Positions 1 through 64,000 of a stretch of 64,000 nucleotides of DNA are shown piece by piece (positions within the stretch are counted from its first letter, which is position 1; every line of letters starts with the position of its first letter). Location of the stretch: contig NZ_FQXQ01000003.1 in NCBI RefSeq assembly GCF_900130035.1, positions 1 through 64,000 on the forward strand, given 5' to 3'. Source of the DNA: Wenyingzhuangia marina. Its GTDB lineage: Bacteria > Bacteroidota > Bacteroidia > Flavobacteriales > Flavobacteriaceae. The position numbers and the translations under genes were made by a program. The notes under the pieces were generated by a model. The model was not told where the DNA came from. It worked only from the letters and a program-made list of their open reading frames with translations, and searched no databases.

Positions 1-52
1 GCCTATTAGCGCAGATGGTACTAGCAATTGCTGGGAGAGTATGTCATCGCCT
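1..52 (+). rRNA. rrf: 5S ribosomal RNA, 3' end (partial)
   Basis: The first about 52 bases match the 3' half of a bacterial 5S rRNA: the GATGGTACT block followed by GGGAGAGTA and a closing GTC-TCGCC, just before a T-rich tract and a terminator. The 5' part lies outside the window, so this is the end of an rRNA operon read on the plus strand. The exact 3' end is uncertain by a few bases. Confidence 0.8.
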
Positions 53-60
53 TTTTTTAG

Positions 61-95
61 AAACCTCATTCATCTTTTTGAATGAGGTTTTTTTT
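61..95 (+). terminator. Intrinsic terminator of the rRNA operon
   Basis: A perfect 12-bp stem (61-72 with 79-90, starting AAACCTCATTCA) with a 6-nt loop is followed by an unbroken T run to 95. It lies directly after the 5S rRNA end. Confidence 0.85.
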
Positions 96-150
96 GTCCT
101 AAATTTTAATGAAGATGAGTATTAGGTAAATAAAGTTTAAAGTAAATGAA

Positions 151-184
151 AAAAGCCGATGCTATTTCAGTAGCATCGGCTTTT
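151..184 (-). terminator. Intrinsic terminator of the RimB-RimK gene
   Basis: A perfect 13-bp stem, 151-163 (AAAAGCCGATGCT) with 172-184, is flanked by A and T runs on both sides. It lies 25 bases past the stop codon of the minus-strand gene and could also stop plus-strand read-through from the rRNA operon. Confidence 0.8.
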
Positions 185-208
185 AATTTTATTTATAATT
201 CTAATATT

Positions 209-1588
209 TTACGAAGTATATTTCAATCTTTTTTCAATTGCTTGAATAATTGTACCTGCAATATCTTTTCCAGTAGCATTTTCTATTCCTTCTAGTCCTG
301 GAGATGAGTTTACCTCTAGTAATAAAGGCCCTTTATTAGAACGGATTAAATCTACTCCAGCAACAGGAAGATTTAATATTTTAGCAGATTTTAAAGCTAG
401 TTTTTTCTCTTCAGAAGATATTTTGACAATAGATGCTGATCCTCCTTGGTGAATGTTTGCTCTAAATTCTCCTTTAGCGGCAGTCCTTTCAATTGCTGCA
501 ACAACTTTTCCATCAACAACAAAACACCTTAAGTCTTTACCATTTGCTTCTCTAATAAATTCTTGAACTAAAATATTAGCATTTAAACTTTTAAAAGCGT
601 TGATTACTGATTCAGCAGCCTTATTTGTTTCTGCTAATACGACTCCTTTACCTTGTGTACTTTCTAATAATTTAATAATTAATGGAGCACCCCCTACCAT
701 GTGAATTAAATCTTTGGTGTCTAAAGGTGATTTTGCAAAACCTGTTGTGGGAATATGAATATCATTTTTTGAGAACAATTGAGAAGAAAAAAGTTTATCT
801 CTAGAGGAGCTAATAGATTCAGCATCATTTAAACAATATGTTCCTAGTGTTTTAAACATTCTTAATAATGCACAACCATAAAAAGTCATACTTGTTTTAA
901 TTCTTGGTATCACCGCATCAAAATCATTAATAACATTACCACCTCTATAACGTATTTCAGGAGTAGCAGTATCTAACTTCATATAACATTGTTGCACATT
1001 TAAAAAGACCATTTCATGTCCTCTTGCACGTCCTGCTTCCATTAATCTTTTGTTAGAATACAGTTCAGGGTTACTAGCCAAAACAGCAATTTTTAATCCT
1101 GATTTCGTAAGCACAAATGATTTGTACATCTGATCAATTTCTTCAGGACTAATTTTTCCTAAAACAAATTCGTCTGATGGATTAACAATCATTCTATTTT
1201 CCATGGCTTGCCTACCTAAAAGCATCTTGAACTCCATGTTATCCCTATCAGCAAGAGTAAGTTCTATTTCCCAAGAATCATCTCCCATGGTAACATAAGA
1301 TTTGATTACATATCTTTTTTCGGGTATACCAGAAGAACTTTTAACAATTCTATTCCCAACCACTTTTGCTTCACATTCAATAGAAATACTTCTGTTTTCT
1401 GTTAGTGGCTGGATATTGAAACGAACCCAATTTTCTTTGTTTTTTTTGTACGGTGTGATATCTGTTGCTTGAATAGAGGAAGTTTTAGCTCCAGAATCTA
1501 TTCTAGCTTTAATTGCAGGTATTCCTAAATGATTAAAACGACACCATTCTTGATTTCCTACTACTTTTAATTGATTCATAATCTGCAT
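209..1588 (-). CDS. rimK: RimB-RimK fusion: retropepsin-like domain plus ATP-grasp ligase
   Basis: The protein of 459 residues has two parts. Residues about 5-145 resemble the RimB / putative ATP-dependent zinc protease family, with the aspartyl-protease-like motif DSGAKTSSI near residue 32. Residues about 165-455 are a RimK-type ATP-grasp ligase: lysine-rich ATP site ([12 protein letters not shown]), the VQEFI strand, and the metal-binding [15 protein letters not shown] near the end. RimK homologues add glutamate to ribosomal protein S6 or build poly-glutamate. In Proteobacteria RimB is a separate protein, so here both partners are fused. The substrate in this organism is not known. ATGs exist at residues 1 and 4; either could be the start. 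It is transcribed alone, away from the his operon. Confidence 0.88.
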
Positions 1589-1698
1589 GTTTTGATATAA
1601 TTAACCACAATTATTAGTTAATTATGTTGACTATTTATTATTTTTAAAGATATGGTATTTTCTTTATTTTAAATGCTTTTAAAATCATATTGAATTGT

Positions 1699-1706
1699 TA
1701 TATTTG
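1699..1706 (+). promoter_or_regulatory. -7 promoter element of the his operon
   Basis: TATATTTG fits the Bacteroidota -7 consensus TAnnTTTG. It lies 19 nt before the hisL start codon. I see no clear TTG -33 element at the expected distance, so the call rests on the -7 match and position. Confidence 0.6.
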
Positions 1707-1724
1707 TCGAATAAAATTTAGAAC

Positions 1725-1772
1725 ATGAATTCAGTAAAGTTACATCATCATCACATCCAGTACTGCGCTTAA
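1725..1772 (+). CDS. hisL: his operon leader peptide (attenuation)
   Basis: A 15-codon frame encodes MNSVKLHHHHIQYCA, with four consecutive His codons (CAT CAT CAT CAC, 1743-1754), and is followed by an intrinsic terminator and then hisG. This is the hallmark of ribosome-mediated attenuation: ribosome stalling at His codons under histidine shortage would favour read-through. The stop codon lies inside the palindrome CGCTTAAGCG (1766-1775). Bases 1757-1781 can form a small bulged stem that might be the pause hairpin. I could not draw a convincing antiterminator by eye. Confidence 0.88.
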   Translation: MNSVKLHHHHIQYCA

Positions 1773-1814
1773 GCGAGTTGGAAGGATTATGTTGTAATGT
1801 AAACATATATTTTC

Positions 1815-1847
1815 AAACCCGTTTGAGCTGTCTCGAACGGGTTTTTT
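1815..1847 (+). terminator. his operon attenuator
   Basis: A 13-bp stem pairs 1815-1827 (AAACCCGTTTGAG) with 1832-1844 around a CTGT loop, with one G-T pair, followed by a T run. It stands between hisL and hisG, 30 bases before the hisG start. Confidence 0.88.
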
Positions 1848-1877
1848 ATTTTAAAAATTGATATAAACTATATACTA

Positions 1878-2735
1878 ATGAGCACGTTAAAAATTGCCAT
1901 TCAAAAATCAGGAAGATTAAATGAGGATTCTTTGCAACTATTAAAAGAGTGTGGAATTTCTATTGATCATCGTAATGCACAGTTAAAAGCTACGGCGAGA
2001 AATTTTCCTTTAGAAGTTTTTTATTTAAGAAATGGAGATATTCCTCAGTATTTAGAAGATGGAGTGGTAGATATTGCAATTTTAGGAGAAAACACTTTGA
2101 TTGAAAAAGGTGAAAACTTACCTATTGTTGAACGTTTAGGTTTTTCTAAATGTAAAGTTTCTTTAGCGGTTCCAAAAGGAGTAGATTATAAAGATATTTC
2201 ATATTTTGAAGGGAAGCGTATTGCAACAAGCTATACAAATACATTAGAAAAATATTTAAAGGAGAAAAACATCAATGCAACTTTTCATAAAATTGCAGGG
2301 TCTGTAGAAATTGCTCCAAATATTGGTTTGGCTGATGGAATTTGTGATATTGTAAGTTCTGGAGGAACTTTATTTGCGAATGGTTTAAAAGAAGCAGAAG
2401 TAATGTTTTGGTCTGAGGCAGTATTGACAAAATCGCCAGTATTATCTCCTGAAAAACAAGCGTTGTTAGATAAATTACAGTTTAGAATTCAAGCAATTTT
2501 AAAAGGTCGTGCTAACAGATATGTTTTATTAAATGCTCCTAATGATAAAGTAGATGATATTATCAAGGTTATTCCAGGAATGAAATCTCCAACAGTTTTA
2601 CCATTGGCACAAGAAGGATGGAGTTCTATACATACAGTAATTCCAAAAGATAAATTCTGGGAAATTCTAGATGAGTTAAAAACTTTAGGAGCAGAAGGTA
2701 TTTTAACTACGGAAATTGAAAAGATGGTTTTATAA
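1878..2735 (+). CDS. hisG: ATP phosphoribosyltransferase, long form
   Basis: HisG catalyses the first step of histidine synthesis, joining ATP and PRPP to give phosphoribosyl-ATP in the cytoplasm. At 285 residues it is the long form. The catalytic part includes the VDIAILGENTLIEKG stretch and the PRPP-binding region around GLADGICDIVSSGG. The C-terminal about 75 residues (TVLPLAQEGWSSIHTVI onward) form the ACT-like regulatory domain that binds histidine, so feedback inhibition acts on top of the upstream attenuator. It is the first structural gene of the operon. No HisZ partner is needed for this form. Confidence 0.97.
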   Translation: MSTLKIAIQKSGRLNEDSLQLLKECGISIDHRNAQLKATARNFPLEVFYLRNGDIPQYLEDGVVDIAILGENTLIEKGENLPIVERLGFSKCKVSLAVPKGVDYKDISYFEGKRIATSYTNTLEKYLKEKNINATFHKIAGSVEIAPNIGLADGICDIVSSGGTLFANGLKEAEVMFWSEAVLTKSPVLSPEKQALLDKLQFRIQAILKGRANRYVLLNAPNDKVDDIIKVIPGMKSPTVLPLAQEGWSSIHTVIPKDKFWEILDELKTLGAEGILTTEIEKMVL

Positions 2736-2736
2736 T

Positions 2737-2811
2737 AGTACAAAGTAAAAGTATAAAGTACAAAACAGCGTAGCTATGGTACTTAATACTCAATACTCAG
2801 TACTCAGTACT
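2737..2811 (+). repeat. Periodic inverted repeat, hisG-hisD spacer
   Basis: The left arm (2737-2761) and right arm (2779-2811) are imperfect inverted repeats built from about 7-base units, AGTAC then units close to WNAGTAY. The right arm holds five units with regular spacing; the left arm is one unit shorter. The loop contains AGCGTAGCT. It fills nearly the whole spacer and belongs with the tracts at 6441, 7120/7503 and 8259. Confidence 0.75.
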
Positions 2812-2819
2812 AAAAGTAA

Positions 2820-4106
2820 ATGAAAACATATAACAATCCAGCAAAAAATACATGGGCAGCAATTACCCAACGTCCTGCTAAAGAAGCGAATACGTTAGGA
2901 GCAACTGTAAAAGCTGTTTTTGAAGATATTAAAGAGAACGGTGATCAGGCTTTAAAAAATTACACAGAGAAGTTTGATGGTGTAATTTTGTCAGATTTAA
3001 AAGTTTCTCAACAAGAAATAGACAATGCAATTCCTTTGGTTTCACAAGAATTAAAAGACGCTATTGTATTGGCTAAAAACAATGTAGAAAAGTTTCATGC
3101 CTTTCAAAAAATTGAGAAAAAAGTAATTTCTACAGTCAATGGGGTAGATTGTTGGCAAGAAATGAAGCCTATAGAAAAAGTAGGTTTGTACATTCCAGGA
3201 GGTTCAGCACCTTTGTTTTCTACTATTTTAATGTTAGGAGTTCCTGCAAAAATTGCCGGAGCTACAAAAATAGTTTTATGCACACCTCCATCAAAAGACG
3301 GTACTATTAATCCAGCAATTTTATTTGCTGCTCAGTTGGTAGGTGTTACAGAAATTTATAAGTTGGGAGGAATTCAGGCCATTGCAGCGATGACTTACGG
3401 GACGGAATCTGTACCAAGTGTTTATAAAATATTTGGACCTGGAAACCAGTTTGTAACAGCAGCAAAACAATACGCTTTAACACAAGGATTGGCTATTGAT
3501 ATGCCAGCTGGACCAAGTGAAGTTATGGTTGTTGCCGATAAGGATGCAGATGCTAGTTTTGTAGTTGCAGATTTATTATCACAAGCAGAACACGGTGCTG
3601 ACAGTCAAGTGATTTTAGTAACGGAATCTCAAAAATTAATTGATGAAGTTCAAATTGAGTTAGAAAAACAATTAGCTGAATTACCAAGACAAGAAGTAGC
3701 AAGATTGGCTATAGAAAATTCTAGTGCTATTTTAATAGATAGTATTGATGCTCAAAACGAATTGATTAACGAATATGCTCCAGAACATTTAATTTTAAAT
3801 GTATTAAATGAGGATGTGTATTTGGATAAAATAGTGAATGCAGGTTCTGTATTTATTGGTCCTTTAACACCAGAAAGTGCGGGGGATTATGCATCAGGAA
3901 CCAATCATACTTTGCCAACCAATGGATACGCAAGAATGTATAGCGGAGTAAATTTAGACGCATTTACAAAAAAAATCACTTATCAAAAAATAACAGCAGA
4001 AGGAATTCAGAATATTGGTCCTGCAATTGAATTGATGGCAGCAGCAGAAGGATTAGATGCTCATAAAAATGCAGTGACTTTAAGGTTGAATAGTTTAAAA
4101 AAATAG
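2820..4106 (+). CDS. hisD: Histidinol dehydrogenase
   Basis: HisD oxidises L-histidinol to L-histidine in two NAD-dependent steps with a zinc ion. The 428-residue length is typical. Family motifs are visible: the NAD-binding PGGSAPLFSTILM stretch, FGPGNQFVTAAK, DMPAGPSEVMV, the zinc/catalytic SQAEHGADSQ, and NEYAPEHL. The start ATG directly follows the spacer repeat. The gene ends at 4106, with its stop codon touching the next repeat arm. Confidence 0.97.
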   Translation: MKTYNNPAKNTWAAITQRPAKEANTLGATVKAVFEDIKENGDQALKNYTEKFDGVILSDLKVSQQEIDNAIPLVSQELKDAIVLAKNNVEKFHAFQKIEKKVISTVNGVDCWQEMKPIEKVGLYIPGGSAPLFSTILMLGVPAKIAGATKIVLCTPPSKDGTINPAILFAAQLVGVTEIYKLGGIQAIAAMTYGTESVPSVYKIFGPGNQFVTAAKQYALTQGLAIDMPAGPSEVMVVADKDADASFVVADLLSQAEHGADSQVILVTESQKLIDEVQIELEKQLAELPRQEVARLAIENSSAILIDSIDAQNELINEYAPEHLILNVLNEDVYLDKIVNAGSVFIGPLTPESAGDYASGTNHTLPTNGYARMYSGVNLDAFTKKITYQKITAEGIQNIGPAIELMAAAEGLDAHKNAVTLRLNSLKK

Positions 4107-4173
4107 TTTATAGTTGATGGTTTTTAGTTATTAGTACTAACAGCCAACAACTAACAACCAACAACCAACAACT
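4105..4173 (+). repeat. Periodic inverted repeat, hisD-hisC spacer
   Basis: Same architecture as the other his spacers but another sequence. The left arm (4105-4138) has heptads close to AGTTNNT. The right arm (4139-4173) is five consecutive heptads of the type AACARCY, the complement of RGYTGTT. The last unit abuts the hisC ATG. The stop codon of hisD overlaps the first left unit. Confidence 0.7.
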
Positions 4174-5220
4174 ATGATGAAATTTAATTTAAAAAATATA
4201 ATCAGAGAAAATGTAGCCAATATGAAGGCTTACTCTTCAGCAAGAGATGAGTTTCAGGGAGCTACTGATGATATGGTGTTTTTGGATGCGAATGAAAATC
4301 CATTTGAGAATGGAGTGAATCGTTATCCTGATCCGATGCAGAAAACTGTAAAATCGGAATTGGCAAAAATTAAAGGAGTTGCTCAAGAAAATATTTTGTT
4401 AGGAAATGGTTCTGATGAAGTAATAGACTTGATTTTACGTGCTTTTTGTGAGCCTAAACAAGACAATATCATCACTTTGCCACCTTCTTACGGAATGTAT
4501 GATGTGTCGGCAAATTTGAATAATATCACAATTAAAGAAGTTCCTTTAAAAGAAAATTTTCAACCGAATGTGTCTAAAATATTAGAAACAGTTGATGAAA
4601 ATACAAAGGTGATTTTCTTATGTTCTCCAAATAACCCATCTGGGAATTTGTTTGACTATGCCAATGTAAAAGCTATTGTAGAAGGTTTTAATGGATTAGT
4701 AGTAGTAGATGAAGCATATATCGATTTTGCCTCTGAGCCAAGTTGGGTAACTAGATTATCAAAACATCCGAATTTAATTGTAAGTCAAACCATGTCTAAA
4801 GCTTATGGTATGGCGGGAATTCGTTTGGGAGTTTGCTATGCATCTAAAGAAATTATTTCGGTACTAAATAAAATAAAACCTCCTTATAACATCAACGAAT
4901 TAACACAACAAAAAGCTTTAGAGCGTTTGCTAGCCTATGAAGATGTACAAGAGGAGATTGAAGCTGTTTTGGTAGAACGTGATAATTTAGAAATTGCATT
5001 AAAAGAGGTTTCTTTTGTAGAAAAAATTTATCCAAGCGATGCTAATTTTTTATTGGTAAAAGTAGATGATGCAACCAAGCGATACAATCAATTGATAGAA
5101 AAAGGAATTGTAGTTAGAAATAGAACTACACAGTTATTGTGTGAAAATACTTTGCGCTTTACAGTCGGAACAATTAAGGAGAACATTGCTTTGATGAAAG
5201 CTTTGAAGGAGTTAGAGTAA
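4174..5220 (+). CDS. hisC: Histidinol-phosphate aminotransferase
   Basis: This PLP-dependent class II aminotransferase converts imidazole-acetol phosphate plus glutamate to histidinol phosphate. Length 348 residues. The PLP lysine lies in SQTMSKAYGMAGIRLG; the substrate and cofactor regions DANENPF, LGNGSDEVIDL, CSPNNPSGN and VVDEAYIDF are present. Two adjacent ATGs (4174 and 4177) are possible starts; the first abuts the upstream repeat. Fourth gene of the his transcription unit counting hisL. Confidence 0.97.
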   Translation: MMKFNLKNIIRENVANMKAYSSARDEFQGATDDMVFLDANENPFENGVNRYPDPMQKTVKSELAKIKGVAQENILLGNGSDEVIDLILRAFCEPKQDNIITLPPSYGMYDVSANLNNITIKEVPLKENFQPNVSKILETVDENTKVIFLCSPNNPSGNLFDYANVKAIVEGFNGLVVVDEAYIDFASEPSWVTRLSKHPNLIVSQTMSKAYGMAGIRLGVCYASKEIISVLNKIKPPYNINELTQQKALERLLAYEDVQEEIEAVLVERDNLEIALKEVSFVEKIYPSDANFLLVKVDDATKRYNQLIEKGIVVRNRTTQLLCENTLRFTVGTIKENIALMKALKELE

Positions 5221-5287
5221 AAGAAGTTAAGAATTAAAGAAGTTAAGTAAGTGGTAGTCTTTTTGCCTTTTACTTTTATCTAGATAC
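5221..5287 (+). repeat. Degenerate periodic inverted repeat, hisC-hisB spacer
   Basis: The left part has repeated AGTTAAG-like units and the right part (about 5258-5287) the complementary CTTTT/ACTTTT/ATACT units. Pairing is weak (about half the positions by eye), so this is the most decayed or least certain member of the spacer repeats. Confidence 0.4.
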
Positions 5288-5294
5288 TGAAAAG

Positions 5295-6434
5295 ATGAAA
5301 AAAGTTTTATTTATAGATAGAGATGGTACACTTTGTATTGAACCACCTGTAGATTATCAATTAGATAGTTTAGAAAAGTTAGAATTTTATCCAAAGGTTT
5401 TTCGTTACATGGCAAGAATTGCTGAAGAATTGGATTATGAGTTGGTAATGGTAACCAACCAAGATGGATTGGGAACAGATTCTTTTCCTGAAGATACTTT
5501 CTGGCCAGCTCAAAACAAAGTAATTCAAGCTTTTGAAAACGAAGGGGTAATTTTTAGCGCAGTTCATATAGATAAAACATTTCCTCATGAAAATGCTCCA
5601 ACTCGTAAACCAAGAACCGGTTTGTTAACGCAGTATTTTGATAAAGAAAAATACGATTTAGAAAATTCTTTTGTGTTAGGAGATAGAATTACCGACATGG
5701 AATTGGCTAAAAACTTAGGAGCAAAAGGAATCTTTTTATCAGAGAATCCTGAATTGGGTGCAGAGGAAGTTGAAGCAGATGTAAAAGCAATTCACGATTG
5801 TATTGCCTTAACTTCTACCGATTGGAAAGAAATCTACGAGTTTTTAAAATTAGAAGATAGAGTTTCTGAAATCACAAGAAATACCAATGAAACCAAGATT
5901 TACATCAAACTAAATTTAGATGGTTCTGGTAAAAATGATATTTCTACAGGAGTCAAGTTTTTTGACCATATGTTAGATCAAATTGGTCGTCATGGAGCAA
6001 TGGATTTAACTGTAAAAGTAGATGGAGATTTAGAGGTTGATGAACATCACACCATAGAAGATACCATGATTGCTTTAGGAGAATTATTCAACAAAGCATT
6101 AGGAAATAAATTAGGAATAGAGCGTTACGGTTTCTGTTTGCCAATGGACGATTGTTTGGCACAAGCTGCCGTTGATTTTGGCGGAAGACCTTGGTTGGTT
6201 TGGGAAGCTGATTTTAAACGTGAAATGATTGGAGATATGCCAACTGAAATGTTTTTACATTTGTTTAAATCTTTTACTGATGGAGCAAAATGTAATTTAA
6301 ACATCAAAGCAGAAGGAGATAATGAACATCACAAAATAGAAGGTATTTTTAAAGCTTTTGCAAAGGCAATGAAAATGGCTGTAAAACGTGATGCAAATAA
6401 AATGTTTTTACCAAGTACAAAAGGTTTGCTTTAG
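5295..6434 (+). CDS. hisB: Bifunctional histidinol-phosphatase / imidazoleglycerol-phosphate dehydratase
   Basis: The N-terminal about 165 residues are a HAD-family histidinol-phosphatase (nucleophile motif FIDRDGTL at residue 6, later [19 protein letters not shown]). The C-terminal about 195 residues are IGP dehydratase with its metal-binding motifs [22 protein letters not shown] and [17 protein letters not shown]. The 379-residue length fits the fused enterobacterial-type HisB, which carries out steps 6 and 8 of the pathway. The stop codon lies in a short palindrome, TTTGCT-TT-AGCAAA (6425-6438), right before the next spacer repeat. Confidence 0.97.
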
Positions 6435-6440
6435 CAAAAC

Positions 6441-6523
6441 AGTACAAAGTACTGAGTAAAGAGTATTAAGTTTTAGCGGTACTGCTGTATTAACTTTGTA
6501 CTTTGTACTATGTACTCAATACT
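6441..6523 (+). repeat. Periodic inverted repeat, hisB-hisH spacer
   Basis: This is the clearest member. Two 32-base arms (6441-6472 and 6492-6523) each split as 5+7+7+7+6, with the core AGTA (or its complement TACT) at the same phase in every unit. The loop is 19 bases and contains AGCGGTACTGCT. The arms pair at the core of each unit and differ at the variable bases. Confidence 0.8.
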
Positions 6524-6530
6524 AAAATAT

Positions 6531-7112
6531 ATGAAAATAGTAATTATAAACTACGGAGCTGGAAATATACAATCTATCCGATTTGCTATAGAGCGATTAG
6601 GATATGAGGCTGTTTTGAGTAATGATGTTGAAGAAATAAAGAGTGCTGATAAAGTAATTTTTCCAGGAGTGGGAGAAGCTAGTTCAGCAATGAAAATGTT
6701 AAAAGCTACAGGATTAGATACTGTAATTCCGATCTTAACACAGCCTGTTTTGGGTATTTGTTTAGGAATGCAGTTGATGTGTAAATATTCTGAAGAAGGA
6801 GATACAACAGGATTAGGAATTTTTGATGTTGATGTAAAACGTTTTGAAAACATTGTAAAAGTACCTCAAATAGGATGGAACCAAATTAAAGGTTTGGGTT
6901 CTAAGATTTTTAATGATGTAAAAGAAGGAGCTTATATGTATTTGGTACATAGTTATTATGCTCCATTAACAAAAGAAACCATTGCTACGACAGAATACGG
7001 AGTGCAATATTCTACAGCTTTGCAAAAAGCTAATTTTTACGGAGTGCAATTCCACCCAGAAAAAAGTAGTACAGACGGAGCAAAGATTTTAGAGAATTTC
7101 CTCAATCTTTAG
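6531..7112 (+). CDS. hisH: Imidazole glycerol phosphate synthase, glutamine amidotransferase subunit
   Basis: HisH hydrolyses glutamine and channels ammonia to HisF for IGP and AICAR formation. Class I glutamine amidotransferase signatures: INYGAGNIQS at the N-terminus, the nucleophile elbow GICLGMQLM, and the His-Glu pair in QFHPEKSS. I place the start at ATG 6531 (MKIVIINYG, 193 residues). An in-frame ATG at 6510 lies inside the repeat arm and adds residues not expected in the family. The stop codon sits in a perfect 9-bp palindrome with a TT loop (7100-7119). Confidence 0.96.
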   Translation: MKIVIINYGAGNIQSIRFAIERLGYEAVLSNDVEEIKSADKVIFPGVGEASSAMKMLKATGLDTVIPILTQPVLGICLGMQLMCKYSEEGDTTGLGIFDVDVKRFENIVKVPQIGWNQIKGLGSKIFNDVKEGAYMYLVHSYYAPLTKETIATTEYGVQYSTALQKANFYGVQFHPEKSSTDGAKILENFLNL

Positions 7113-7119
7113 ATTGAGG

Positions 7120-7151
7120 GTACAGAGTAGTTAGTACAAAGTAATGAGTTT
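7120..7151 (+). repeat. Left arm of the repeat enclosing the four-helix-bundle gene
   Basis: Thirty-two bases in heptad phase with AGTA cores (AGAGTAG, TTAGTAC, AAAGTAA, TGAGTTT), ending at the base before the ATG at 7152. Its inverted partner is 7503-7534. Confidence 0.75.
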
Positions 7152-7502
7152 ATGAATAAGTATCAGGATTTAAAAATATGGGAAAAGTCAATGGAATTGG
7201 TTGAGAAAACCTATTTATTGATGAAACTATTACCTGATGAAGAAAAGTTTGGACTGGTTAGTCAAATTAAAAGATGTAGTGTTTCTATTCCTTCAAATAT
7301 TGCAGAAGGAGCTGGAAGAAATTCAAATAATGAGTTTAAACATTTTTTAAGTATCGCAAATGGTTCTACTACAGAATTAGAAACACAAATATTATTAACG
7401 GTTAGATTACATCTAGTTGATAAAAATGAAATTCAAGAAATATTAAATTTATGTACTGAAATAAAGAAGATGAATTATGCTCTTCAAAAAAGTTTAAGTT
7501 AA
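7152..7502 (+). CDS. Four helix bundle protein (TIGR02436 / S23 family) inserted in the his operon
   Basis: The 116-residue protein matches the family first seen as ORFs in 23S rRNA intervening sequences (S23 / bIVS type): N-terminal YQDLKIWEKSMELVEKTY, the hallmark SIPSNIAEGAGR, then NEFKHFLSIANGSTTELETQ. It is all-helical and cytoplasmic. Relatives include the Avd accessory protein of diversity-generating retroelements; the role of free-standing copies is unknown. It has no place in histidine synthesis, yet lies between hisH and hisA in the same direction. The reading frame occupies exactly the loop between two inverted heptad arms, 7120-7151 and 7503-7534. No rRNA is nearby. Family call is firm; function is not. 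Confidence 0.9.
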   Translation: MNKYQDLKIWEKSMELVEKTYLLMKLLPDEEKFGLVSQIKRCSVSIPSNIAEGAGRNSNNEFKHFLSIANGSTTELETQILLTVRLHLVDKNEIQEILNLCTEIKKMNYALQKSLS

Positions 7503-7534
7503 AACTTACTACTTTGTACTCAGTACTTAATACT
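7503..7534 (+). repeat. Right arm of the repeat enclosing the four-helix-bundle gene
   Basis: Thirty-two bases starting directly after the TAA stop, complementary in heptad phase to 7120-7151. Its reverse complement reads AGTAT, TAAGTAC, TGAGTAC, AAAGTAG, TAAGTT, the same 5+7+7+7+6 layout as at 6441-6523. Confidence 0.75.
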
Positions 7535-7541
7535 ATTATAA

Positions 7542-8270
7542 ATGAGAATAATACCAGCCATAGACATTATAGACGGACAATGTGTACGTTTGTCAAAAGG
7601 AGATTATAACACAAAAAAAGTTTACAACGAAAATCCATTAGAAATTGCTAAGCAGTTTGAAGCACATGGAATAGAACATTTACATTTGGTAGATTTAGAC
7701 GGTGCAAAAGCAAGTCATATTGTAAACCACAAAGTATTAGAAGAAATAGCAACCAAAACTTCTTTAAAAATTGATTTTGGTGGTGGGTTAAAAACAGATG
7801 AAGATTTAAAAATAGCTTTTGAATCTGGAGCTACTCAAATTACAGGAGGAAGTATTGCTGTTAAAAATGCGGATGTTTTTAAAGGTTGGATTGCTAAGTT
7901 TGGTGCAGATAAAATTATTTTAGGAGCAGATGCAAATAATGAAAAAATTGCAGTTAGCGGATGGTTAGAAGAATCTGATGAAGATTTGATTCCTTTTATT
8001 CAAGGATATCAAAAAGAAGGAATTCAATATGTAATTTGTACAGACATTGCTAAAGATGGAATGTTACAAGGACCATCATTTGACTTGTATGAAAAAATAT
8101 TAAAAGATTGTCCTAACGTAAAGTTAATTGCAAGTGGAGGAATTTCTACTTTTGATGAATTACCTCGTTTAAAAGATTTAGGGTGTGAAGGAACCATTGT
8201 TGGAAAAGCGATTTATGAAAATAGAATTAGCTTAAAACAATTGGAGAATTTTATTATTAGTACAAAGTAA
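7542..8270 (+). CDS. hisA: ProFAR isomerase (HisA)
   Basis: HisA is the TIM-barrel isomerase that opens the ribose ring of ProFAR to give PRFAR. The 242 residues show the half-barrel phosphate motifs [13 protein letters not shown] / [10 protein letters not shown] and [18 protein letters not shown] / [12 protein letters not shown] / [12 protein letters not shown], and the catalytic aspartates in [18 protein letters not shown] and TDIAKDG. Unusually, the last three codons (STK) and the stop are supplied by the spacer repeat that begins at 8259, so the C-terminus has been shaped by that element. Confidence 0.97.
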
Positions 8271-8330
8271 AAAGTACTGAGTACAAAGTTTTGTACGCTA
8301 CTTAATACTCTGTACTTAGTACTTAATACT
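8259..8330 (+). repeat. Periodic inverted repeat overlapping the hisA 3' end
   Basis: The left arm (8259-8290, 5+7+7+7+6 bases) begins 12 bases inside hisA and supplies its stop codon. A 9-base loop follows, then the right arm (8300-8330). The units carry AGTA cores like those at 6441 and 7120/7503. Confidence 0.8.
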
Positions 8331-8337
8331 AAGAAAG

Positions 8338-9093
<756 letters not shown>

Positions 9094-9094
9094 T

Positions 9095-9168
9095 AAGTTT
9101 TTAATGTTGAAAGTTTAAAAGTTTGTAAAGTAACTTTTTCACTTTTTACTTTAAGACTTTATAAACTT
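9095..9168 (+). repeat. Periodic inverted repeat, hisF-hisI spacer
   Basis: Two arms of about 36 bases (9095-9131, 9133-9168) are imperfect inverted repeats with almost no loop. Each has five AAAGT-like cores spaced 7-9 bases apart. The sequence differs from the AGTAC group but the five-unit design is the same. Confidence 0.65.
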
Positions 9169-9174
9169 AATAAT

Positions 9175-9768
9175 ATGGAAATTAAATTTGACGAAAAAGG
9201 ACTAGTTCCTGCAATTATACAAGATGCTGAGACTAAAAATGTATTGATGTTAGGATACATGAATCAAGAAGCATTTGACAAAACTTTGTCAACCAATAAA
9301 GTTACTTTTTACAGTAGATCTAAAAGTAGATTGTGGACTAAAGGTGAAGAAAGTGGAAACTTTTTAGAATTAGTATCTATTAAAAACGATTGTGATAAAG
9401 ATACTTTGTTAATTCAAACAAAACCTGTAGGACCTACTTGCCACAAAGGAACAGATACTTGTTGGGCAGAAGAAAATACAGAAAATTTTGGTTTTTTAAC
9501 CACTTTAGAAAATGTGATTGCTGAACGTGTTAAAAACAAAGATGTTCAAAAATCTTATGTAGCAAGTTTGTTTGCTAAAGGAATTAATAAAGTTGCTCAA
9601 AAAGTAGGAGAGGAAGCGGTAGAAACTGTTATTGAAGCTATGGATAATAATGATGAACTGTTTTTGTATGAAGCTGGAGATTTGTTATTTCACTACCTAA
9701 TGTTACTCCAAGCAAAAGGATTTACCTTAACTGATATTACAGCTGAATTGAGAAAACGTCAGAAGTAA
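9175..9768 (+). CDS. hisIE: Bifunctional phosphoribosyl-AMP cyclohydrolase / phosphoribosyl-ATP pyrophosphatase
   Basis: Residues about 1-105 are the HisI cyclohydrolase with the zinc/magnesium motif region TFYSRSKSRLWTKGEESGN, DCDKDTLL and GPTCHKGTDTCW. Residues about 108-197 are the HisE pyrophosphatase with the MazG-like GINKVAQKVGEEAVETVIEA helix and YEAGDLLFHYL. The fused form of 197 residues is usual in Bacteroidota. It performs steps 2 and 3 and closes the his operon before the terminator at 9791. Confidence 0.97.
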   Translation: MEIKFDEKGLVPAIIQDAETKNVLMLGYMNQEAFDKTLSTNKVTFYSRSKSRLWTKGEESGNFLELVSIKNDCDKDTLLIQTKPVGPTCHKGTDTCWAEENTENFGFLTTLENVIAERVKNKDVQKSYVASLFAKGINKVAQKVGEEAVETVIEAMDNNDELFLYEAGDLLFHYLMLLQAKGFTLTDITAELRKRQK

Positions 9769-9790
9769 ATTGTTTATAAATATTACATTC

Positions 9791-9826
9791 AAGCCCTAGA
9801 AATTCTATTTTCTGGGGCTTTTGTTT
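9791..9826 (+). terminator. his operon terminator
   Basis: A 12-bp stem (9791-9802 with 9809-9820, AAGCCCTAGAAA with one G-T pair) and a 6-base loop is followed by a T-rich tail. It ends only a few bases before the pcm promoter element. Confidence 0.85.
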
Positions 9827-9828
9827 TT

Positions 9829-9836
9829 TATATTTG
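9829..9836 (+). promoter_or_regulatory. -7 promoter element of pcm
   Basis: TATATTTG, a full TAnnTTTG match, lies 15 nt before the preferred ATG at 9852, directly after the his terminator. Confidence 0.6.
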
Positions 9837-9851
9837 TGTTCTATTAGGATT

Positions 9852-10508
9852 ATGAAGGACACATATAAACATCAAGGATTAAGAAATAGATTGGCCACCG
9901 TTTTACAAGAAAAAGGGGTAACAGATGCCGCTGTTTTGTTAGCTATTAAAGAAATTCCTAGACACTTGTATATGGATGCCAGTTTTGAAGAATATGCTTA
10001 TCAAGACGTTGCTTTTCCTATTGCTGCCGAACAAACCATTTCTCAGCCTTATACTGTTGGATTTCAATCTCAATTACTAGAAATTAAACCAGGTGAAAAA
10101 GTATTAGAAATAGGAACAGGTTCAGGGTATCAAACCAGTGTTTTGGTTAGATTGGGAGGTGTTGTTTATACGATAGAACGTCAACAAGAATTGTATAAAA
10201 AAACGCAGTTATTACTGCCAAAACTAGGCTATAAACCTAAGTATATGTATTTTGGTGATGGATATAAAGGCTTGCCTCAGTTTGCTCCTTTTGATAAAAT
10301 TATTGTGACTTGTGGAGCTCCATTTTTACCAAAAGCATTATTAGCCCAACTTAAAATTGGGGGAAGGATGGTAATTCCAGTTGGGGATGCACAACAAATG
10401 ATGACTTTAATTACTCGTAATTCAGCTAAAGAATTTGACAAACAAGTGATTGAAGAATGTGCTTTTGTACCTATGTTGACAGATAAAAGTCTTAAGAATT
10501 TTTCTTAA
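9852..10508 (+). CDS. pcm: Protein-L-isoaspartate O-methyltransferase
   Basis: Pcm uses S-adenosylmethionine to methylate isoaspartyl residues in damaged proteins, starting their repair. The AdoMet motif VLEIGTGSGYQT follows the family motif AEQTISQPYTVGFQSQLL; VTCGAPFLPKALLAQLKIGG is also typical. I use ATG 9852 (218 residues); an in-frame TTG at 9834 overlaps the promoter element. The 3' end overlaps the convergent thioesterase gene by 17 bases, with no terminator between them. Confidence 0.93.
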   Translation: MKDTYKHQGLRNRLATVLQEKGVTDAAVLLAIKEIPRHLYMDASFEEYAYQDVAFPIAAEQTISQPYTVGFQSQLLEIKPGEKVLEIGTGSGYQTSVLVRLGGVVYTIERQQELYKKTQLLLPKLGYKPKYMYFGDGYKGLPQFAPFDKIIVTCGAPFLPKALLAQLKIGGRMVIPVGDAQQMMTLITRNSAKEFDKQVIEECAFVPMLTDKSLKNFS

Positions 10509-10980
10509 TCGTTCTTAGGTTTCTTTCTCTTTCATCAAAAGTTTGTTCAGAAAGAGGTAATACTGTTTCTTCAAACAATTTCATGAATTTGGGACTATGT
10601 TCCGTTGTTTTGTTTTTTTCTAAATCAAAATGAACAAAACTAATCCAAGCCACAGACTTTAGTACTGTTTTATCTTTGTTAAACATTCTTACTTCAGCTT
10701 GTAAATGTTTTTTAGAATAAGCAATGGTTTGTGATTCAAAAGCAACTTCTTCCATTGTATAAGCAGGTACCAAATAGGCCAATTGTGTATTGGAAATTAC
10801 CCAACCTATTTTTTCCTTTAGAATCATGGTAAAAATATCAATACCATAAGCATCCATCACTTGATCTTCTCTTTGATTGATGAAATAATCAATATAACGA
10901 CCGTTATTTAAATGATTAAAAGGGTCACAATCTTGAAAACGAATTTTTGTTTTACTAGTTAATATTTTGGGCTTATTCAT
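10492..10980 (-). CDS. Acyl-CoA thioesterase, hotdog (4HBT) family
   Basis: The 162-residue protein has the 4-hydroxybenzoyl-CoA thioesterase signature RFQDCDPFNHLNNGRYIDYF near residue 14, where the Asp is the usual catalytic residue, followed by hotdog-fold strands (TQLAYLVPAYTMEEV, LQAEVRMFN, SVAWISFVHFD). It probably hydrolyses an acyl-CoA, but the chain cannot be told from sequence. It lies one base downstream of porX on the same strand and may be co-transcribed with it. Confidence 0.85.
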   Translation of the reverse strand: MNKPKILTSKTKIRFQDCDPFNHLNNGRYIDYFINQREDQVMDAYGIDIFTMILKEKIGWVISNTQLAYLVPAYTMEEVAFESQTIAYSKKHLQAEVRMFNKDKTVLKSVAWISFVHFDLEKNKTTEHSPKFMKLFEETVLPLSEQTFDERERNLRTIKKNS

Positions 10981-10981
10981 A

Positions 10982-12532
10982 TTAGTTTTTAGGTGTTAAA
11001 ATAACACAAGGAATAATCATTTCTTCTAATGATATTCCTCCATGTTGATAGGTGTCTTTGTAATATTTTGTATAATGATTTTGATTGTTTGGATATACAA
11101 AAAACAAATTGTCCTTAGCAAAAACAAAAGAGCTATTCATATTTTCCTGAGGCAGAAATATTCTTTTAGGATCGTGTTCGGCGTACACATCTTTTTCTTG
11201 ATAAGTAATGCTTCTACCTGTTTTGTATCTTAAATTAGAAGCAATGGCTTTGGTACCAATTACTTGAGTGGGTTTACTACAATTTACCGTTCCATGATCT
11301 GTGGTAATAATCAGTTTTATGTTGTCTTTTTGTGCTTTCTGAATCAATTCTAACATGGCAGAATTTTGAAACCAAGTATCTGTTAACGCTCTGTAAGATT
11401 TGTCATCAGAAGCCAATTCTTTAATTACCTGAGTTTCTGTTTTAGCATGAGATAACATATCAACAAAATTAAAAACCACTACATTAAACTTATTGTCTTT
11501 ATATTGATTGTAGTCTTGTAAAAGATCTTTTCCTGATTTTTGAGAACTGATTTTATGATAAGAAAAAGGCAAATCTTTTCTTAAAGACTGTAATTGCCTT
11601 TTAAGAAATTCTTCTTCGTGCATATTTTTTCCTCCTTCATCATTTTCGTTTAACCAAATATCTTTATGTTTGGTGGCCATTTCTAAAGGAGTTACCCCAG
11701 AAAAAATGGCATTACGAGCATAATGAGTTGCTGTGGGTAAAATGCTATAAAAAGGAATCTCATCTTGTTTTTTATAATATTTTAATATGGTTTTTTCTAA
11801 AACTAAATATTGATCATAACGTAGATTATCAACTACAATAACCATGGTTTTATCACTATTTTCTATTTCGGGTAAAATAATGTTTTTAAATAGTTCATGT
11901 GATAAAATGGGAGCATCCTCATCATAAAACCAATCGGAGTAATTTTTTTTAATGTATTTAAAGAAAATCTGATTGGCTTCTTGTTTCTGATTTTCAAGAA
12001 TACTTAATAAACCTGCATCGCTAATATTTTCCAATTCAAGTTCCCAGTAAATTAGTTTTTTATAAATTTCTATCCATTCAGAATGAGAATTTACCGAAGC
12101 CAATTCCATAGAAATTTTCCTAAATTCTTGTTGGTAATTAATCGTAGTTCTTTCACTAACCAAACGGGAATGATCCAAATTCTTTTTTAAACTTAAAAGT
12201 ATTTGGTTTGGGTTTACAGGTTTTATTAAGTAATCGGCAATTTTAGAACCAATAGCTTCTTCCATTAAATATTCCTCTTCACTTTTGGTAATCATTACCA
12301 CAGGAATGTTGTTTTGAATATTTTTGATGCTTGTTAATGTTTCAAGTCCACTTAAACCAGGCATATTTTCATCTAAAAAAATAATATCATAATTATTAGA
12401 TTTTACTAAATCAATAGCATCTGCCCCGTTGGTACAAGGAGTGACATTGTAGTTTTTGTTTTCTAAAAATATAATATGTGGTTTTAAAAGATTGATTTCA
12501 TCGTCAACCCAAAGAATTTCAATGTTATTCAT
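10982..12532 (-). CDS. porX: PorX-type response regulator with PglZ domain
   Basis: Residues 1-125 form a receiver domain: acidic pocket D10-D11, phospho-acceptor D54 in IIFLDENMPGLSG, and the conserved lysine in DYLIKPVNP. A helical linker leads to a PglZ / alkaline-phosphatase-like domain (VIVVDNLRYDQY, VVFNFVDMLSHAKTE, IITTDHGTV with metal ligands). This architecture is PorX, which with the kinase PorY controls type IX secretion genes in Bacteroidota and whose PglZ domain is a zinc-dependent phosphodiesterase in studied homologues. Length 516 residues is usual. porY is not in the window. Divergent from the HD gene. Confidence 0.93.
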   Translation of the reverse strand: MNNIEILWVDDEINLLKPHIIFLENKNYNVTPCTNGADAIDLVKSNNYDIIFLDENMPGLSGLETLTSIKNIQNNIPVVMITKSEEEYLMEEAIGSKIADYLIKPVNPNQILLSLKKNLDHSRLVSERTTINYQQEFRKISMELASVNSHSEWIEIYKKLIYWELELENISDAGLLSILENQKQEANQIFFKYIKKNYSDWFYDEDAPILSHELFKNIILPEIENSDKTMVIVVDNLRYDQYLVLEKTILKYYKKQDEIPFYSILPTATHYARNAIFSGVTPLEMATKHKDIWLNENDEGGKNMHEEEFLKRQLQSLRKDLPFSYHKISSQKSGKDLLQDYNQYKDNKFNVVVFNFVDMLSHAKTETQVIKELASDDKSYRALTDTWFQNSAMLELIQKAQKDNIKLIITTDHGTVNCSKPTQVIGTKAIASNLRYKTGRSITYQEKDVYAEHDPKRIFLPQENMNSSFVFAKDNLFFVYPNNQNHYTKYYKDTYQHGGISLEEMIIPCVILTPKN

Positions 12533-12577
12533 ATGGTAAGAATCTGTGATTTACTAAATATAAAGGAATTAGATTTT

Positions 12578-12585
12578 TATATTTG
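12578..12585 (+). promoter_or_regulatory. -7 promoter element of the HD gene
   Basis: TATATTTG matches TAnnTTTG and lies 22 nt before the TTG codon at 12608. Its place inside the longest reading frame argues for the shorter start. Confidence 0.55.
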
Positions 12586-12607
12586 TACTACACTAAAAGT
12601 ACAAAAA

Positions 12608-13840
12608 TTGAAAACCCCAAGCAATAAAGTTAAAATTATAAACGATCCAATCTACGGGTTTATTACAATTCCTAACAAATTAATTTTTGATTTAATAGAA
12701 CACCCTTATTTTCAACGTTTAAGAAGGATTACTCAAATGGGGATGTCTAACTTAGTGTATCCTGGAGCTCACCATACAAGATTTCATCATGCTGTAGGTT
12801 GTATGCATTTAATGCAAAAGGCCATTACTGTGTTAAAAAATAAAGGAGTTATTATTTCTGATGATGAAAAAAATGGAGTTTGTATGGCTATTTTATTGCA
12901 TGATATTGGTCATGGACCCTATTCCCACGCTTTAGAACACAGTATTGTTGATGGAGTAAGCCACGAAGCAATTTCTTTGTTGTTTATGAAAGAATTAAAC
13001 AAAGAATTTAAGGGGGAGCTAAATTTAGCTATCGAAATTTTTGAAGGTAAATATCCACGTAAGTTTTTAAATCAACTGGTTTCTAGTCAGTTAGATATTG
13101 ATAGAATGGATTATTTAAAGAGAGATAGTTTTTATACAGGAGTAGCAGAAGGAAATATAAGTTCAGAGCGTTTGATAGATATGTTAAACGTGGTGAATGA
13201 TCAATTGGTGGTTGAAGAAAAAGGAATTTACTCCGTAGAAAAGTTTATTGTAGGTAGAAGGTTGATGTATTGGCAGGTGTATTTGCACAAAGCTGGAGTT
13301 GTTGCTGAAAAGATGTTGGTAAATTTATTAGCTAGAGCTAAATATTTGGCTAGTCAAGGGGTAGATTTACCAAGTAGTAAAGCACTACATTATTTTTTAT
13401 ATAAAGAAGTAGAAGAAACATTTACATTACAAACCTTAAAAACGTTTTCTAGATTAGATGATTACGATATTCTATCTGCTATAAAAGACTGGATTAGTCA
13501 TGATGATAAAATTTTATCACAATTATCAGAAATGATTATCAATAGAAAATTATTAAAAGTTCAATTAAGTAATGAAAGTTTTGATCCTGAATATGTTAAA
13601 AATATCAAGAATAAAATGTTAACACAGGGATGGTCACAAGAAGATTTAAAATACTTTTTTGTGTTAGATACCATTTCTAATCAGGCATATAACGATACTT
13701 CAAGTAAAATATACTTATATTATAAAAATGGAGATATTGTAGATATTGTGGAGGCATCCGATCAATTGAATATACAAGCATTAACAAAGCCAGTTATTAA
13801 ACATTTTCTTTGTTATCCTAAAGGCATCAAATTAGCCTAA
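12608..13840 (+). CDS. HD superfamily phosphohydrolase (dNTPase-like)
   Basis: The metal-binding HD signatures are clear: HTRFHHAVGCMHL, then LLHDIGHGPYSHALEH, and QLDIDRMDYLKRD as the distal Asp. The family hydrolyses nucleotides, often dNTPs; the substrate here is unknown. The open frame extends up to ATG 12533, but a consensus -7 element lies inside that extension and homology-like sequence begins at KIINDPIYGF, so I choose the TTG at 12608 (410 residues). If the ATG is used, the protein has 435 residues. A stand-alone gene followed closely by lpxD. Confidence 0.82.
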   Translation: MKTPSNKVKIINDPIYGFITIPNKLIFDLIEHPYFQRLRRITQMGMSNLVYPGAHHTRFHHAVGCMHLMQKAITVLKNKGVIISDDEKNGVCMAILLHDIGHGPYSHALEHSIVDGVSHEAISLLFMKELNKEFKGELNLAIEIFEGKYPRKFLNQLVSSQLDIDRMDYLKRDSFYTGVAEGNISSERLIDMLNVVNDQLVVEEKGIYSVEKFIVGRRLMYWQVYLHKAGVVAEKMLVNLLARAKYLASQGVDLPSSKALHYFLYKEVEETFTLQTLKTFSRLDDYDILSAIKDWISHDDKILSQLSEMIINRKLLKVQLSNESFDPEYVKNIKNKMLTQGWSQEDLKYFFVLDTISNQAYNDTSSKIYLYYKNGDIVDIVEASDQLNIQALTKPVIKHFLCYPKGIKLA

Positions 13841-13856
13841 ATAGAATTTAATTTTA

Positions 13857-13864
13857 TATTTTTG
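13857..13864 (+). promoter_or_regulatory. -7 promoter element of lpxD
   Basis: TATTTTTG fits TAnnTTTG. Only six bases separate it from the lpxD ATG at 13871, implying a leaderless or nearly leaderless mRNA. Confidence 0.5.
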
Positions 13865-13870
13865 CCGTTC

Positions 13871-14887
13871 ATGGAATTTAAAGCAACACAAATAGCTGAG
13901 ATTTTAGGAGGTGATATTGTTGGAGATGACTCTGCAACAGTTTCAACACTAGCTAAAATAGAGGAAGGAGAAAAAGGATCGATGACTTTTTTATCTAATC
14001 CCAAATACACCTCATACATTTATACAACAAATGCATCTATTGTAATTGTTAATAAATCTTTTGAGCCTACTGCAGAAATTAGTGCAACATTAATTAAGGT
14101 AGATGATGCTTATCAAGCATTTACTCAGATTTTAGAATTCTATAATGAATATAAAAATCAGAAGGTAGGAATTGACATGAATACTTTTATATCAGATTCT
14201 GCTAAACTAGGACAAGATATCTATTTAGGAGCTTTTGCTTATATTGGAGAAAATGTTGTGATAGGGAATAATGTAAAAATATATCCACAATGTTATATTG
14301 GTGATAATGTTGTAATTAAAGACAATACTACATTATTTGCTGGGGTAAAAATATATGCTGATTGTATAGTTGGGAGCAATTGTAAAATTCATGCAGGAAC
14401 TGTAATTGGTTCTGATGGATTTGGTTTTGCTCCTACTGAAACAGGTGTCTACAAGAGTATTCCACAGATAGGAAATGTAATCATAGAAGATCATGTTGAT
14501 ATTGGTGCTAATAGCACTATTGACAGGGCTACTATGGGATCTACAGTTATTAAACAAGGAGTTAAATTAGACAACTTGGTACAAATTGCCCACAATGTTG
14601 TAGTTGGTAAAAATACGGTAATAGCTTCACAATCAGGTGTAGCAGGTTCCAGTAAAATAGGAAAAAACTGTATGTTTGGAGGACAAGTAGGTATTTCTGG
14701 ACATGTAAGTATAGGCGATAATGTTAAAATTTCTGCCAAGTCAGGAGTAGCTAAAAACATAAAAGACAACGAAGTTCTAAGAGGTATTCCAGCTATGGAT
14801 TATGGAGATTATAATAAGTCTTACGTGATGTTTAAAAAATTACCAGAAATTGTTCAAGAATTAAGAAATAACAAAAGCTTAAAATAA
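13871..14887 (+). CDS. lpxD: UDP-3-O-acylglucosamine N-acyltransferase
   Basis: LpxD adds the second hydroxy-acyl chain in lipid A synthesis. The N-terminal uridine-binding domain (about 1-100) has [13 protein letters not shown]. It is followed by many left-handed hexapeptide repeats ([23 protein letters not shown] and on) with the catalytic-type His in [12 protein letters not shown] and [10 protein letters not shown] 13871 gives 338 residues; an upstream TTG at 13862 overlaps the promoter element. First gene of lpxD-lpxC/fabZ-lpxA-efp. Confidence 0.95.
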
Positions 14888-14894
14888 GAATAGC

Positions 14895-16283
14895 ATGTTA
14901 AAACAAAAAACAATCCAAAAGGAGGTTACTTTAACAGGTGTGGGCTTACATACTGGAAAAGAAGTTACAATGGTATTTAAACCTGCTCCAGAAAATTATG
15001 GATATGCGTTTGTTCGTGTAGATTTAGAAGGGAATCCAGTCATTGAAGCCAAGGTAGAATATGTTACAGAGACAGAAAGAGGTACCAATCTAGAGAAAAA
15101 AGGTGTGAGTATCAATACTTCAGAGCATGTGTTGGCAGCAGCTGTAGGTTTAGGAATTGATAATTTAACGATTGAAATGAATGCATCAGAACCTCCAATT
15201 ATGGATGGCTCTTCAAAATATTTTATAGAAGCTTTAGAATCAGCAGGTATTGTTGAGCAACAAGCTCCGGTTGATGAATATATTGTAAAAGATATTATTT
15301 CATATAAAGACGAAGCTACCGGAAGTGAAATTATTTTAATGCCTGCAGATGAATACCAAATAACGACTATGGTAGATTTTGGGACTAAAATTTTAGGAAC
15401 TCAAAATGCTACTTTAAATCGTATTTCAGATTTTAAAGAAGAAATATCAGCAGCACGTACTTTTAGTTTTTTACATGAATTAGAAATGTTGTTAGAGCAC
15501 AACTTAATTAAAGGAGGTGATTTAAACAATGCTATTGTTTATGTTGATAAAAAAATATCAAATGAAACTTTAGAAAAATTAAAGAAAGCATTTGGTAAAG
15601 ATGATATTAAAGTAACACCAAATGGAATTTTAGATAATTTGGAATTGCATTGGGCTAACGAAGCTGCTAAACATAAATTATTAGATGTTATTGGAGATTT
15701 AGCTTTGGTAGGAACTCGCATTAGAGGAAAAGTAATTGCCAATAAGCCAGGGCATAAAATAAATACTTCTTTCGGAAAACGTTTGGCTAACATTATCAAA
15801 CAAGAAAAAAGAAAAAGTGTTCCTTCATATGATTTGAATCAACCACCTTTGATGGATATTCACCAAATCATGAAGTTATTACCACATAGGCCACCATTTT
15901 TGTTAATTGATAGAATTTTAGAATTGACAGATGACTATGTGGTTGGAATGAAAAATGTTTCTATGAATGAACCATTTTTTGTAGGACATTTTCCAGATGC
16001 TCCAGTAATGCCAGGAGTGTTACAAATAGAAGCTATGGCACAATGTGGAGGAATTTTGGTGTTAAGTACAGTACCCGATCCTGAAAACTATTTAACATAC
16101 TTCATGAAAATGGATAATGTTAAGTTTAAACAAAAAGTATTACCCGGGGATACCCTTATTTTTAAAGCGGAATTAATTTCCCCTATTCGTAGAGGAATCT
16201 GTCATATGAGATCTGTTGGTTATGCAAATGGTAAAATAGTAGTAGAGGCTGAATTAATGGCTCAAATAGTTAAGAAAAAATAA
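14895..16283 (+). CDS. lpxC/fabZ: Bifunctional LpxC deacetylase / FabZ dehydratase
   Basis: Residues about 1-305 are LpxC, the zinc deacetylase that commits UDP-GlcNAc to lipid A: TGVGLHTGKEV, the zinc His in TSEHVLAA, and the distal HKLLDVIGDLALVG. Residues about 315-462 are FabZ, a hotdog 3-hydroxyacyl-ACP dehydratase: LLPHRPPFLLIDRI, then the catalytic His and Glu in FVGHFPDAPVMPGVLQIEAMAQ. The fusion of 462 residues is normal for Bacteroidota and ties lipid A commitment to fatty acid supply. Seven bases after lpxD. Confidence 0.96.
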   Translation: MLKQKTIQKEVTLTGVGLHTGKEVTMVFKPAPENYGYAFVRVDLEGNPVIEAKVEYVTETERGTNLEKKGVSINTSEHVLAAAVGLGIDNLTIEMNASEPPIMDGSSKYFIEALESAGIVEQQAPVDEYIVKDIISYKDEATGSEIILMPADEYQITTMVDFGTKILGTQNATLNRISDFKEEISAARTFSFLHELEMLLEHNLIKGGDLNNAIVYVDKKISNETLEKLKKAFGKDDIKVTPNGILDNLELHWANEAAKHKLLDVIGDLALVGTRIRGKVIANKPGHKINTSFGKRLANIIKQEKRKSVPSYDLNQPPLMDIHQIMKLLPHRPPFLLIDRILELTDDYVVGMKNVSMNEPFFVGHFPDAPVMPGVLQIEAMAQCGGILVLSTVPDPENYLTYFMKMDNVKFKQKVLPGDTLIFKAELISPIRRGICHMRSVGYANGKIVVEAELMAQIVKKK

Positions 16284-16289
16284 ATAAAT

Positions 16290-17072
16290 ATGAATCAACC
16301 ACTAGCTTATATTCATCCAGGTGCAAAAATTGCACGTAATGTTGTTATTGAGCCATTTACAACTATCCATAATAATGTAACCATTGGTTCAGGTACGTGG
16401 ATTGGTTCTAATGTAACCATTATGGAAGGGGCTATTATTGGAGAAAATTGTAAAATTTTTCCAGGAGCAGTAATTTCTGCAATGCCTCAAGATTTAAAAT
16501 ATGATGGTGAAGAAACCACTACAGTGATAGGGAATAATGTTACCATTCGTGAGTGTGTAACTATTAACCGAGGGACTTCAGATAGAATGAAAACTGTAAT
16601 AGGTGACAACTGTTTAATTATGGCTTATTGTCATGTGGCACATGATTGTATTGTGGGGGATAATTGTATTTTTTCTAACGGGAGTACTTTAGCAGGGCAT
16701 ACTAATATTGGAGACAATGTTATTTTAGCAGGTATGACAGCTATTCATCAATTTTGCTCTATTGGAGATCATGCATTTGTAACAGGTGGATCTTTGGTAA
16801 GAAAAGACGTCCCTCCATATGTTAAAGCAGGTAGAGAACCATTGTCTTATGTCGGAATTAACTCCGTTGGTTTGAGAAGAAGAGGTTTTTCAGTTGAAAA
16901 AATTAGAGAAATCCAGAATATTTATAGAATCCTGTTTCAAAGTAAATACAATAATTCACAGGCAATTAGAATTATAGAAGCAGAAATGGAAGCTTCAAGT
17001 GAAAGAGATGATATCATTAAATTCATCCAAAATTCACAAAGAGGAATTATGAAGGGATATTTTAGTAATTAA
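16290..17072 (+). CDS. lpxA: Acyl-ACP--UDP-GlcNAc O-acyltransferase
   Basis: LpxA performs the first acylation of lipid A synthesis. The 260 residues consist of hexapeptide repeats (IHPGAKIARNVVIEP, TIGSGTWIGSNVTI) with the catalytic His in MAYCHVAHDCIVGDN, the IHQFCSIGDHAFVTGGS stretch, and a helical C-terminus starting VGLRRRGFS. Six bases after lpxC/fabZ, in the usual lpxD-lpxC/fabZ-lpxA order. Confidence 0.96.
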   Translation: MNQPLAYIHPGAKIARNVVIEPFTTIHNNVTIGSGTWIGSNVTIMEGAIIGENCKIFPGAVISAMPQDLKYDGEETTTVIGNNVTIRECVTINRGTSDRMKTVIGDNCLIMAYCHVAHDCIVGDNCIFSNGSTLAGHTNIGDNVILAGMTAIHQFCSIGDHAFVTGGSLVRKDVPPYVKAGREPLSYVGINSVGLRRRGFSVEKIREIQNIYRILFQSKYNNSQAIRIIEAEMEASSERDDIIKFIQNSQRGIMKGYFSN

Positions 17073-17088
17073 GAATAAAATTTTTAAG

Positions 17089-17655
17089 ATGGCAACAACA
17101 TCAGATATTAGAAACGGATTGTGTATTGTTTATAACAGTGACACTTTCAAAGTAGTAGAATTTCAACACGTAAAACCAGGGAAAGGACCTGCTTTTGTAA
17201 GAACTAAATTAAAAAGTTTAACCTCAGGAAAAGTTATTGATAATACTTTTTCTGCTGGACATAAAATTGATGAAGTTAGAGTTGAAACAAGAAAATATCA
17301 GTATTTATATGCAGAAGGAGATACCTTTAACTTTATGAATACAGATGATTATAATCAAATCACTTTAGATAAAGCTGCTTTAGATGCTCCAGATTTGTTA
17401 AAAGAAGGAGAAGTAGTAACTGTTATTGTTCGTGCAGAAGATGAAATGCCATTAGCTGTAGAAATGCCTCAATCAGTAATTTTAGAAGTTACTTATACAG
17501 AACCAGGTGTAAAAGGTAATACAGCTACAAATGCAACTAAGCCAGCTACTGTAGAAACAGGAGCTTCTGTAAACGTACCTTTGTTTATAAACGAAGGAGA
17601 TATGATAAAAATTGAAACAGCAAAAGGAACTTATCAAGAAAGAATTAAGGTCTAA
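17089..17655 (+). CDS. efp: Elongation factor P
   Basis: EF-P binds stalled ribosomes at proline runs and restores peptide bond formation. The 188 residues show the three-domain layout: N-terminal KOW-like part with HVKPGKGPAFVRTKLKSL (the lysine of PGKGPA is at the position modified in other bacteria), the OB part with FMNTDDYNQITL, and the C-terminal VTYTEPGVKGNTATNATKPATVETG and VPLFINEGDMIKI. Last gene of the lpx cluster, before a strong terminator. I see no modification gene (epmA type) in the window. Confidence 0.96.
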   Translation: MATTSDIRNGLCIVYNSDTFKVVEFQHVKPGKGPAFVRTKLKSLTSGKVIDNTFSAGHKIDEVRVETRKYQYLYAEGDTFNFMNTDDYNQITLDKAALDAPDLLKEGEVVTVIVRAEDEMPLAVEMPQSVILEVTYTEPGVKGNTATNATKPATVETGASVNVPLFINEGDMIKIETAKGTYQERIKV

Positions 17656-17674
17656 GTAGCAGTATTATAAATAA

Positions 17675-17713
17675 AAAAACACCCAAAATGGATTTTCATT
17701 TTGGGTGTTTTTT
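17675..17713 (+). terminator. Intrinsic terminator after efp
   Basis: A perfect 16-bp stem (17675-17690 with 17697-17712, core ACACCCAAAATG), 6-base loop and T-rich end. Confidence 0.9.
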
Positions 17714-17767
17714 ATAAAATTATTACAGGTTTTATTTATTTGTGATAAAAAAATTAAAAGGACAGAT

Positions 17768-17799
17768 ATTGCAAACAAATATTTATATTTGTTTGCAAT
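17768..17799 (+). promoter_or_regulatory. Perfect 14-bp palindrome over the sucD promoter
   Basis: ATTGCAAACAAATA (17768-17781) and its exact complement (17786-17799) are separated by TTTA. The -7 element TATATTTG (17784-17791) lies across the centre and second arm. Since transcription should start near the right end, the full stem would not be in the mRNA, which points to a protein-binding operator rather than an RNA hairpin. Confidence 0.6.
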
Positions 17800-17824
17800 G
17801 AATTTTAATCAAAAATAAAATTAA

Positions 17825-18709
17825 ATGAGTGTTTTAGTAAATAAGGATTCTAAAATTATAGTTCAAGGATTTACAGGAAGTGAAGGAACTTTTCATGCTT
17901 CTCAAATGATTGAATACGGAACAAATGTAGTTGGTGGAGTTACTCCAGGAAAAGGAGGACAAGAGCATTTAGGTAGACCAGTTTTTAATACAGTACAAGA
18001 TGCTGTTGATAAAGCAGGAGCTGATACAACTATTATTTTTGTACCACCGGCATTTGCTGCAGATGCAATTATGGAAGCTGCTGATGCAGGAATTAAAGTA
18101 ATTATATGTATTACTGAAGGAATTCCTGTTGGAGATATGGTAAAAGTAAAAGCTTATTTACAAAATAAAGAAACTCGTTTAATTGGACCTAACTGTCCAG
18201 GAGTAATTACTCCTGGTGAAGCTAAAGTTGGTATTATGCCAGGATTTATCTTTAAGAAAGGGAATGTAGGTATTGTTTCTAAATCAGGAACTTTAACTTA
18301 TGAAGCTGCCGACCAAGTAGTAAAACAAGGTTATGGAATTACAACTGCAATTGGTATTGGTGGAGATCCAATTATTGGAACTACTACTAAAGAAGCTGTA
18401 GAATTGTTGATGAATGACCCAGAAACTGAGGCAATTGTAATGATTGGTGAAATTGGAGGTCAATTAGAAGCAGAAGCTGCTAGATGGATCAAAGCAGATG
18501 GTAACAGAAAACCAGTTGTAGGATTTATTGCTGGACAAACTGCACCTGCTGGTCGTACTATGGGACACGCTGGAGCTATTGTAAGTGGTGAAGGAGAATC
18601 TGCACAAGCTAAAATGGAAATCTTAGCAGAGAATGGAATTCACGTGGTAGCATCACCTGCAAAAATTGGTGAAGCAATTGCAAGTGTTTTAGCCGGAGTT
18701 GCAAAATAA
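17825..18709 (+). CDS. sucD: Succinyl-CoA synthetase (ADP-forming) alpha subunit
   Basis: The alpha subunit binds CoA and carries the phosphorylated His of this TCA-cycle enzyme. Visible: the CoA-binding [33 protein letters not shown] region, [33 protein letters not shown], and the active His in [14 protein letters not shown]. The 294-residue length is typical. sucC, usually the neighbour, is not in this window, so the two subunits are encoded apart. fabG follows after 11 bases. Confidence 0.95.
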
Positions 18710-18720
18710 AAAAACAAAGA

Positions 18721-19470
18721 ATGGGATTATTACAAGATAAAACAGCCATCATTACTGGTGCAACAAGAGGAATTGGTAAAGGAATAGCATTAGAATTTGC
18801 TAAGCAAGGAGCTAATATTGCTTTTACATATAGTTCATCTGTTGAGGCTGCAAATGCTTTAGAAACAGAATTAGCTGTTTTTGGTGTAAAAGCTAAAGGA
18901 TATCAATCTAATGCAGCAGAATTTGATGCAGCTCAAGCATTGGCTGCTGATGTTTTAAAAGAATTTGGAACGATTGATGTATTAATTAATAATGCTGGTA
19001 TTACAAAAGACAATTTATTAATGCGTATTTCTGAGGAAGACTTTGATAAGGTAATCGAAGTAAACTTAAAATCTGTATTTAACTTAACAAAGGCTGTAAT
19101 TCGTCCAATGATGAAGCAAAGAGCTGGTTCTATTATTAACATGAGTTCTGTTGTTGGAGTTCAAGGAAATGCAGGACAAACAAACTATGCTGCTTCTAAA
19201 GCGGGAATGTTAGGATTTACTAAATCTGTGGCTTTAGAGTTAGGATCTAGAAATATTCGTTGTAATGCAATTGCTCCTGGATTTATTGAAACTGAAATGA
19301 CAGCTAAATTAGATGAAGCTGTTGTAGATGGATGGAGACAAGCAATTCCTTTAAAAAGAGGGGGGCAACCAGAAGATATTGCAAACGCATGTGTGTTTTT
19401 AGCTTCTGATATGTCTGCATATATTACAGGACAAACATTAAACGTAGATGGTGGTATGATTACTGCATAA
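18721..19470 (+). CDS. fabG: 3-oxoacyl-[acyl-carrier-protein] reductase
   Basis: A classical short-chain dehydrogenase of 249 residues: NADP motif TGATRGIGKGIA, LINNAGITKDNLLMR, the catalytic Ser-Tyr-Lys (INMSSVVGVQGNAGQTNYAASKAG), IAPGFIETEMT, and C-terminal YITGQTLNVDGGM. These are strong FabG signatures, so the reducing step of fatty acid elongation is the likely role. It appears co-transcribed with sucD. Confidence 0.92.
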   Translation: MGLLQDKTAIITGATRGIGKGIALEFAKQGANIAFTYSSSVEAANALETELAVFGVKAKGYQSNAAEFDAAQALAADVLKEFGTIDVLINNAGITKDNLLMRISEEDFDKVIEVNLKSVFNLTKAVIRPMMKQRAGSIINMSSVVGVQGNAGQTNYAASKAGMLGFTKSVALELGSRNIRCNAIAPGFIETEMTAKLDEAVVDGWRQAIPLKRGGQPEDIANACVFLASDMSAYITGQTLNVDGGMITA

Positions 19471-19492
19471 TTTACTCTTAAATATAATTTAT

Positions 19493-19532
19493 AAACCACT
19501 TTAAAGAAATTTTCTTTAAAGTGGTTTTTTTA
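19493..19532 (+). terminator. Intrinsic terminator after fabG
   Basis: Two 17-base arms (19493-19509 and 19511-19527, AAACCACTTTAAAGAAA) pair almost end to end, so the tip opens into a small loop; a T run follows. Confidence 0.85.
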
Positions 19533-19629
19533 TGTAAGTGTCAAGCCAATCAATCTCTAAATCATTAGTAATAGCATATAATAATACGTAAATTCAACAT
19601 TATTAATAATTAACTTAATCAAACGAATA

Positions 19630-20457
19630 ATGATAGATCAAAACATGAAAATACCAAAGTCTCTACCGATAATTATTGCCATAATAGTCGTGGGAATTAT
19701 TTTTATTTCAAAATCGGCAATAAGTATAGAATCTGGAAAAGCAGGGGTTTTATTTAAGACTTTTGGAGGAGGTGTGGTGACCGATGAGCCTGCTTTGGGA
19801 GAAGGTTTTCATATTATAGCACCGTGGAATAAGGTTTTTGTTTATGAAGTTAGACAACAAGAATTGTTTGAAAAAATGAAAGTATTGTCTTCTAACGGAT
19901 TAGACATTCAATTAGAAGTAAGTGCTTGGTATATGCCACAAACGGATAAATTAGGTGATTTACATCAACAAAAAGGACAAGAATATCTGACTAGAGTTAT
20001 TTTACCATCTTTAAGATCTGCAGCTCGTTCAGTAGTTGGTAGATATACACCTGAACAAATATATTCTAGTAAAAGAGATGTGATTCAGAATGAAGTTTTT
20101 GATGAAACAAAAAAAATATTAGATGATCAATTTATACAGTTAAATGAAGTATTGGTAAGAGATGTAACTCTACCGACTACCATTAAAAATGCAATTGAAA
20201 AAAAATTAAAACAGGAGCAGGAGTTTTTAGAGTATGAGTTTACTATTCAAAAAGCTCAAAAGGAAGCGGAACGTCAAAGAATTGATGCTGAAGGAAAAGC
20301 AACGGCAAACAAAATTTTAAATGCATCGTTATCAGAAAATATTTTAAAAGAAAAAGGAATTCAAGCCACTTTAGAATTGGCGAATTCTCCAAATGCAAAA
20401 GTAGTTGTAATAGGATCGTCTAAAGATGGAATGCCTATTATATTAGGAAATCAGTAA
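19630..20457 (+). CDS. Prohibitin-like SPFH/band 7 membrane protein
   Basis: The 275-residue protein has one N-terminal membrane segment (IIIAIIVVGIIFISKSAI), then an SPFH domain with KAGVLFKTFGGGVVTDEPALGEGFHIIAPWNKVFVYEVRQQ, which matches the prohibitin subgroup, and a charged coiled-coil-like stretch (EYEFTIQKAQKEAERQRIDAEGKATANK). Prohibitins form rings at membranes and in bacteria are often linked to membrane domains or protease control. No partner such as ftsH is adjacent. Ends before the terminator at 20501. Confidence 0.88.
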   Translation: MIDQNMKIPKSLPIIIAIIVVGIIFISKSAISIESGKAGVLFKTFGGGVVTDEPALGEGFHIIAPWNKVFVYEVRQQELFEKMKVLSSNGLDIQLEVSAWYMPQTDKLGDLHQQKGQEYLTRVILPSLRSAARSVVGRYTPEQIYSSKRDVIQNEVFDETKKILDDQFIQLNEVLVRDVTLPTTIKNAIEKKLKQEQEFLEYEFTIQKAQKEAERQRIDAEGKATANKILNASLSENILKEKGIQATLELANSPNAKVVVIGSSKDGMPIILGNQ

Positions 20458-20500
20458 AGTATTGATTTGCTAAATAAGTAAATGAGACAATTAAAATATT

Positions 20501-20534
20501 AAGCTCAAAGATTTTCTATCTTTGAGCTTTTTTT
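20501..20534 (+). terminator. Terminator overlapping the next gene's promoter
   Basis: A perfect 12-bp stem, AAGCTCAAAGAT (20501-20512) with 20518-20529, has a 5-base loop and a T run. Its second arm contains the -7-like sequence TATCTTTG of the following gene. Confidence 0.85.
20517..20524 (+). promoter_or_regulatory. -7 promoter element inside a terminator stem
   Basis: TATCTTTG fits TAnnTTTG and lies 15 nt before the sulfatase-family ATG at 20540. Confidence 0.45.
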
Positions 20535-20539
20535 ATGCT

Positions 20540-22384
20540 ATGATAAATTCACTAAAATATTTATTTAAAAACTATTTATACTTTTTGGCTATTTATGCGA
20601 TTTCCAGAATTGTATTTATTGTTTACAACTTAAATAGTTTTGATATTTCTTTTAAAGAAGCCATTCTTTCTTTTGTGTATGCTTGGAGGGTAGATACAGT
20701 GATGGCATGTTATATTTTAATTATTCCTACTTTATTGTTGAGTCTTCATTTCTTGTATCCAAATAAAGCTACTCATTATATAGTAAAAACATTAGTAATG
20801 ATTTTTACATTGATTAATGCTATGATCATGATTGGAGATATCGGAATTTATAAAGAATGGAATACCAAAATTAATTACAAAGCACTTACCTATTTAAAAG
20901 ATGTTGATGAAGTAGTAAGGACATCAACCAATGGTTTGTTAATTTCCGGTGCTGTTTTGTTTCTATTGATGTTGGTTTTGTCTTATTATTTATATCAAAA
21001 AATAGTTCCTAAAAACATCCATGTAAAACAAAGTTATATGCTTCCTGTTCCTTTTTTCTTGTTGGCAGGAGGAGTTGTTTTCTTAGGATTAAGAGGTACG
21101 GGAATTACACCTATTGATCAAAGTGATGCTTATTTTTCTGAAAATGATTTTGCCAATGCTGCCGCTATTAATTCAACGTTTAATTTAGCAAGGAGTGTAG
21201 AGTCTAATATAAAAGTAGGAGATAAAAATCCGTATCATTTTTTTACCAAAGAAGAATTAAATAAGAGAATTTCTAATTTATATGAGGTAAAAAAAGATAC
21301 AACAATCTCAATTTTAAAAAACTCAAAACCCAATATTGTTTATATTATTTTAGAGGGTTTTTCATCAGATTTGATTGCTGCAAACGGAGGGTATAAAAAA
21401 GTAACCCCAACCTTAGACTCTATAATTAAAAATGGATATAATTTTAAAAATGTAGTTTCTCCAGGATTAAGATCTCATGTTGGAATGATTAGCATTTTTA
21501 GTGGTTTTCCTGCCTTGCCAACCGTAAATGTTGCCACCCAAAGAGATAAGTTTACCAATTTGCCCAATTTTGTAAAAGACATTAAAAAGCTTGGATATGA
21601 AACAGGATATATTTTCGGCGGAGATTTAAAGCATGGAAAAGTTTTAGACTATATTTTTAATTGTCATTTTGATCATTTAATTAAAGGAGAAGATTTTTCG
21701 GGTGATATTCCTACTGGAAAATTAGGAGTTGCAGATGAATATTTGTTTGAGAGAAAAATTCAAGAAATTGATAAAATGAAACCTCCTTTTATGATGGCAT
21801 CTTTTACCTTAAGTACCCATTCTCCATTTGATTATCCTATGAAAGATGTTTTTAAATTTGGGGGTGGATATCAACAATACATCAATTCAGGACATTATAC
21901 AGATAAGGCTTTAAAAGAATTTTTTAGAGTAGCAGCTACCAAACCTTGGTACAAGAATACTTTGTTTGTGATTACAGCAGACCATAGTCACCCAACTCCA
22001 AACCATTGGGAAAACTTTGTAGCTAATAAAAATAGAATTCCATTATTGTTTTTTGGAGACGTTATTAAAGAAGAGTATAGAGGAATTCAAAATTCAAAAT
22101 ATGCCAGTCAGTTAGATATTTCATCAACAGTATTACATCAATTAGGTTTAGATGCTAAAGAATATCAGTGGAGTAAAAATCTATTCAACCCGAATACAAA
22201 AGGTTTCGGTTTTTATGTATTTAATGATGCTTATGGTTTGGTAAGTCAAAACGAAAATGTATTTTATAATCATGAAACAAAAAAGACGGTGTATCAACCA
22301 GAGGAAACGTTTTATGATAAAAATAAAGAAGAGGTTCTTAAAGCATTGTTACAAGCTTTGTATGATGAGTATTTAAAATTATAG
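20540..22384 (+). CDS. LTA synthase family sulfatase-like membrane protein
   Basis: The N-terminal about 190 residues hold five likely membrane segments. From about residue 260 a periplasmic alkaline-phosphatase/sulfatase-fold domain follows: NIVYIILEGFSSDL (metal site and nucleophile region), SPGLRSHVGMISIFSGFPALP, and TADHSHPTPNHWE. This layout matches LtaS-like phosphoglycerol or phosphoethanolamine transferases. A Gram-negative has no lipoteichoic acid, so transfer onto a periplasmic glycan or lipid is more likely; the substrate is unknown. I use ATG 20540 (614 residues), since the upstream TTG lies in the terminator and promoter. Confidence 0.87.
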   Translation: MINSLKYLFKNYLYFLAIYAISRIVFIVYNLNSFDISFKEAILSFVYAWRVDTVMACYILIIPTLLLSLHFLYPNKATHYIVKTLVMIFTLINAMIMIGDIGIYKEWNTKINYKALTYLKDVDEVVRTSTNGLLISGAVLFLLMLVLSYYLYQKIVPKNIHVKQSYMLPVPFFLLAGGVVFLGLRGTGITPIDQSDAYFSENDFANAAAINSTFNLARSVESNIKVGDKNPYHFFTKEELNKRISNLYEVKKDTTISILKNSKPNIVYIILEGFSSDLIAANGGYKKVTPTLDSIIKNGYNFKNVVSPGLRSHVGMISIFSGFPALPTVNVATQRDKFTNLPNFVKDIKKLGYETGYIFGGDLKHGKVLDYIFNCHFDHLIKGEDFSGDIPTGKLGVADEYLFERKIQEIDKMKPPFMMASFTLSTHSPFDYPMKDVFKFGGGYQQYINSGHYTDKALKEFFRVAATKPWYKNTLFVITADHSHPTPNHWENFVANKNRIPLLFFGDVIKEEYRGIQNSKYASQLDISSTVLHQLGLDAKEYQWSKNLFNPNTKGFGFYVFNDAYGLVSQNENVFYNHETKKTVYQPEETFYDKNKEEVLKALLQALYDEYLKL

Positions 22385-22387
22385 AAA

Positions 22388-22966
22388 ATGAAAATATCAG
22401 AAATTAAAGAAAAGGTATTATCGAATAAATGGAAGCCTTTAAAATTGTTTTCATATCAATATACTAGTACAGACGGAAGAACAGAAGAGCAAGTAAGAGA
22501 AGTTTACGACAAAGGAGATGGGGCTGCTGTTTTTATGTATAATAAACAAGCAAAAAAGGTATTGCTTACCAAACAGTTTAGAATGCCGGCTTATATAAAT
22601 GGAGTGGCTTCAGGAATTGTTACAGAGGTTCCTGCTGGGATGTTAGATAAAGATGATCCTGAAACATGTATTATTAGAGAGATAGAGGAGGAGACAGGTT
22701 ATAGAGTTCCCAAAGTTAAAAAAGTAAGAGATTGCTTTATGACTCCTGGGGCGGTCACAGAAATTACCCACATGTTTGTAGCAGAATATGATGAAAGTAT
22801 GAAAGTTGCCGAAGGTGGTGGACTGAATGATGAACAAGAAGATATTATTGTTTTTGAAATGGGGTTTGCAGAAGTAAAAAAAGCGATAGAAAATAATGAG
22901 TTTAATGATGCTAAAACATTAATATTGTTACAATATGCTTGGATTCATAATTTATTAGAGGATTAG
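22388..22966 (+). CDS. nudK: Nudix hydrolase, GDP-mannose pyrophosphatase-like
   Basis: The 192 residues carry a full Nudix box, GMLDKDDPETCIIREIEEETGYRV (GX5EX7REUXEEXGU pattern), preceded by VLLTKQFRMPAYINGVASGIVTEVPAG and followed by DCFMTPGAVTEITHMFVAEYD, a combination typical of the NudK/YffH group that splits GDP-mannose. Substrate assignment is by resemblance only. It starts three bases after the sulfatase-like gene's stop, so the two are probably one operon. Confidence 0.85.
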   Translation: MKISEIKEKVLSNKWKPLKLFSYQYTSTDGRTEEQVREVYDKGDGAAVFMYNKQAKKVLLTKQFRMPAYINGVASGIVTEVPAGMLDKDDPETCIIREIEEETGYRVPKVKKVRDCFMTPGAVTEITHMFVAEYDESMKVAEGGGLNDEQEDIIVFEMGFAEVKKAIENNEFNDAKTLILLQYAWIHNLLED

Positions 22967-22988
22967 AGGTTTAAATCATAGAAATACG

Positions 22989-22996
22989 TAAATTTG
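22989..22996 (+). promoter_or_regulatory. -7 promoter element of the MaoC gene
   Basis: TAAATTTG matches TAnnTTTG and lies 27 bases before the ATG at 23024. Confidence 0.5.
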
Positions 22997-23023
22997 AGTT
23001 TCATACTATAATAAACTTAATTA

Positions 23024-23488
23024 ATGGCAAAAGTAATTATCAATAGCTTTGAAGACTTTAAAGCTTATGAGGGGAAAGAAATTGGAATTTCAGAATATTT
23101 AGCAATTCCACAAGAGAGAATTAATCAGTTTGCAGATGCAACTTTAGACCATCAATGGATACATTGTGATGCAGAAAAAGCAAAAGAAGGTCCTTTTGGT
23201 ACTCCTATAGCTCACGGATATTTAACTTTGTCTTTAATGCCATATTTATGGGAGCAAATTATTGAAGTAAACAACAGTAAAATGTTGGTAAATTACGGAA
23301 TAGAAAAATTAAAGTTTAATAAACCTGTACCTGTTGATGCCAAAGTTAGATTAAGAACTAAGTTAAAATCAATAGATAATTTAAGAGGTATTTCTAAAGC
23401 TGTACTTTCTATTAATATCGAAATTGAAGGAGAAAGAAAAACGGCTTTAGATGCTGATATTGTTTTCTTATATCATTTTGTAAACTAA
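23024..23488 (+). CDS. MaoC-like dehydratase
   Basis: A hotdog-fold protein of 154 residues with the R-hydratase motif: the Asp/His pair in FADATLDHQWIHCDAEKAKEGPFGTPIAHGYLTLSL. The family hydrates or dehydrates acyl-CoA chains, as in (R)-specific enoyl-CoA hydratases. The physiological substrate is not evident. Its stop codon overlaps the start of the next small gene (TAATG), so the two are translationally coupled. Confidence 0.9.
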   Translation: MAKVIINSFEDFKAYEGKEIGISEYLAIPQERINQFADATLDHQWIHCDAEKAKEGPFGTPIAHGYLTLSLMPYLWEQIIEVNNSKMLVNYGIEKLKFNKPVPVDAKVRLRTKLKSIDNLRGISKAVLSINIEIEGERKTALDADIVFLYHFVN

Positions 23489-23760
23489 TGCATAACAAAC
23501 AAGAAATAAAACAATTGGTACAAAAAAACATTCATCAAATTAAGGTGAGTGAGTTTGTTACCGAAGGTGGTTGGCCTAATATAGACAATGTAGATGTAGC
23601 AATTTATAGTCAAAAAGAAATAGACAATGAAGAAATTATACATTTACAAATTTTATATACGGTAGACAAAGCTGGTTGTTGTTTTATTCCAGGAGGAGAA
23701 GAACAAAAAAGACTATCAAAAACAGTAACCATTAATAAGAATAGTGTAACCATAGTCTAA
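23488..23760 (+). CDS. Hypothetical protein, 90 residues
   Basis: I do not recognise this family. The protein is small, soluble and acidic-to-neutral, with no signal peptide or membrane segment. It contains GGWPNIDNVDVAIYS and a Cys pair in VDKAGCCFIPGGEEQ. It overlaps the MaoC gene by one base and is followed by a terminator, so it is a real, coupled gene and may serve the same pathway. Confidence 0.7.
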   Translation: MHNKQEIKQLVQKNIHQIKVSEFVTEGGWPNIDNVDVAIYSQKEIDNEEIIHLQILYTVDKAGCCFIPGGEEQKRLSKTVTINKNSVTIV

Positions 23761-23780
23761 AATTTGTTTTTAACACATAC

Positions 23781-23813
23781 AAAACCTGTTCTTTAATTAG
23801 TACAGGTTTTTTT
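23781..23813 (+). terminator. Intrinsic terminator after the 90-residue gene
   Basis: A 9-bp stem AAAACCTGT (23781-23789) pairs with 23802-23810 around a 12-base loop, with a T run behind. Confidence 0.75.
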
Positions 23814-23856
23814 ATGCTTAAAAAATACAATATCTTGTTGTTTAACTAACATATAC

Positions 23857-26800
23857 ATGCATACTACTTTGAAAGTATTTGTAAACTTTATTATTTCATT
23901 TTTTTTAGGAATTACATTTTGTTTTTCCCAATCACAAATAATGTTTAAAAAAATAAACCAAACCAACGGTTTATCAAATGGTGGAATTATTTGTATGGAT
24001 ATGGGTAAAGACGGCTTTGTTTGGATTGGAACAAGAAATGGATTAAATAGGTATGATGGATTAGATATTAAAGTTTACAATAAAATAAATAGCAACCTAA
24101 ACTCTAATGATATATCAGACTTATTGGTTGATAAAAAAAATAGACTTTGGATTACCACTTTAGGAGGTGGTTTAAATTACTATAATGCTAAAAAAGATTC
24201 TATTGAAGTTTATAAGGTAAGTAATAACAATCAATTATTATCAAATAGAATAAGTTCTGCAATAGAAGATTCTAAAGGAAACATATGGTTAGGTACAGAT
24301 AAAGGGCTTTGTAAATTAGAACCAGATTCTATGACATTTACTTCTTACTCTAATCAATTAAATATCAATCAAAGTAAAAAGAGCAATAGTATTACTTCTA
24401 TTTATGAAGATAAAAATGGAAATATATGGACAGGAACTTTTGGGAATGGTCTTTTTATTTTTGATATATCAGAAGAAAAGTTTAAACAAATTGTTCCCAA
24501 AAAAACACAAGTTTCTGATTTTATTTACACCATTTCAGCTTTAAATCCAGATAAAATTTTAATAGGAACTAACGGAAGTGGTTTGTTGTTAGTAGATTTA
24601 GCAACTTTAAAATTTTCAGATTTTTTTAAAGAAAACTTATCCGTTAAGCAGGATGTTAAAATTGTTCGTTCTATTAAAAAAGATAGTAAAGACAATTTGT
24701 GGATTGGAACTGATGGTAATGGAGTTTTTGAAATTCAATATCCAAATGGAAAAGAGCCTATTGTTCATAATTATTTATATAATTCTCAATTAGAATCATC
24801 TTTGTCTGGAAATGCTATTTACGAAATTATGGAAGACGATCAGGCCAATATTTGGTTTGGTACTGCATGGAATGGTATTAGTATTCTAGATAGAAACAAT
24901 ACCAACGAAATTTTATTTAGTGATATTGTTGGAGCAAATCCATCTCCTGTTTTATCGCTTTATAAAAATGATGAAAAACTTTACTTAGGATTAGATGGAG
25001 AAGGTTTAACTGTTTATAATCTTCATCATAAAAAGGTTAAGTATTTTAATAAAAAAAATAATTATCAATCTATTAAGGCTAGGTATATTCAAAAAATTGT
25101 AGAAACCAGTAACGGAGATATTTGGTTGGGTACATTTTCTAATGGGTTGATAAAATTTGATGAACAAGAGAATAAAACAATTCAATACAAACATCAATAT
25201 AACAATGAAAACGCTATTAGTTTTAACGATGTAAGAGACATTGTTGAAGATGAAAAACACAATTTATGGATTGCTACTTGGGGTGGAGGTGTTAATTATT
25301 TTAACAATAAAACCAAGCAGTTTACTAGTTATAAAGAAAATGCTAAGGACAATACAGGTGTAAATAATAATAATGTAGTCGATTTAGAAGTAGAAAATCA
25401 GGAAATATGGATGGCTACTTTTGGTGGTGGGTTAAATGTTTTTAATAAAACTACCAAGCAGTTTAAATATTATACGTATAAAGAACAAGACAGTACCACT
25501 ATTGCTAGTAATAATATTTTTTCTATTTATAAAGATTCAAAAGGTTATTTATGGATAGGAACTTTTGGTGAGGGAATTAATAGAATGAATTTAAAAACCA
25601 AAAAAGTAGAACGTTTTGAACATTTTGATGAAATTAAATATTTAACCATTACCGGAATTATAGAAGATAATCATCAAAATATTTGGTTTAGCACAAGAGA
25701 AGGAATTTTAAATTATAGCTATACAACCAACAGTTTTAATTCCTTCTCTAGTTTGTCGGGAGAGTATCATATAAATTCCGTTTATAAAGATGAAGAGGGG
25801 ATGCTATATTTTGGAGGGATGAATGGTGTTTTAAAAGTAAATCCTCAAAAAGTAAATACAGTATCTATAAAACCAAAGGTTAAAATAACAAACTTTAAGT
25901 TGTTTAATAAAGAGGTTAAAATTGGGGAGAATCAAATTTTAAAAAAGAATATTGTTTTTGAAGATGAAATAGTCTTAAAACACAATCAAAACGTATTAAC
26001 ATTTGAATTTTCTGCTTTAAAATTTCCGTTTTCCAATACTTGTGAATATGCTATAAAAATGGAAGATTTTGATATAGATTGGCGATTTATAGGAAAAGAT
26101 AGAACTGTAACTTACACCAACTTATCTCCCGGTGATTATGTTTTTAAAGTAAAAAGCAAAGAAGTTGGTAGCGAATGGGGGAATGATTATACCTCAGTAA
26201 ATGTTGTTGTTCTAAAACCTTTTTGGTTAAAATGGTGGGCTTTTGTAATCTATGCCCTCATATTTATGTTTTTGTTCTATTTGTTTAGAAAGTACACCAT
26301 TGCTTGGGAAAGAATGAAAGCTAACTTAGAATTTGAAAAATTAACGCACGAAAAAGACAAAGAACTTTACAATTTAAAACAACAGTTTTTTACCAACATA
26401 TCTCACGAAATTAGAACCCCAGTAACTTTAATTTTAAGCTCTATTAACAGGTTATTTGACAAAGGAGAGTTACTAGAAAGCAAACAAATAAAATCGGCAC
26501 ATACCATTAGAAAAAACAGTAATGTTTTATTACAGTTGGTAAATGAATTGTTGGATATTAGAAAATTTGAGACTAATGAAATTAATTTAAGAGTTAGTCA
26601 AGGAGAATTTGTGTCTTATTGTAAAGAAATCTTTTTATCGTTTTCAGAAATTGCTTCAGACAGAAACATTACCTATACATTTCACTCAGAAATTCCCAAA
26701 GTAGATTTGTGGTTTGATAAAAATCAGTTTGAAAAAGTAATCTATAATCTGTTAACCAATGCTTTTAAGTTTACTAAAAACGGTGGAACTATTAGTGTGA

Positions 26801-27906
26801 GTATTGAGAATAACGAAAACGAGGTTTATTTAATAGTAAAAGATTCGGGAATTGGTATGACCAAATCTCATTTGTCTAAAATTTTTAATAGATTTTATCA
26901 AGTAAATAACAATAGTACCGATGAAAAACTCGGTTTTGGTTTGGGATTATCTATTACCAAAGAAATTGTGGATTTACACAAAGGAAACATCAATGTTAAA
27001 AGCGAGAAAAATAAAGGAAGCTTTTTTGAAGTAAAAATTTTAAAAGACAAACATCATTTTGATGAAAATCAGATAGAAGAAAACAACACTATTATACCAC
27101 AAGAAACAGAAGCAATTAAAGAATTAAAGAAAAAAACATCAAAAAAAGCTCAAGCAAAAGAAGTTATTTTAATTGTAGAAGACAATAAGGGAATTCAGGA
27201 TTCTTTACATGAAATTTTAAGTAAAGATTATACTATTTTACAGGCGTTTAATGGAGAAGAAGGGTTAAAAATAGCCACTAAAAATTTTCCAGACATTATT
27301 ATTAGTGATGTAATGATGCCTGTAATGGATGGACTTGAATTTGTTAAAAAATTAAAACTAAACACATTTACAAGTCATATTCCTATTATTTTATTAACAG
27401 CAAGAACTTCTGTAAAAAATAGAATGGAAGGTTTTGATACTGGTGCCGATGAATATATAGCAAAACCTTATGAAGAAGAGTTACTAAAAACAAGAATTTC
27501 TAACCTACTTAATAATAGAAAACTATTAAGAGAAAAATTTATTAATGATAACTTTTTAAATCCAAAAGAATTAGCCATTAGTTCTCCAGATCAATTGTTT
27601 TTAGAAAAATTATATAAGAGTATAGAGCCCAATTTAGAAGCTAATAATTTAAAAGCAGAAGTCATTGCTAAAGAATTAGGAATGAGTCATTCCGTGATGT
27701 ACAAAAAAATTAAGGCATTAACTGGACTTAGTTATGTAGAGTTTATTAGAGATTATAGATTATCCATAGCCAAACAATTAATAAAAGACTTAGGTTATTC
27801 TGTTTCCGATGCTTGTTACAAAGTTGGCTACTCTGATAGAAAATATTTTAGTAAACTCTTTAAGCAAAAGTTTAATAAAAACCCTTCAGAGTTTTTAAAA
27901 TCATAA
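23857..27906 (+). CDS. Hybrid two-component system sensor/regulator (HTCS) of the galactan locus
   Basis: One 1349-residue protein joins sensor, kinase and regulator. Order: signal peptide; about 690 residues of two-component propeller repeats (many WIGT, LWIATWGGG blades); Y_Y_Y domain ending near residue 785; membrane segment (WWAFVIYALIFMFLFYLF); HisKA with H850 in NISHEIRTP; HATPase (NLLTNAFKFT, DSGIGM, GFGLGLSITKE); receiver with D1151 in IISDVMMPVMDG; and an AraC-type HTH at the C-terminus. Family members bind an oligosaccharide in the periplasm and switch on the adjacent polysaccharide genes. Its position just before SusC/SusD/GH53/GH2 predicts a galacto-oligosaccharide signal. I found no obvious binding site in 27907-28144. 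Confidence 0.94.
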   Translation: MHTTLKVFVNFIISFFLGITFCFSQSQIMFKKINQTNGLSNGGIICMDMGKDGFVWIGTRNGLNRYDGLDIKVYNKINSNLNSNDISDLLVDKKNRLWITTLGGGLNYYNAKKDSIEVYKVSNNNQLLSNRISSAIEDSKGNIWLGTDKGLCKLEPDSMTFTSYSNQLNINQSKKSNSITSIYEDKNGNIWTGTFGNGLFIFDISEEKFKQIVPKKTQVSDFIYTISALNPDKILIGTNGSGLLLVDLATLKFSDFFKENLSVKQDVKIVRSIKKDSKDNLWIGTDGNGVFEIQYPNGKEPIVHNYLYNSQLESSLSGNAIYEIMEDDQANIWFGTAWNGISILDRNNTNEILFSDIVGANPSPVLSLYKNDEKLYLGLDGEGLTVYNLHHKKVKYFNKKNNYQSIKARYIQKIVETSNGDIWLGTFSNGLIKFDEQENKTIQYKHQYNNENAISFNDVRDIVEDEKHNLWIATWGGGVNYFNNKTKQFTSYKENAKDNTGVNNNNVVDLEVENQEIWMATFGGGLNVFNKTTKQFKYYTYKEQDSTTIASNNIFSIYKDSKGYLWIGTFGEGINRMNLKTKKVERFEHFDEIKYLTITGIIEDNHQNIWFSTREGILNYSYTTNSFNSFSSLSGEYHINSVYKDEEGMLYFGGMNGVLKVNPQKVNTVSIKPKVKITNFKLFNKEVKIGENQILKKNIVFEDEIVLKHNQNVLTFEFSALKFPFSNTCEYAIKMEDFDIDWRFIGKDRTVTYTNLSPGDYVFKVKSKEVGSEWGNDYTSVNVVVLKPFWLKWWAFVIYALIFMFLFYLFRKYTIAWERMKANLEFEKLTHEKDKELYNLKQQFFTNISHEIRTPVTLILSSINRLFDKGELLESKQIKSAHTIRKNSNVLLQLVNELLDIRKFETNEINLRVSQGEFVSYCKEIFLSFSEIASDRNITYTFHSEIPKVDLWFDKNQFEKVIYNLLTNAFKFTKNGGTISVSIENNENEVYLIVKDSGIGMTKSHLSKIFNRFYQVNNNSTDEKLGFGLGLSITKEIVDLHKGNINVKSEKNKGSFFEVKILKDKHHFDENQIEENNTIIPQETEAIKELKKKTSKKAQAKEVILIVEDNKGIQDSLHEILSKDYTILQAFNGEEGLKIATKNFPDIIISDVMMPVMDGLEFVKKLKLNTFTSHIPIILLTARTSVKNRMEGFDTGADEYIAKPYEEELLKTRISNLLNNRKLLREKFINDNFLNPKELAISSPDQLFLEKLYKSIEPNLEANNLKAEVIAKELGMSHSVMYKKIKALTGLSYVEFIRDYRLSIAKQLIKDLGYSVSDACYKVGYSDRKYFSKLFKQKFNKNPSEFLKS

Positions 27907-28144
27907 ATCACTTGGTTTTTAGTGAAAATCTAATTTTTTTATCGTATAATCTATAACATCCATAAAATCAGGAGTGTTTTTTAGAGAATAACGAAAAACT
28001 TACCCTTACTTAATGAAATTGACCCACCTAAAAAGTCAATAAAATAAGGTACTTGCACATGTTAATTATTACCAAGTCTTTGTCGTTGTGTTTTGATGAG
28101 ATAAAGAGGTCTTAATTACATTTAACTTTTTAATAAAACTATTT

Positions 28145-31129
28145 ATGATGAATTTCTCTCGAGAAAAAAGGCATCCAGCCAGCTTAAAACAGCTACTTTT
28201 TATGTTGCTTTTGATATGTTTTTCTATAACATCTTTTAGTCAACAATTAAATGTATCTGGAACGGTTACAGATGCTACTGATGGTACTCCATTATTAGGA
28301 GTAAACATTATGATTAAAAACGCAAACTCTGGAACCACTACAGATTTTGATGGAAACTACAATATTAAAGTTAATAAAAACGATGTATTGGTGTTTTCCT
28401 ATTTAGGATATCAAGTAACAGAATCGGTCGTGCAAAATAATGTTTTAAGCATTCAGTTAAAGAAAGATACTCAAGCTTTAGATGAAGTGGTAATTATAGG
28501 ATACGGTAGTACTACTATAAAAGATGCTACAGGTTCTGTAACAGCAGTAACGTCTAAAGATTTTAACAAAGGAAATATTGTAACTCCAGAAAATATGCTA
28601 ACAGGTCGTGTGGCAGGTTTGTCTATTAATACAGGAGGAGAACCTGGTTCGGGTTCAACCATTAGAATTCGTGGAGGAGCATCTTTGGGAGCTTCTAATG
28701 ATCCTTTAATTGTAATTAATGGTATGCCAATAGATAACAATACTATTGGAGGTTCTAGGTCTATTTTAAGTACCATAAACCCAAATGATATCGATTCGTT
28801 TTCTGTGTTAAAAGATGCTTCTGCAACAGCCATTTATGGATCAAGAGCTTCAAACGGAGTTATTATCATTACTCTAAAAAAAGGAACAAGAACTTTTTCT
28901 GCCAATTTAGATATGAGCATGAGTGTGCACACACTAGCAAATAAGGTTGATGTTTTTAGTGCCGATGAGTTTAGAGAAATTGTAGCTCAACAAGACCCTA
29001 GTTTGTTAGCTTCTTTAGGAACTGCAAATACAGATTGGCAAGATGAAATTTACAGAACAAGTGTTTCTGCAAACACCAACTTATCGGTAAACGGAATGTT
29101 GTTTGATAGAATCCCTACTAGAGCTTCTTTAGGTAGAAGTTTACAAAACGGATTGATGTTAACTTCTGGTTACGAACGTAACACGGGGTCTGTAACTGTA
29201 AATCCAGATTTTTTTGACAGACATTTAAAAGTTAGTGTAAACGCAAACGTGTCTTTAGAAAAAAACAGATTCGCCTCTGGTCAACAAGGAAATGCATTAA
29301 CTTTTGACCCTACACAACCGGTATATGATGAGAACTCTCCCTTTGGTGGTTATTTCCAATATTATAATGATGATAATAATGGAGTAATTAATAGTAGTGA
29401 TTTGGTAGAAAGAGCTCCGTTAAACCCTGTAGCAGAATTACTACAAAGAAACAGTAGAAGTGAAGTAAAAAGATTATATGGTAATGTTAAATTAGACTAT
29501 AATTTTCATGCCATTCCAGAACTTTCAGCTGTTTTAAATTTAGGGTTAGATGTAAGTACTGCCGAAGGATTCACAAGAGTGTCTGATCAAAATCCTTTGT
29601 TTCAAGCAGACGGACGTATTGTTGGTTCATATTCAGAATATACAAATGATAAAAGCAATCATTTATTAGACGGTTACTTGTCTTATATAAAAGAATATGA
29701 TGAATTTAATTTTGAGGCTACAGCAGGATATTCTTATCAAAAATTCACCAGTGAAAGTTATGTAACTAATGAATTGCTAGATGATGGAGTAGACAGCGAG
29801 CCGGTAACAAGTGTTACACCAGATTTAGTATTGATTGGTTTTTTTGGAAGAACAAACCTTTCTTTTTACGATAAATATTTGTTTACACTTTCTTATCGTA
29901 GAGATGGAACCTCACGTTTTAGTAAAAACAATCGTTGGGGTAATTTTCCAGCAGCAGCTTTTGCATGGAAACTTAAAGAAGATTTGTTTCCAGAAGCAGA
30001 GACTTTATCAACTTTAAAATTAAGATTGGGTTGGGGTATTACAGGTCAACAAGACATAGGACAAGATAACTTAGATTTGTTTTTATCTAAATACACCAAA
30101 GGATTATCAACCTCTCAATATATATTTGGAAACAATGTAACTTCTATTGGAATTCCAAACTTTAGAAATGAAAATCTAAAATGGGAAGAAACTACAACCT
30201 ATAATGCTGGTTTTGATTATGGATTGTTAAACGACAGGTTTACAGGAGCTATAGAAGGTTTTTATAAGGAGTCTAAAGATTTGTTAGCCAATGCAGCTAT
30301 TTCTGATGGTTCTAACTTTAGTAATTCAGGATTTCAAAATATAGGGAATTTTACATCAAAAGGAATTGAGTTTTCTATAGGAGGAGATATTTTTAAGAAT
30401 AGAGATGGTTTTAATTGGTATGCAAACTTTAATACCACATTTATCAAAACTGAAATTAAAAATTTAGCTTTAGATCAAGATCAACTGGTTGGAAATACAG
30501 GAGCAGGTGCAGGTGATGGAGCTACGGTTCAGGTTCATAGAGTAGGATATACACCATTTTCATATTACGTATACAAGCAAATTTATGACACGAGTGGAAA
30601 CCCTATAGAAGGAGCTTATGCCGATTTGAATGGAGACAATATTATTAATGAATCAGATTTGTACATCCATCACAATGGTATGCCAACAGTAACCATGGGG
30701 TTTGCTTCTAATTTTAGTTATAAAAACATCGATTTATCTTTTAATTTAAGAGCAAGTTTAGGAAACTATAATTATAATGGAGCCAATGCAACCAGAGCAC
30801 AATACGGAGCATTAAGAAATAGTTCGGTAGTGTCAAACTTACCAACATCAGTATTAGATACAAACTTCCAATCTTCGGAAACAGTGTTGTTGTCAGATTA
30901 TTATATAGAAGATGCTTCTTTCTTAAAAATGGATAATTTGAGTTTAGGATATACGTTTAACAAAATTTTTAGTCAAAGTTCTTCGGTTCGTTTGTCTGCT
31001 AGTGTACAAAATGTATTTACTATTTCAGGATATTCAGGAGTAGATCCTGAAGTGTTTGGAAACGGTATAGATAATTCAATAACTCCTAGACCAAGAACAT
31101 TTTTAATAGGAGCTAACGTTAGATTTTAA
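28145..31129 (+). CDS. SusC-like TonB-dependent outer-membrane receptor
   Basis: The 994-residue protein has a signal peptide ending near FSITSFSQQ, a carboxypeptidase-like beta-sandwich domain (VSGTVTDATDGTPLLGVNIMIKN), a TonB-box-type stretch before the plug (TQALDEVVIIGYGS), the plug domain (IRIRGGASLGASNDPLIVINGMP) and the barrel with an aromatic C-terminus (FLIGANVRF). With SusD it imports oligosaccharides, here probably galactan fragments. ATGs at 28145 and 28148 are both possible starts. The 238-base gap before it must hold its promoter, though I see no clear consensus element. Confidence 0.95.
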   Translation: MMNFSREKRHPASLKQLLFMLLLICFSITSFSQQLNVSGTVTDATDGTPLLGVNIMIKNANSGTTTDFDGNYNIKVNKNDVLVFSYLGYQVTESVVQNNVLSIQLKKDTQALDEVVIIGYGSTTIKDATGSVTAVTSKDFNKGNIVTPENMLTGRVAGLSINTGGEPGSGSTIRIRGGASLGASNDPLIVINGMPIDNNTIGGSRSILSTINPNDIDSFSVLKDASATAIYGSRASNGVIIITLKKGTRTFSANLDMSMSVHTLANKVDVFSADEFREIVAQQDPSLLASLGTANTDWQDEIYRTSVSANTNLSVNGMLFDRIPTRASLGRSLQNGLMLTSGYERNTGSVTVNPDFFDRHLKVSVNANVSLEKNRFASGQQGNALTFDPTQPVYDENSPFGGYFQYYNDDNNGVINSSDLVERAPLNPVAELLQRNSRSEVKRLYGNVKLDYNFHAIPELSAVLNLGLDVSTAEGFTRVSDQNPLFQADGRIVGSYSEYTNDKSNHLLDGYLSYIKEYDEFNFEATAGYSYQKFTSESYVTNELLDDGVDSEPVTSVTPDLVLIGFFGRTNLSFYDKYLFTLSYRRDGTSRFSKNNRWGNFPAAAFAWKLKEDLFPEAETLSTLKLRLGWGITGQQDIGQDNLDLFLSKYTKGLSTSQYIFGNNVTSIGIPNFRNENLKWEETTTYNAGFDYGLLNDRFTGAIEGFYKESKDLLANAAISDGSNFSNSGFQNIGNFTSKGIEFSIGGDIFKNRDGFNWYANFNTTFIKTEIKNLALDQDQLVGNTGAGAGDGATVQVHRVGYTPFSYYVYKQIYDTSGNPIEGAYADLNGDNIINESDLYIHHNGMPTVTMGFASNFSYKNIDLSFNLRASLGNYNYNGANATRAQYGALRNSSVVSNLPTSVLDTNFQSSETVLLSDYYIEDASFLKMDNLSLGYTFNKIFSQSSSVRLSASVQNVFTISGYSGVDPEVFGNGIDNSITPRPRTFLIGANVRF

Positions 31130-31140
31130 AACATAACAGT

Positions 31141-32739
31141 ATGAAAAATAAATTAACACATAAAGTAATATACATATTAGGTACTGTATTAATTCTTGTA
31201 GGTTGTACAAACGATTTAGATATTGAGGTAAATGATCCTAATGCTTTTTTGGTCGATGATTTTTACGCTACCCCAGAATCTTATAAGCAAGGTTTGGCTG
31301 GAGTATATGGAAACTTGGCCTTAACAGGTGCAAATGGACCAGGAGATTCAAATATTTCAGGTTTAGATGCAGGTACAAGTCAATACGGTAGAGCATTTTG
31401 GAATTTACAAGAATTAACCACAGATGAGGTAAAATGGTCATGGGAAAATGATGGTGGTTTAAGAGGATTAAATAGAAATACATGGACAGCAGACAATGTT
31501 GTTATTAGAGGGTTTTACGGAAGATGTATGACTCAAGTAGCTTTTGTTAATGAATATTTAAGACAAACTACCAATGACAAATTAAACAGCAGAGGAGTAA
31601 GTGATAATACTCGTGCCGAAGTACAAACATTTAGAGCAGAAGCTCGTTTTTTGAGAGCTTTGGCTTACTATCATTTAATGGATTTGTTTGGTAAAGCAGG
31701 TTTTGTAACAGAAAATGACCCTGTAGGAGCGTACCAATCTCCACAATACAATCGTGCTGAATTGTTTGCCTTTGTGGAGTCTGAAATCAATACTATTTTA
31801 CCAGAATTAGCAGATCCTTTACAAAATGAATATGCAAGAGTAGACAAAGCTGCTGCTTGGATGTTGTTAGCTAAAATTTATTTAAATGCAGAGGTGTTTA
31901 TTGGAGAAAATAAGTACGATGAATGTTTAACTTATTGTAATAATATTATTGCATCAGGTTATATTTTATCACCTGTATATGCTAATAATTTTAATGCAGA
32001 CAACCATAGCAATTCTGCAAGAAACGAAATTATTTTCCCTATTGTTTCCGATGGAGTTGTGACTCAAAATTATGGACCTACTACGGTCATGGTCAATGCA
32101 CAAGTAGGATCTATAGAACAAAACGGAGCTGATTTTGGTGTAGCAGGATGGGCTGGTGGATTAAGAGTAACCAAACAATTCTCTGAAACCATGTTAAATG
32201 GTACTTATGATACCGATGATAGAAATACCATTTTAAGTGACGATAGAACTATTGAAATGACTGATATGTATGATTATGGAACAGGATATGTTACCGCAAA
32301 ATGGTCTAACAAAACATCTACAGGAGCTAATGGTTCTGCTACCGAAATAGTAGATACTGATTTTCCTATGTTTAGACTTGCTGATGTTTATTTAATGTAT
32401 GCAGAAGCTGTTGTTAGAGGAGGTTCAGGAGGAACATTATCTACCGCTAAAGATTATATCAATTTATTAAGATCAAGAGCTAACAATCCATTTATGGTTA
32501 CAGAAAACGATGTTGATTTAGACTTGATTTTAAATGAACGTATGGTTGAATTATATGGAGAAGCACATAGAAGACAAGACTTAATCCGTTTCGGAAAATA
32601 TACAGGAGGTTCTTATAACTGGTCTTGGAAAGGAAGTGTGGTAAGTGGAATTGCCATAGGTAATTTCCGTAAGGTTTTTCCATTACCAAAGGCGAGTGTA
32701 GCTGCCAATCCAAATCTTACACAAAACACAGGATATTAA
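31141..32739 (+). CDS. SusD/RagB-like surface glycan-binding lipoprotein
   Basis: A lipoprotein signal ends in ILVGCTND, placing Cys at the mature N-terminus. The 532 residues show SusD family features: FYATPESYKQGLAGVYGNL, RALAYYHLMDLFGKAGFV, AAWMLLAKIYLNAEVF (TPR-like helices), FPMFRLADVYLMYAEAVVRGG, and the closing ELYGEAHRRQDLIRFGKY. It caps the SusC barrel and captures the glycan at the cell surface. Eleven bases follow SusC. Confidence 0.95.
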   Translation: MKNKLTHKVIYILGTVLILVGCTNDLDIEVNDPNAFLVDDFYATPESYKQGLAGVYGNLALTGANGPGDSNISGLDAGTSQYGRAFWNLQELTTDEVKWSWENDGGLRGLNRNTWTADNVVIRGFYGRCMTQVAFVNEYLRQTTNDKLNSRGVSDNTRAEVQTFRAEARFLRALAYYHLMDLFGKAGFVTENDPVGAYQSPQYNRAELFAFVESEINTILPELADPLQNEYARVDKAAAWMLLAKIYLNAEVFIGENKYDECLTYCNNIIASGYILSPVYANNFNADNHSNSARNEIIFPIVSDGVVTQNYGPTTVMVNAQVGSIEQNGADFGVAGWAGGLRVTKQFSETMLNGTYDTDDRNTILSDDRTIEMTDMYDYGTGYVTAKWSNKTSTGANGSATEIVDTDFPMFRLADVYLMYAEAVVRGGSGGTLSTAKDYINLLRSRANNPFMVTENDVDLDLILNERMVELYGEAHRRQDLIRFGKYTGGSYNWSWKGSVVSGIAIGNFRKVFPLPKASVAANPNLTQNTGY

Positions 32740-32771
32740 AATAAAAAAGACAAACACTAAAAATATATACA

Positions 32772-33917
32772 ATGAAAAAATTAATCATCATATTTATAGC
32801 ATTTATTTCATTAGTAGGATTAAACGCTTGCTCAGACGACAGTTCACCTATTTTTGTAGCACAACCTAGTACAGAAGGAATTTCTTTTACAAGTTCGTTT
32901 GCAGCAAAATATTTATTGTCTAACGCAACCAAAGAAAATATTGCTGATAGAATTATTTGGAGTGCAGCAGATTTTGGAGTTTCAACAAATATTTCATACG
33001 AACTTTTAGCAGCTATTGATGTAGATGCCGATCCATATAAAATTATAGGAACCACTAGTGAAACCAATTACGGAATTACAGTAGATCAATTGTTGTCATT
33101 TGCAAAAGATTTAGGTTTAGATGATGATCCTACAACAACCAATACAGATGGAACACCAAATAATACAGGAGTGGTGTACCTTAAAGTAAAAGCAAGTATG
33201 GGGTCAACAGGAACAAATGAAGTGATGTCTGAGGTACAGCCTATTAATATTGAATGGATAGAAACAGTTGCTAATGATGGAGGGTGTCCTTCTCTTTATG
33301 CTGTTGGAGCAGGTTTAGATAATATTGGATGGAACTTTGTTCCTGCAGGAGAAATGGTGTGTGATGGTGATGTATTACAATTAAAAGCATCTTTTATTAA
33401 TGAAAACTTTAGATTTTTTCAAGAATCAGGAGACTGGGCTTCAGATTTAAAATATTCTTATTACGAAGGTGAAGGGTATACTATTGATGCCAATTTAGAA
33501 GATGCTCAAGATGATGCAAACTTTAAGTTTATAGGAACTCCAGGTATTTATACATTAACTATAGACAATGTTAATAAAACAATTGTGTTAACACCTTCTA
33601 ATTCTTTATGGACAGTTGGTGGAGCTGTTCCAGGAGGTTGGTCTTTTGATGCTGCAAATACAGTTGAGTTTATTGAATCTACTCCAGATGTTTGGTCTGC
33701 AAGTATTGCTTTGGCTAATGAAAAATTTAGATTTTTTACAGCTTTTGATGATTGGAACTCAGGTTTAAACTATTCTTATTATGCAGATCAAAACTTTACC
33801 ATTGATGCTGCTTTTGAAGACGAAGGTGAAGGAGATGGAAACTTTGTTTTTGTTGGAACTCCAGGAACCTATACGTTAACAGTAAATGCTGTTGATAAAA
33901 CCATTACTTTAGAATAA
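32772..33917 (+). CDS. SusE/SusF-like outer-membrane glycan-binding lipoprotein
   Basis: The 381-residue protein has a lipobox (LVGLNACSDD), an N-terminal SusE-type domain (about 25-165; LLSNATKENIADRIIWSAADFG) and two tandem domains of about 105 residues each. The repeats share ENFRFF / EKFRFF, DW-S-LKYSYY / DW-SGLNYSYY, then FIGTPGIYTLTID / FVGTPGTYTLTVN and a final KTIVL / KTITL. Such domains are starch- or glycan-binding modules in SusE/F proteins. It should sit on the cell surface and bind galactan; ligand specificity is inferred from neighbours. Confidence 0.85.
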   Translation: MKKLIIIFIAFISLVGLNACSDDSSPIFVAQPSTEGISFTSSFAAKYLLSNATKENIADRIIWSAADFGVSTNISYELLAAIDVDADPYKIIGTTSETNYGITVDQLLSFAKDLGLDDDPTTTNTDGTPNNTGVVYLKVKASMGSTGTNEVMSEVQPINIEWIETVANDGGCPSLYAVGAGLDNIGWNFVPAGEMVCDGDVLQLKASFINENFRFFQESGDWASDLKYSYYEGEGYTIDANLEDAQDDANFKFIGTPGIYTLTIDNVNKTIVLTPSNSLWTVGGAVPGGWSFDAANTVEFIESTPDVWSASIALANEKFRFFTAFDDWNSGLNYSYYADQNFTIDAAFEDEGEGDGNFVFVGTPGTYTLTVNAVDKTITLE

Positions 33918-33924
33918 TAGCCAA

Positions 33925-35091
33925 ATGAAAATATTTATGAAATTTTATTTTAGTACTTTTTTAATCTTAGCTTGTTTCCATTTAGGTTCTTGTCAAAGTT
34001 CAACTTCTATTGCAGAAGAGGAACAAGATAAAGAAGTAATTACTCCAGATACCGATGAAGCTGCTTTTTATTACGGAGCAGATTTATCGTATGTAAATGA
34101 AATGGAAGATTGTGGTGCTGTTTATAAAAATGATAGAGGAATTACTCAAGACCCTTTTAAAATTTTTAGCAATGCAGGAACCAATTTGGTACGTGTTCGT
34201 TTGTGGCACAATCCAACTTGGACTAATTATTCTAATTATGAAGATGTAAAAAAAACAATATCTAGAGCCAAAGAGTTAGGAATGAATGTGTTGTTAGATT
34301 TCCATTATTCAGATTCTTGGACAGATCCTGAAAAACAAAAAATTCCAGCTGCTTGGGAAATTCAAATGAATAACAAAGTAGCTTTAGGAAAGTTACTGTA
34401 TGATTATACTTATGAAACCTTAAATAATTTAGCAGCAGAAGAATTATTGCCAGAAATGGTACAGGTTGGTAATGAAACCAATCCTATGATTTTGCAAGGA
34501 GATGAGTTGGTTTGGCCTATAGATTGGGATCGTAATGCTTATTTAATTAATCAAGGAATAAAAGCTGTAAGAGATGTTTCGACAGTGCAGGATGCGAAGA
34601 TTGAAATAATGTTGCATATTGCTCAACCTGAAAATGGTTTGTGGTGGTTTAAAGAAGCAACAGCTAGCGGAATTACTGATTATGATTGGATTGGTTTGTC
34701 ATATTATCCAATTTGGTCAGAATATACTTTAGACAATGTGGAAACACCTTTAAAATCGTTGATAGATACTTATAAGAAAAAATTAATGATTGTAGAAACA
34801 GCATATCCTTTTAGCCTAAATAATAATGATGCCGCTAATAATATATTAGATGCTAATGCATTAATAAATGGCTATGCAGCAACACAACAAGGTCAATTAG
34901 ATTATTTAAATAAACTGAAAGAAGTTGTGGTAAAAGCCGGAGGATCTGGAGTTGTTTATTGGGAACCAGCATGGGTTTCTACAAATTGTAAAACGCAATG
35001 GGGTAGAGGTTCTCATTGGGACAATGCAACTTTATTTGATAATAATAACAAAGCAACTTTAGGAATGCAGTTTTACAACGGTTCTAAATAA
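33925..35091 (+). CDS. GH53 arabinogalactan endo-beta-1,4-galactanase
   Basis: The 388-residue protein has a lipobox (HLGSCQSS), so it is probably anchored in the outer membrane. The GH53 TIM barrel shows FYYGADLSYVNEME, VRVRLWHNPTW, LLDFHYSDSWTDPEKQKIPAAW, the acid/base E184 in VQVGNETNPMIL and the nucleophile E291 in MIVETAYPF, then GVVYWEPAWV. GH53 enzymes cut beta-1,4-galactan internally, as in pectic galactan or type I arabinogalactan. This gene fixes the likely substrate of the locus. Confidence 0.95.
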   Translation: MKIFMKFYFSTFLILACFHLGSCQSSTSIAEEEQDKEVITPDTDEAAFYYGADLSYVNEMEDCGAVYKNDRGITQDPFKIFSNAGTNLVRVRLWHNPTWTNYSNYEDVKKTISRAKELGMNVLLDFHYSDSWTDPEKQKIPAAWEIQMNNKVALGKLLYDYTYETLNNLAAEELLPEMVQVGNETNPMILQGDELVWPIDWDRNAYLINQGIKAVRDVSTVQDAKIEIMLHIAQPENGLWWFKEATASGITDYDWIGLSYYPIWSEYTLDNVETPLKSLIDTYKKKLMIVETAYPFSLNNNDAANNILDANALINGYAATQQGQLDYLNKLKEVVVKAGGSGVVYWEPAWVSTNCKTQWGRGSHWDNATLFDNNNKATLGMQFYNGSK

Positions 35092-35120
35092 TTACTAAAT
35101 ATAATAAAGAAGAATTAAGA

Positions 35121-37550
35121 ATGACAAAGTTTAAATCTTTCCTATTCACATTATTTCTTATTCTTTCACAAGTTTCTTTTTCCCAAGTTAGAACGGTTAA
35201 AGAGTTAGATATTAATTGGAAGTTTCAAAAAGGAGATGTTGAGAATGCTCAACAAGAATCATATAACGATTCAAAATGGGAAACCGTAACCGTTCCTCAC
35301 GATTGGGCAATTTATGGGCCTTTTGATAAAGAAGTTGATAAACAAACAGTAGCCATTGTACAAAATGGCGAAAAAGAAGCGACTGAAAAAACAGGAAGAA
35401 CAGGAGCTTTGCCACATGTTGGAACTGCTTGGTACAGAAATAAGTTTACTATTTCTGAAGCTGATTTAGCTAAAAAAACAATTCTTCTTTTTGAAGGTGC
35501 CATGAGTGAACCACAAGTGTATTTAAATGGAGAAAAAATTGGTGAATGGGCTTATGGTTATAGCTACTTTTATTTTGATATTTCTAAGTTTCTTAAAAAA
35601 GGAGAGAATACTTTAGCGGTAAAATTAAGTAATAAAGAGTTTGCTTCTCGTTGGTATCCTGGAGCTGGTTTGTACAGAAAAGTAAGTTTAATTACTAAAA
35701 ATAAAGAGAGTATTAACCAATGGGGAACATACATTACCACTCCAAAGGTTAGCAAAGAAGAAGCTAAGGTAAATATAAAAACAAAAGTATCTGTTACAAA
35801 CGGGGCTTTGGTTACAACTATTTTAGATGCTGATGGTAAAGAGATTTCATCAAACAAAACAACCTTGGAGTTTGGAAATGAATTTGATCAAAATATAAAA
35901 GTTGACAATCCAAATTTATGGAGTCCAGAGCATCCTTATTTGTACAAAGCAGTTACCAAGTTGTATGTAAATAATGAGTTGAAAGATGAGATAACTACTC
36001 GTTTTGGAATTAGAGAAATTAAATACGAAGCCAATAAAGGATTTAGTTTAAACGGAAAAGTGACTAAGTTTAAAGGAGTTTGTCTACATCATGATTTAGG
36101 ACCTATTGGAACAGCTATTAATAAAGCAGCGTTAAGACGTCAGTTAACTATTTTAAAAGAAATGGGCTGTAATGCCATTCGTAGTTCTCACAACATGCCG
36201 TCTTTTGAACAATTGGAGTTGTGTGATGAAATGGGATTTTTATTTTTAGCAGAAAGTTTTGATGAATGGGCTAAAGCAAAGGTAAAAAATGGTTATCACC
36301 GATTTTTTGATGAATATGCAGAAAAAGATATTGTAAACTTGGTTGCAGCTACTAAAAATCACCCAAGTATTGTCATGTGGAGTTCAGGAAATGAAGTACC
36401 AGATCAGCATGGAGAAGCAGGAGTGAAACGTGCAAAATGGTTACAAAAAATTTTTCATAGAGAAGACCCAACAAGACCTGTAACAGTAGGAATGGATCAG
36501 GTGAATTCTGTAATGAAATCTGGTTTTGGAGCGTTGTTAGATATACCAGGATTGAACTACAGAGTTCATTTATACGAAGAAGCAAATAAGAGATTCCCAC
36601 AAGGATTTATTTTAGGATCAGAAACAGCATCAACTGTTAGTTCTAGAGGAATTTATAAGTTTCCTGTAAAGCAAGGAAAAAATGTTCAGTATGATGATTT
36701 TCAATCTTCTTCTTATGATTTAGAAGCTTGTAGTTGGTCTAATGTTCCTGATGAAGATTTTGTATTACAAGATGATAAAGACTGGGTAATTGGAGAGTTT
36801 GTTTGGACAGGTTTTGATTATTTAGGAGAACCAACTCCGTATGATACCAGTTGGCCATCACGTAGTTCTTATTTTGGAATTAATGATTTGGCAGGATTAC
36901 CAAAAGATAGATATTACTTATATAGAAGTCGTTGGAATAAAGATGCTGAAACATTACATATTTTACCTCATTGGAATTGGGAAGGTAGAGAAGGAGAAGT
37001 AACACCAGTTTTTGTATATACAAATTACGATAGTGCTGAACTTTTTATCAATGGAAAAAGTATGGGCGTTCAGAAAAAAAATAAGAATACTCCGCAAAAT
37101 AGATATCGTCTGATGTGGATGGATGTTAAGTACGAACCAGGAATCGTAAAGGTTGTTGCATTTGATAAAGATGGAAAAGCAGTAGCTCAAAAGGAAATTA
37201 AAACTGCAGGAAAACCATATAAATTAGTTTTGAATCCTGATAGAAAAACCATTAAAGCCAATGGAAAAGACTTGTCTTTTGTTACAGTTTCTGTGGTTGA
37301 TAAAAATGGAATTCCTTGTCCAACAGTCACTCATCAATTAAAGTTTAAAGTAACAGGAAAAGGAACTTACAGAGCGGCTTGTAATGGAGATGCTACTTCT
37401 TTAGAGCAATTTCACTTACCAACCATGAAATTATTTGGTGGAAAATTAGTCGTGTTGGTACAATCTGAAAAAGAAGCTGGAAATATAGAATTAACAGTAA
37501 CAGGAAAAGGGTTAAAAACTGGGAAAGTAAGTTTACGTTCAGAAGAGTAA
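35121..37550 (+). CDS. GH2 beta-galactosidase
   Basis: The 809-residue protein has a signal peptide ending at VSFSQ, the GH2 sugar-binding domain (VTVPHDWAIYGPF, GTAWYRNKF), an immunoglobulin-like domain and the catalytic barrel with acid/base E425 in WSSGNEVPDQHG and nucleophile E501 in ILGSETAS. C-terminal Ig-like parts follow (about 620-805). With GH53 upstream it most likely removes galactose from galacto-oligosaccharides; other GH2 activities cannot be excluded from sequence. Last gene of the locus, before a strong two-way terminator. Confidence 0.93.
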   Translation: MTKFKSFLFTLFLILSQVSFSQVRTVKELDINWKFQKGDVENAQQESYNDSKWETVTVPHDWAIYGPFDKEVDKQTVAIVQNGEKEATEKTGRTGALPHVGTAWYRNKFTISEADLAKKTILLFEGAMSEPQVYLNGEKIGEWAYGYSYFYFDISKFLKKGENTLAVKLSNKEFASRWYPGAGLYRKVSLITKNKESINQWGTYITTPKVSKEEAKVNIKTKVSVTNGALVTTILDADGKEISSNKTTLEFGNEFDQNIKVDNPNLWSPEHPYLYKAVTKLYVNNELKDEITTRFGIREIKYEANKGFSLNGKVTKFKGVCLHHDLGPIGTAINKAALRRQLTILKEMGCNAIRSSHNMPSFEQLELCDEMGFLFLAESFDEWAKAKVKNGYHRFFDEYAEKDIVNLVAATKNHPSIVMWSSGNEVPDQHGEAGVKRAKWLQKIFHREDPTRPVTVGMDQVNSVMKSGFGALLDIPGLNYRVHLYEEANKRFPQGFILGSETASTVSSRGIYKFPVKQGKNVQYDDFQSSSYDLEACSWSNVPDEDFVLQDDKDWVIGEFVWTGFDYLGEPTPYDTSWPSRSSYFGINDLAGLPKDRYYLYRSRWNKDAETLHILPHWNWEGREGEVTPVFVYTNYDSAELFINGKSMGVQKKNKNTPQNRYRLMWMDVKYEPGIVKVVAFDKDGKAVAQKEIKTAGKPYKLVLNPDRKTIKANGKDLSFVTVSVVDKNGIPCPTVTHQLKFKVTGKGTYRAACNGDATSLEQFHLPTMKLFGGKLVVLVQSEKEAGNIELTVTGKGLKTGKVSLRSEE

Positions 37551-37568
37551 AAAACTTATATATAAAAT

Positions 37569-37603
37569 AAAAACCCCATTCTACAAAGTAGAATGGGGTT
37601 TTT
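37569..37603 (+). terminator. Bidirectional terminator between GH2 and ygiD
   Basis: A perfect 16-bp stem (37569-37584 with 37588-37603, core ACCCCATTCTAC) and AAA loop, with A/T runs on both sides, serves convergent genes. Confidence 0.9.
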
Positions 37604-37606
37604 ATT

Positions 37607-38434
37607 TTAAGCTATTTTAATGGAAGTCATAGAAAGAGAACCCCCAACATATTGATCGTTAAAAATTGAAATTTCTTCATTTTTGTCTTTTAAAGCTAAA
37701 GTATAAATTAAAGGCAAATAATGCTCTGGTGTAGGGATGGACATATTAAAAGCGCTTCCTTGTTTGTTAAAATGGATGAGGTCTTTATGATTGTCATTCA
37801 AAATAAAATCTTTCATTTTTTCGTTGGCTTCAATCGCCCAATCAAATCCATACGATCCTGTATTCATTTTATCCCAAGCAATTCTCCTTAGGTTGTGCAC
37901 CATATTTCCGCTTCCTACGATCAGTACTCCTTTGTGTCTAAGTTGTTGAATTTCTTTGGCCAACTCATAGTGATATTGAGCGGGTTTAGAATAATCAATG
38001 CTCATTTGAATGACAGGAATATCGGCTTTTGGATATAAGTGTTTGATAACACTCCAGGCTCCATGATCTAGTCCCCATTTTTCATCTAAACCAACTTCTG
38101 TTTGGGTGACTAATTTTTTGGTTTCCACAGCCAATTCAGGACTACCTGGAGCTGGATATTGCACATCAAATAAAGCTTTTGGAAATCCACCAAAATCATG
38201 AATTGTTGGAGGATGTTGCATTGCTGTTACAAAAGTTCCTTTGGTTTCCCAATGGGCAGAAATACATAAAATAGCATTGGGTGTAGGCAATTCTTTACCT
38301 AATTTTCTAAAAGAGGCTACAAACTCATTTTCTTCAATAGCATTCATTGGACTTCCATGTCCTAAAAAAAGTACAGGCATTTTAGATGTGTTGCTTAAAG
38401 AAGAGGTGATGTTTTGTAAATGATGTAGACTCAT
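37607..38434 (-). CDS. ygiD: 4,5-DOPA dioxygenase extradiol (YgiD family)
   Basis: Class III extradiol ring-cleavage dioxygenase of 275 residues. Visible: VLFLGHGSPMNAI (metal His), AILCISAHWETKGTFVTA, HDFGGFPKALFDVQYPAPGSPELA, DHGAWSVIKHLYP, and IVGSGNMVHNLRR. The Escherichia coli homologue cleaves DOPA in vitro; the natural substrate is open. Start may be at 38434 or at the ATG 18 codons later (38380), closer to the conserved PVLFLGHG. Confidence 0.9.
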   Translation of the reverse strand: MSLHHLQNITSSLSNTSKMPVLFLGHGSPMNAIEENEFVASFRKLGKELPTPNAILCISAHWETKGTFVTAMQHPPTIHDFGGFPKALFDVQYPAPGSPELAVETKKLVTQTEVGLDEKWGLDHGAWSVIKHLYPKADIPVIQMSIDYSKPAQYHYELAKEIQQLRHKGVLIVGSGNMVHNLRRIAWDKMNTGSYGFDWAIEANEKMKDFILNDNHKDLIHFNKQGSAFNMSIPTPEHYLPLIYTLALKDKNEEISIFNDQYVGGSLSMTSIKIA

Positions 38435-38467
38435 AAAATTTTATTTTTACGTACTCAGTCGTAATTT

Positions 38468-39520
38468 TTAGTGATAGATATCAAAAGAAACGTGTTTGAT
38501 GTATTTTCTGTTGTAAGTATATAAGATGTGAATTTTTTTATCTGTAGTTTGAATGATGGCTGGATAACTAAATTCTCCTTCTGTTTGATGCTCTAAATCC
38601 AATAATTTTTTCCAGTTTAATCCATCTTTAGAATATTCAACATCTAGTACATTACGTCCATTAAACCAATCAGCACCTCTTGGTAAAGGATTGTTTACTA
38701 GTAAAAAGAAATTTTTGCTTAAAGCAATCCCATCAATTCCAGAATTAGAGTTTACTACATTAATACTATCCATTTCAGACCATGTTTGTCCGTAATCTTT
38801 AGACCAAGAATTAATAAGTTTATCATGTTTACTTCTGCAAAGCATTTGGATATTATCATCCGCATGTATTAAAAAAGTGGGTTGAATCACATTAAAATTA
38901 GCTTTGTTATTAACGGCTATTTTTTTCCAAGTTTTGGTAGCTTCCGCATAAGTTTCTACATGCACTCTCCAATCATCATCAGTAGTGCTTTCTGTACTGC
39001 TACCACATAAAATAACTCCCGGAGTAACTTCTATAGGTTTGTTTTTAATAGGTCCTAGAAATCCGTCAGGCAAATAGGTAGTTTTACTCCAAGTTTGTCC
39101 ATTATTTTTAGAACTAATCATAGCACCAAACCATTCTCTAGGGTTTTTACCAACTTTATAGAACAGATACAAAACATTGCTTTTACTTTTAAATAATACC
39201 GGATTCCAACAAGGTAGCGTGTCGTTATCTTTCACCAAAGGTTTGACAATACATTTTGGTTTAGACCATTTTTGATTGATAAAATTAGAGGAGTAGATAC
39301 CAACATCTTTAGCTCCTTCATAGGTTCCTCCAAACCAAGCTGCCATTAAATGATTAGGACTCACTTCTTCTATAGTTGCAGAATGGGAGTTGTTAGTAAC
39401 TGGCGGAACTGCAATATAAGTTTGCGTAATATTACTTAATAATGGGCTATTCTGTTTAACAGGTTTGCAAGAAAACGAAGCTATAGCAATAGCTACTAAT
39501 AAGATGTGTTTTAATTTCAT
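38468..39520 (-). CDS. Sialidase-like BNR propeller lipoprotein
   Basis: From ATG 39520 (350 residues) a lipobox ends in IASFSCKP; the longer frame upstream has no homology-like features. Asp-box motifs mark a six-bladed propeller: SKNNGQTWSK, SKDYGQTWSEMD, SKDGLNWKKL. The N-terminal HLMAAWFGGTYEGAKDVGIYSS is typical of the BNR_2 sialidase-like group in polysaccharide loci. I do not see the usual sialidase RIP motif, so sialic acid release is doubtful. It has its own transcription start region, since a terminator lies at 39605. Confidence 0.75.
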   Translation of the reverse strand: MKLKHILLVAIAIASFSCKPVKQNSPLLSNITQTYIAVPPVTNNSHSATIEEVSPNHLMAAWFGGTYEGAKDVGIYSSNFINQKWSKPKCIVKPLVKDNDTLPCWNPVLFKSKSNVLYLFYKVGKNPREWFGAMISSKNNGQTWSKTTYLPDGFLGPIKNKPIEVTPGVILCGSSTESTTDDDWRVHVETYAEATKTWKKIAVNNKANFNVIQPTFLIHADDNIQMLCRSKHDKLINSWSKDYGQTWSEMDSINVVNSNSGIDGIALSKNFFLLVNNPLPRGADWFNGRNVLDVEYSKDGLNWKKLLDLEHQTEGEFSYPAIIQTTDKKIHILYTYNRKYIKHVSFDIYH

Positions 39521-39604
39521 TGGGGTTAGGGATATAAATTTTGTACGAAAATAAACAATTATATAGAAAAGCAAGATGTGAAAAGGCAGCTTAACACTAG
39601 TACA

Positions 39605-39639
39605 AAAAAACACAAGCATTTTGTGTACTTGTGTTTTTT
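39605..39639 (-). terminator. Terminator after the SASA gene
   Basis: A 12-bp stem pairs 39605-39616 (AAAAAACACAAG) with 39628-39639 around an 11-base loop. Read on the minus strand it follows the SASA stop codon and ends in a T run. Confidence 0.75.
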
Positions 39640-39657
39640 GTAGATATTTTATTCAAA

Positions 39658-40551
39658 TTATTTTAAACGCTCTAGCGCTTCGGCAAATTTATTTCCTAAA
39701 TCTATATAGCCTTCACTGTTATAATGATAAGGATCTGAGTATTTATAATATCGTGTTTCCCTAACAATGGCTGCTTTTTTGTCTTTTAAGACAAATTTTT
39801 CCTGTGCTGCTTGGACTAGTTCTCCATATTTCCAGACTTTACCTTGTTTGTTGTTCCAAGAGTCTGATATTTTTCCAATTACTACTGGTAAGTCATCTAC
39901 TCTAAAAGCAGCTCTTATTAAGTTCATTAAAGTTGATAAGTGATCGTAATATCTTAGTGCAATCTCTTCGCTAGGAGCATCGCTTTCTCCTTGCATCCAA
40001 ATAATTCCGCTAGGTACTAAAACATCTCTAATACCATCACCATCAATGTCCGTTTGAGCATAAGCATTTTTAACAGTTTCTAAAAAGTAATCATATTGAT
40101 TTTTTCCTGTTTTACCACGGAAATTATGATCCCAGTTTCCAGTTCGATTTCCCAACGTATCTATAGAAGTTCCTCCTCTAGAATATTTAATCAATGCAAT
40201 TTTTTGATTAGGATACAATTCTTGTAATTTTTTAGCAAAAGATAATTCTATTCCAAAACGATCTGATAATTTGTTTTCTTTTCCATCAGAAGAAAAACCT
40301 CTACCATGCCCAGAGGTTAAAGGAGACCAAATTCCTTTTCCTCCATCTGTTCTTTCATCTTTGGTTGGATTTCCATGAAAAATCCATATATCTTTAAATT
40401 CCTTGGATAAAGATTTAGGCAAGTCTTTGTTGTATCCGTAGCCATCCATGTTGGATTGACCTCCTAAATAAAAAACTTTGACAGAGTCTACTTTTTTAGA
40501 TTGTGCAAATAATGTGAACGGGAATACTATTAGAATAAATAATTTTTTCAT
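39658..40551 (-). CDS. Sialate O-acetylesterase-like (SASA) SGNH esterase
   Basis: The 297-residue protein has a signal peptide ending at LFAQ. The SASA/SGNH features are the nucleophile S33 in FYLGGQSNMDG, the IIWMQGESDAPS block and a C-terminal SDPYHYNSEGYIDLGNKFAEAL with the His/Asp pair. It should act as a periplasmic or secreted carbohydrate deacetylase. It starts three bases after the stop of the BNR_4 gene, so the two form an operon and may act on the same acetylated glycan. Confidence 0.85.
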   Translation of the reverse strand: MKKLFILIVFPFTLFAQSKKVDSVKVFYLGGQSNMDGYGYNKDLPKSLSKEFKDIWIFHGNPTKDERTDGGKGIWSPLTSGHGRGFSSDGKENKLSDRFGIELSFAKKLQELYPNQKIALIKYSRGGTSIDTLGNRTGNWDHNFRGKTGKNQYDYFLETVKNAYAQTDIDGDGIRDVLVPSGIIWMQGESDAPSEEIALRYYDHLSTLMNLIRAAFRVDDLPVVIGKISDSWNNKQGKVWKYGELVQAAQEKFVLKDKKAAIVRETRYYKYSDPYHYNSEGYIDLGNKFAEALERLK

Positions 40552-40554
40552 GCT

Positions 40555-41859
40555 TTATTTAGGTGTTTTAATTTGATGTATTTCAACGTTTTGAGCAGGC
40601 ATGTTTTGTAAAGTTTCTCCATCACCTTGCCCTACTTTTTGTACGTATAAATTCAATTTTTTCTTAGTTCTCCAAAGTTCCGTATCATAACTAGGCTCCC
40701 AACTATCTAAAGAATTATTAGTAATGGTTTTGGTTTCCCAAGTGGTTAATTCATCATTAGTGTTATAAGTTAATACTGCTTTATTATCGTATTCAATATC
40801 ACGATAAATAAGCATGACTTTTGTTTTTTCTTTTTTGTTATTCACAATTACTTGAGGTCTAGAAATAGGAATTTTTTTTGTTCCACCACCACCTAAAGTA
40901 AAAGGTGTTTTACGGTTGGTCATGGCTGTAGTTTTCCACCCTTCTTTACTTTTGTAGATTAAAAAGAATTGAGGAACTGTTTCTCCTTTTTTAGTAAAAT
41001 AAGTAGCTATGTATGGATTTCCATTTGCATCAGCATACATGGAAGTTTGGTTGATTAAAGTACTTTTTTGAGGAATAATAGAAACATATTCTGCTGATGC
41101 TTTAGTAATTGGTAAATTGTATTTTGTTCCATCTGATTTTTCCCAAGTCTTTCCAAAATCATTGGTTTTTGCATAACACATATCGTGGTTTGACGACACA
41201 TCCCAAGTTTCTCTCCACACCCAAGAAATATGAAAAGTTCCTTGACTATCTAAAGTTGCTTGCCAATATGCATTACGTTTGTCTTCTCCATCAATTAAAG
41301 AAGAATGTACTCTTGTCCAATTTCCTTCTTTGGTGTGATATCTATTAATGACTAAATTTCCGTGACCAGAACCACCATCTCTATATAAGAAAAACAAATC
41401 CCCATTAGGAAATTTATAAAACTCAGGATAGGTAACAAAATTCTCATTTTCGCCAATCATGCTTTGTTGTTCAGAAAGTTCTAAACTATTTGGTTTGATA
41501 GATGTTGCATACAATAATTTGTTGTTATGATGTCCCCAAGAAACATGTAAATATCCTTTACCATCTACCGTAAGACTAATGCTACAATGAGCATCCAATA
41601 CATTTCCTTTGTATTGAGTCGTATGAACTTCCCACTTATTAGATTTTTGTTTTCTTTTTGCCAAGGTCAAAAAACCTTCTGCATCATAATAAGCTACATA
41701 TTGATGTTTTTTATGAGAAATTACTGAGTTTTTTCTAAATACAGTAGCATTTACAGAGTTTTGAGACCATCCTTTACCAACCACAGAAATTTGTGCTACA
41801 GATTTATGAAAAGGTGTTAAAAGAAACAAAAATGATAAAAAGAGATATTTAATTTTCAT
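40555..41859 (-). CDS. BNR_4-type beta-propeller protein, candidate polysaccharide lyase
   Basis: From ATG 41859 (434 residues) a signal peptide ends near KSVAQ; the 28 residues upstream in the frame look non-coding. The body resembles BNR_4-domain proteins: GYLHVSWGHHNNKLLYATS, GDLFFLYRDGGSGHGNLVINRY, FHISWVWRETWDVSSNHDMCYAKTND, and SRPQVIVNN. H91 (VLDAHCSI) and H110/H111 (WGHHNNK) are spaced like the paired His of propeller lyases in PL24/PL25 (ulvan lyases), so a lyase role is possible. That is inference; plain glycan binding is the alternative. Confidence 0.75.
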   Translation of the reverse strand: MKIKYLFLSFLFLLTPFHKSVAQISVVGKGWSQNSVNATVFRKNSVISHKKHQYVAYYDAEGFLTLAKRKQKSNKWEVHTTQYKGNVLDAHCSISLTVDGKGYLHVSWGHHNNKLLYATSIKPNSLELSEQQSMIGENENFVTYPEFYKFPNGDLFFLYRDGGSGHGNLVINRYHTKEGNWTRVHSSLIDGEDKRNAYWQATLDSQGTFHISWVWRETWDVSSNHDMCYAKTNDFGKTWEKSDGTKYNLPITKASAEYVSIIPQKSTLINQTSMYADANGNPYIATYFTKKGETVPQFFLIYKSKEGWKTTAMTNRKTPFTLGGGGTKKIPISRPQVIVNNKKEKTKVMLIYRDIEYDNKAVLTYNTNDELTTWETKTITNNSLDSWEPSYDTELWRTKKKLNLYVQKVGQGDGETLQNMPAQNVEIHQIKTPK

Positions 41860-42086
41860 GCTTTTTAAATAATGTATGATATGTTTAATAGGATGGGATT
41901 TTCCTGTTTGTTTATGGGGAGCAAACAAATATAAACAAAACAAGTAAGAGGTAAAGTAGGAGAATTGGTAAAATAAAGGGAGGAATAATATAGATTTCTC
42001 TATTTTTTTATAAAAATAAAATGATTTAAAACCCTGTTAATTTACTAGGGTTTAAGACTATAATTAATTTTCTTTAAAATATTTTT

Positions 42087-42120
42087 AACTAATTATTTAG
42101 TTTGAACTAAGTTTTTAGTT
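42087..42120 (+). promoter_or_regulatory. Tandem palindromic operator upstream of blaI
   Basis: Two copies of AACTAA-N4-TTAGTT (42087-42102 and 42105-42120) lie 2 bases apart, giving four half-sites with 18-base centre spacing. They end 24 bases before the BlaI-like ATG, next to a weak -7 match (TATATTAG, 42121-42128). This is the expected place and form for autoregulation by a dimeric BlaI/MecI repressor. Confidence 0.7.
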
Positions 42121-42144
42121 TATATTAGTGAAAAAATTAATCTT

Positions 42145-42513
42145 ATGAAAACACTTACCAAAGCAGAAGAAGACATTATGCAAATTCTCTGGCGTTTAAA
42201 AAAATCTAGTGTAAAAGCACTGATTAAAGAATTCCCCGATCCAAAACCTGCATATAATACAGTTTCTACCATTGTTCGAATTTTAGAAAATAAAGGCTAT
42301 GTAGATTATGAAAAAAAAGGAAAAACTCATTTATATTTTCCGTTGTTAGAAAAGAATGAATATAGTAATCAGTCCATCAATCAGTTGGTGAATAATTATT
42401 TTCAAGGTTCTTTTAAAAGTTTGGTCTCTTTTTTTGTAGATAAAAATGATGTAGATCTATCGGATATAGAATCTCTACTGAAAGAAATGAACGATAAAAA
42501 AGAAGAGTTATGA
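42145..42513 (+). CDS. blaI: BlaI/MecI/CopY-family transcriptional repressor
   Basis: The 122-residue winged-helix protein shows LTKAEEDIMQILWRLKKSSVKALIKEF and PAYNTVSTIVRILENKGYVDYEKKGKTHLYFPL, the DNA-binding core of this family, followed by a dimerisation tail. Such repressors are cut by their membrane partner BlaR1. The stop overlaps the next start by four bases (ATGA). No beta-lactamase gene is near, so the regulated process is open. Confidence 0.93.
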   Translation: MKTLTKAEEDIMQILWRLKKSSVKALIKEFPDPKPAYNTVSTIVRILENKGYVDYEKKGKTHLYFPLLEKNEYSNQSINQLVNNYFQGSFKSLVSFFVDKNDVDLSDIESLLKEMNDKKEEL

Positions 42514-43829
42514 TTTACATTTTAGAAATTATCATGTTTCAAATGTTGTTTTTAGCCTTGTATTATATGTTTAAAAACGAAACATTTTTTAACTACAACA
42601 GAATTTATTTGTTAGGAACATCAGTATTGTCTTATGTATTGCCGTTTGTAAAGTTTGATGCTTTTAGAACCACTTCTTTACCTATCAATACCATAAATAT
42701 GTTACCTACTGTTTTTATTGGGGATACTACACAAAACTTGGTGAATAATACAAATACCAATTCGTTTTCTTGGGACTGGTGGTATCTTCTTTTACTAGGA
42801 AGTACAGTTATGTTGGTGATTTTTACAGTAAAATTATGGAAGTTGATAAAACTTTCCAAAAACGAACTGGTAACAAAAAGTGAAGAGGTTCGTCTTGTTA
42901 CTATAAAAAATAGTCAATCTGCTTTTTCGTTTTTCAATTGGATTTTTATGGGAGATCAACTAAAAGGAGAAGAAAGAGAAATTATACTAGCACACGAACT
43001 AATACACGTAAAACAAAAACACAGTGTAGATTTATTGTTTTTTGAAATTCAAAGAATTGTGTGTTGGTTTAACCCTTTGGTATATCAATATCAAAAAGAA
43101 ATACAGTCTTTGCACGAATTTATTGTAGACAACCAAATGATACAAAAATCAGGGAAACAAGAGTATTGTAAAAACATCTTAACGCAATTATTAAATGTTC
43201 CAAAATTGTCGTTTGTCAATACATTTTATAAAAAATCAATCATTAAAAAAAGAATCGCTATGATTACAAAAAAAGAATCAAAATCTACCGCAAGGTTAAA
43301 GTATGCATTTATTATTCCTGTACTGATGGGAATGTTATTTTACACTTCTTGTCAGCAAAATGAGAAAGAAGTAGAAGAACAAGTATTAGAGCTAAAGGAT
43401 GGTAAAGTATTTGTTAAGGAAAATATTTCAGAAACAGCAAAAAGAGATATGTTAATAGAAGGAGTACCTTTTGCAGCTGTACAAAATCCAGCAGTTTTTC
43501 CAGGTTGTGAAGATGCCGAAGATTTAAAAAAATGTTTTAGTGATAAAGTGTCTAAATATATATCTCAAAACTTTGACATCGGATTGGCTGAAGAATTAGG
43601 ACTTACAGGTGTGCAAAGAATGGCGGGTATGTTTAAGGTCGATGTTAATGGAAATGTTACAGATATTAAAGTAAGATCAGTTAATCCAGATCTAAAAGAG
43701 GAATTTGAAAGAGTTTTAGAAAGTTTGCCACAAATGGAACCTGCTACGCACGATGGAGAAAAAGTGAGTATGTTATTCTCTTTACCGCTTGTGTTTAAAG
43801 TTGATGCTAAAACAGAAGAAAAAAAATAG
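42510..43829 (+). CDS. BlaR1-like M56 metallopeptidase with TonB C-terminal domain
   Basis: The 439-residue protein has N-terminal membrane segments (IMFQMLFLALYYMF, YLLLLGSTVMLVIFTVKLW), the zinc-peptidase motif LAHELIHVKQKHSVD, and another membrane segment near residue 270 (AFIIPVLMGMLFYTSC). The C-terminal about 110 residues (VFPGCEDAEDLKKCF to PLVFKVD) resemble the TonB C-terminal domain, common in Bacteroidota BlaR1 proteins in place of a penicillin-binding sensor. It should cleave the BlaI partner on receiving an envelope signal. Confidence 0.9.
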   Translation: MIYILEIIMFQMLFLALYYMFKNETFFNYNRIYLLGTSVLSYVLPFVKFDAFRTTSLPINTINMLPTVFIGDTTQNLVNNTNTNSFSWDWWYLLLLGSTVMLVIFTVKLWKLIKLSKNELVTKSEEVRLVTIKNSQSAFSFFNWIFMGDQLKGEEREIILAHELIHVKQKHSVDLLFFEIQRIVCWFNPLVYQYQKEIQSLHEFIVDNQMIQKSGKQEYCKNILTQLLNVPKLSFVNTFYKKSIIKKRIAMITKKESKSTARLKYAFIIPVLMGMLFYTSCQQNEKEVEEQVLELKDGKVFVKENISETAKRDMLIEGVPFAAVQNPAVFPGCEDAEDLKKCFSDKVSKYISQNFDIGLAEELGLTGVQRMAGMFKVDVNGNVTDIKVRSVNPDLKEEFERVLESLPQMEPATHDGEKVSMLFSLPLVFKVDAKTEEKK

Positions 43830-43861
43830 TTTAAAACTTAAACTATGCTATGAAGAAGAAG

Positions 43862-43896
43862 AAACAAAGCCCAAACGTCTGTTTGGGCTTTGTTTT
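43862..43896 (+). terminator. Terminator after the BlaR1-like gene
   Basis: A perfect 15-bp stem (43862-43876 with 43881-43895, core AAAGCCCAAAC) with GTCT loop and short T run. Confidence 0.85.
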
Positions 43897-43914
43897 GAAT
43901 TAGAAAAAAATGTA

Positions 43915-45054
43915 ATGAAAAAGAGATTAATAAGTTTATTCGTTTTATTAATGTTTATAAGTAAAATACATTGTCAATCTACCAATGTTACATATGGAGA
44001 TAGTTTGTTTTTATTAGGTAATTATTCAAAAGCAATTGAAGTTTATAAAAACAATAATTTAGAAGATGTTGATGAGAAAATAGCGGAAGCATATTTGGGA
44101 ATTGGAAATTATGAGTTGGCTTTAGAATATTATAAAAAAGGCATAACATCAACCCCAAATAATATTTTAGTTAAATATAAATATGGGAAATTACTTTCTA
44201 GAACAAAAAAATATGAGGAAGCTCTAAAAGTATTTAATGAACTTATAGAACTAGATGATAGTAATCCTAATTATCATTATGAATTAGGTATTGTTTTAGA
44301 ACATAAAAAAAACAAACTGGCTTTAAATAAGTTTTATAAGGTCTTTAAACTAGATAGTACGCATCAAAAATCAATTTTTAAATTGGCAAAAAATCAGTTA
44401 ATTAAAAGGCATTATGATTCTGTAAACTATTATATAAATGTTGGGTTAAAATCATATTCAAACAACGTCGCTCTTATTAATTTAAAAGCTCAGAATTATT
44501 ATCATCATAAAGAATATTCAGAAGCCATTAAATGGTTTCAAAAATTAATAGCGTTAAATGAGTCCAATCAGTTTATTCACGAAAAATTAAGTTCTTGTTA
44601 TCAGAATACTAATCAATTACCTTTGGCTATTAAGCATATATTATTGGCTTTAAAGTTTGAAGAAAAAAATGCTGATAATTTATATGGATTAGGACTGTTA
44701 TATGAACAAGAAGAAGATTATATAAATGCAGAAAATTTTATAGAAGAAGCTATTTCAGTTTTGAAAGTACCTCTCGATAAAAAATATTTAAGATTGGGAT
44801 ATGTTCAATGTCAACAACAAAAGTATCCAGAAGCTATTAAATCTTTTCAAAAAGCAATAAAAGAAAATGATAAAAATGAGGATGCTCACTTTTATTTAAT
44901 TTACGTAAAAGATAGATATTATAAAGATTTTGATATAAAATTATATGATGATTTTATGAAGAAATTTCCAAAGACCAAGTATAAAACAACTGTTAAAACA
45001 AGGTTAAAATTATATAGAAAAGAGAAATTTTTAAAAGGAGATAAAGAAGATTGA
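43915..45054 (+). CDS. Secreted TPR-repeat protein
   Basis: From ATG 43915 (379 residues) a signal peptide ends at ISKIHCQS. The rest is a chain of tetratricopeptide repeats: GNYELALEYYKKGITSTPNN, KKYEEALKVFNELIELDDSN, KEYSEAIKWFQKLIALNESN, QKYPEAIKSFQKAIKENDKN. Such proteins are protein-binding scaffolds. The reading frame upstream of 43915 runs through the terminator stem and is not coding. No specific partner is evident; it follows the BlaI/BlaR1 pair. Confidence 0.85.
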   Translation: MKKRLISLFVLLMFISKIHCQSTNVTYGDSLFLLGNYSKAIEVYKNNNLEDVDEKIAEAYLGIGNYELALEYYKKGITSTPNNILVKYKYGKLLSRTKKYEEALKVFNELIELDDSNPNYHYELGIVLEHKKNKLALNKFYKVFKLDSTHQKSIFKLAKNQLIKRHYDSVNYYINVGLKSYSNNVALINLKAQNYYHHKEYSEAIKWFQKLIALNESNQFIHEKLSSCYQNTNQLPLAIKHILLALKFEEKNADNLYGLGLLYEQEEDYINAENFIEEAISVLKVPLDKKYLRLGYVQCQQQKYPEAIKSFQKAIKENDKNEDAHFYLIYVKDRYYKDFDIKLYDDFMKKFPKTKYKTTVKTRLKLYRKEKFLKGDKED

Positions 45055-45089
45055 TATAGTTAACAGAATTTTATTTCAAAACATCACCT

Positions 45090-45122
45090 TTGTAATACCA
45101 ACCACAAAATTTCATAACTTTG
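45090..45122 (+). promoter_or_regulatory. Promoter of the copper cluster
   Basis: TTG (45090-45092), a 22-base spacer and TAACTTTG (45115-45122) fit the Bacteroidota TTG / TAnnTTTG promoter. The ATG at 45130 follows seven bases later. Confidence 0.65.
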
Positions 45123-45129
45123 CAATATC

Positions 45130-45540
45130 ATGAAAAACAGTTTTCACAAATACATGGCCGTTGTTTTAGCCCTTATTGTAGTTTTTTCTACAGTATCGGT
45201 TACACTTACCATGCATTTTTGTGGAGAAAAAATATCTGATGTTACTGTTTTACAAAACGTAAAAACATGTTGTGCTGATACTCACAAATCTGATGGAATT
45301 ACACAAGTATCTAAAAAAACTTGTTGTTCCGATGTAAAAATCACCAAAGATTCACAAACAGAAATTCAGACTCAAAACACAGCTTTGAGTATCCATCAAA
45401 AAGTATTTTTTACTTCTTTTGTAACCGCTTATCTATCATTGTTTGGTGATGAAACCAAACAAGATGTTACTTTTTTAGATTATTCACCACCTCTGGTTGT
45501 AAAGCCTATTTACAAGCTAGATGAGGTTTACCTTATTTGA
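45130..45540 (+). CDS. HYC_CC_PP family protein
   Basis: The 136-residue protein has an N-terminal membrane or signal segment (MAVVLALIVVFSTVSVTLTMHFCG) and the features that name this family: an aromatic HFC motif, two CC pairs (KTCCAD, KTCCSD) and a PP near the end (DYSPPLV). The Cys and His pattern and position before CusA suggest metal binding in the periplasm. Function has not been settled to my knowledge. Confidence 0.8.
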   Translation: MKNSFHKYMAVVLALIVVFSTVSVTLTMHFCGEKISDVTVLQNVKTCCADTHKSDGITQVSKKTCCSDVKITKDSQTEIQTQNTALSIHQKVFFTSFVTAYLSLFGDETKQDVTFLDYSPPLVVKPIYKLDEVYLI

Positions 45541-45644
45541 TTTATTTTATTTTTTTAGAAGTTAATCCTAATCTTAATTATAAGGTTTAGGAAGTTTTAT
45601 TTGTGCGTTTTGCACTAGTTTCTAATGAATAAAATCAAAAAATC

Positions 45645-48600
45645 ATGTTGCATAAAAGCATCAAATTTTTAATAGAAAACAAATTAGTAGCACTTTTGTT
45701 GCTACTACTATTTGTAGGTTGGGGAATCATCAATGCTCCTTTCGGTTGGGATACTAAAATCTTACCAAGCAATCCTGTAGCGGTTGATGCCATTCCAGAT
45801 ATTGGTGAAAATCAACAAATTGTATTTACCAAATGGGATGGAAGGTCTCCTCAAGATATCGAGGATCAAATTACCTATCCTTTAACTTCTTCTTTATTGG
45901 GGATTCCGGGAGTAAAAACCATTCGAAGTTCGTCTATGTTTGGCTTTTCTAGTATCTATATTATTTTTGATGAGGATGTTGAATTTTATTGGAGTAGAAG
46001 TCGAATTTTAGAAAAATTAAATTCTTTACCAAGTGGATTGTTACCTAATGAAGTAAATCCCGCTTTAGGTCCTGATGCTACAGGATTGGGACAAGTATTT
46101 TGGTACACTTTAGAAGGTAGAGATAAAGATGGAAATGTCACCGGAGGTTGGGATTTACAAGAACTCCGCACCACACAGGATTACTATGTAAAATATGCTT
46201 TGTCATCAGCAAGTGGTGTTTCAGAAGTCGCATCTATTGGTGGCTATGTACAAGAATATCAAATTGATGTACAACCAGAATTATTAAGACAATACAATAT
46301 TAATTTGCAAGCAGTCGTAAAAGCGGTTAAACAAAGTAATAAAGATATTGGAGCGCAAACTTTAGAAATTAATAAGGTTGAATATTTGGTTCGTGGTTTG
46401 GGCTATGTAAAATCGATTAGTGATATAGAAAATGCAGTGGTCACTTCTAAAGATTTTAAATCGATTAGAGTAAAGGATATTGCTAAAGTTCATTTAGGAC
46501 CAGCTGTTCGTAGAGGAATTTTAGACAAAGAAGGTGCTGAGGTTGTAGGTGGTGTGGTGGTAGCTCGTTATGGTGCCAATCCGCTAGAAGTGATTAACAA
46601 CACCAAAGAAAAAATTAAAGAGCTAAGTAAAGGATTGCCTTCAAAAGTATTAAAAGATGGAAGAACTTCTCAGCTAACTATTGTGCCTTTTTATGATCGT
46701 TCAGAATTAATTAAGGAAACTTTAGGGACTCTAAATGAAGCTCTGACCTTAGAAATTTTGATTACCATTTTGGTGATTGTGGTGATGGTAAACAATTTAA
46801 GAGCTTCTATTTTAATTTCAGGATTGTTACCTGTAGCTGTTTTGATGGTTTTTGTGGCCATGAAAATGTTTGGGGTGGATGCCAATATTGTGGCTTTGTC
46901 AGGAATTGCCATTGCTATTGGAACGATGGTAGATGTTGGAGTGATTTTGTCCGAAAATATTATTAGGCATTTAGATGAAGAAAAGGAAAAGTGGAAAGTT
47001 GAAAGTGAAAACCGATTATCGAATATCGACCATCGAAAAACACCCATCAACACTATAGTGTACAATGCCACCACAGAAATATCAGGAGCTATTGTTACAG
47101 CAGTTTTAACTACTGTTATAAGTTTTATTCCAGTATTTACCATGATAGGTGCTGAAGGAAAATTGTTTAGACCTTTGGCATTTACAAAAACTTTTGCACT
47201 AATAGCTTCGTTAATTGTAGCCTTGTTTTTTATTCCGCCATTTGCAGCCTATCTATTTAAAAAAACAGCTATCAAAAAGAAGGCTCAAAAAAGCATACAG
47301 TTTTTATTGTTACTTCTTGGCTTGGTAGGTGTAGTTTACGGACATTATTTAGGATTTGCTTTAATAGGGTTTGCCATTATTACTTTATTGAATTTGTTTA
47401 ATAAAATAAGCACAAACCTAATGAGTAAACTACATCTGTATTTGATTAGCATTACAATTGTGGTTTTATTAACGGAATTTTGGAGGCCTTTGGGAGTTGA
47501 TAAAAATTTAGTTCTAAACTTTTTCTTTGTTGCTATTCTTTGTTTTGGAATTTTAGGTGTTTTTGCTTTGTTAAGAAAATATTACAGTCTTATTTTAACT
47601 TGGGCTTTGCATCATAAACTGTTGTTTTTAAGTATTCCAACAACTATTGTTATTTGTGGATTTTTGATTCTAAAAAACACAGGAAAAGAATTTATGCCCT
47701 CTCTAAATGAAGGATCTTTTTTATTGATGCCCACGTCAATGGCTCATGCAGGTGTTGAGGAAAATAAACGTGTTTTACAGCAGTTAGATATGGCGGTTGC
47801 CAGTATTCCAGAAATTGAAACGGTGGTAGGAAAAGCAGGGAGAACAGAGTCTTCTTTAGATCCCGCTCCTTTGTCTATGTATGAAAATATCATTCAATAC
47901 AAATCAGAATATCAATTAAATAGTCAAGGGAAAAGTCAGAAATATAAGGTTGATGAACATAATTTGTTTGTCTTAAAAAATGGGCGATTAGCTACGGACG
48001 GAAGTGAAAAGTTTAAAGATATCCACAGTTCAAAATATGCATCTTTTGTAGATGAAAATGAATTGATTCCTGATGAAGATGGAGCGTTTTATAGAAATTG
48101 GAGAACGCATATCAAATCTCCAGATGATATCTGGAATGAAATCGTAAAGGTGACCAAATTACCGGGGATAACCTCTGCTCCTAAATTACAACCAATAGAA
48201 ACTCGTTTGGTGATGTTACAAACAGGAATGAGAGCTCCTATGGGAATTAAGGTAAAAGGGAATAGTTTAAAAGAAATTCAAGCTTTTGGAGAAAAATTAG
48301 AAACAATTTTAAAAGAAGCTGAAGGTGTAAAAAAAGAAGCTGTTTTTGCCGATAGAATTGTAGGGAAACCATATTTATTGATAGATATTGATAGAGAAAA
48401 AATTGCTCGTTATGGAGTGTCAATAAATGAAGTTCAAGAGATTTTAGAAGTAGCTGTTGGTGGAATGCAAATTACTCAGATAGTTGAAGGTAGAGAACGT
48501 TATGGAGTAAGAGTTAGATATCCTAGAGAACTAAGATCAAATCCAGAAGAGTTAAAAAATATTTACATTCCTGTGGCGAGTGGAAAACCAGTTCCGTTGA

Positions 48601-49415
48601 GCGAATTGGCAAATATAAAATATGAGCAAGGACCACAAGTGATTAAAAGTGAAGATACTTTTTTAGTAGGCTATGTGTTGTTTGATAAACAAGATGGTTT
48701 TGCAGAAACTAATGTGGTAGAAAATGCTCAGAATTTGATTCAACAAAAAATAGATACAAGAAGTTTAACCATTCCTAAGGGAATTAGTTATCAGTTTACG
48801 GGAACGTATGAAAATCAATTAAGGGCAGAAAAAACCTTGTCTTTTGTAGTGCCTTTGGCTTTATTCATTATTTTCTTAATTCTGTATTTTCAGTTTAAGT
48901 CTGTAGCAACTTCTTTAATGGTGTTTACAGGAATTACGGTAGCTTTTGCAGGAGGATTTATTATGCTTTGGTTGTACGGACAAGATTGGTTTTTAAATTT
49001 CAGCTTTTTTGGTGAAAACATTCGTGATTTGTTCAACATGAAAACCATCAATTTAAGTGTGGCGGTTTGGGTAGGTTTTATTGCTTTGTTTGGAATTGCA
49101 ACTGATGATGGTGTGGTGATGGCTACTTATTTAACCCAAACGTTTGATAAAAACAATCCGACTACGGTTCAAGAAATTAGAGCATCTGCTAAGTTTGCTG
49201 CAGAAAAAAGAATTAGACCTTGTTTGATGACTACGGTGACAACTATTTTGGCATTGTTACCCGTATTGACTTCTACAGGTCGTGGAAGTGATATTATGAT
49301 TCCTATGGCCATTCCAAGTTTTGGAGGAATGATTATAGACATCACCTCTTATTTTATTGTGCCAGTTTTGTTTAGCTGGAGAAAAGAAGTTCAACTAAAA
49401 AAAATGTTAAAATGA
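45645..49415 (+). CDS. cusA: CusA/CzcA-type heavy-metal RND efflux pump
   Basis: The inner-membrane pump of a tripartite copper/silver exporter. Motifs: NPVAVDAIPDIGENQQIVFTKWDGRSPQDIEDQITYPL at the porter start, FGFSSIYIIFDEDVEFYWSRSR, the proton-relay helix IAIAIGTMVDVGVIL, and FMPSLNEGSFLLMPTSM. The 1256 residues exceed the about 1040 of Escherichia coli CusA; extra membrane segments lie at about 550-650 and an extra porter-loop stretch at about 770-830, as seen in other Bacteroidota CusA. It overlaps the TolC gene by four bases. Confidence 0.95.
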   Translation: MLHKSIKFLIENKLVALLLLLLFVGWGIINAPFGWDTKILPSNPVAVDAIPDIGENQQIVFTKWDGRSPQDIEDQITYPLTSSLLGIPGVKTIRSSSMFGFSSIYIIFDEDVEFYWSRSRILEKLNSLPSGLLPNEVNPALGPDATGLGQVFWYTLEGRDKDGNVTGGWDLQELRTTQDYYVKYALSSASGVSEVASIGGYVQEYQIDVQPELLRQYNINLQAVVKAVKQSNKDIGAQTLEINKVEYLVRGLGYVKSISDIENAVVTSKDFKSIRVKDIAKVHLGPAVRRGILDKEGAEVVGGVVVARYGANPLEVINNTKEKIKELSKGLPSKVLKDGRTSQLTIVPFYDRSELIKETLGTLNEALTLEILITILVIVVMVNNLRASILISGLLPVAVLMVFVAMKMFGVDANIVALSGIAIAIGTMVDVGVILSENIIRHLDEEKEKWKVESENRLSNIDHRKTPINTIVYNATTEISGAIVTAVLTTVISFIPVFTMIGAEGKLFRPLAFTKTFALIASLIVALFFIPPFAAYLFKKTAIKKKAQKSIQFLLLLLGLVGVVYGHYLGFALIGFAIITLLNLFNKISTNLMSKLHLYLISITIVVLLTEFWRPLGVDKNLVLNFFFVAILCFGILGVFALLRKYYSLILTWALHHKLLFLSIPTTIVICGFLILKNTGKEFMPSLNEGSFLLMPTSMAHAGVEENKRVLQQLDMAVASIPEIETVVGKAGRTESSLDPAPLSMYENIIQYKSEYQLNSQGKSQKYKVDEHNLFVLKNGRLATDGSEKFKDIHSSKYASFVDENELIPDEDGAFYRNWRTHIKSPDDIWNEIVKVTKLPGITSAPKLQPIETRLVMLQTGMRAPMGIKVKGNSLKEIQAFGEKLETILKEAEGVKKEAVFADRIVGKPYLLIDIDREKIARYGVSINEVQEILEVAVGGMQITQIVEGRERYGVRVRYPRELRSNPEELKNIYIPVASGKPVPLSELANIKYEQGPQVIKSEDTFLVGYVLFDKQDGFAETNVVENAQNLIQQKIDTRSLTIPKGISYQFTGTYENQLRAEKTLSFVVPLALFIIFLILYFQFKSVATSLMVFTGITVAFAGGFIMLWLYGQDWFLNFSFFGENIRDLFNMKTINLSVAVWVGFIALFGIATDDGVVMATYLTQTFDKNNPTTVQEIRASAKFAAEKRIRPCLMTTVTTILALLPVLTSTGRGSDIMIPMAIPSFGGMIIDITSYFIVPVLFSWRKEVQLKKMLK

Positions 49416-50626
49416 AAAATATAGCTATTATTTTGTTTTTCACTTTTCACCTCGCAAGTGGACAAGATTTACAATCATATATTTCAGAGGCTTTAGAAAA
49501 CAATCCAACCATTCAGAAGTTTGAATTGAAGCATGAGTTGATGCAAGAAAAAACTAATGAAGTTAACAGTATTCCAAACACAGAATTTGGTTTAGGATAT
49601 TTTGTGAGCAAGCCAGAAACTAGGGTAGGAGAACAAGATTTTAAACTGTCGGCAAAGCAAATGTTTCCTTGGTTTGGAACCATTACTTCTAGAGAACATT
49701 ATGCAAATGCTTTAGCAGCTGTTTCTTATGAAGATATTGCCATCGCCAAAAGAAAATTGGCATCAGAAATACATCAATCTTATTATAATTTATATACGCT
49801 TAAAGAAAAAAATAGCATTGTTGATGAAAATTTAGAACTTTTAAAAGTGTATGAAACCATGGCTTTGGCTTCGGTAGAATCTGGAAAAGCAACAATGGTA
49901 CAAGTACTGAGAATTCAGATGAGAGAAAATGAATTGTTGGCTTTAAAACAAGATTTGTTAGAAACTTTTGCATCGGAAAAAACAGTTTTTTCCAAATTGC
50001 TCAACAGAAATCACCCTGATGGAATTTCAGTTGTTGATACTTTATTTATTCCAAAAGAAGAAATGGATGTGTTAGATTCTTTAAGTATTCATCCAGAGTT
50101 GATTAAGTTTGATAAAATGTATGCTTCTGTGGAAAAATCAGAATTGTTGAATCAAAAAGATAAAGCTCCTATGATTGGTGTTGGCTTAGATTATATATCG
50201 GTTACAGAAAGACCTAATATGACTTTAGCGGACAATGGAAAAGATATTTTGATGCCTATGCTAACCGTTTCAATTCCCATTTTTAATAAAAAATACAATT
50301 CTAAAACCAAGCAGAATGAGTTGGCTCAACAAGAAATTATATCTCAGAAAAAAGAGCGACAAAATGAGTTAGAAACCTTGTTGAGTAAGGCCGTACATGA
50401 AAAAGCATCGGCTAGAATTAATTATAAAATGCAAGTAGAAAACATTATTAAAACTAAAAATGCTGAAGAAATTCTTATCAAAAAATACGAAACCGAAAAT
50501 ATTGATTTTTATGAGGTTTTAGATTTACAAGAATTGCAATTAAAGTTTCAAATGAATCAAATAGAAGCTTTGAGAAAGTATTTTATGGCACAAACGACCA
50601 TTGATTATTTAAGCGTTAAAAAATGA
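49412..50626 (+). CDS. cusC: TolC-family outer-membrane efflux protein
   Basis: The 404-residue protein has a signal peptide ending at HLASGQ and two long coiled-coil repeats typical of TolC (LQSYISEALENNPTIQKFELKHELMQEK; ILIKKYETENIDFYEVLDLQELQLKFQMN). It forms the outer-membrane channel for the CusA/CusB pump. It overlaps the genes on both sides by four bases, so translation is coupled. The specific name cusC rests on context. Confidence 0.9.
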   Translation: MKNIAIILFFTFHLASGQDLQSYISEALENNPTIQKFELKHELMQEKTNEVNSIPNTEFGLGYFVSKPETRVGEQDFKLSAKQMFPWFGTITSREHYANALAAVSYEDIAIAKRKLASEIHQSYYNLYTLKEKNSIVDENLELLKVYETMALASVESGKATMVQVLRIQMRENELLALKQDLLETFASEKTVFSKLLNRNHPDGISVVDTLFIPKEEMDVLDSLSIHPELIKFDKMYASVEKSELLNQKDKAPMIGVGLDYISVTERPNMTLADNGKDILMPMLTVSIPIFNKKYNSKTKQNELAQQEIISQKKERQNELETLLSKAVHEKASARINYKMQVENIIKTKNAEEILIKKYETENIDFYEVLDLQELQLKFQMNQIEALRKYFMAQTTIDYLSVKK

Positions 50627-51180
50627 AAAAACATCTTTACATAAAAAACATGGTTTGTGATCGTTGTAAATCGACCTTAAAGAATGAAATTGAGAAATTA
50701 GGAATCAATATTCATCGTCTTGAATTAGGAGAAATTGTGATTGATGAGGTGGAAAGTTCAGTTTTAGCCCAAATAGAAAATGCCATTAAAGTAAATGGTT
50801 TTGAATTGGTAAAAGAAGAATCAGATTTATTGATAGAACAAGTAAAAGCTATTCTAATAGAACGACTAGATAAAGGAATAGATACCAATTTATCTGAAGA
50901 GATTGCTTTAAAACTTCATAAAGATTATTCTTGGGTAAGTAAGTTATTCAGTAAAAAAATGGGGATGACGATAGAAAAGTTTTTCATCCATTTAAAAATA
51001 GAAAAAGCCAAAGAATATTTGCAGTTGAGCGATTTAAACTTTTCGGAAATTGCTTATAGTTTAGATTATAAATCTAGTAGTCATTTGGCAAAGCAATTCA
51101 AATCAGTAACAGGAATGTCTATGAGTGAATATAAAAACTCAAAGCAATGGAACAGGAAGGATTTTGACAAAATTATATAA
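50623..51180 (+). CDS. AraC-family regulator with N-terminal HMA-like metal domain
   Basis: Residues 1-65 look like a heavy-metal-associated domain with a CxxC site in KNMVCDRCKSTLKNE. Residues about 80-185 are an AraC HTH (LHKDYSWVSKLFSKKMGMTIEKFFIHLKIEKA, LNFSEIAYSLDYKSSSHLAKQFKSVTGMSMSEYK). A direct metal-sensing activator or repressor for this cluster is the simplest reading. It is translationally coupled to tolC. Confidence 0.88.
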   Translation: MKKHLYIKNMVCDRCKSTLKNEIEKLGINIHRLELGEIVIDEVESSVLAQIENAIKVNGFELVKEESDLLIEQVKAILIERLDKGIDTNLSEEIALKLHKDYSWVSKLFSKKMGMTIEKFFIHLKIEKAKEYLQLSDLNFSEIAYSLDYKSSSHLAKQFKSVTGMSMSEYKNSKQWNRKDFDKII

Positions 51181-51222
51181 ATATTCACCAGAATGATGAT
51201 AAAAGAGTAGCGAGTTGATGTA

Positions 51223-51230
51223 TAATTTTG
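51223..51230 (+). promoter_or_regulatory. -7 promoter element of the HMA-MauE-like gene
   Basis: TAATTTTG fits TAnnTTTG, 19 bases before the ATG at 51250. It suggests a second transcript within the copper cluster. Confidence 0.5.
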
Positions 51231-51249
51231 TATTATAAAATTAAAATAG

Positions 51250-51963
51250 ATGAAACATACATATCAAATAAAAGGAATGACATGTAACGGTTGTGTTGCA
51301 GGTGTAGAAGAAAAGTTAAATAAAATTAATGGTATAAATAATGCCAAAGCCAACCTTGAAAAAGGAGAAGTTAGTATTGATTCTGAAACATTATTTTCTG
51401 TGCAGGCTATTCAAAATGCACTTCCTGATAAATATACCATTACAGAAAAAGAGACTCCCAATATAAAAACAATGAATGTTTCTGAGGAAAAAAGCAAATG
51501 GCAGCAGTTAAAACCTTTGTTTTTAATTCTGTTTTACATTGCCGTAGCCAGTAATTTAATAAAATATAAAGAGTGGAATATAAACGATGTAATGCTAAAT
51601 TACATGGGCTTGTTTTATATAGTCTTTAGTTTTTTTAAGTTTTTAGATTTAAAAGGTTTTCCAGACTCTTTTAAGATGTACGATCCTATAGCTAAAAGAA
51701 TTGCAATTTATGGTTGGATATATCCTTTTCTGGAAACCATTTTAGGATTGATGTTTTTATTTACATATCAAATTGACATCGCTCTTTTGATAACCATTAT
51801 TGTTTTAGGAGCCACTACTTTTGGAGTAGTAAAAACCTTACTAGATAAAAAATCTATTAAATGTGCTTGCTTAGGAACCGCTTTAAATTTGCCTATGACA
51901 GAGGCAACTTTTATAGAAAACACCATTATGTTAATCATGGCTTTTGCTATGTTTTTTGTATAA
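51250..51963 (+). CDS. HMA domain fused to a MauE/DoxX-like membrane protein
   Basis: Residues 1-70 are a heavy-metal-associated domain with the classic IKGMTCNGCVAGVEEKL. Then come about four membrane segments (LFLILFYIAVASNLI, YMGLFYIVFSFFKFL, YPFLETILGLMFLFTY, ALLITIIVLGATTFGVV) and a conserved CAC motif in KSIKCACLGTALNLPMT. The membrane part resembles the MauE-like family. Metal delivery or redox handling of metal thiols in the inner membrane is likely. A decayed copy lies at about 58557-58795. Confidence 0.85.
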   Translation: MKHTYQIKGMTCNGCVAGVEEKLNKINGINNAKANLEKGEVSIDSETLFSVQAIQNALPDKYTITEKETPNIKTMNVSEEKSKWQQLKPLFLILFYIAVASNLIKYKEWNINDVMLNYMGLFYIVFSFFKFLDLKGFPDSFKMYDPIAKRIAIYGWIYPFLETILGLMFLFTYQIDIALLITIIVLGATTFGVVKTLLDKKSIKCACLGTALNLPMTEATFIENTIMLIMAFAMFFV

Positions 51964-51969
51964 AAAAAG

Positions 51970-53235
51970 ATGATTATGAAAAAATACATAACCTATTCAG
52001 GTTTGTTGATTTTAGGTTTTTTATTAGGTTGGTTGTTGTTTGGAAAATCTAATAATATCGAAAATCATGAACATCATTCAGAAGAACAAAAACATCAAAT
52101 GTGGACTTGTTCTATGCATCCAAGTGTGATGAAACCTGAACCCGGAGATTGTCCTATTTGTGGTATGGATTTAATTCCAATAACTGTTAATGATGAAGAG
52201 GAGAAAGCAATAAATCCTAATCAGTTTACAATGACTAAAAATGCCATGGCTTTGGCGGACGTTGAAACTATTGTGGTTGGAGAGAGCCAAAAAGAGGAGA
52301 ACAATATAGTTTTGTCTGGATTGATTTCAGAAAACAAAGACCATACAGCCACACAATCTGCTCATTTTGATGGACGTATAGAAAAGTTATACGTTACCTC
52401 ATTAGGACAAAGAGTCACCAAAGGTCAACCTATTGCAGAGGTATATTCTCCAGAATTAATTACTGCTCAACAAGAATTAATCATTGCAGCTAAAACCAAA
52501 AAGAATCAACCATTATTGTACAATGCAGTAAGAAATAAATTTAAAAATTGGCAGATACATACGCATCAGTTAGATGAAATTGAAAAGAGTGGACAAGTAA
52601 AAACCAATTTAAAAATTTATGCTCATGTGTCTGGAGTAATTACTGAAATTTCGGTTGATTTGGGAGCACATATCATGATGGGGAAACCTATATTAAAAGT
52701 ATCAAATTTAAGTACGGTTTGGGCCAATTTTGATGTGTATGAAAATCAACTGTCTTTGTTTAAAGTTGGTCAAGAAATTGATGTTACTACCAATGTAATT
52801 CAAGGAAAAACAATAAAAGGAAAGGTTGATTTTATAGATCCTATTCTAGATGAACAAACTAGAACAGTAAATTTAAGAGTGGTGTTGGATAATAAAAATC
52901 AATTATTAAAACCTGGAATGTTTGTTGAAGGAATGGTTGAGAATCATATAGAAATATCTTATCAACTACAAGTTCCAGAAACAGCTGTGCTGTGGACCGG
53001 AAAAAGATCTGTAGTATATATAAAATCGGAAAAAGAAGCTCCTGTTTTTGAATTACGAGAGGTCACTTTGGGTAGCAAAATGGGGAACTATTATGTTATT
53101 TTAGAGGGATTGGAGAAAGGTGAAGAAATTGTAAGCAAAGGAACTTTTACCGTAGATGCTGCTGCACAATTACAAGGAAAAAAATCGATGATGAATCACG
53201 ATTCAAATTCCCTTGAAATGCATATGAATCATTAA
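51970..53235 (+). CDS. cusB: CusB-type periplasmic adaptor with heavy-metal-binding domain
   Basis: The 421-residue protein has an N-terminal membrane anchor (YITYSGLLILGFLLGWLLFG), a His-rich linker, a heavy-metal-binding domain (MWTCSMHPSVMKPEPGDCPICGMDLIP), then the membrane-fusion-protein core: lipoyl/hairpin part (GQRVTKGQPIAEVYSPELITAQQEL) and beta-barrel part (VWANFDVYENQLSLFKVGQEIDV). It bridges CusA and TolC and may hand over Cu(I)/Ag(I). Six bases after the HMA-MauE-like gene. Confidence 0.93.
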   Translation: MIMKKYITYSGLLILGFLLGWLLFGKSNNIENHEHHSEEQKHQMWTCSMHPSVMKPEPGDCPICGMDLIPITVNDEEEKAINPNQFTMTKNAMALADVETIVVGESQKEENNIVLSGLISENKDHTATQSAHFDGRIEKLYVTSLGQRVTKGQPIAEVYSPELITAQQELIIAAKTKKNQPLLYNAVRNKFKNWQIHTHQLDEIEKSGQVKTNLKIYAHVSGVITEISVDLGAHIMMGKPILKVSNLSTVWANFDVYENQLSLFKVGQEIDVTTNVIQGKTIKGKVDFIDPILDEQTRTVNLRVVLDNKNQLLKPGMFVEGMVENHIEISYQLQVPETAVLWTGKRSVVYIKSEKEAPVFELREVTLGSKMGNYYVILEGLEKGEEIVSKGTFTVDAAAQLQGKKSMMNHDSNSLEMHMNH

Positions 53236-53269
53236 ATAAAAATGTATAACTTTTAAATAAAAATAGAAA

Positions 53270-53650
53270 ATGAGAAAATTAGTTTTAAGTGCTTTGTTTA
53301 TAGGCTTGATGACAGTAGTAAGTTGTGGAAGTAAATCAGAAAAAAAAGCGGTTGTAGTGAATGAAAATACAACAAGTATGAATGTTGGAGTACGTGGTAA
53401 TTGTGGCATGTGTAAACATACTATAGAAACTGCTGCTAAAGATGTTGAAGGTGTAGTAACAGCGGATTGGAGTGTTGAAAATAAAAAAATTGAAGTAAGT
53501 TATGATAAGACAAAAACCAACCAAGCAGCTATTGAGAAAGCTATTGCTGAGTCTGGGTACGATACAGAAAATGTAGCGAGTAATGATGCTTCATATGAAA
53601 AATTACCAGGATGTTGTCAATACGACCACAGCATGGAAATGAATCAATAA
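53270..53650 (+). CDS. HMA-domain lipoprotein
   Basis: The 126-residue protein has a lipobox (MTVVSCGSK) and one HMA domain with the site VRGNCGMCKHTIETAAKDVEGV, a GNCxxC variant of the usual GMTCxxC. The C-terminus carries a second metal-type motif, LPGCCQYDHSMEMNQ. It probably binds copper in the periplasm and feeds or buffers the efflux system. A terminator follows. Confidence 0.88.
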   Translation: MRKLVLSALFIGLMTVVSCGSKSEKKAVVVNENTTSMNVGVRGNCGMCKHTIETAAKDVEGVVTADWSVENKKIEVSYDKTKTNQAAIEKAIAESGYDTENVASNDASYEKLPGCCQYDHSMEMNQ

Positions 53651-53652
53651 TT

Positions 53653-53687
53653 AAAAAGGCGATATCATTTGATATCGCCTTTTTTTA
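53653..53687 (+). terminator. Terminator between the copper cluster and the PepSY gene
   Basis: A perfect 14-bp stem (53653-53666 with 53671-53684, core GGCGATATC) with ATTT loop and T/A runs on both sides; it can serve the convergent genes in both directions. Confidence 0.9.
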
Positions 53688-55223
53688 TTTCTTTAATTTG
53701 CTGCCAACCCAAAGTGTGGTAAGCGATAAACAAATCCAAAAAACATCAATAAAAAATAATTGATATTGTTGATTTTGTAATGTATTCCAAAACCAATTTC
53801 CTGTACAAATACCATTTACAATAGGAATACATAAACCTATATAACTTCCTAGTTTTAGCGTCCATTTATTAGTAAAGTAAATATCTTTTTTTACGATGAA
53901 AAATAAAGTAAATAGTAGCCATCCTATAAAATAAAAAGCATAAATAAAAGATTGACTCATTTGTGTAGCAAATACTTTTACAGCAATAAAAGACAAAGCT
54001 GTAATAGGATACATGCTTAAACAAATAGCTAAGTAAACAATAACTACTTTTTTATTAAAACGCTTTCTTTTTTCGGGCACATTCTTTTTATCTCTGGCAA
54101 CCAACCAAATCATCACTCCAGAAATAATTACAAAACAAGAAGTGATTCCTAGTAAAAAACTAATAATTTTTAATAGATAACCACCATAATCACCAAAGTG
54201 AATTCTGTAAAGAATGTTTTTTACACTTTCTAAATAAGAAGTTGTTTCTTCTGGTTTTTTCTGATATATAACTTTATGATTGGTTGCTTTGTAGGTGATT
54301 TTTCCAAAACCATTAAATTTTAAACTTCTATCTGAATGTCCTTCAAAAGTGATATGCTCGTTTGTGTCTCCAAAATTTTGAATCAATATTTTAGTAACAT
54401 TAAAAGAAGGCCATTCTTTCTCTAGCTCTTTTAAATAGAGGTTGTAATCTACTACTTTTTCTCTTTTTTGTTGATGAAAAGTGTAATCGGTGGGAGTATA
54501 GCCCAAATCTTTATACAATTCTTGTTGATTACCATTGTAAATAACCATGACGTTGGGAGCTACCAAAAGTAATTTAATCATAAAAAAAGCTCCTGTAACG
54601 GCATAAACAAATTGAAAAGGCAAACCTATCATTCCTAAAGCAGTATGAGCATCTGTCCACATCGCTTTTAATTTTGCAAAAGGCCTAAAAACATAAAAAT
54701 TAGAAATGATTTTTTTCCAATGAATTAACACTCCTGTAATAATGGCAAACAAGAAAAAGAAAGCGGTAAAGCCCGCTAAATAATAGCCTATAGGATATTT
54801 AATTTGCGCTAAAAAATGCAATCTATATAAAAATTCTCCTAATGAGTAAGAACTGATATAATTGTGTTGGCTAAAGTTTTGTGTATCTAAGTAAAAGAAA
54901 TCTCTAGTTTTGTTTTCTGTTGCCGCCAAAGTGTCTTTGGTTGCAGAAATGGAAACATTTACTCTTCTTTCGTACCCGTGTTTTACAAAAGTTACATCAC
55001 TACCATATAAATTTTTAGTTGTCTGAACCGTATCAATTGCTTGGTTGATGTCAAATGAAATGTTTTCGGAAACTTTTGTGCTTTCATTTCTTTCCCAATT
55101 AATAATGTCATCTCTAAAAAACGAAAAAGACCCCGCAAAAAAGATGATGTATAAAACCACACTAATTACAATTCCGCTAACGGTATGTGTGTGAAATAAA
55201 ATATTGTGTTTTCTATTATCCAT
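53685..55223 (-). CDS. PepSY-domain membrane protein (iron-uptake associated)
   Basis: The 512-residue protein has an N-terminal membrane segment (VSGIVISVVLYIIFFAGSFSFF), PepSY-like periplasmic parts, HFLAQIKYPIGYYLAGFTAFFFLFAIITGVLIHWKK, the heme-type His pattern DAHTALGMIGLPFQFVYAVTG, and more membrane segments to the end. PepSY-associated TM proteins next to siderophore receptors are thought to reduce ferric siderophores or pass iron across the inner membrane. Fits the last place in a TonB receptor operon (58455 to 53685). Confidence 0.87.
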   Translation of the reverse strand: MDNRKHNILFHTHTVSGIVISVVLYIIFFAGSFSFFRDDIINWERNESTKVSENISFDINQAIDTVQTTKNLYGSDVTFVKHGYERRVNVSISATKDTLAATENKTRDFFYLDTQNFSQHNYISSYSLGEFLYRLHFLAQIKYPIGYYLAGFTAFFFLFAIITGVLIHWKKIISNFYVFRPFAKLKAMWTDAHTALGMIGLPFQFVYAVTGAFFMIKLLLVAPNVMVIYNGNQQELYKDLGYTPTDYTFHQQKREKVVDYNLYLKELEKEWPSFNVTKILIQNFGDTNEHITFEGHSDRSLKFNGFGKITYKATNHKVIYQKKPEETTSYLESVKNILYRIHFGDYGGYLLKIISFLLGITSCFVIISGVMIWLVARDKKNVPEKRKRFNKKVVIVYLAICLSMYPITALSFIAVKVFATQMSQSFIYAFYFIGWLLFTLFFIVKKDIYFTNKWTLKLGSYIGLCIPIVNGICTGNWFWNTLQNQQYQLFFIDVFWICLSLTTLWVGSKLKK

Positions 55224-55227
55224 AGTT

Positions 55228-55527
55228 TTATTGAATTGGAAAGTAAAGTTTACTCAGGTAAATAATGATAGAAAAGATGAGAGAAATTAAAAGGTAAATC
55301 CCCCAAATTTTCCATCCGTTTTTAGCTAAAAAAGCAAGTACTAATAACGTTGCCCAAAGAATAAATCCTGTAAAAGTTGCTGTAATAATTACGTTTACGT
55401 GGTTAAACCAATAACAAAGTGCTAAATGAAAAGTTATACACACTAAATATCCACCTAAAATACCTGCAGATATTTTAGCAAAACGTTGCCATTTGGATGA
55501 GGTTAAATATTTTGGATTTGCTGGCAT
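55228..55527 (-). CDS. Small membrane protein, DUF3649-like
   Basis: The 99-residue protein has three likely membrane segments (ISAGILGGYLVCITFHLALCYW, VIITATFTGFILWATLLVLAFLA, GIYLLISLIFSIIIYLS). The GILGGYL motif after a basic N-terminus (SSKWQRFAKIS) recalls DUF3649, small proteins placed between siderophore receptors and PepSY proteins in other bacteria. Family match is by eye only. One base separates it from the upstream gene. Confidence 0.7.
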   Translation of the reverse strand: MPANPKYLTSSKWQRFAKISAGILGGYLVCITFHLALCYWFNHVNVIITATFTGFILWATLLVLAFLAKNGWKIWGIYLLISLIFSIIIYLSKLYFPIQ

Positions 55528-55528
55528 T

Positions 55529-55873
55529 TTATATAGAAGTTATTTGTTGAAACCATTCAATTAAAAAAAACAAAATAAAGACCATACTAATATTTTTATA
55601 ATTGATGAGTTGCAATGGTGTTAATAAAATAATTAATCCGCCAATGGTCATAAAACCAATTATATTAAATAAGATACCAACACAAAAACCTAGTTGATTT
55701 ATTGAGATGATAAAGCTTGTGATTAAAAGCATCAAACCATTTTTTTTAGCTGGAGATGGATGAGTTTGAATCTTTTTTTCAAATCCTAAACTAGAGTCTA
55801 TTTTAATTCTTTTAGTAGTGAAATAGAATATATAAAAAGTAAAAAAGAGGAGGATGATTAAAATTGAAATCAT
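55529..55873 (-). CDS. Small membrane protein, possibly DUF3325-like
   Basis: The 114-residue protein starts with a membrane segment (ILIILLFFTFYIFYF), has a basic cytoplasmic piece with KKIQTHPSPAKKNG, and two or three further membrane segments. Its position between the receptor and the DUF3649-like gene is that of DUF3325 proteins in proteobacterial iron-uptake operons. I do not recognise it firmly from sequence. Confidence 0.65.
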   Translation of the reverse strand: MISILIILLFFTFYIFYFTTKRIKIDSSLGFEKKIQTHPSPAKKNGLMLLITSFIISINQLGFCVGILFNIIGFMTIGGLIILLTPLQLINYKNISMVFILFFLIEWFQQITSI

Positions 55874-55986
55874 GTTGTTTTTATAATTAGAAATACCCCT
55901 AGTAGTTATTTTAAAGACTAATAGGGATATTTTTATGATTGAATAATGTAGATTACATAGTTGCTATCAGATTCATAATGTTATTT

Positions 55987-58455
55987 TTAGAAACGATATG
56001 TAAAGTTTACAGAGAATAGTCTTTTGTTTTGGGGACTAATTGTAGACCAACCTTTGTAATAAGATTTGTTTGTTATGTTGTCTAATTTTAAACCAATTCT
56101 AAAATCATTTACATCGTAGAACAAAGAGCTATTGATAATTGTATAAGATGGAATAGTAAAAGTTCCTGCTGTATTTCGGTTAAAAATTTTGTTGTCACTA
56201 GCGTAGTTTCCTCCAAAACCAAGTCCGAAATTATTTAGCTTTCCTTTATTAAATTTATAACTAGCCCATAAGTTTGCTAAGCTTTCTGGTCCTGAACTTT
56301 CTGGTCTTCTTCCTTTAAAATCAGCATCTCCCTCTACTAATTTACTATCGTTATAACTATATCCTGCAATAATATTTAAACCTCTTATCGGACTAGCCGT
56401 GATACTTGCTTCAAAACCTTTACTGTTTTGTTCTCCGTTTTGTGAGTAGTAGTAATTATTTGCATCAACATCAATTCTTAAAGATTTGTCTTTAACATTG
56501 ATATCATAGTAACTAAAGGTTGCAGATAATTTTTCGTTAAATAAGTTCAATTTTGTTCCTACTTCAAATTGAGTTGCATGTTCTGGATTTAAAGATTTGT
56601 TTGAAGGAACTCCATCAGTTAGTTCTTCAACAGGAGCTAGATTACTAAATCCATCCATAAAGTTAGCAAATAAAGATACTTTGTTTAAAACAGGTTGATA
56701 TACCATTCCGAATTTAGGAGATAAAGAAACTTGATGATAACTATTATTAGAAAATCTATCAACTCTTAAACTTGCCATGGCAGAAAGTTGAGGTAATATA
56801 TTTATGACATCAGAAGCATATGCGCTATAAACTTCTTGTTTGGTTTGACTAAATTGGGCTCCTGAATTTGCCAAAGTTGCAATTCCTGCATCTGCACCAG
56901 CTTGGGTTAAAACTCCAGAGTCATAAGTTCCTGTACCTTTAGGAGTACCAAAATAGGCATGTAAATTATTAACCATTGATTGAAATTCGTCTGGATTAGT
57001 TCCAACATACGCAAATCCCTGATTGGCATAACCAGTACTATTGTTAATTATCATTTTATTAAAATAATCAAGACCAATGATTAGTCTATTTCTAATACCG
57101 GCAACTTTAAAATCACTAATAAAGTTTTGTTGAATATCAGTTCCTATAGTTTCTGAATTTTGTTTACTTGTGTACCTTGATAATATAATACCATTGTTAA
57201 TGGCTGTACCTCCAATAGTTTCGGCCGTGCTGGTAACTTCATATAAATAGGAATAATATCCATCGGATTTAGCACTGCTACGAGAAGCTACAGTTTGTGA
57301 CGTCCAAACATCATTTATTTTGTAATTTATTTGTCCTTGTAAACTATATGTTGGAGTTTCTATATACAAATCATTACTTGTGTAGGACTTGGTGTTGTCA
57401 TAATTTAATTCATCAATATTGTGAACCCTCAAGGCAGCACTTCTGTCTAAAAACAACATGGTTTGATTGGTGTTTTTTCCGTTGTAGAATTCGGTATTGA
57501 CGTTAAAAGAAAGTCTATCGTTAGCTTTATATGCAAAAGAAGGAGCAAAGAAAAATGATTTTTTAAATCCAGCATCTTGGAAACTATTTTGATTATGATA
57601 GGCTGTATTAATTCTAATTGCTGAGGTTTTTTCTTTATTTATTGTTGTGTTATAATCTGCTGTAACTCTGTTTAAACCGTAAGTACCTGCTGTATAAGAA
57701 ATATTACCACCTGTACTATAATAAGGTTTTTTAGTATTCACATTAATTAGTCCTCCATAGGATATTAAACTACTTCCAAATAAAGTTCCCGAAGGTCCTT
57801 TTATAACATCAATACTTTCTATGTTGGCAGGATCAGGACTTCCATTTGTTAAACCAGGTAAACCGTTAATCATTGTTGGTTGTACAGCAAAACCTCTTAA
57901 GGAGAAGTATCCTGCACCATCACTTCCTCTACCGGTAGATTCCCACAGTTTATCAATTCCAGAAACGTTTTTTAAAGCATCATCAAAATTTGTAGTAATT
58001 TGTTCTTCTAGTATAGTTTTAGAAATGCTGTTATAAACTTGTGGATTTTCAATATCTTTTAAAGGCATTTTAGAAACAACTTGACTTTCTTTTGCTAAAA
58101 ATTTATTTTGTTTATGACCTTCTAAAACAACTTCTTTTAATTGTTCTTGATTTTCAATTAAAGTAATTACAGAAAGAGTGGTTGTTTTACTAGAATTTAT
58201 AATGATTTCTGATGTATATTCTTTATATCCTAAAAATTTAATACTCAATATATATACTCCAGTTTTAATGTTTTCTATTTTAAAGTAGCCATTTTTATCT
58301 GTAATAGTTTTATAATTTGTTTTATTTAGTTGGATATTAGCATAAGAAATAGGATGGTTATTTTTAGATACTACTTTTCCGGATATAGATCCTGTTTGAG
58401 CATTTGCAAAAACACTTATCAACATGATGAATGATAAGATTATTAATTTTTTCAT
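55987..58455 (-). CDS. TonB-dependent siderophore receptor
   Basis: The 822-residue outer-membrane protein has a signal peptide ending FANAQ, a carboxypeptidase-like domain (ISGKVVSKNNHPISYANIQLNKTN), a plug with the siderophore-receptor pattern DDALKNVSGIDKLWESTGRGSDGAGYFSLRGF and NIESIDVIKGPSGTLFGSSLISYGG, and a barrel ending in an aromatic residue (LFSVNFTYRF). It imports an iron chelate; the downstream PepSY and small membrane proteins support this. Substrate not predictable. Confidence 0.92.
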   Translation of the reverse strand: MKKLIILSFIMLISVFANAQTGSISGKVVSKNNHPISYANIQLNKTNYKTITDKNGYFKIENIKTGVYILSIKFLGYKEYTSEIIINSSKTTTLSVITLIENQEQLKEVVLEGHKQNKFLAKESQVVSKMPLKDIENPQVYNSISKTILEEQITTNFDDALKNVSGIDKLWESTGRGSDGAGYFSLRGFAVQPTMINGLPGLTNGSPDPANIESIDVIKGPSGTLFGSSLISYGGLINVNTKKPYYSTGGNISYTAGTYGLNRVTADYNTTINKEKTSAIRINTAYHNQNSFQDAGFKKSFFFAPSFAYKANDRLSFNVNTEFYNGKNTNQTMLFLDRSAALRVHNIDELNYDNTKSYTSNDLYIETPTYSLQGQINYKINDVWTSQTVASRSSAKSDGYYSYLYEVTSTAETIGGTAINNGIILSRYTSKQNSETIGTDIQQNFISDFKVAGIRNRLIIGLDYFNKMIINNSTGYANQGFAYVGTNPDEFQSMVNNLHAYFGTPKGTGTYDSGVLTQAGADAGIATLANSGAQFSQTKQEVYSAYASDVINILPQLSAMASLRVDRFSNNSYHQVSLSPKFGMVYQPVLNKVSLFANFMDGFSNLAPVEELTDGVPSNKSLNPEHATQFEVGTKLNLFNEKLSATFSYYDINVKDKSLRIDVDANNYYYSQNGEQNSKGFEASITASPIRGLNIIAGYSYNDSKLVEGDADFKGRRPESSGPESLANLWASYKFNKGKLNNFGLGFGGNYASDNKIFNRNTAGTFTIPSYTIINSSLFYDVNDFRIGLKLDNITNKSYYKGWSTISPQNKRLFSVNFTYRF

Positions 58456-58556
58456 TTTAATTGTTATTTAGATTTATTTAAAACAGTTCAAAAGTATAAA
58501 GTATTTTTGTTTCTGAAAATTTATTTAGATTTATTTTAAATAAACTTATGTTAAAA

Positions 58557-58795
58557 TAATATTTATCCTAATCAGCAATTTTTGAATGATGATTTTGTTT
58601 AGATATTAAATAGATATTGTTTTTGCTGTAACTATTGTTATTTTAGGGTTGATATGTAAGAGTGATAAAAACTTTGTTAGATAAAGAATCTATTAAATGT
58701 GGATTGTTTAGGTATTATTTTAAACTTACCTATGATAGAAATAACTTTTGTAGCAAAACCATTATGATAAGGATGGATTTTAATATTTTTTCTGT
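58557..58795 (+). pseudogene. Decayed copy of the HMA-MauE-like gene (3' part)
   Basis: On the plus strand this stretch aligns by eye with the last about 80 codons of the gene at 51250-51963. Best block: KTLLDKESIKCG against KTLLDKKSIKCA, then after a frameshift LGIILNLPMIEITFV against LGTALNLPMTEATFI. Stops and shifts break the frame and no start or HMA part remains. It fills most of the gap between the siderophore receptor and GH127, so it is a relic of duplication or of a lost metal cluster. Confidence 0.75.
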
Positions 58796-58850
58796 AATAA
58801 CAAATGAATTAAGAAGACAAAGAAATTAAGTCAATATTTTAGGATAATAA

Positions 58851-58887
58851 AAAAATGCCTTCGTGAAATCTTCACAAAGGCATTTTT
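58851..58887 (-). terminator. Terminator of the GH127 transcript
   Basis: A near-perfect 17-bp stem pairs 58851-58867 with 58871-58887 (core AAAATGCCTT, one mismatch), loop ATC, A/T runs on both sides. It lies 30 bases past the GH127 stop on the minus strand. Confidence 0.85.
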
Positions 58888-58916
58888 ATATATGTATTTA
58901 GTTTTATAGAAGAGTT

Positions 58917-61319
58917 TTACTCAATTTCCCATTCAAATATACCCGCAGCATTTTTTTCTGCTAATTTTACTTCTAACTTTAAAGCTTTTGTTTTTACAGG
59001 TTTAAAACTAACTTCATTTCCAATTCCTTTCACAGTACCATAATCAGACGTATTTTCTACAGGAATCCATTCGTTATTATCATTTTTATAGTATAAGGTC
59101 CAACTATCAGGAACTTTACATCCCCCCCAAGGTTTATCATCATACCAATAAATCGTTGATCGGCTTATTGTTTTTGCTTCAGAAAAATCATAGGAAATCC
59201 ATTCAGTAGTTCCTTCTTTTGGCCACCAATGGTAATATGGTAAAGCTTTATCGTTTTCATCTTTAGGAATAAGTCCATCATTAATAGCCACAATAGGTTT
59301 AGTATTGTGTGAAGCATTTATTTTACTTTCAGAAGCAATAGTTGGGGCTATAGTAGGACGTGTTGCATTTATATCAATTGGCAACCAAACGGCCATGTCT
59401 CCATTTCCACGATGTGCCCATGAATAATATGGAATCATATTAAGGTTTACATCTTTAACAACTAATTTACCATCATCATCATAACTTAGAGATTGTGCAT
59501 TGGTTTGGATAGTGTTAATACCATAAAGTAAATCGTCTTTCTTTTCTACTTTAAACTCAGGTTTCTTGCTTAAAATAGTACTAAAAATATCAAAATCATT
59601 ATCAGGCCATTCTGCACAATAAACAATGGGACCACGTTCAATAGATACTTTACCTTGATCTTCTTTAACAGCAGGATGTGCTTTTACAATTCTAGGTTCC
59701 ATTTCAAAACTGATTTCTACTTTATCTTCTTTTTTCCACTTTCTATTAATATCAAAATACCCCTTGTTAATAGTACTTGTGACTACTTTTCCGTTTACTT
59801 TAACTGAAAAGCTAAGTTCTTTTTTATCAGCATAGTTATAAAGATCTGAAGGTACAACAGTATTTTGTAACCATCCAGGAAGACGAACCTTAAGATTAAA
59901 TTTTTGACTATGTTTAGGAGTTATTTCAATATTTACATTACCAGACCAAGGGTAATTGGTCGTCTGAGTTATTTTTAATGATTTACCTTTTACTTTTAAA
60001 TCTGATTGATTTGCCATAAATAGGTTTACATATACATCAGATTCGTTAACGGCATAAATATAGCCTGGAACTGATGGAATAAAACGGCTAATGTTTGATG
60101 GGCAACAAGCACAACCAAACCAAGCTTTACGTTGATGTTGACCAATTGATTCTAGTGGATTAGGGTAGAAGAAGCTTCCACCATCTAAAGAGACACCAGA
60201 AATAAGTCCGTTGTATAAAGTACGCTCTAAAACATCATAATACTTAGCATCACCATGTAACAAGAACAAACGATAATTTAAATATACATTACCAATAGCA
60301 GCACAAGTTTCACAGTAGGCAGACATGTTTGGTAATTCGTAATTCTTACCAAAGGCTTCCCCGTGACCAGTAGCACCAATACCACCAGTGATGTATAATT
60401 TTTTTGAAACTATATTATCCCAAATTTTATCAATGGCATGAATATAATCTTTATCGCCAGTAAGTGCGGCAACGTCTGCCATTCCAGAGTACATATATGC
60501 AGCACGAACCGCGTGTCCTACAGCTTCATCTTGTTCTAATACAGGTTTATGAGATTGACTATATTCCGATTTAATGTGTGTATGACCACGTTTGTCTAAA
60601 ATTAGTTTAGCGAAATCAAGATATTTTTTATTTCCAGTAACTACAGAAAGTTTAGCCAACGCCATTTCAGTAATTTGATGCCCAGGAACCACCATTACTT
60701 GTCCAGGTTGATCTCCAACTTCTCTTACGGCACAATCGGCAAATTTTATGGCAATATCAAGAAAACTTCTTTTTCCAGTTGCTTGATAATGTGCTATGGC
60801 ACCTTCAACCATGTGTCCAAGGTTATAAAGTTCATGACTTAAATCTTCTTCTTTTTCCCAACGCTTTTTACCTGCCCAATCATGCGTGTTTTCTGGATTC
60901 ATGGTTCTAAACGTATATAAATATCCGTCAGGTTCTTGGGCTTTACCAATAATGGTAATAAGGCTGTCAATGTACTTGTCTAGTTTTGCATCTGGAAAAG
61001 TTTGCATGGAATAACTAGCACCCTCAATAGTTTTATATACATCGGTATCGTCAAATGTAAAACCTTCTACTTTATTAGTCGTATTTGGGTTTGCTGCCAT
61101 TAGAAAGTTTTCATAACGCCCTGTCGATTCACATTTTCCAAAAGCAAGAGGTATGGTTGTTACTCGACTAGCTTTAAGTCGTTGCCCCCAAAAGGTATCA
61201 GTTACATTTACGGAAGTAAATGGAACAGGGGAAATGGGATATCCTGTAGTTTCTTTTTTTTGAGCATGGCCTATAAAAAGACTTAATGCAAATAAATAAA
61301 TGATTGATGTACGTATCAT
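58917..61319 (-). CDS. GH127 (DUF1680) beta-L-arabinofuranosidase-like hydrolase
   Basis: The 800-residue protein has a signal peptide ending GHAQK. The family core shows FWGQRLKASRVTTIPLAFGKCESTGRYENF, EDLSHELYNLGHMVEGAIAHY, HAVRAAYMYSGMADVA, the zinc pair in CETCAAIGN and the cysteine cluster C403, C405, C406 in FGCACCPSN, where one Cys is the nucleophile in characterised GH127. A C-terminal beta-sandwich follows (about 670-800; WISYDFSEAKTISRSTIYWYDDKPWGG). It probably removes beta-L-arabinofuranose from plant-type or algal glycans; other DUF1680 families (GH137/146 type) are alternatives. Confidence 0.9.
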   Translation of the reverse strand: MIRTSIIYLFALSLFIGHAQKKETTGYPISPVPFTSVNVTDTFWGQRLKASRVTTIPLAFGKCESTGRYENFLMAANPNTTNKVEGFTFDDTDVYKTIEGASYSMQTFPDAKLDKYIDSLITIIGKAQEPDGYLYTFRTMNPENTHDWAGKKRWEKEEDLSHELYNLGHMVEGAIAHYQATGKRSFLDIAIKFADCAVREVGDQPGQVMVVPGHQITEMALAKLSVVTGNKKYLDFAKLILDKRGHTHIKSEYSQSHKPVLEQDEAVGHAVRAAYMYSGMADVAALTGDKDYIHAIDKIWDNIVSKKLYITGGIGATGHGEAFGKNYELPNMSAYCETCAAIGNVYLNYRLFLLHGDAKYYDVLERTLYNGLISGVSLDGGSFFYPNPLESIGQHQRKAWFGCACCPSNISRFIPSVPGYIYAVNESDVYVNLFMANQSDLKVKGKSLKITQTTNYPWSGNVNIEITPKHSQKFNLKVRLPGWLQNTVVPSDLYNYADKKELSFSVKVNGKVVTSTINKGYFDINRKWKKEDKVEISFEMEPRIVKAHPAVKEDQGKVSIERGPIVYCAEWPDNDFDIFSTILSKKPEFKVEKKDDLLYGINTIQTNAQSLSYDDDGKLVVKDVNLNMIPYYSWAHRGNGDMAVWLPIDINATRPTIAPTIASESKINASHNTKPIVAINDGLIPKDENDKALPYYHWWPKEGTTEWISYDFSEAKTISRSTIYWYDDKPWGGCKVPDSWTLYYKNDNNEWIPVENTSDYGTVKGIGNEVSFKPVKTKALKLEVKLAEKNAAGIFEWEIE

Positions 61320-61343
61320 AATGTATTTTTTAATTAGGATGAT

Positions 61344-63293
61344 TTAATTTTTTGATTTTGTGATAATCGCAACCCATCCACCAGATTTGTTTAAACGAAT
61401 ATTCATTTTAGATGTGTTATTAATAGAATCTTCTTCAATACTGTAATCTCTAGCTATTTTATCAGAGTTAACTCCATCTCTCATCCATCTTATGTGATAA
61501 TTTCCCGTATCTAAAAAGGAAAAATCAATAATAAATTCTTTTGGTGTTTCGTCATTCATAGCACCAATATACCATGTGTCTCCATTTTTTCTGGCCATCA
61601 TGATATAATCTGAAACTTTAGCTTCTAAGACTAAAGATTTTTCCCAAACGGTTGGTATTTTAGAGATAAAATCTGTGGTTTCATGTTCTCTATAATAATT
61701 ACTAGGTGTGTCACTTAGCATTTGAAGAGGAGCTTCATAAATAACATACATAGCTAATTGATGAGCTCTAGTTCCCATTACCATTGGCCTGTCTAAACGT
61801 GCTGCAAAATTTTCTTTATGAACATTGTCTAGACCACCAGGTGTAAAATCCATGATTCCAGCTGTCATTCTTGTAAAAGGAAGTGTTAGCTCATGTTCTG
61901 AAGTTATTTGATCTTCCCATTTACAGTTTTCTAAACCTTTTACTCCTTCATAATTTATAACGTTTGGATAAGCTCTTCTTAATCCTGAAGGTTTAAAAGC
62001 ACCATGATAATCTACCAGCATTTTATATTCTGCAGCTTTTTTTGCCATACGTTCATAGAAGTTAACCACATATTGATCGGCTCTTTGTATAAAGTCAATT
62101 TTTACACCTTTTACTCCCCAATTTTTAAAAATAGTTAAAATGGTATCCATTTCTTCGTCTAACGGACGCCATAAACTCCAAAGTATAATGTCTACACCTT
62201 TATCTTTCCCATATGCCACCAATTCTGGTATATCAATATTAGGATTTGATTCTTTTACGTTTAGGGTAGTTTTAGACCATCCTTCATCAAGAATAATATA
62301 TTCCAAACCATATTTAGAAGCAAAATCAATATAATATTTATAAGTTTCTGTGTTAATTCCCGATTCAAAATCAACCCCATCAATATTGTTAGCATTCCAC
62401 CAATCCCATGCTACTTTTCCTGGCTTAATCCATGAAACATTTTTAATTTTTAAAGGATTGGCTAATTGATATACTAAGTTGTTAGATATGATATCACTAT
62501 CTTTTGGTGAAATCATGAAGACACGCCAAGGAAACGCTCTATTACCTGATGTTTTTGCTATATAATTTGCTTCGGTTCCTATGATCTCTGCACGATCTCG
62601 TTTTCCTTTTATGGTGGATAAAACAACTTTTGGAAATATACTTTTAAATCCAGACTCTTTTTTTTGTAAAAATAAATGAGGATAATCGTAAATGTTTGAT
62701 TCAGTAAAACTGATGCTTGGTGTATTAGTTTTTGTAAATAGTAATGGTAAATTGGCTATAGTACCTTTAGAAATATTATTAGGATTAAGTGCTTTAAAGT
62801 AATTTTCAAAATGGGAAATCAACGTTTTTTCCTCGGGTAGATAGCACGTAAATTCAGGAGTCATATTAAAATCTAAGATTTCGTTAGAAATATTAATATC
62901 TTTCCTTCCTAACTTTGTTACATATCTATAAGCTATACCATTATTGTAGACTCTAACTTCAAAATTAAAATGATTGTAATTAAGTGTTAGTAGATTGTAA
63001 GAATCTTGAATCATTTTGTTTTTAGTAGGAATAATTGCTTCAATTACTTTGTTCTCAGAAGAAATTTTAGCCTTTTTAAATTTAGAAGCAGAAACTAATG
63101 ATCCTTTTTTTTCTATTATTAAATCTGAGTTAACATCCTTAACAAGAGTTACTCCTAAATAATCAATGGTAAGGTGTAGAGTGTTTTTCTCTTTTACGGA
63201 AACAACAATAGCTCCGTTAGGGGATTGAACTGTTTGTTGTCCAAAAACAAAAACAGAACAAAAAAAGAATAATGTAATGAGTTTATGTATCAT
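61344..63293 (-). CDS. GH97 family alpha-glycosidase, retaining type
   Basis: The 649-residue protein has a signal peptide ending VFGQQ, the N-terminal GH97 beta-domain (VQSPNGAIVVSV), and the catalytic barrel: KVAWDWWNANNIDGVDF, YIILDEGW, VDIILWSLWRPLDEEMD, VKIDFIQRADQYVVNFY and NYEGVKGLENCKW. An Asp (D400 in VKIDF) stands at the nucleophile position of the retaining GH97 alpha-galactosidases, unlike the inverting SusB alpha-glucosidases, so alpha-galactosidase-type activity is likely. Downstream GH127 follows after 24 bases. Confidence 0.9.
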   Translation of the reverse strand: MIHKLITLFFFCSVFVFGQQTVQSPNGAIVVSVKEKNTLHLTIDYLGVTLVKDVNSDLIIEKKGSLVSASKFKKAKISSENKVIEAIIPTKNKMIQDSYNLLTLNYNHFNFEVRVYNNGIAYRYVTKLGRKDINISNEILDFNMTPEFTCYLPEEKTLISHFENYFKALNPNNISKGTIANLPLLFTKTNTPSISFTESNIYDYPHLFLQKKESGFKSIFPKVVLSTIKGKRDRAEIIGTEANYIAKTSGNRAFPWRVFMISPKDSDIISNNLVYQLANPLKIKNVSWIKPGKVAWDWWNANNIDGVDFESGINTETYKYYIDFASKYGLEYIILDEGWSKTTLNVKESNPNIDIPELVAYGKDKGVDIILWSLWRPLDEEMDTILTIFKNWGVKGVKIDFIQRADQYVVNFYERMAKKAAEYKMLVDYHGAFKPSGLRRAYPNVINYEGVKGLENCKWEDQITSEHELTLPFTRMTAGIMDFTPGGLDNVHKENFAARLDRPMVMGTRAHQLAMYVIYEAPLQMLSDTPSNYYREHETTDFISKIPTVWEKSLVLEAKVSDYIMMARKNGDTWYIGAMNDETPKEFIIDFSFLDTGNYHIRWMRDGVNSDKIARDYSIEEDSINNTSKMNIRLNKSGGWVAIITKSKN

Positions 63294-63774
63294 ATAATGT
63301 TTAATTAATAGTTTTTAAACCCATAAAGTTAATTTATATGCATGTACTTATTTAGTTGTTTATTGTCATATAGTTTGTAAATGTTAACCACTTTTAATTA
63401 ATAAACAGATAATTATTTTTTGATTTTGTGGACATAATATGAGCTTTCCGAAATTAATTATTAAAGGAAATAAACTCATAAATATATTAAGATACTCCCT
63501 TGTTTTTATTGTTAATTTTTTGTCCGTGTAGCCTTTTTATACAGCTTGTTTTTTCATGTTTTTTTTCTAGAGAAAGTAGTTAAACTGCTTTAAGTCAGTT
63601 TTTTTTATGTGGGTTGATTGTCTCGTGTTATTTTGACAAGTGTATTTGTTAATATAATACAATTATGAGATAATATAGGGTTAACAAAAAATAAACATGT
63701 TGATGTAATATTGTTATAAAATGTTTGTTTATCAAAAATTAACTAATTATAAAAACTTTAAAAAACAATGATTT
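63294..63774. other. Divergent regulatory region between GH97 and SusC
   Basis: A 481-base A/T-rich gap between divergent genes must hold both promoters and any operator. I see no convincing open frame. A weak stem AAACTG/CAGTTT with a T run (about 63582-63607) may be a leader terminator. Interrupted inverted pieces TAAACAT (63692-63698) and ATGTTTGTTTAT (63720-63731) are possible protein sites, but weak. No clear TAnnTTTG before the SusC start could be fixed. Confidence 0.5.
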
Positions 63775-64000
63775 ATGAAAAAAAACAACTTTAGTCCTTG
63801 TAGGAAAGGAGTGCTGCATAAAAGCAGATTTATGCATAAAGGAGTACTCTTTATTTTTCTGTTTTTTTTAAGTATTGCAATGTTTGCTCAACAGAAAAAA
63901 AATATTACGGGGGTGGTAACAGATTACAATGGTGAGCCGTTAATTGGGGTTACGGTTTTACAAAAAGGAACTAGTAATGGTGTTTACACGGGATTTGATG
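63775..64000 (+). CDS. SusC-like TonB-dependent receptor, N-terminal part (runs off the window)
   Basis: An open frame from ATG 63775 continues past the right edge without a stop. It has a long signal region (MHKGVLFIFLFFLSIAMFAQQ) and then the carboxypeptidase-like domain ITGVVTDYNGEPLIGVTVLQKGTSNGVYTGFD, which opens SusC-like receptors. The extended N-terminus before the hydrophobic stretch is common in SusC proteins. It opens a second polysaccharide locus, divergent from GH97 and GH127. Confidence 0.88.
   Translation, partial: MKKNNFSPCRKGVLHKSRFMHKGVLFIFLFFLSIAMFAQQKKNITGVVTDYNGEPLIGVTVLQKGTSNGVYTGFD

Follow-up and report, generated by a model that had tools for sequence, protein, structure and literature searches.

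In REP/RAYT (TnpA-REP) systems, a partner gene is framed by the repeat, and the repeats accompany their partner across genomes. In 23S rRNA intervening sequences, as described in sections of PMC4990558, S23p/IVP open reading frames lie within a stem-loop with complementary borders and a patchy distribution, and the same sections report that a Xanthomonas relative of the encoded proteins forms a homopentamer of four-helix bundles and has no known function. Seven-base units are known in other settings: TAACTGA heptamer repeats occur in Beggiatoaceae, cyanobacteria and Bacteroidetes (MacGregor, PMC4679880), heptad stems are described for the Nostoc trnL intron in portions of PMC4476775, and earlier work cited in excerpts of PMC4692102 suggested slippage of seven-base size from the footprint of the polymerase. 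A retroelement study, in the sections available of PMC10053308, reports that PF05635 resembles Avd. The text of PMC4679880 names no such partner gene (0 instances of four helix, S23, intervening or 23S rRNA), and no paper joining PF05635 with heptamer repeats was found in the open-access literature, subscription papers and preprints lying outside the scope of the search. Two puzzles meet at the locus described here, namely a widespread protein family, PF05635, with structures but no known function, and intergenic repeats of seven bases for which no cause is known; were the protein the partner of the repeat, both would become testable together.

The first-pass annotation of the window (the whole 64-kb stretch of DNA that was analysed) had reported a TIGR02436-type gene bounded, as in a hairpin, by heptad arms. 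This observation was confirmed, the open reading frame, its profile matches and both arms all being present in the his operon:

7120..7151, + strand: upstream heptad arm of AGTANNN units, from the repeat search
7152..7502, + strand: PF05635 / TIGR02436 four-helix-bundle gene of 116 amino acids between hisH and hisA, from the open reading frame and profile matches
7503..7534, + strand: downstream heptad arm of TACTNNN units, from the repeat search and arm pairing

The protein scored 134.3 bits against PF05635 in the Pfam profile search (cut-off 33.8) and 124.8 bits against TIGR02436 (cut-off 24); relatives of the family have been solved (2gsc and 2rld). Pfam gave no transposase, nuclease or other catalytic domain in it, the matches being PF05635 and a sub-threshold bAvd. 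The gene and its arms take up almost the whole space between the hisH stop codon at 7112 and the hisA ATG at 7542, and both neighbours are codirectional with it. The arms are inverted AGTANNN heptads as had been claimed, but imperfect ones: positions 7120-7151 and 7503-7534 agree at 8/32 positions end to end and at 24/31 after a one-base shift, with a best core of 26 nt (7126-7151 with 7502-7527) at 85%, and the inverted flanks of the gene yielded p = 0.003 against shuffled sequence (locus L002). Likewise, the arms abut the ATG and the stop codon of this gene to within one base, but abutment with no spare base is not a general property, since median distances across 64 significant Flavobacteriales loci were 13.5 nt from arm to ATG and 8.5 nt from stop to arm.

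Other gaps of the same operon carry heptad sequence with no gene in it:

2739..2811, + strand: heptad arrays between hisG and hisD, the right one TACTNNN with five units, the left one AGTA-like by eye
4110..4175, + strand: gene-free heptad hairpin in the hisD-hisC gap, different in sequence (AACAACC type)
6441..6523, + strand: gene-free heptad hairpin in the hisB-hisH gap, its arms pairing at 23/32
8254..8335, + strand: gene-free heptad hairpin in the hisA-hisF gap
about 9111..9168, + strand: weaker periodic hairpin between hisF and hisI, with identity 0.43 at lag 7 and 0.50 at lag 8

Lag 8 was thus no weaker than lag 7 in the last of these. The 64-kb window contains seven AGTA/TACT heptad arrays, all of them in gaps of the his operon, against a mean of 0.0 in 20 single-base shuffles of the window. 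In the hisA-hisF gap of another species, G004 (L034:1003-1440, minus strand), a different open reading frame of 145 amino acids, without a Pfam match, has heptad sequence on both sides and, judging by this position, would be other cargo in a heptad loop.

For the PF05635 family at large, the upstream flank of each gene was aligned with the reverse complement of its downstream flank and the score compared with those of dinucleotide shuffles. In a first set of 120 unique genes (kept of 130 called) from Flavobacteriaceae and relatives in the order, 64 had inverted flanks at p<0.01, as against 17 of 160 neighbouring open reading frames (tested of 250) and 6/120 swapped flank pairs, in line with the prediction that flanks would be inverted more often here than at other genes. 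Within 60-nt flanks of the 64 significant genes, identity at lag 7 was 0.45 to 0.48, whereas the remaining lags between 3 and 13 gave about 0.27 to 0.33; lag 14 was raised too. The sequence of the unit varied from locus to locus while the period stayed constant; AGTA is therefore no rule for the family. A second set, obtained from GTDB by a scan with one short conserved peptide and consisting of the best 80 of at least 590 candidates ranked by likeness to the window protein, provided 84 scored genes, of which 59 were inverted at p<0.01 and 70 had a period-7 run in a flank. Such a run was present at 24 of 28 genes from 30 non-Bacteroidota loci (20 genomes), 17 of these 28 already being among the 84 GTDB genes, and at 9 of the 11 that were new. 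Lower-scoring copies of two non-Bacteroidota genomes displayed it in 10/19 cases, which counts against the unit of gene and arms proposed below. On contigs classed as viral by IMG/VR (L354-L377; 19 genes from 24 loci, some near-identical), period-7 runs were found at 17 genes and inverted flanks at 15. An Rfam search of 20 non-Bacteroidota stretches returned one tRNA and no rRNA, indicating that these are not 23S intervening sequences.

All full-domain genes of unique DNA, taken with 100-nt flanks, were pooled into a set of 258, including 126 from Flavobacteriales. The family is named for rRNA intervening sequences, and most of these sampled copies (194/258) adjoin a heptad run in at least one flank, 114 of them in both; the corresponding numbers at control lags 5, 8, 10 and 11 were 5, 35, 5 and 7. 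Inverted flanks at p<0.01 were seen in 156/258. By group, period-7 runs occurred at 89/126 Flavobacteriales, 69/83 GTDB, 19/30 further non-Bacteroidota and 17/19 viral genes, the counts not being independent as loci share ancestry. Record titles, in which some MAG labels may be wrong, place the run-bearing loci in Bacteroidota, Clostridia, Peregrinibacteria, Kerfeldbacteria, Gemmatimonadetes, Ignavibacteriae and proteobacterial MAGs. Heptad arms or runs thus flank most sampled PF05635 members, in many bacterial groups; the 64/258 genes that lack a run at the threshold used count against regarding gene and arms as a unit. A unit consensus, nTnAGww, was clear in the Flavobacteriales and GTDB sets, which are rich in Bacteroidota, but was not significant in other phyla and viral contigs (information 1.267 vs a null of 1.179, sd 0.053), so that only the period is general. 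A shared arm sequence acting as recognition site was rejected on the same ground, nTnAGww not being clear in non-Bacteroidota and viral genes. TAACTGA, taken as its reverse complement, is a loose fit to this consensus (top 3.9% of heptamers). A strand asymmetry was also apparent over 123 loci, upstream arms being C-poor (7%) and downstream arms G-poor (6%).

GIY-YIG genes, a small family in the same genomes, served as a family control. None of 30 had period-7 flanks, and 19/30 had inverted ones (L294-L323, Flavobacteriaceae); the generic inverted-repeat test therefore lacks specificity, and the informative feature is the period. By eye, the arms at 14 of these 30 GIY-YIG loci fall into three recurrent REP-like types, CCTGAACTTGTTTCAGG, GAGCGCAGTCGA and CCTGCnnnGCAGG, and gene and arms there possibly constitute a RAYT-like pair. 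The 40.8 kb of PF05635 gene flanks contained 46 strict period-7 runs. In those parts of the loci that lie farther than 400 nt from every PF05635 match, 255 kb in all, 23 distinct runs were found, and 800 kb taken at random from 20 genomes held 7, a single genome contributing 4 of them. In 288 kb around these genes, counting only sequence over 265 nt away from PF05635 matches, there were 18 distinct period-7 hairpins, as against 0 to 2 hairpins at other lags; the density near PF05635 loci is roughly 35-fold that of random stretches, of which 1.2 Mb from 20 genomes held 2 hairpins, one of them A-rich and doubtful. Earlier hairpin detectors were too strict or too loose, the looser one giving no clear lag-7 excess over lags 5, 8, 10 and 11 in random stretches; the better detector, with these 2 hairpins in 1.2 Mb, led us to reject a genome-wide dispersal of hairpins. 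The idea of one conserved, dispersed palindrome, as in REP/RAYT, fails together with it, what is constant being mainly the period.

The his operon was further used as a fixed place at which to compare genomes. The hisA region of 69 genera was searched for period-7 runs after masking PF05635 genes with 170 nt on each side. These 69 genomes came from 107 in which HisA was matched; the first 29 were taken in search order and the other 40 picked for low or high copy number, this second batch having been picked and fetched after the first 29 had been seen. Five of the 22 zero-copy genomes were assigned by subtraction from a copy list in which five genomes went unnamed, and in another of the 22, G077, a weak profile hit caused part of the sequence to be masked. 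Runs were present in 17/33 genomes with five or more copies of the gene, 6/14 with one to four and 1/22 with none (Fisher test on the extremes 0.0003, kinship ignored). Strict runs followed the same course (10/33 vs 0/22), control lags of 4, 5, 8, 10, 11 and 13 gave 0-4 among the 22 and 1-6 among the 33, and the second batch alone gave 8/20 vs 1/17 (p 0.02). Heptad runs away from the gene therefore accompany its presence in the genome, with such exceptions among many-copy genomes as G068 and G128 (13 copies each) and G054 and G083 (12 each), whose his regions carry no run.

The 3.24-Mb genome containing the window, placed near Wenyingzhuangia by a protein matching W. gilva at 97%, has four PF05635 copies, the three besides the his copy each lying between codirectional genes, which we read as the hem, thi and moa operons, and the arms differ among all four. 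Across seven species of the genus, the his copy was present in four, and the three gene-free his gaps keep periodic hairpins, by eye of AGTA type in one species and different in sequence in the other two. The hem copy was found in 7/7 species, one copy being interrupted by a stop; arms of the six intact copies sort by score into three types of two species each, with own-arm scores of 28-39 and scores across types of 12-23, and both arms have thus changed together at this site. At the thi site, compared in the 6/7 species with ThiE, own-arm scores (30, 20, 19 and 20) were not above cross scores (15-29), and at the his and moa sites the comparison is uninformative, all arms being of one type. 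The thi gap of G002 is, by eye, clean and without arms or hairpin, whereas that of G001 retains an apparent gene tail and the right arm, like the remnant of a deletion. Empty sites of the kind anticipated in the first-pass annotation were accordingly found, in the three his gaps and in the thi gap of G002; the accompanying proposal of a cassette that enters pre-existing hairpin loops gained no support, as one thi gap has no hairpin and the other resembles a deletion remnant. At the thi site of G000 (L260, L003), the upstream arm is contained in the 3' end of the adjoining thiD-like reading frame, and the PF05635 gene runs at its end into the downstream arm. Four species share one relative at the moa site, two (G003 and G005) have a divergent one, with in-frame stops in G005, and one has none; in the moa gaps of G003 and G005 (L269, L273) this divergent four-helix-bundle gene occupies the place that in relatives holds the usual PF05635 copy, in the manner of a cassette swap.

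Wherever dS was computable, dN/dS of the PF05635 gene was below 0.4, and the gene is under purifying selection. Its dS departed in both directions from that of the downstream gene (0.13 vs 0.49 for hisA between G000 and G002, 0.15 vs 0.53 at moa, and 1.09 vs 0.52 for hemE between G000 and G002), which points to exchange between species. The tract of high identity at his between G000 and G002 runs from about 6992 to 7642, past the arms into hisH and hisA, and thus indicates ordinary homologous recombination and not clean transposition or a unit with defined ends. A target-site duplication was looked for by eye in the his, thi and moa gaps, where the arms are too variable to fix the junction. 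Finally, in 13 of 20 pairs of related genes at unrelated places (at least 70% identity, no shared neighbours found), near flanks were similar on at least one side; similarity here means exceeding the 95th percentile of 400 random pairs, a threshold at which about 10% would be expected. Arm sequence thus tends to be held in common by related genes even where their places are unrelated; these pairs, some of which share members or lie on short contigs, support, without proving, that gene and arms may travel together.

We lean, with some reserve, toward a reading in which the PF05635 gene makes up a single unit with its two heptad arms, and in which the encoded protein acts as partner to the seven-base intergenic repeats of bacteria. 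The gene and the repeat go together in the inverted flanks (64/120), in the his runs (17/33 vs 1/22) and in the flanks of related genes (13/20 pairs), and it is in this partnership that the first interpretation of the locus held, while its REP-like conserved palindrome was given up and its entry into existing hairpin loops found no support. That the period is constant while the sequence varies freely suggests a process working in seven-base steps. The biochemical step could take the following form. The protein, a solved relative of which is pentameric, would bind a folded heptad arm as single-stranded DNA or as nascent RNA, and, once bound, would let the host polymerase re-copy the 7-base unit; one arm might be copied onto the other by slippage plus template switching. 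Copying of this kind would extend the arrays and keep them inverted whatever their sequence, and might now and then start new arrays in neighbouring gaps of an operon. Homologous recombination would be the main route by which the gene spreads, with occasional movement in company with its arms, and the 23S rRNA intervening sequences with the same gene would be its rRNA-resident form. Against this reading, we know of no enzymatic activity, established or predicted, for a PF05635 protein.

An unlikely alternative is that the cassette is an intervening sequence of mRNA, in which the arms would pair once transcribed and RNase III would cleave the resulting stem, freeing the PF05635 message from the operon mRNA as in 23S rRNA, selection on the RNA stem keeping the arms complementary. 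Parts of PMC4990558 describe the rRNA elements as having complementary borders, replacing helix loops and being cut by RNase III; consistent with such a stem, the stretch 7113-7541 folds as RNA with z=-3.45, and both hem arms change together. Of 533 arm mismatches, however, 83 were G.T/T.G and 117 A.C/C.A (p 0.02 for A.C over G.T; 199 vs 138, p 0.001, in a looser alignment), and this lack of a G.U excess is evidence against selection on a sense RNA stem, for which reason RNA pairing as the selected trait was rejected. The A.C surplus, which is G.U on the other strand, is unexplained and also counts against the partner reading preferred above. Both neighbours were on the same strand in 197 of the 226 pooled genes (out of 258) with both neighbours within 400 nt, as an operon message would have it, but control triples were nearly as often so (84/107, p 0.05) and 13/226 genes had both neighbours antisense; operon orientation, only marginally above the control triples, was rejected as a signal. 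The fixed 7-base period and the gene-free hairpins would, moreover, be left unexplained.

It is similarly improbable, in our judgement, that the gene is a passenger, with polymerase slippage making the arrays without any protein and the gene merely surviving in roomy, hairpin-rich operon gaps. Gene-free heptad hairpins exist, and sections of PMC4692102 report that heptameric repeats are over-represented in many bacteria and propose slippage set by the polymerase footprint. Room may also play a part: the his loci of genomes without the gene tend to have less noncoding sequence (median 139.5 vs 164 bases, p 0.07), and the contrast in runs, which is 13/26 vs 1/17 (p 0.003) where a locus has 100 noncoding bases or more and 12/22 vs 1/9 (p 0.04) where it has 150 or more, fades to 9/12 vs 1/4 (p 0.12, not significant) at 200 or more, so that compact spacing may account for part of the his association. 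A mere passenger is nonetheless at odds with the near absence of his runs where the gene is lacking, in the whole sample as at 100 noncoding bases or more, with the 0/30 period-7 flanks of GIY-YIG genes, and with arm sequences that track the relatedness of the genes across unrelated places. REP/RAYT-like transposition, whereby the protein would recognise the arm ends and move the cassette into existing hairpins, has in its favour a partner gene framed by its own repeat, the fixed-place his association and the divergent relative in the moa gaps of G003 and G005, but appears very unlikely given a protein with no transposase domain by Pfam, arms whose sequence is not conserved between copies, a hairpin-free empty site and a deletion remnant at thi, and a his recombination tract exceeding the arms.

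Returning to the protein as partner of the repeat, a bolder version of this reading is that PF05635 proteins are bacteria-wide, largely sequence-independent builders of heptad repeats, small pentamers that cause a polymerase to copy a 7-base unit over again on a folded strand, create and maintain inverted operon arrays with their own gene in the loop, and thereby explain the so far unaccounted-for excess of 7-base repeats in the genomes of bacteria. We put this forward tentatively and consider it possible but on the whole doubtful. If true, a class of repeats defined by unit length more than by sequence would join the known mobile-repeat systems.

Set beside known systems, the locus differs from an insertion sequence or MITE in that the four copies of the genome have no conserved terminal repeats. 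It recalls the Avd of diversity-generating retroelements through a distant sequence relation, the window protein scoring 27.1 bits against bAvd in Pfam and 24.2 against Avd (equivalog cut-off 80), both below cut-off; unlike such retroelements, the genome has no match to RVT_1, the family searched, and on that search a reverse-transcriptase partner was rejected. With the TAACTGA repeats (PMC4679880) and, from the portions available of PMC4476775, the Nostoc trnL stems it shares seven-base units that are intergenic or stem-forming, the TAACTGA repeats differing in being direct arrays. The 23S rRNA intervening sequences, as far as the sections of PMC4990558 describe them, have the same protein family, an open reading frame in a stem-loop, complementary arms and a patchy distribution. 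Unlike them, the window gene lies in the hisH-hisA gap between protein genes and not inside an rRNA gene, its arms are heptad arrays (the period having been compared only outside rRNA), and there are several copies per genome. As in REP/RAYT, a partner gene is framed by the repeat and repeats accompany it, here at his in 17/33 vs 1/22 genomes and more weakly at long spacing. Unlike REP/RAYT, the partner is a four-helix bundle where that of RAYT is a tyrosine transposase, and in place of a high-copy dispersed palindrome of common sequence, the arrays, few in random stretches, have in common their period more than their sequence.
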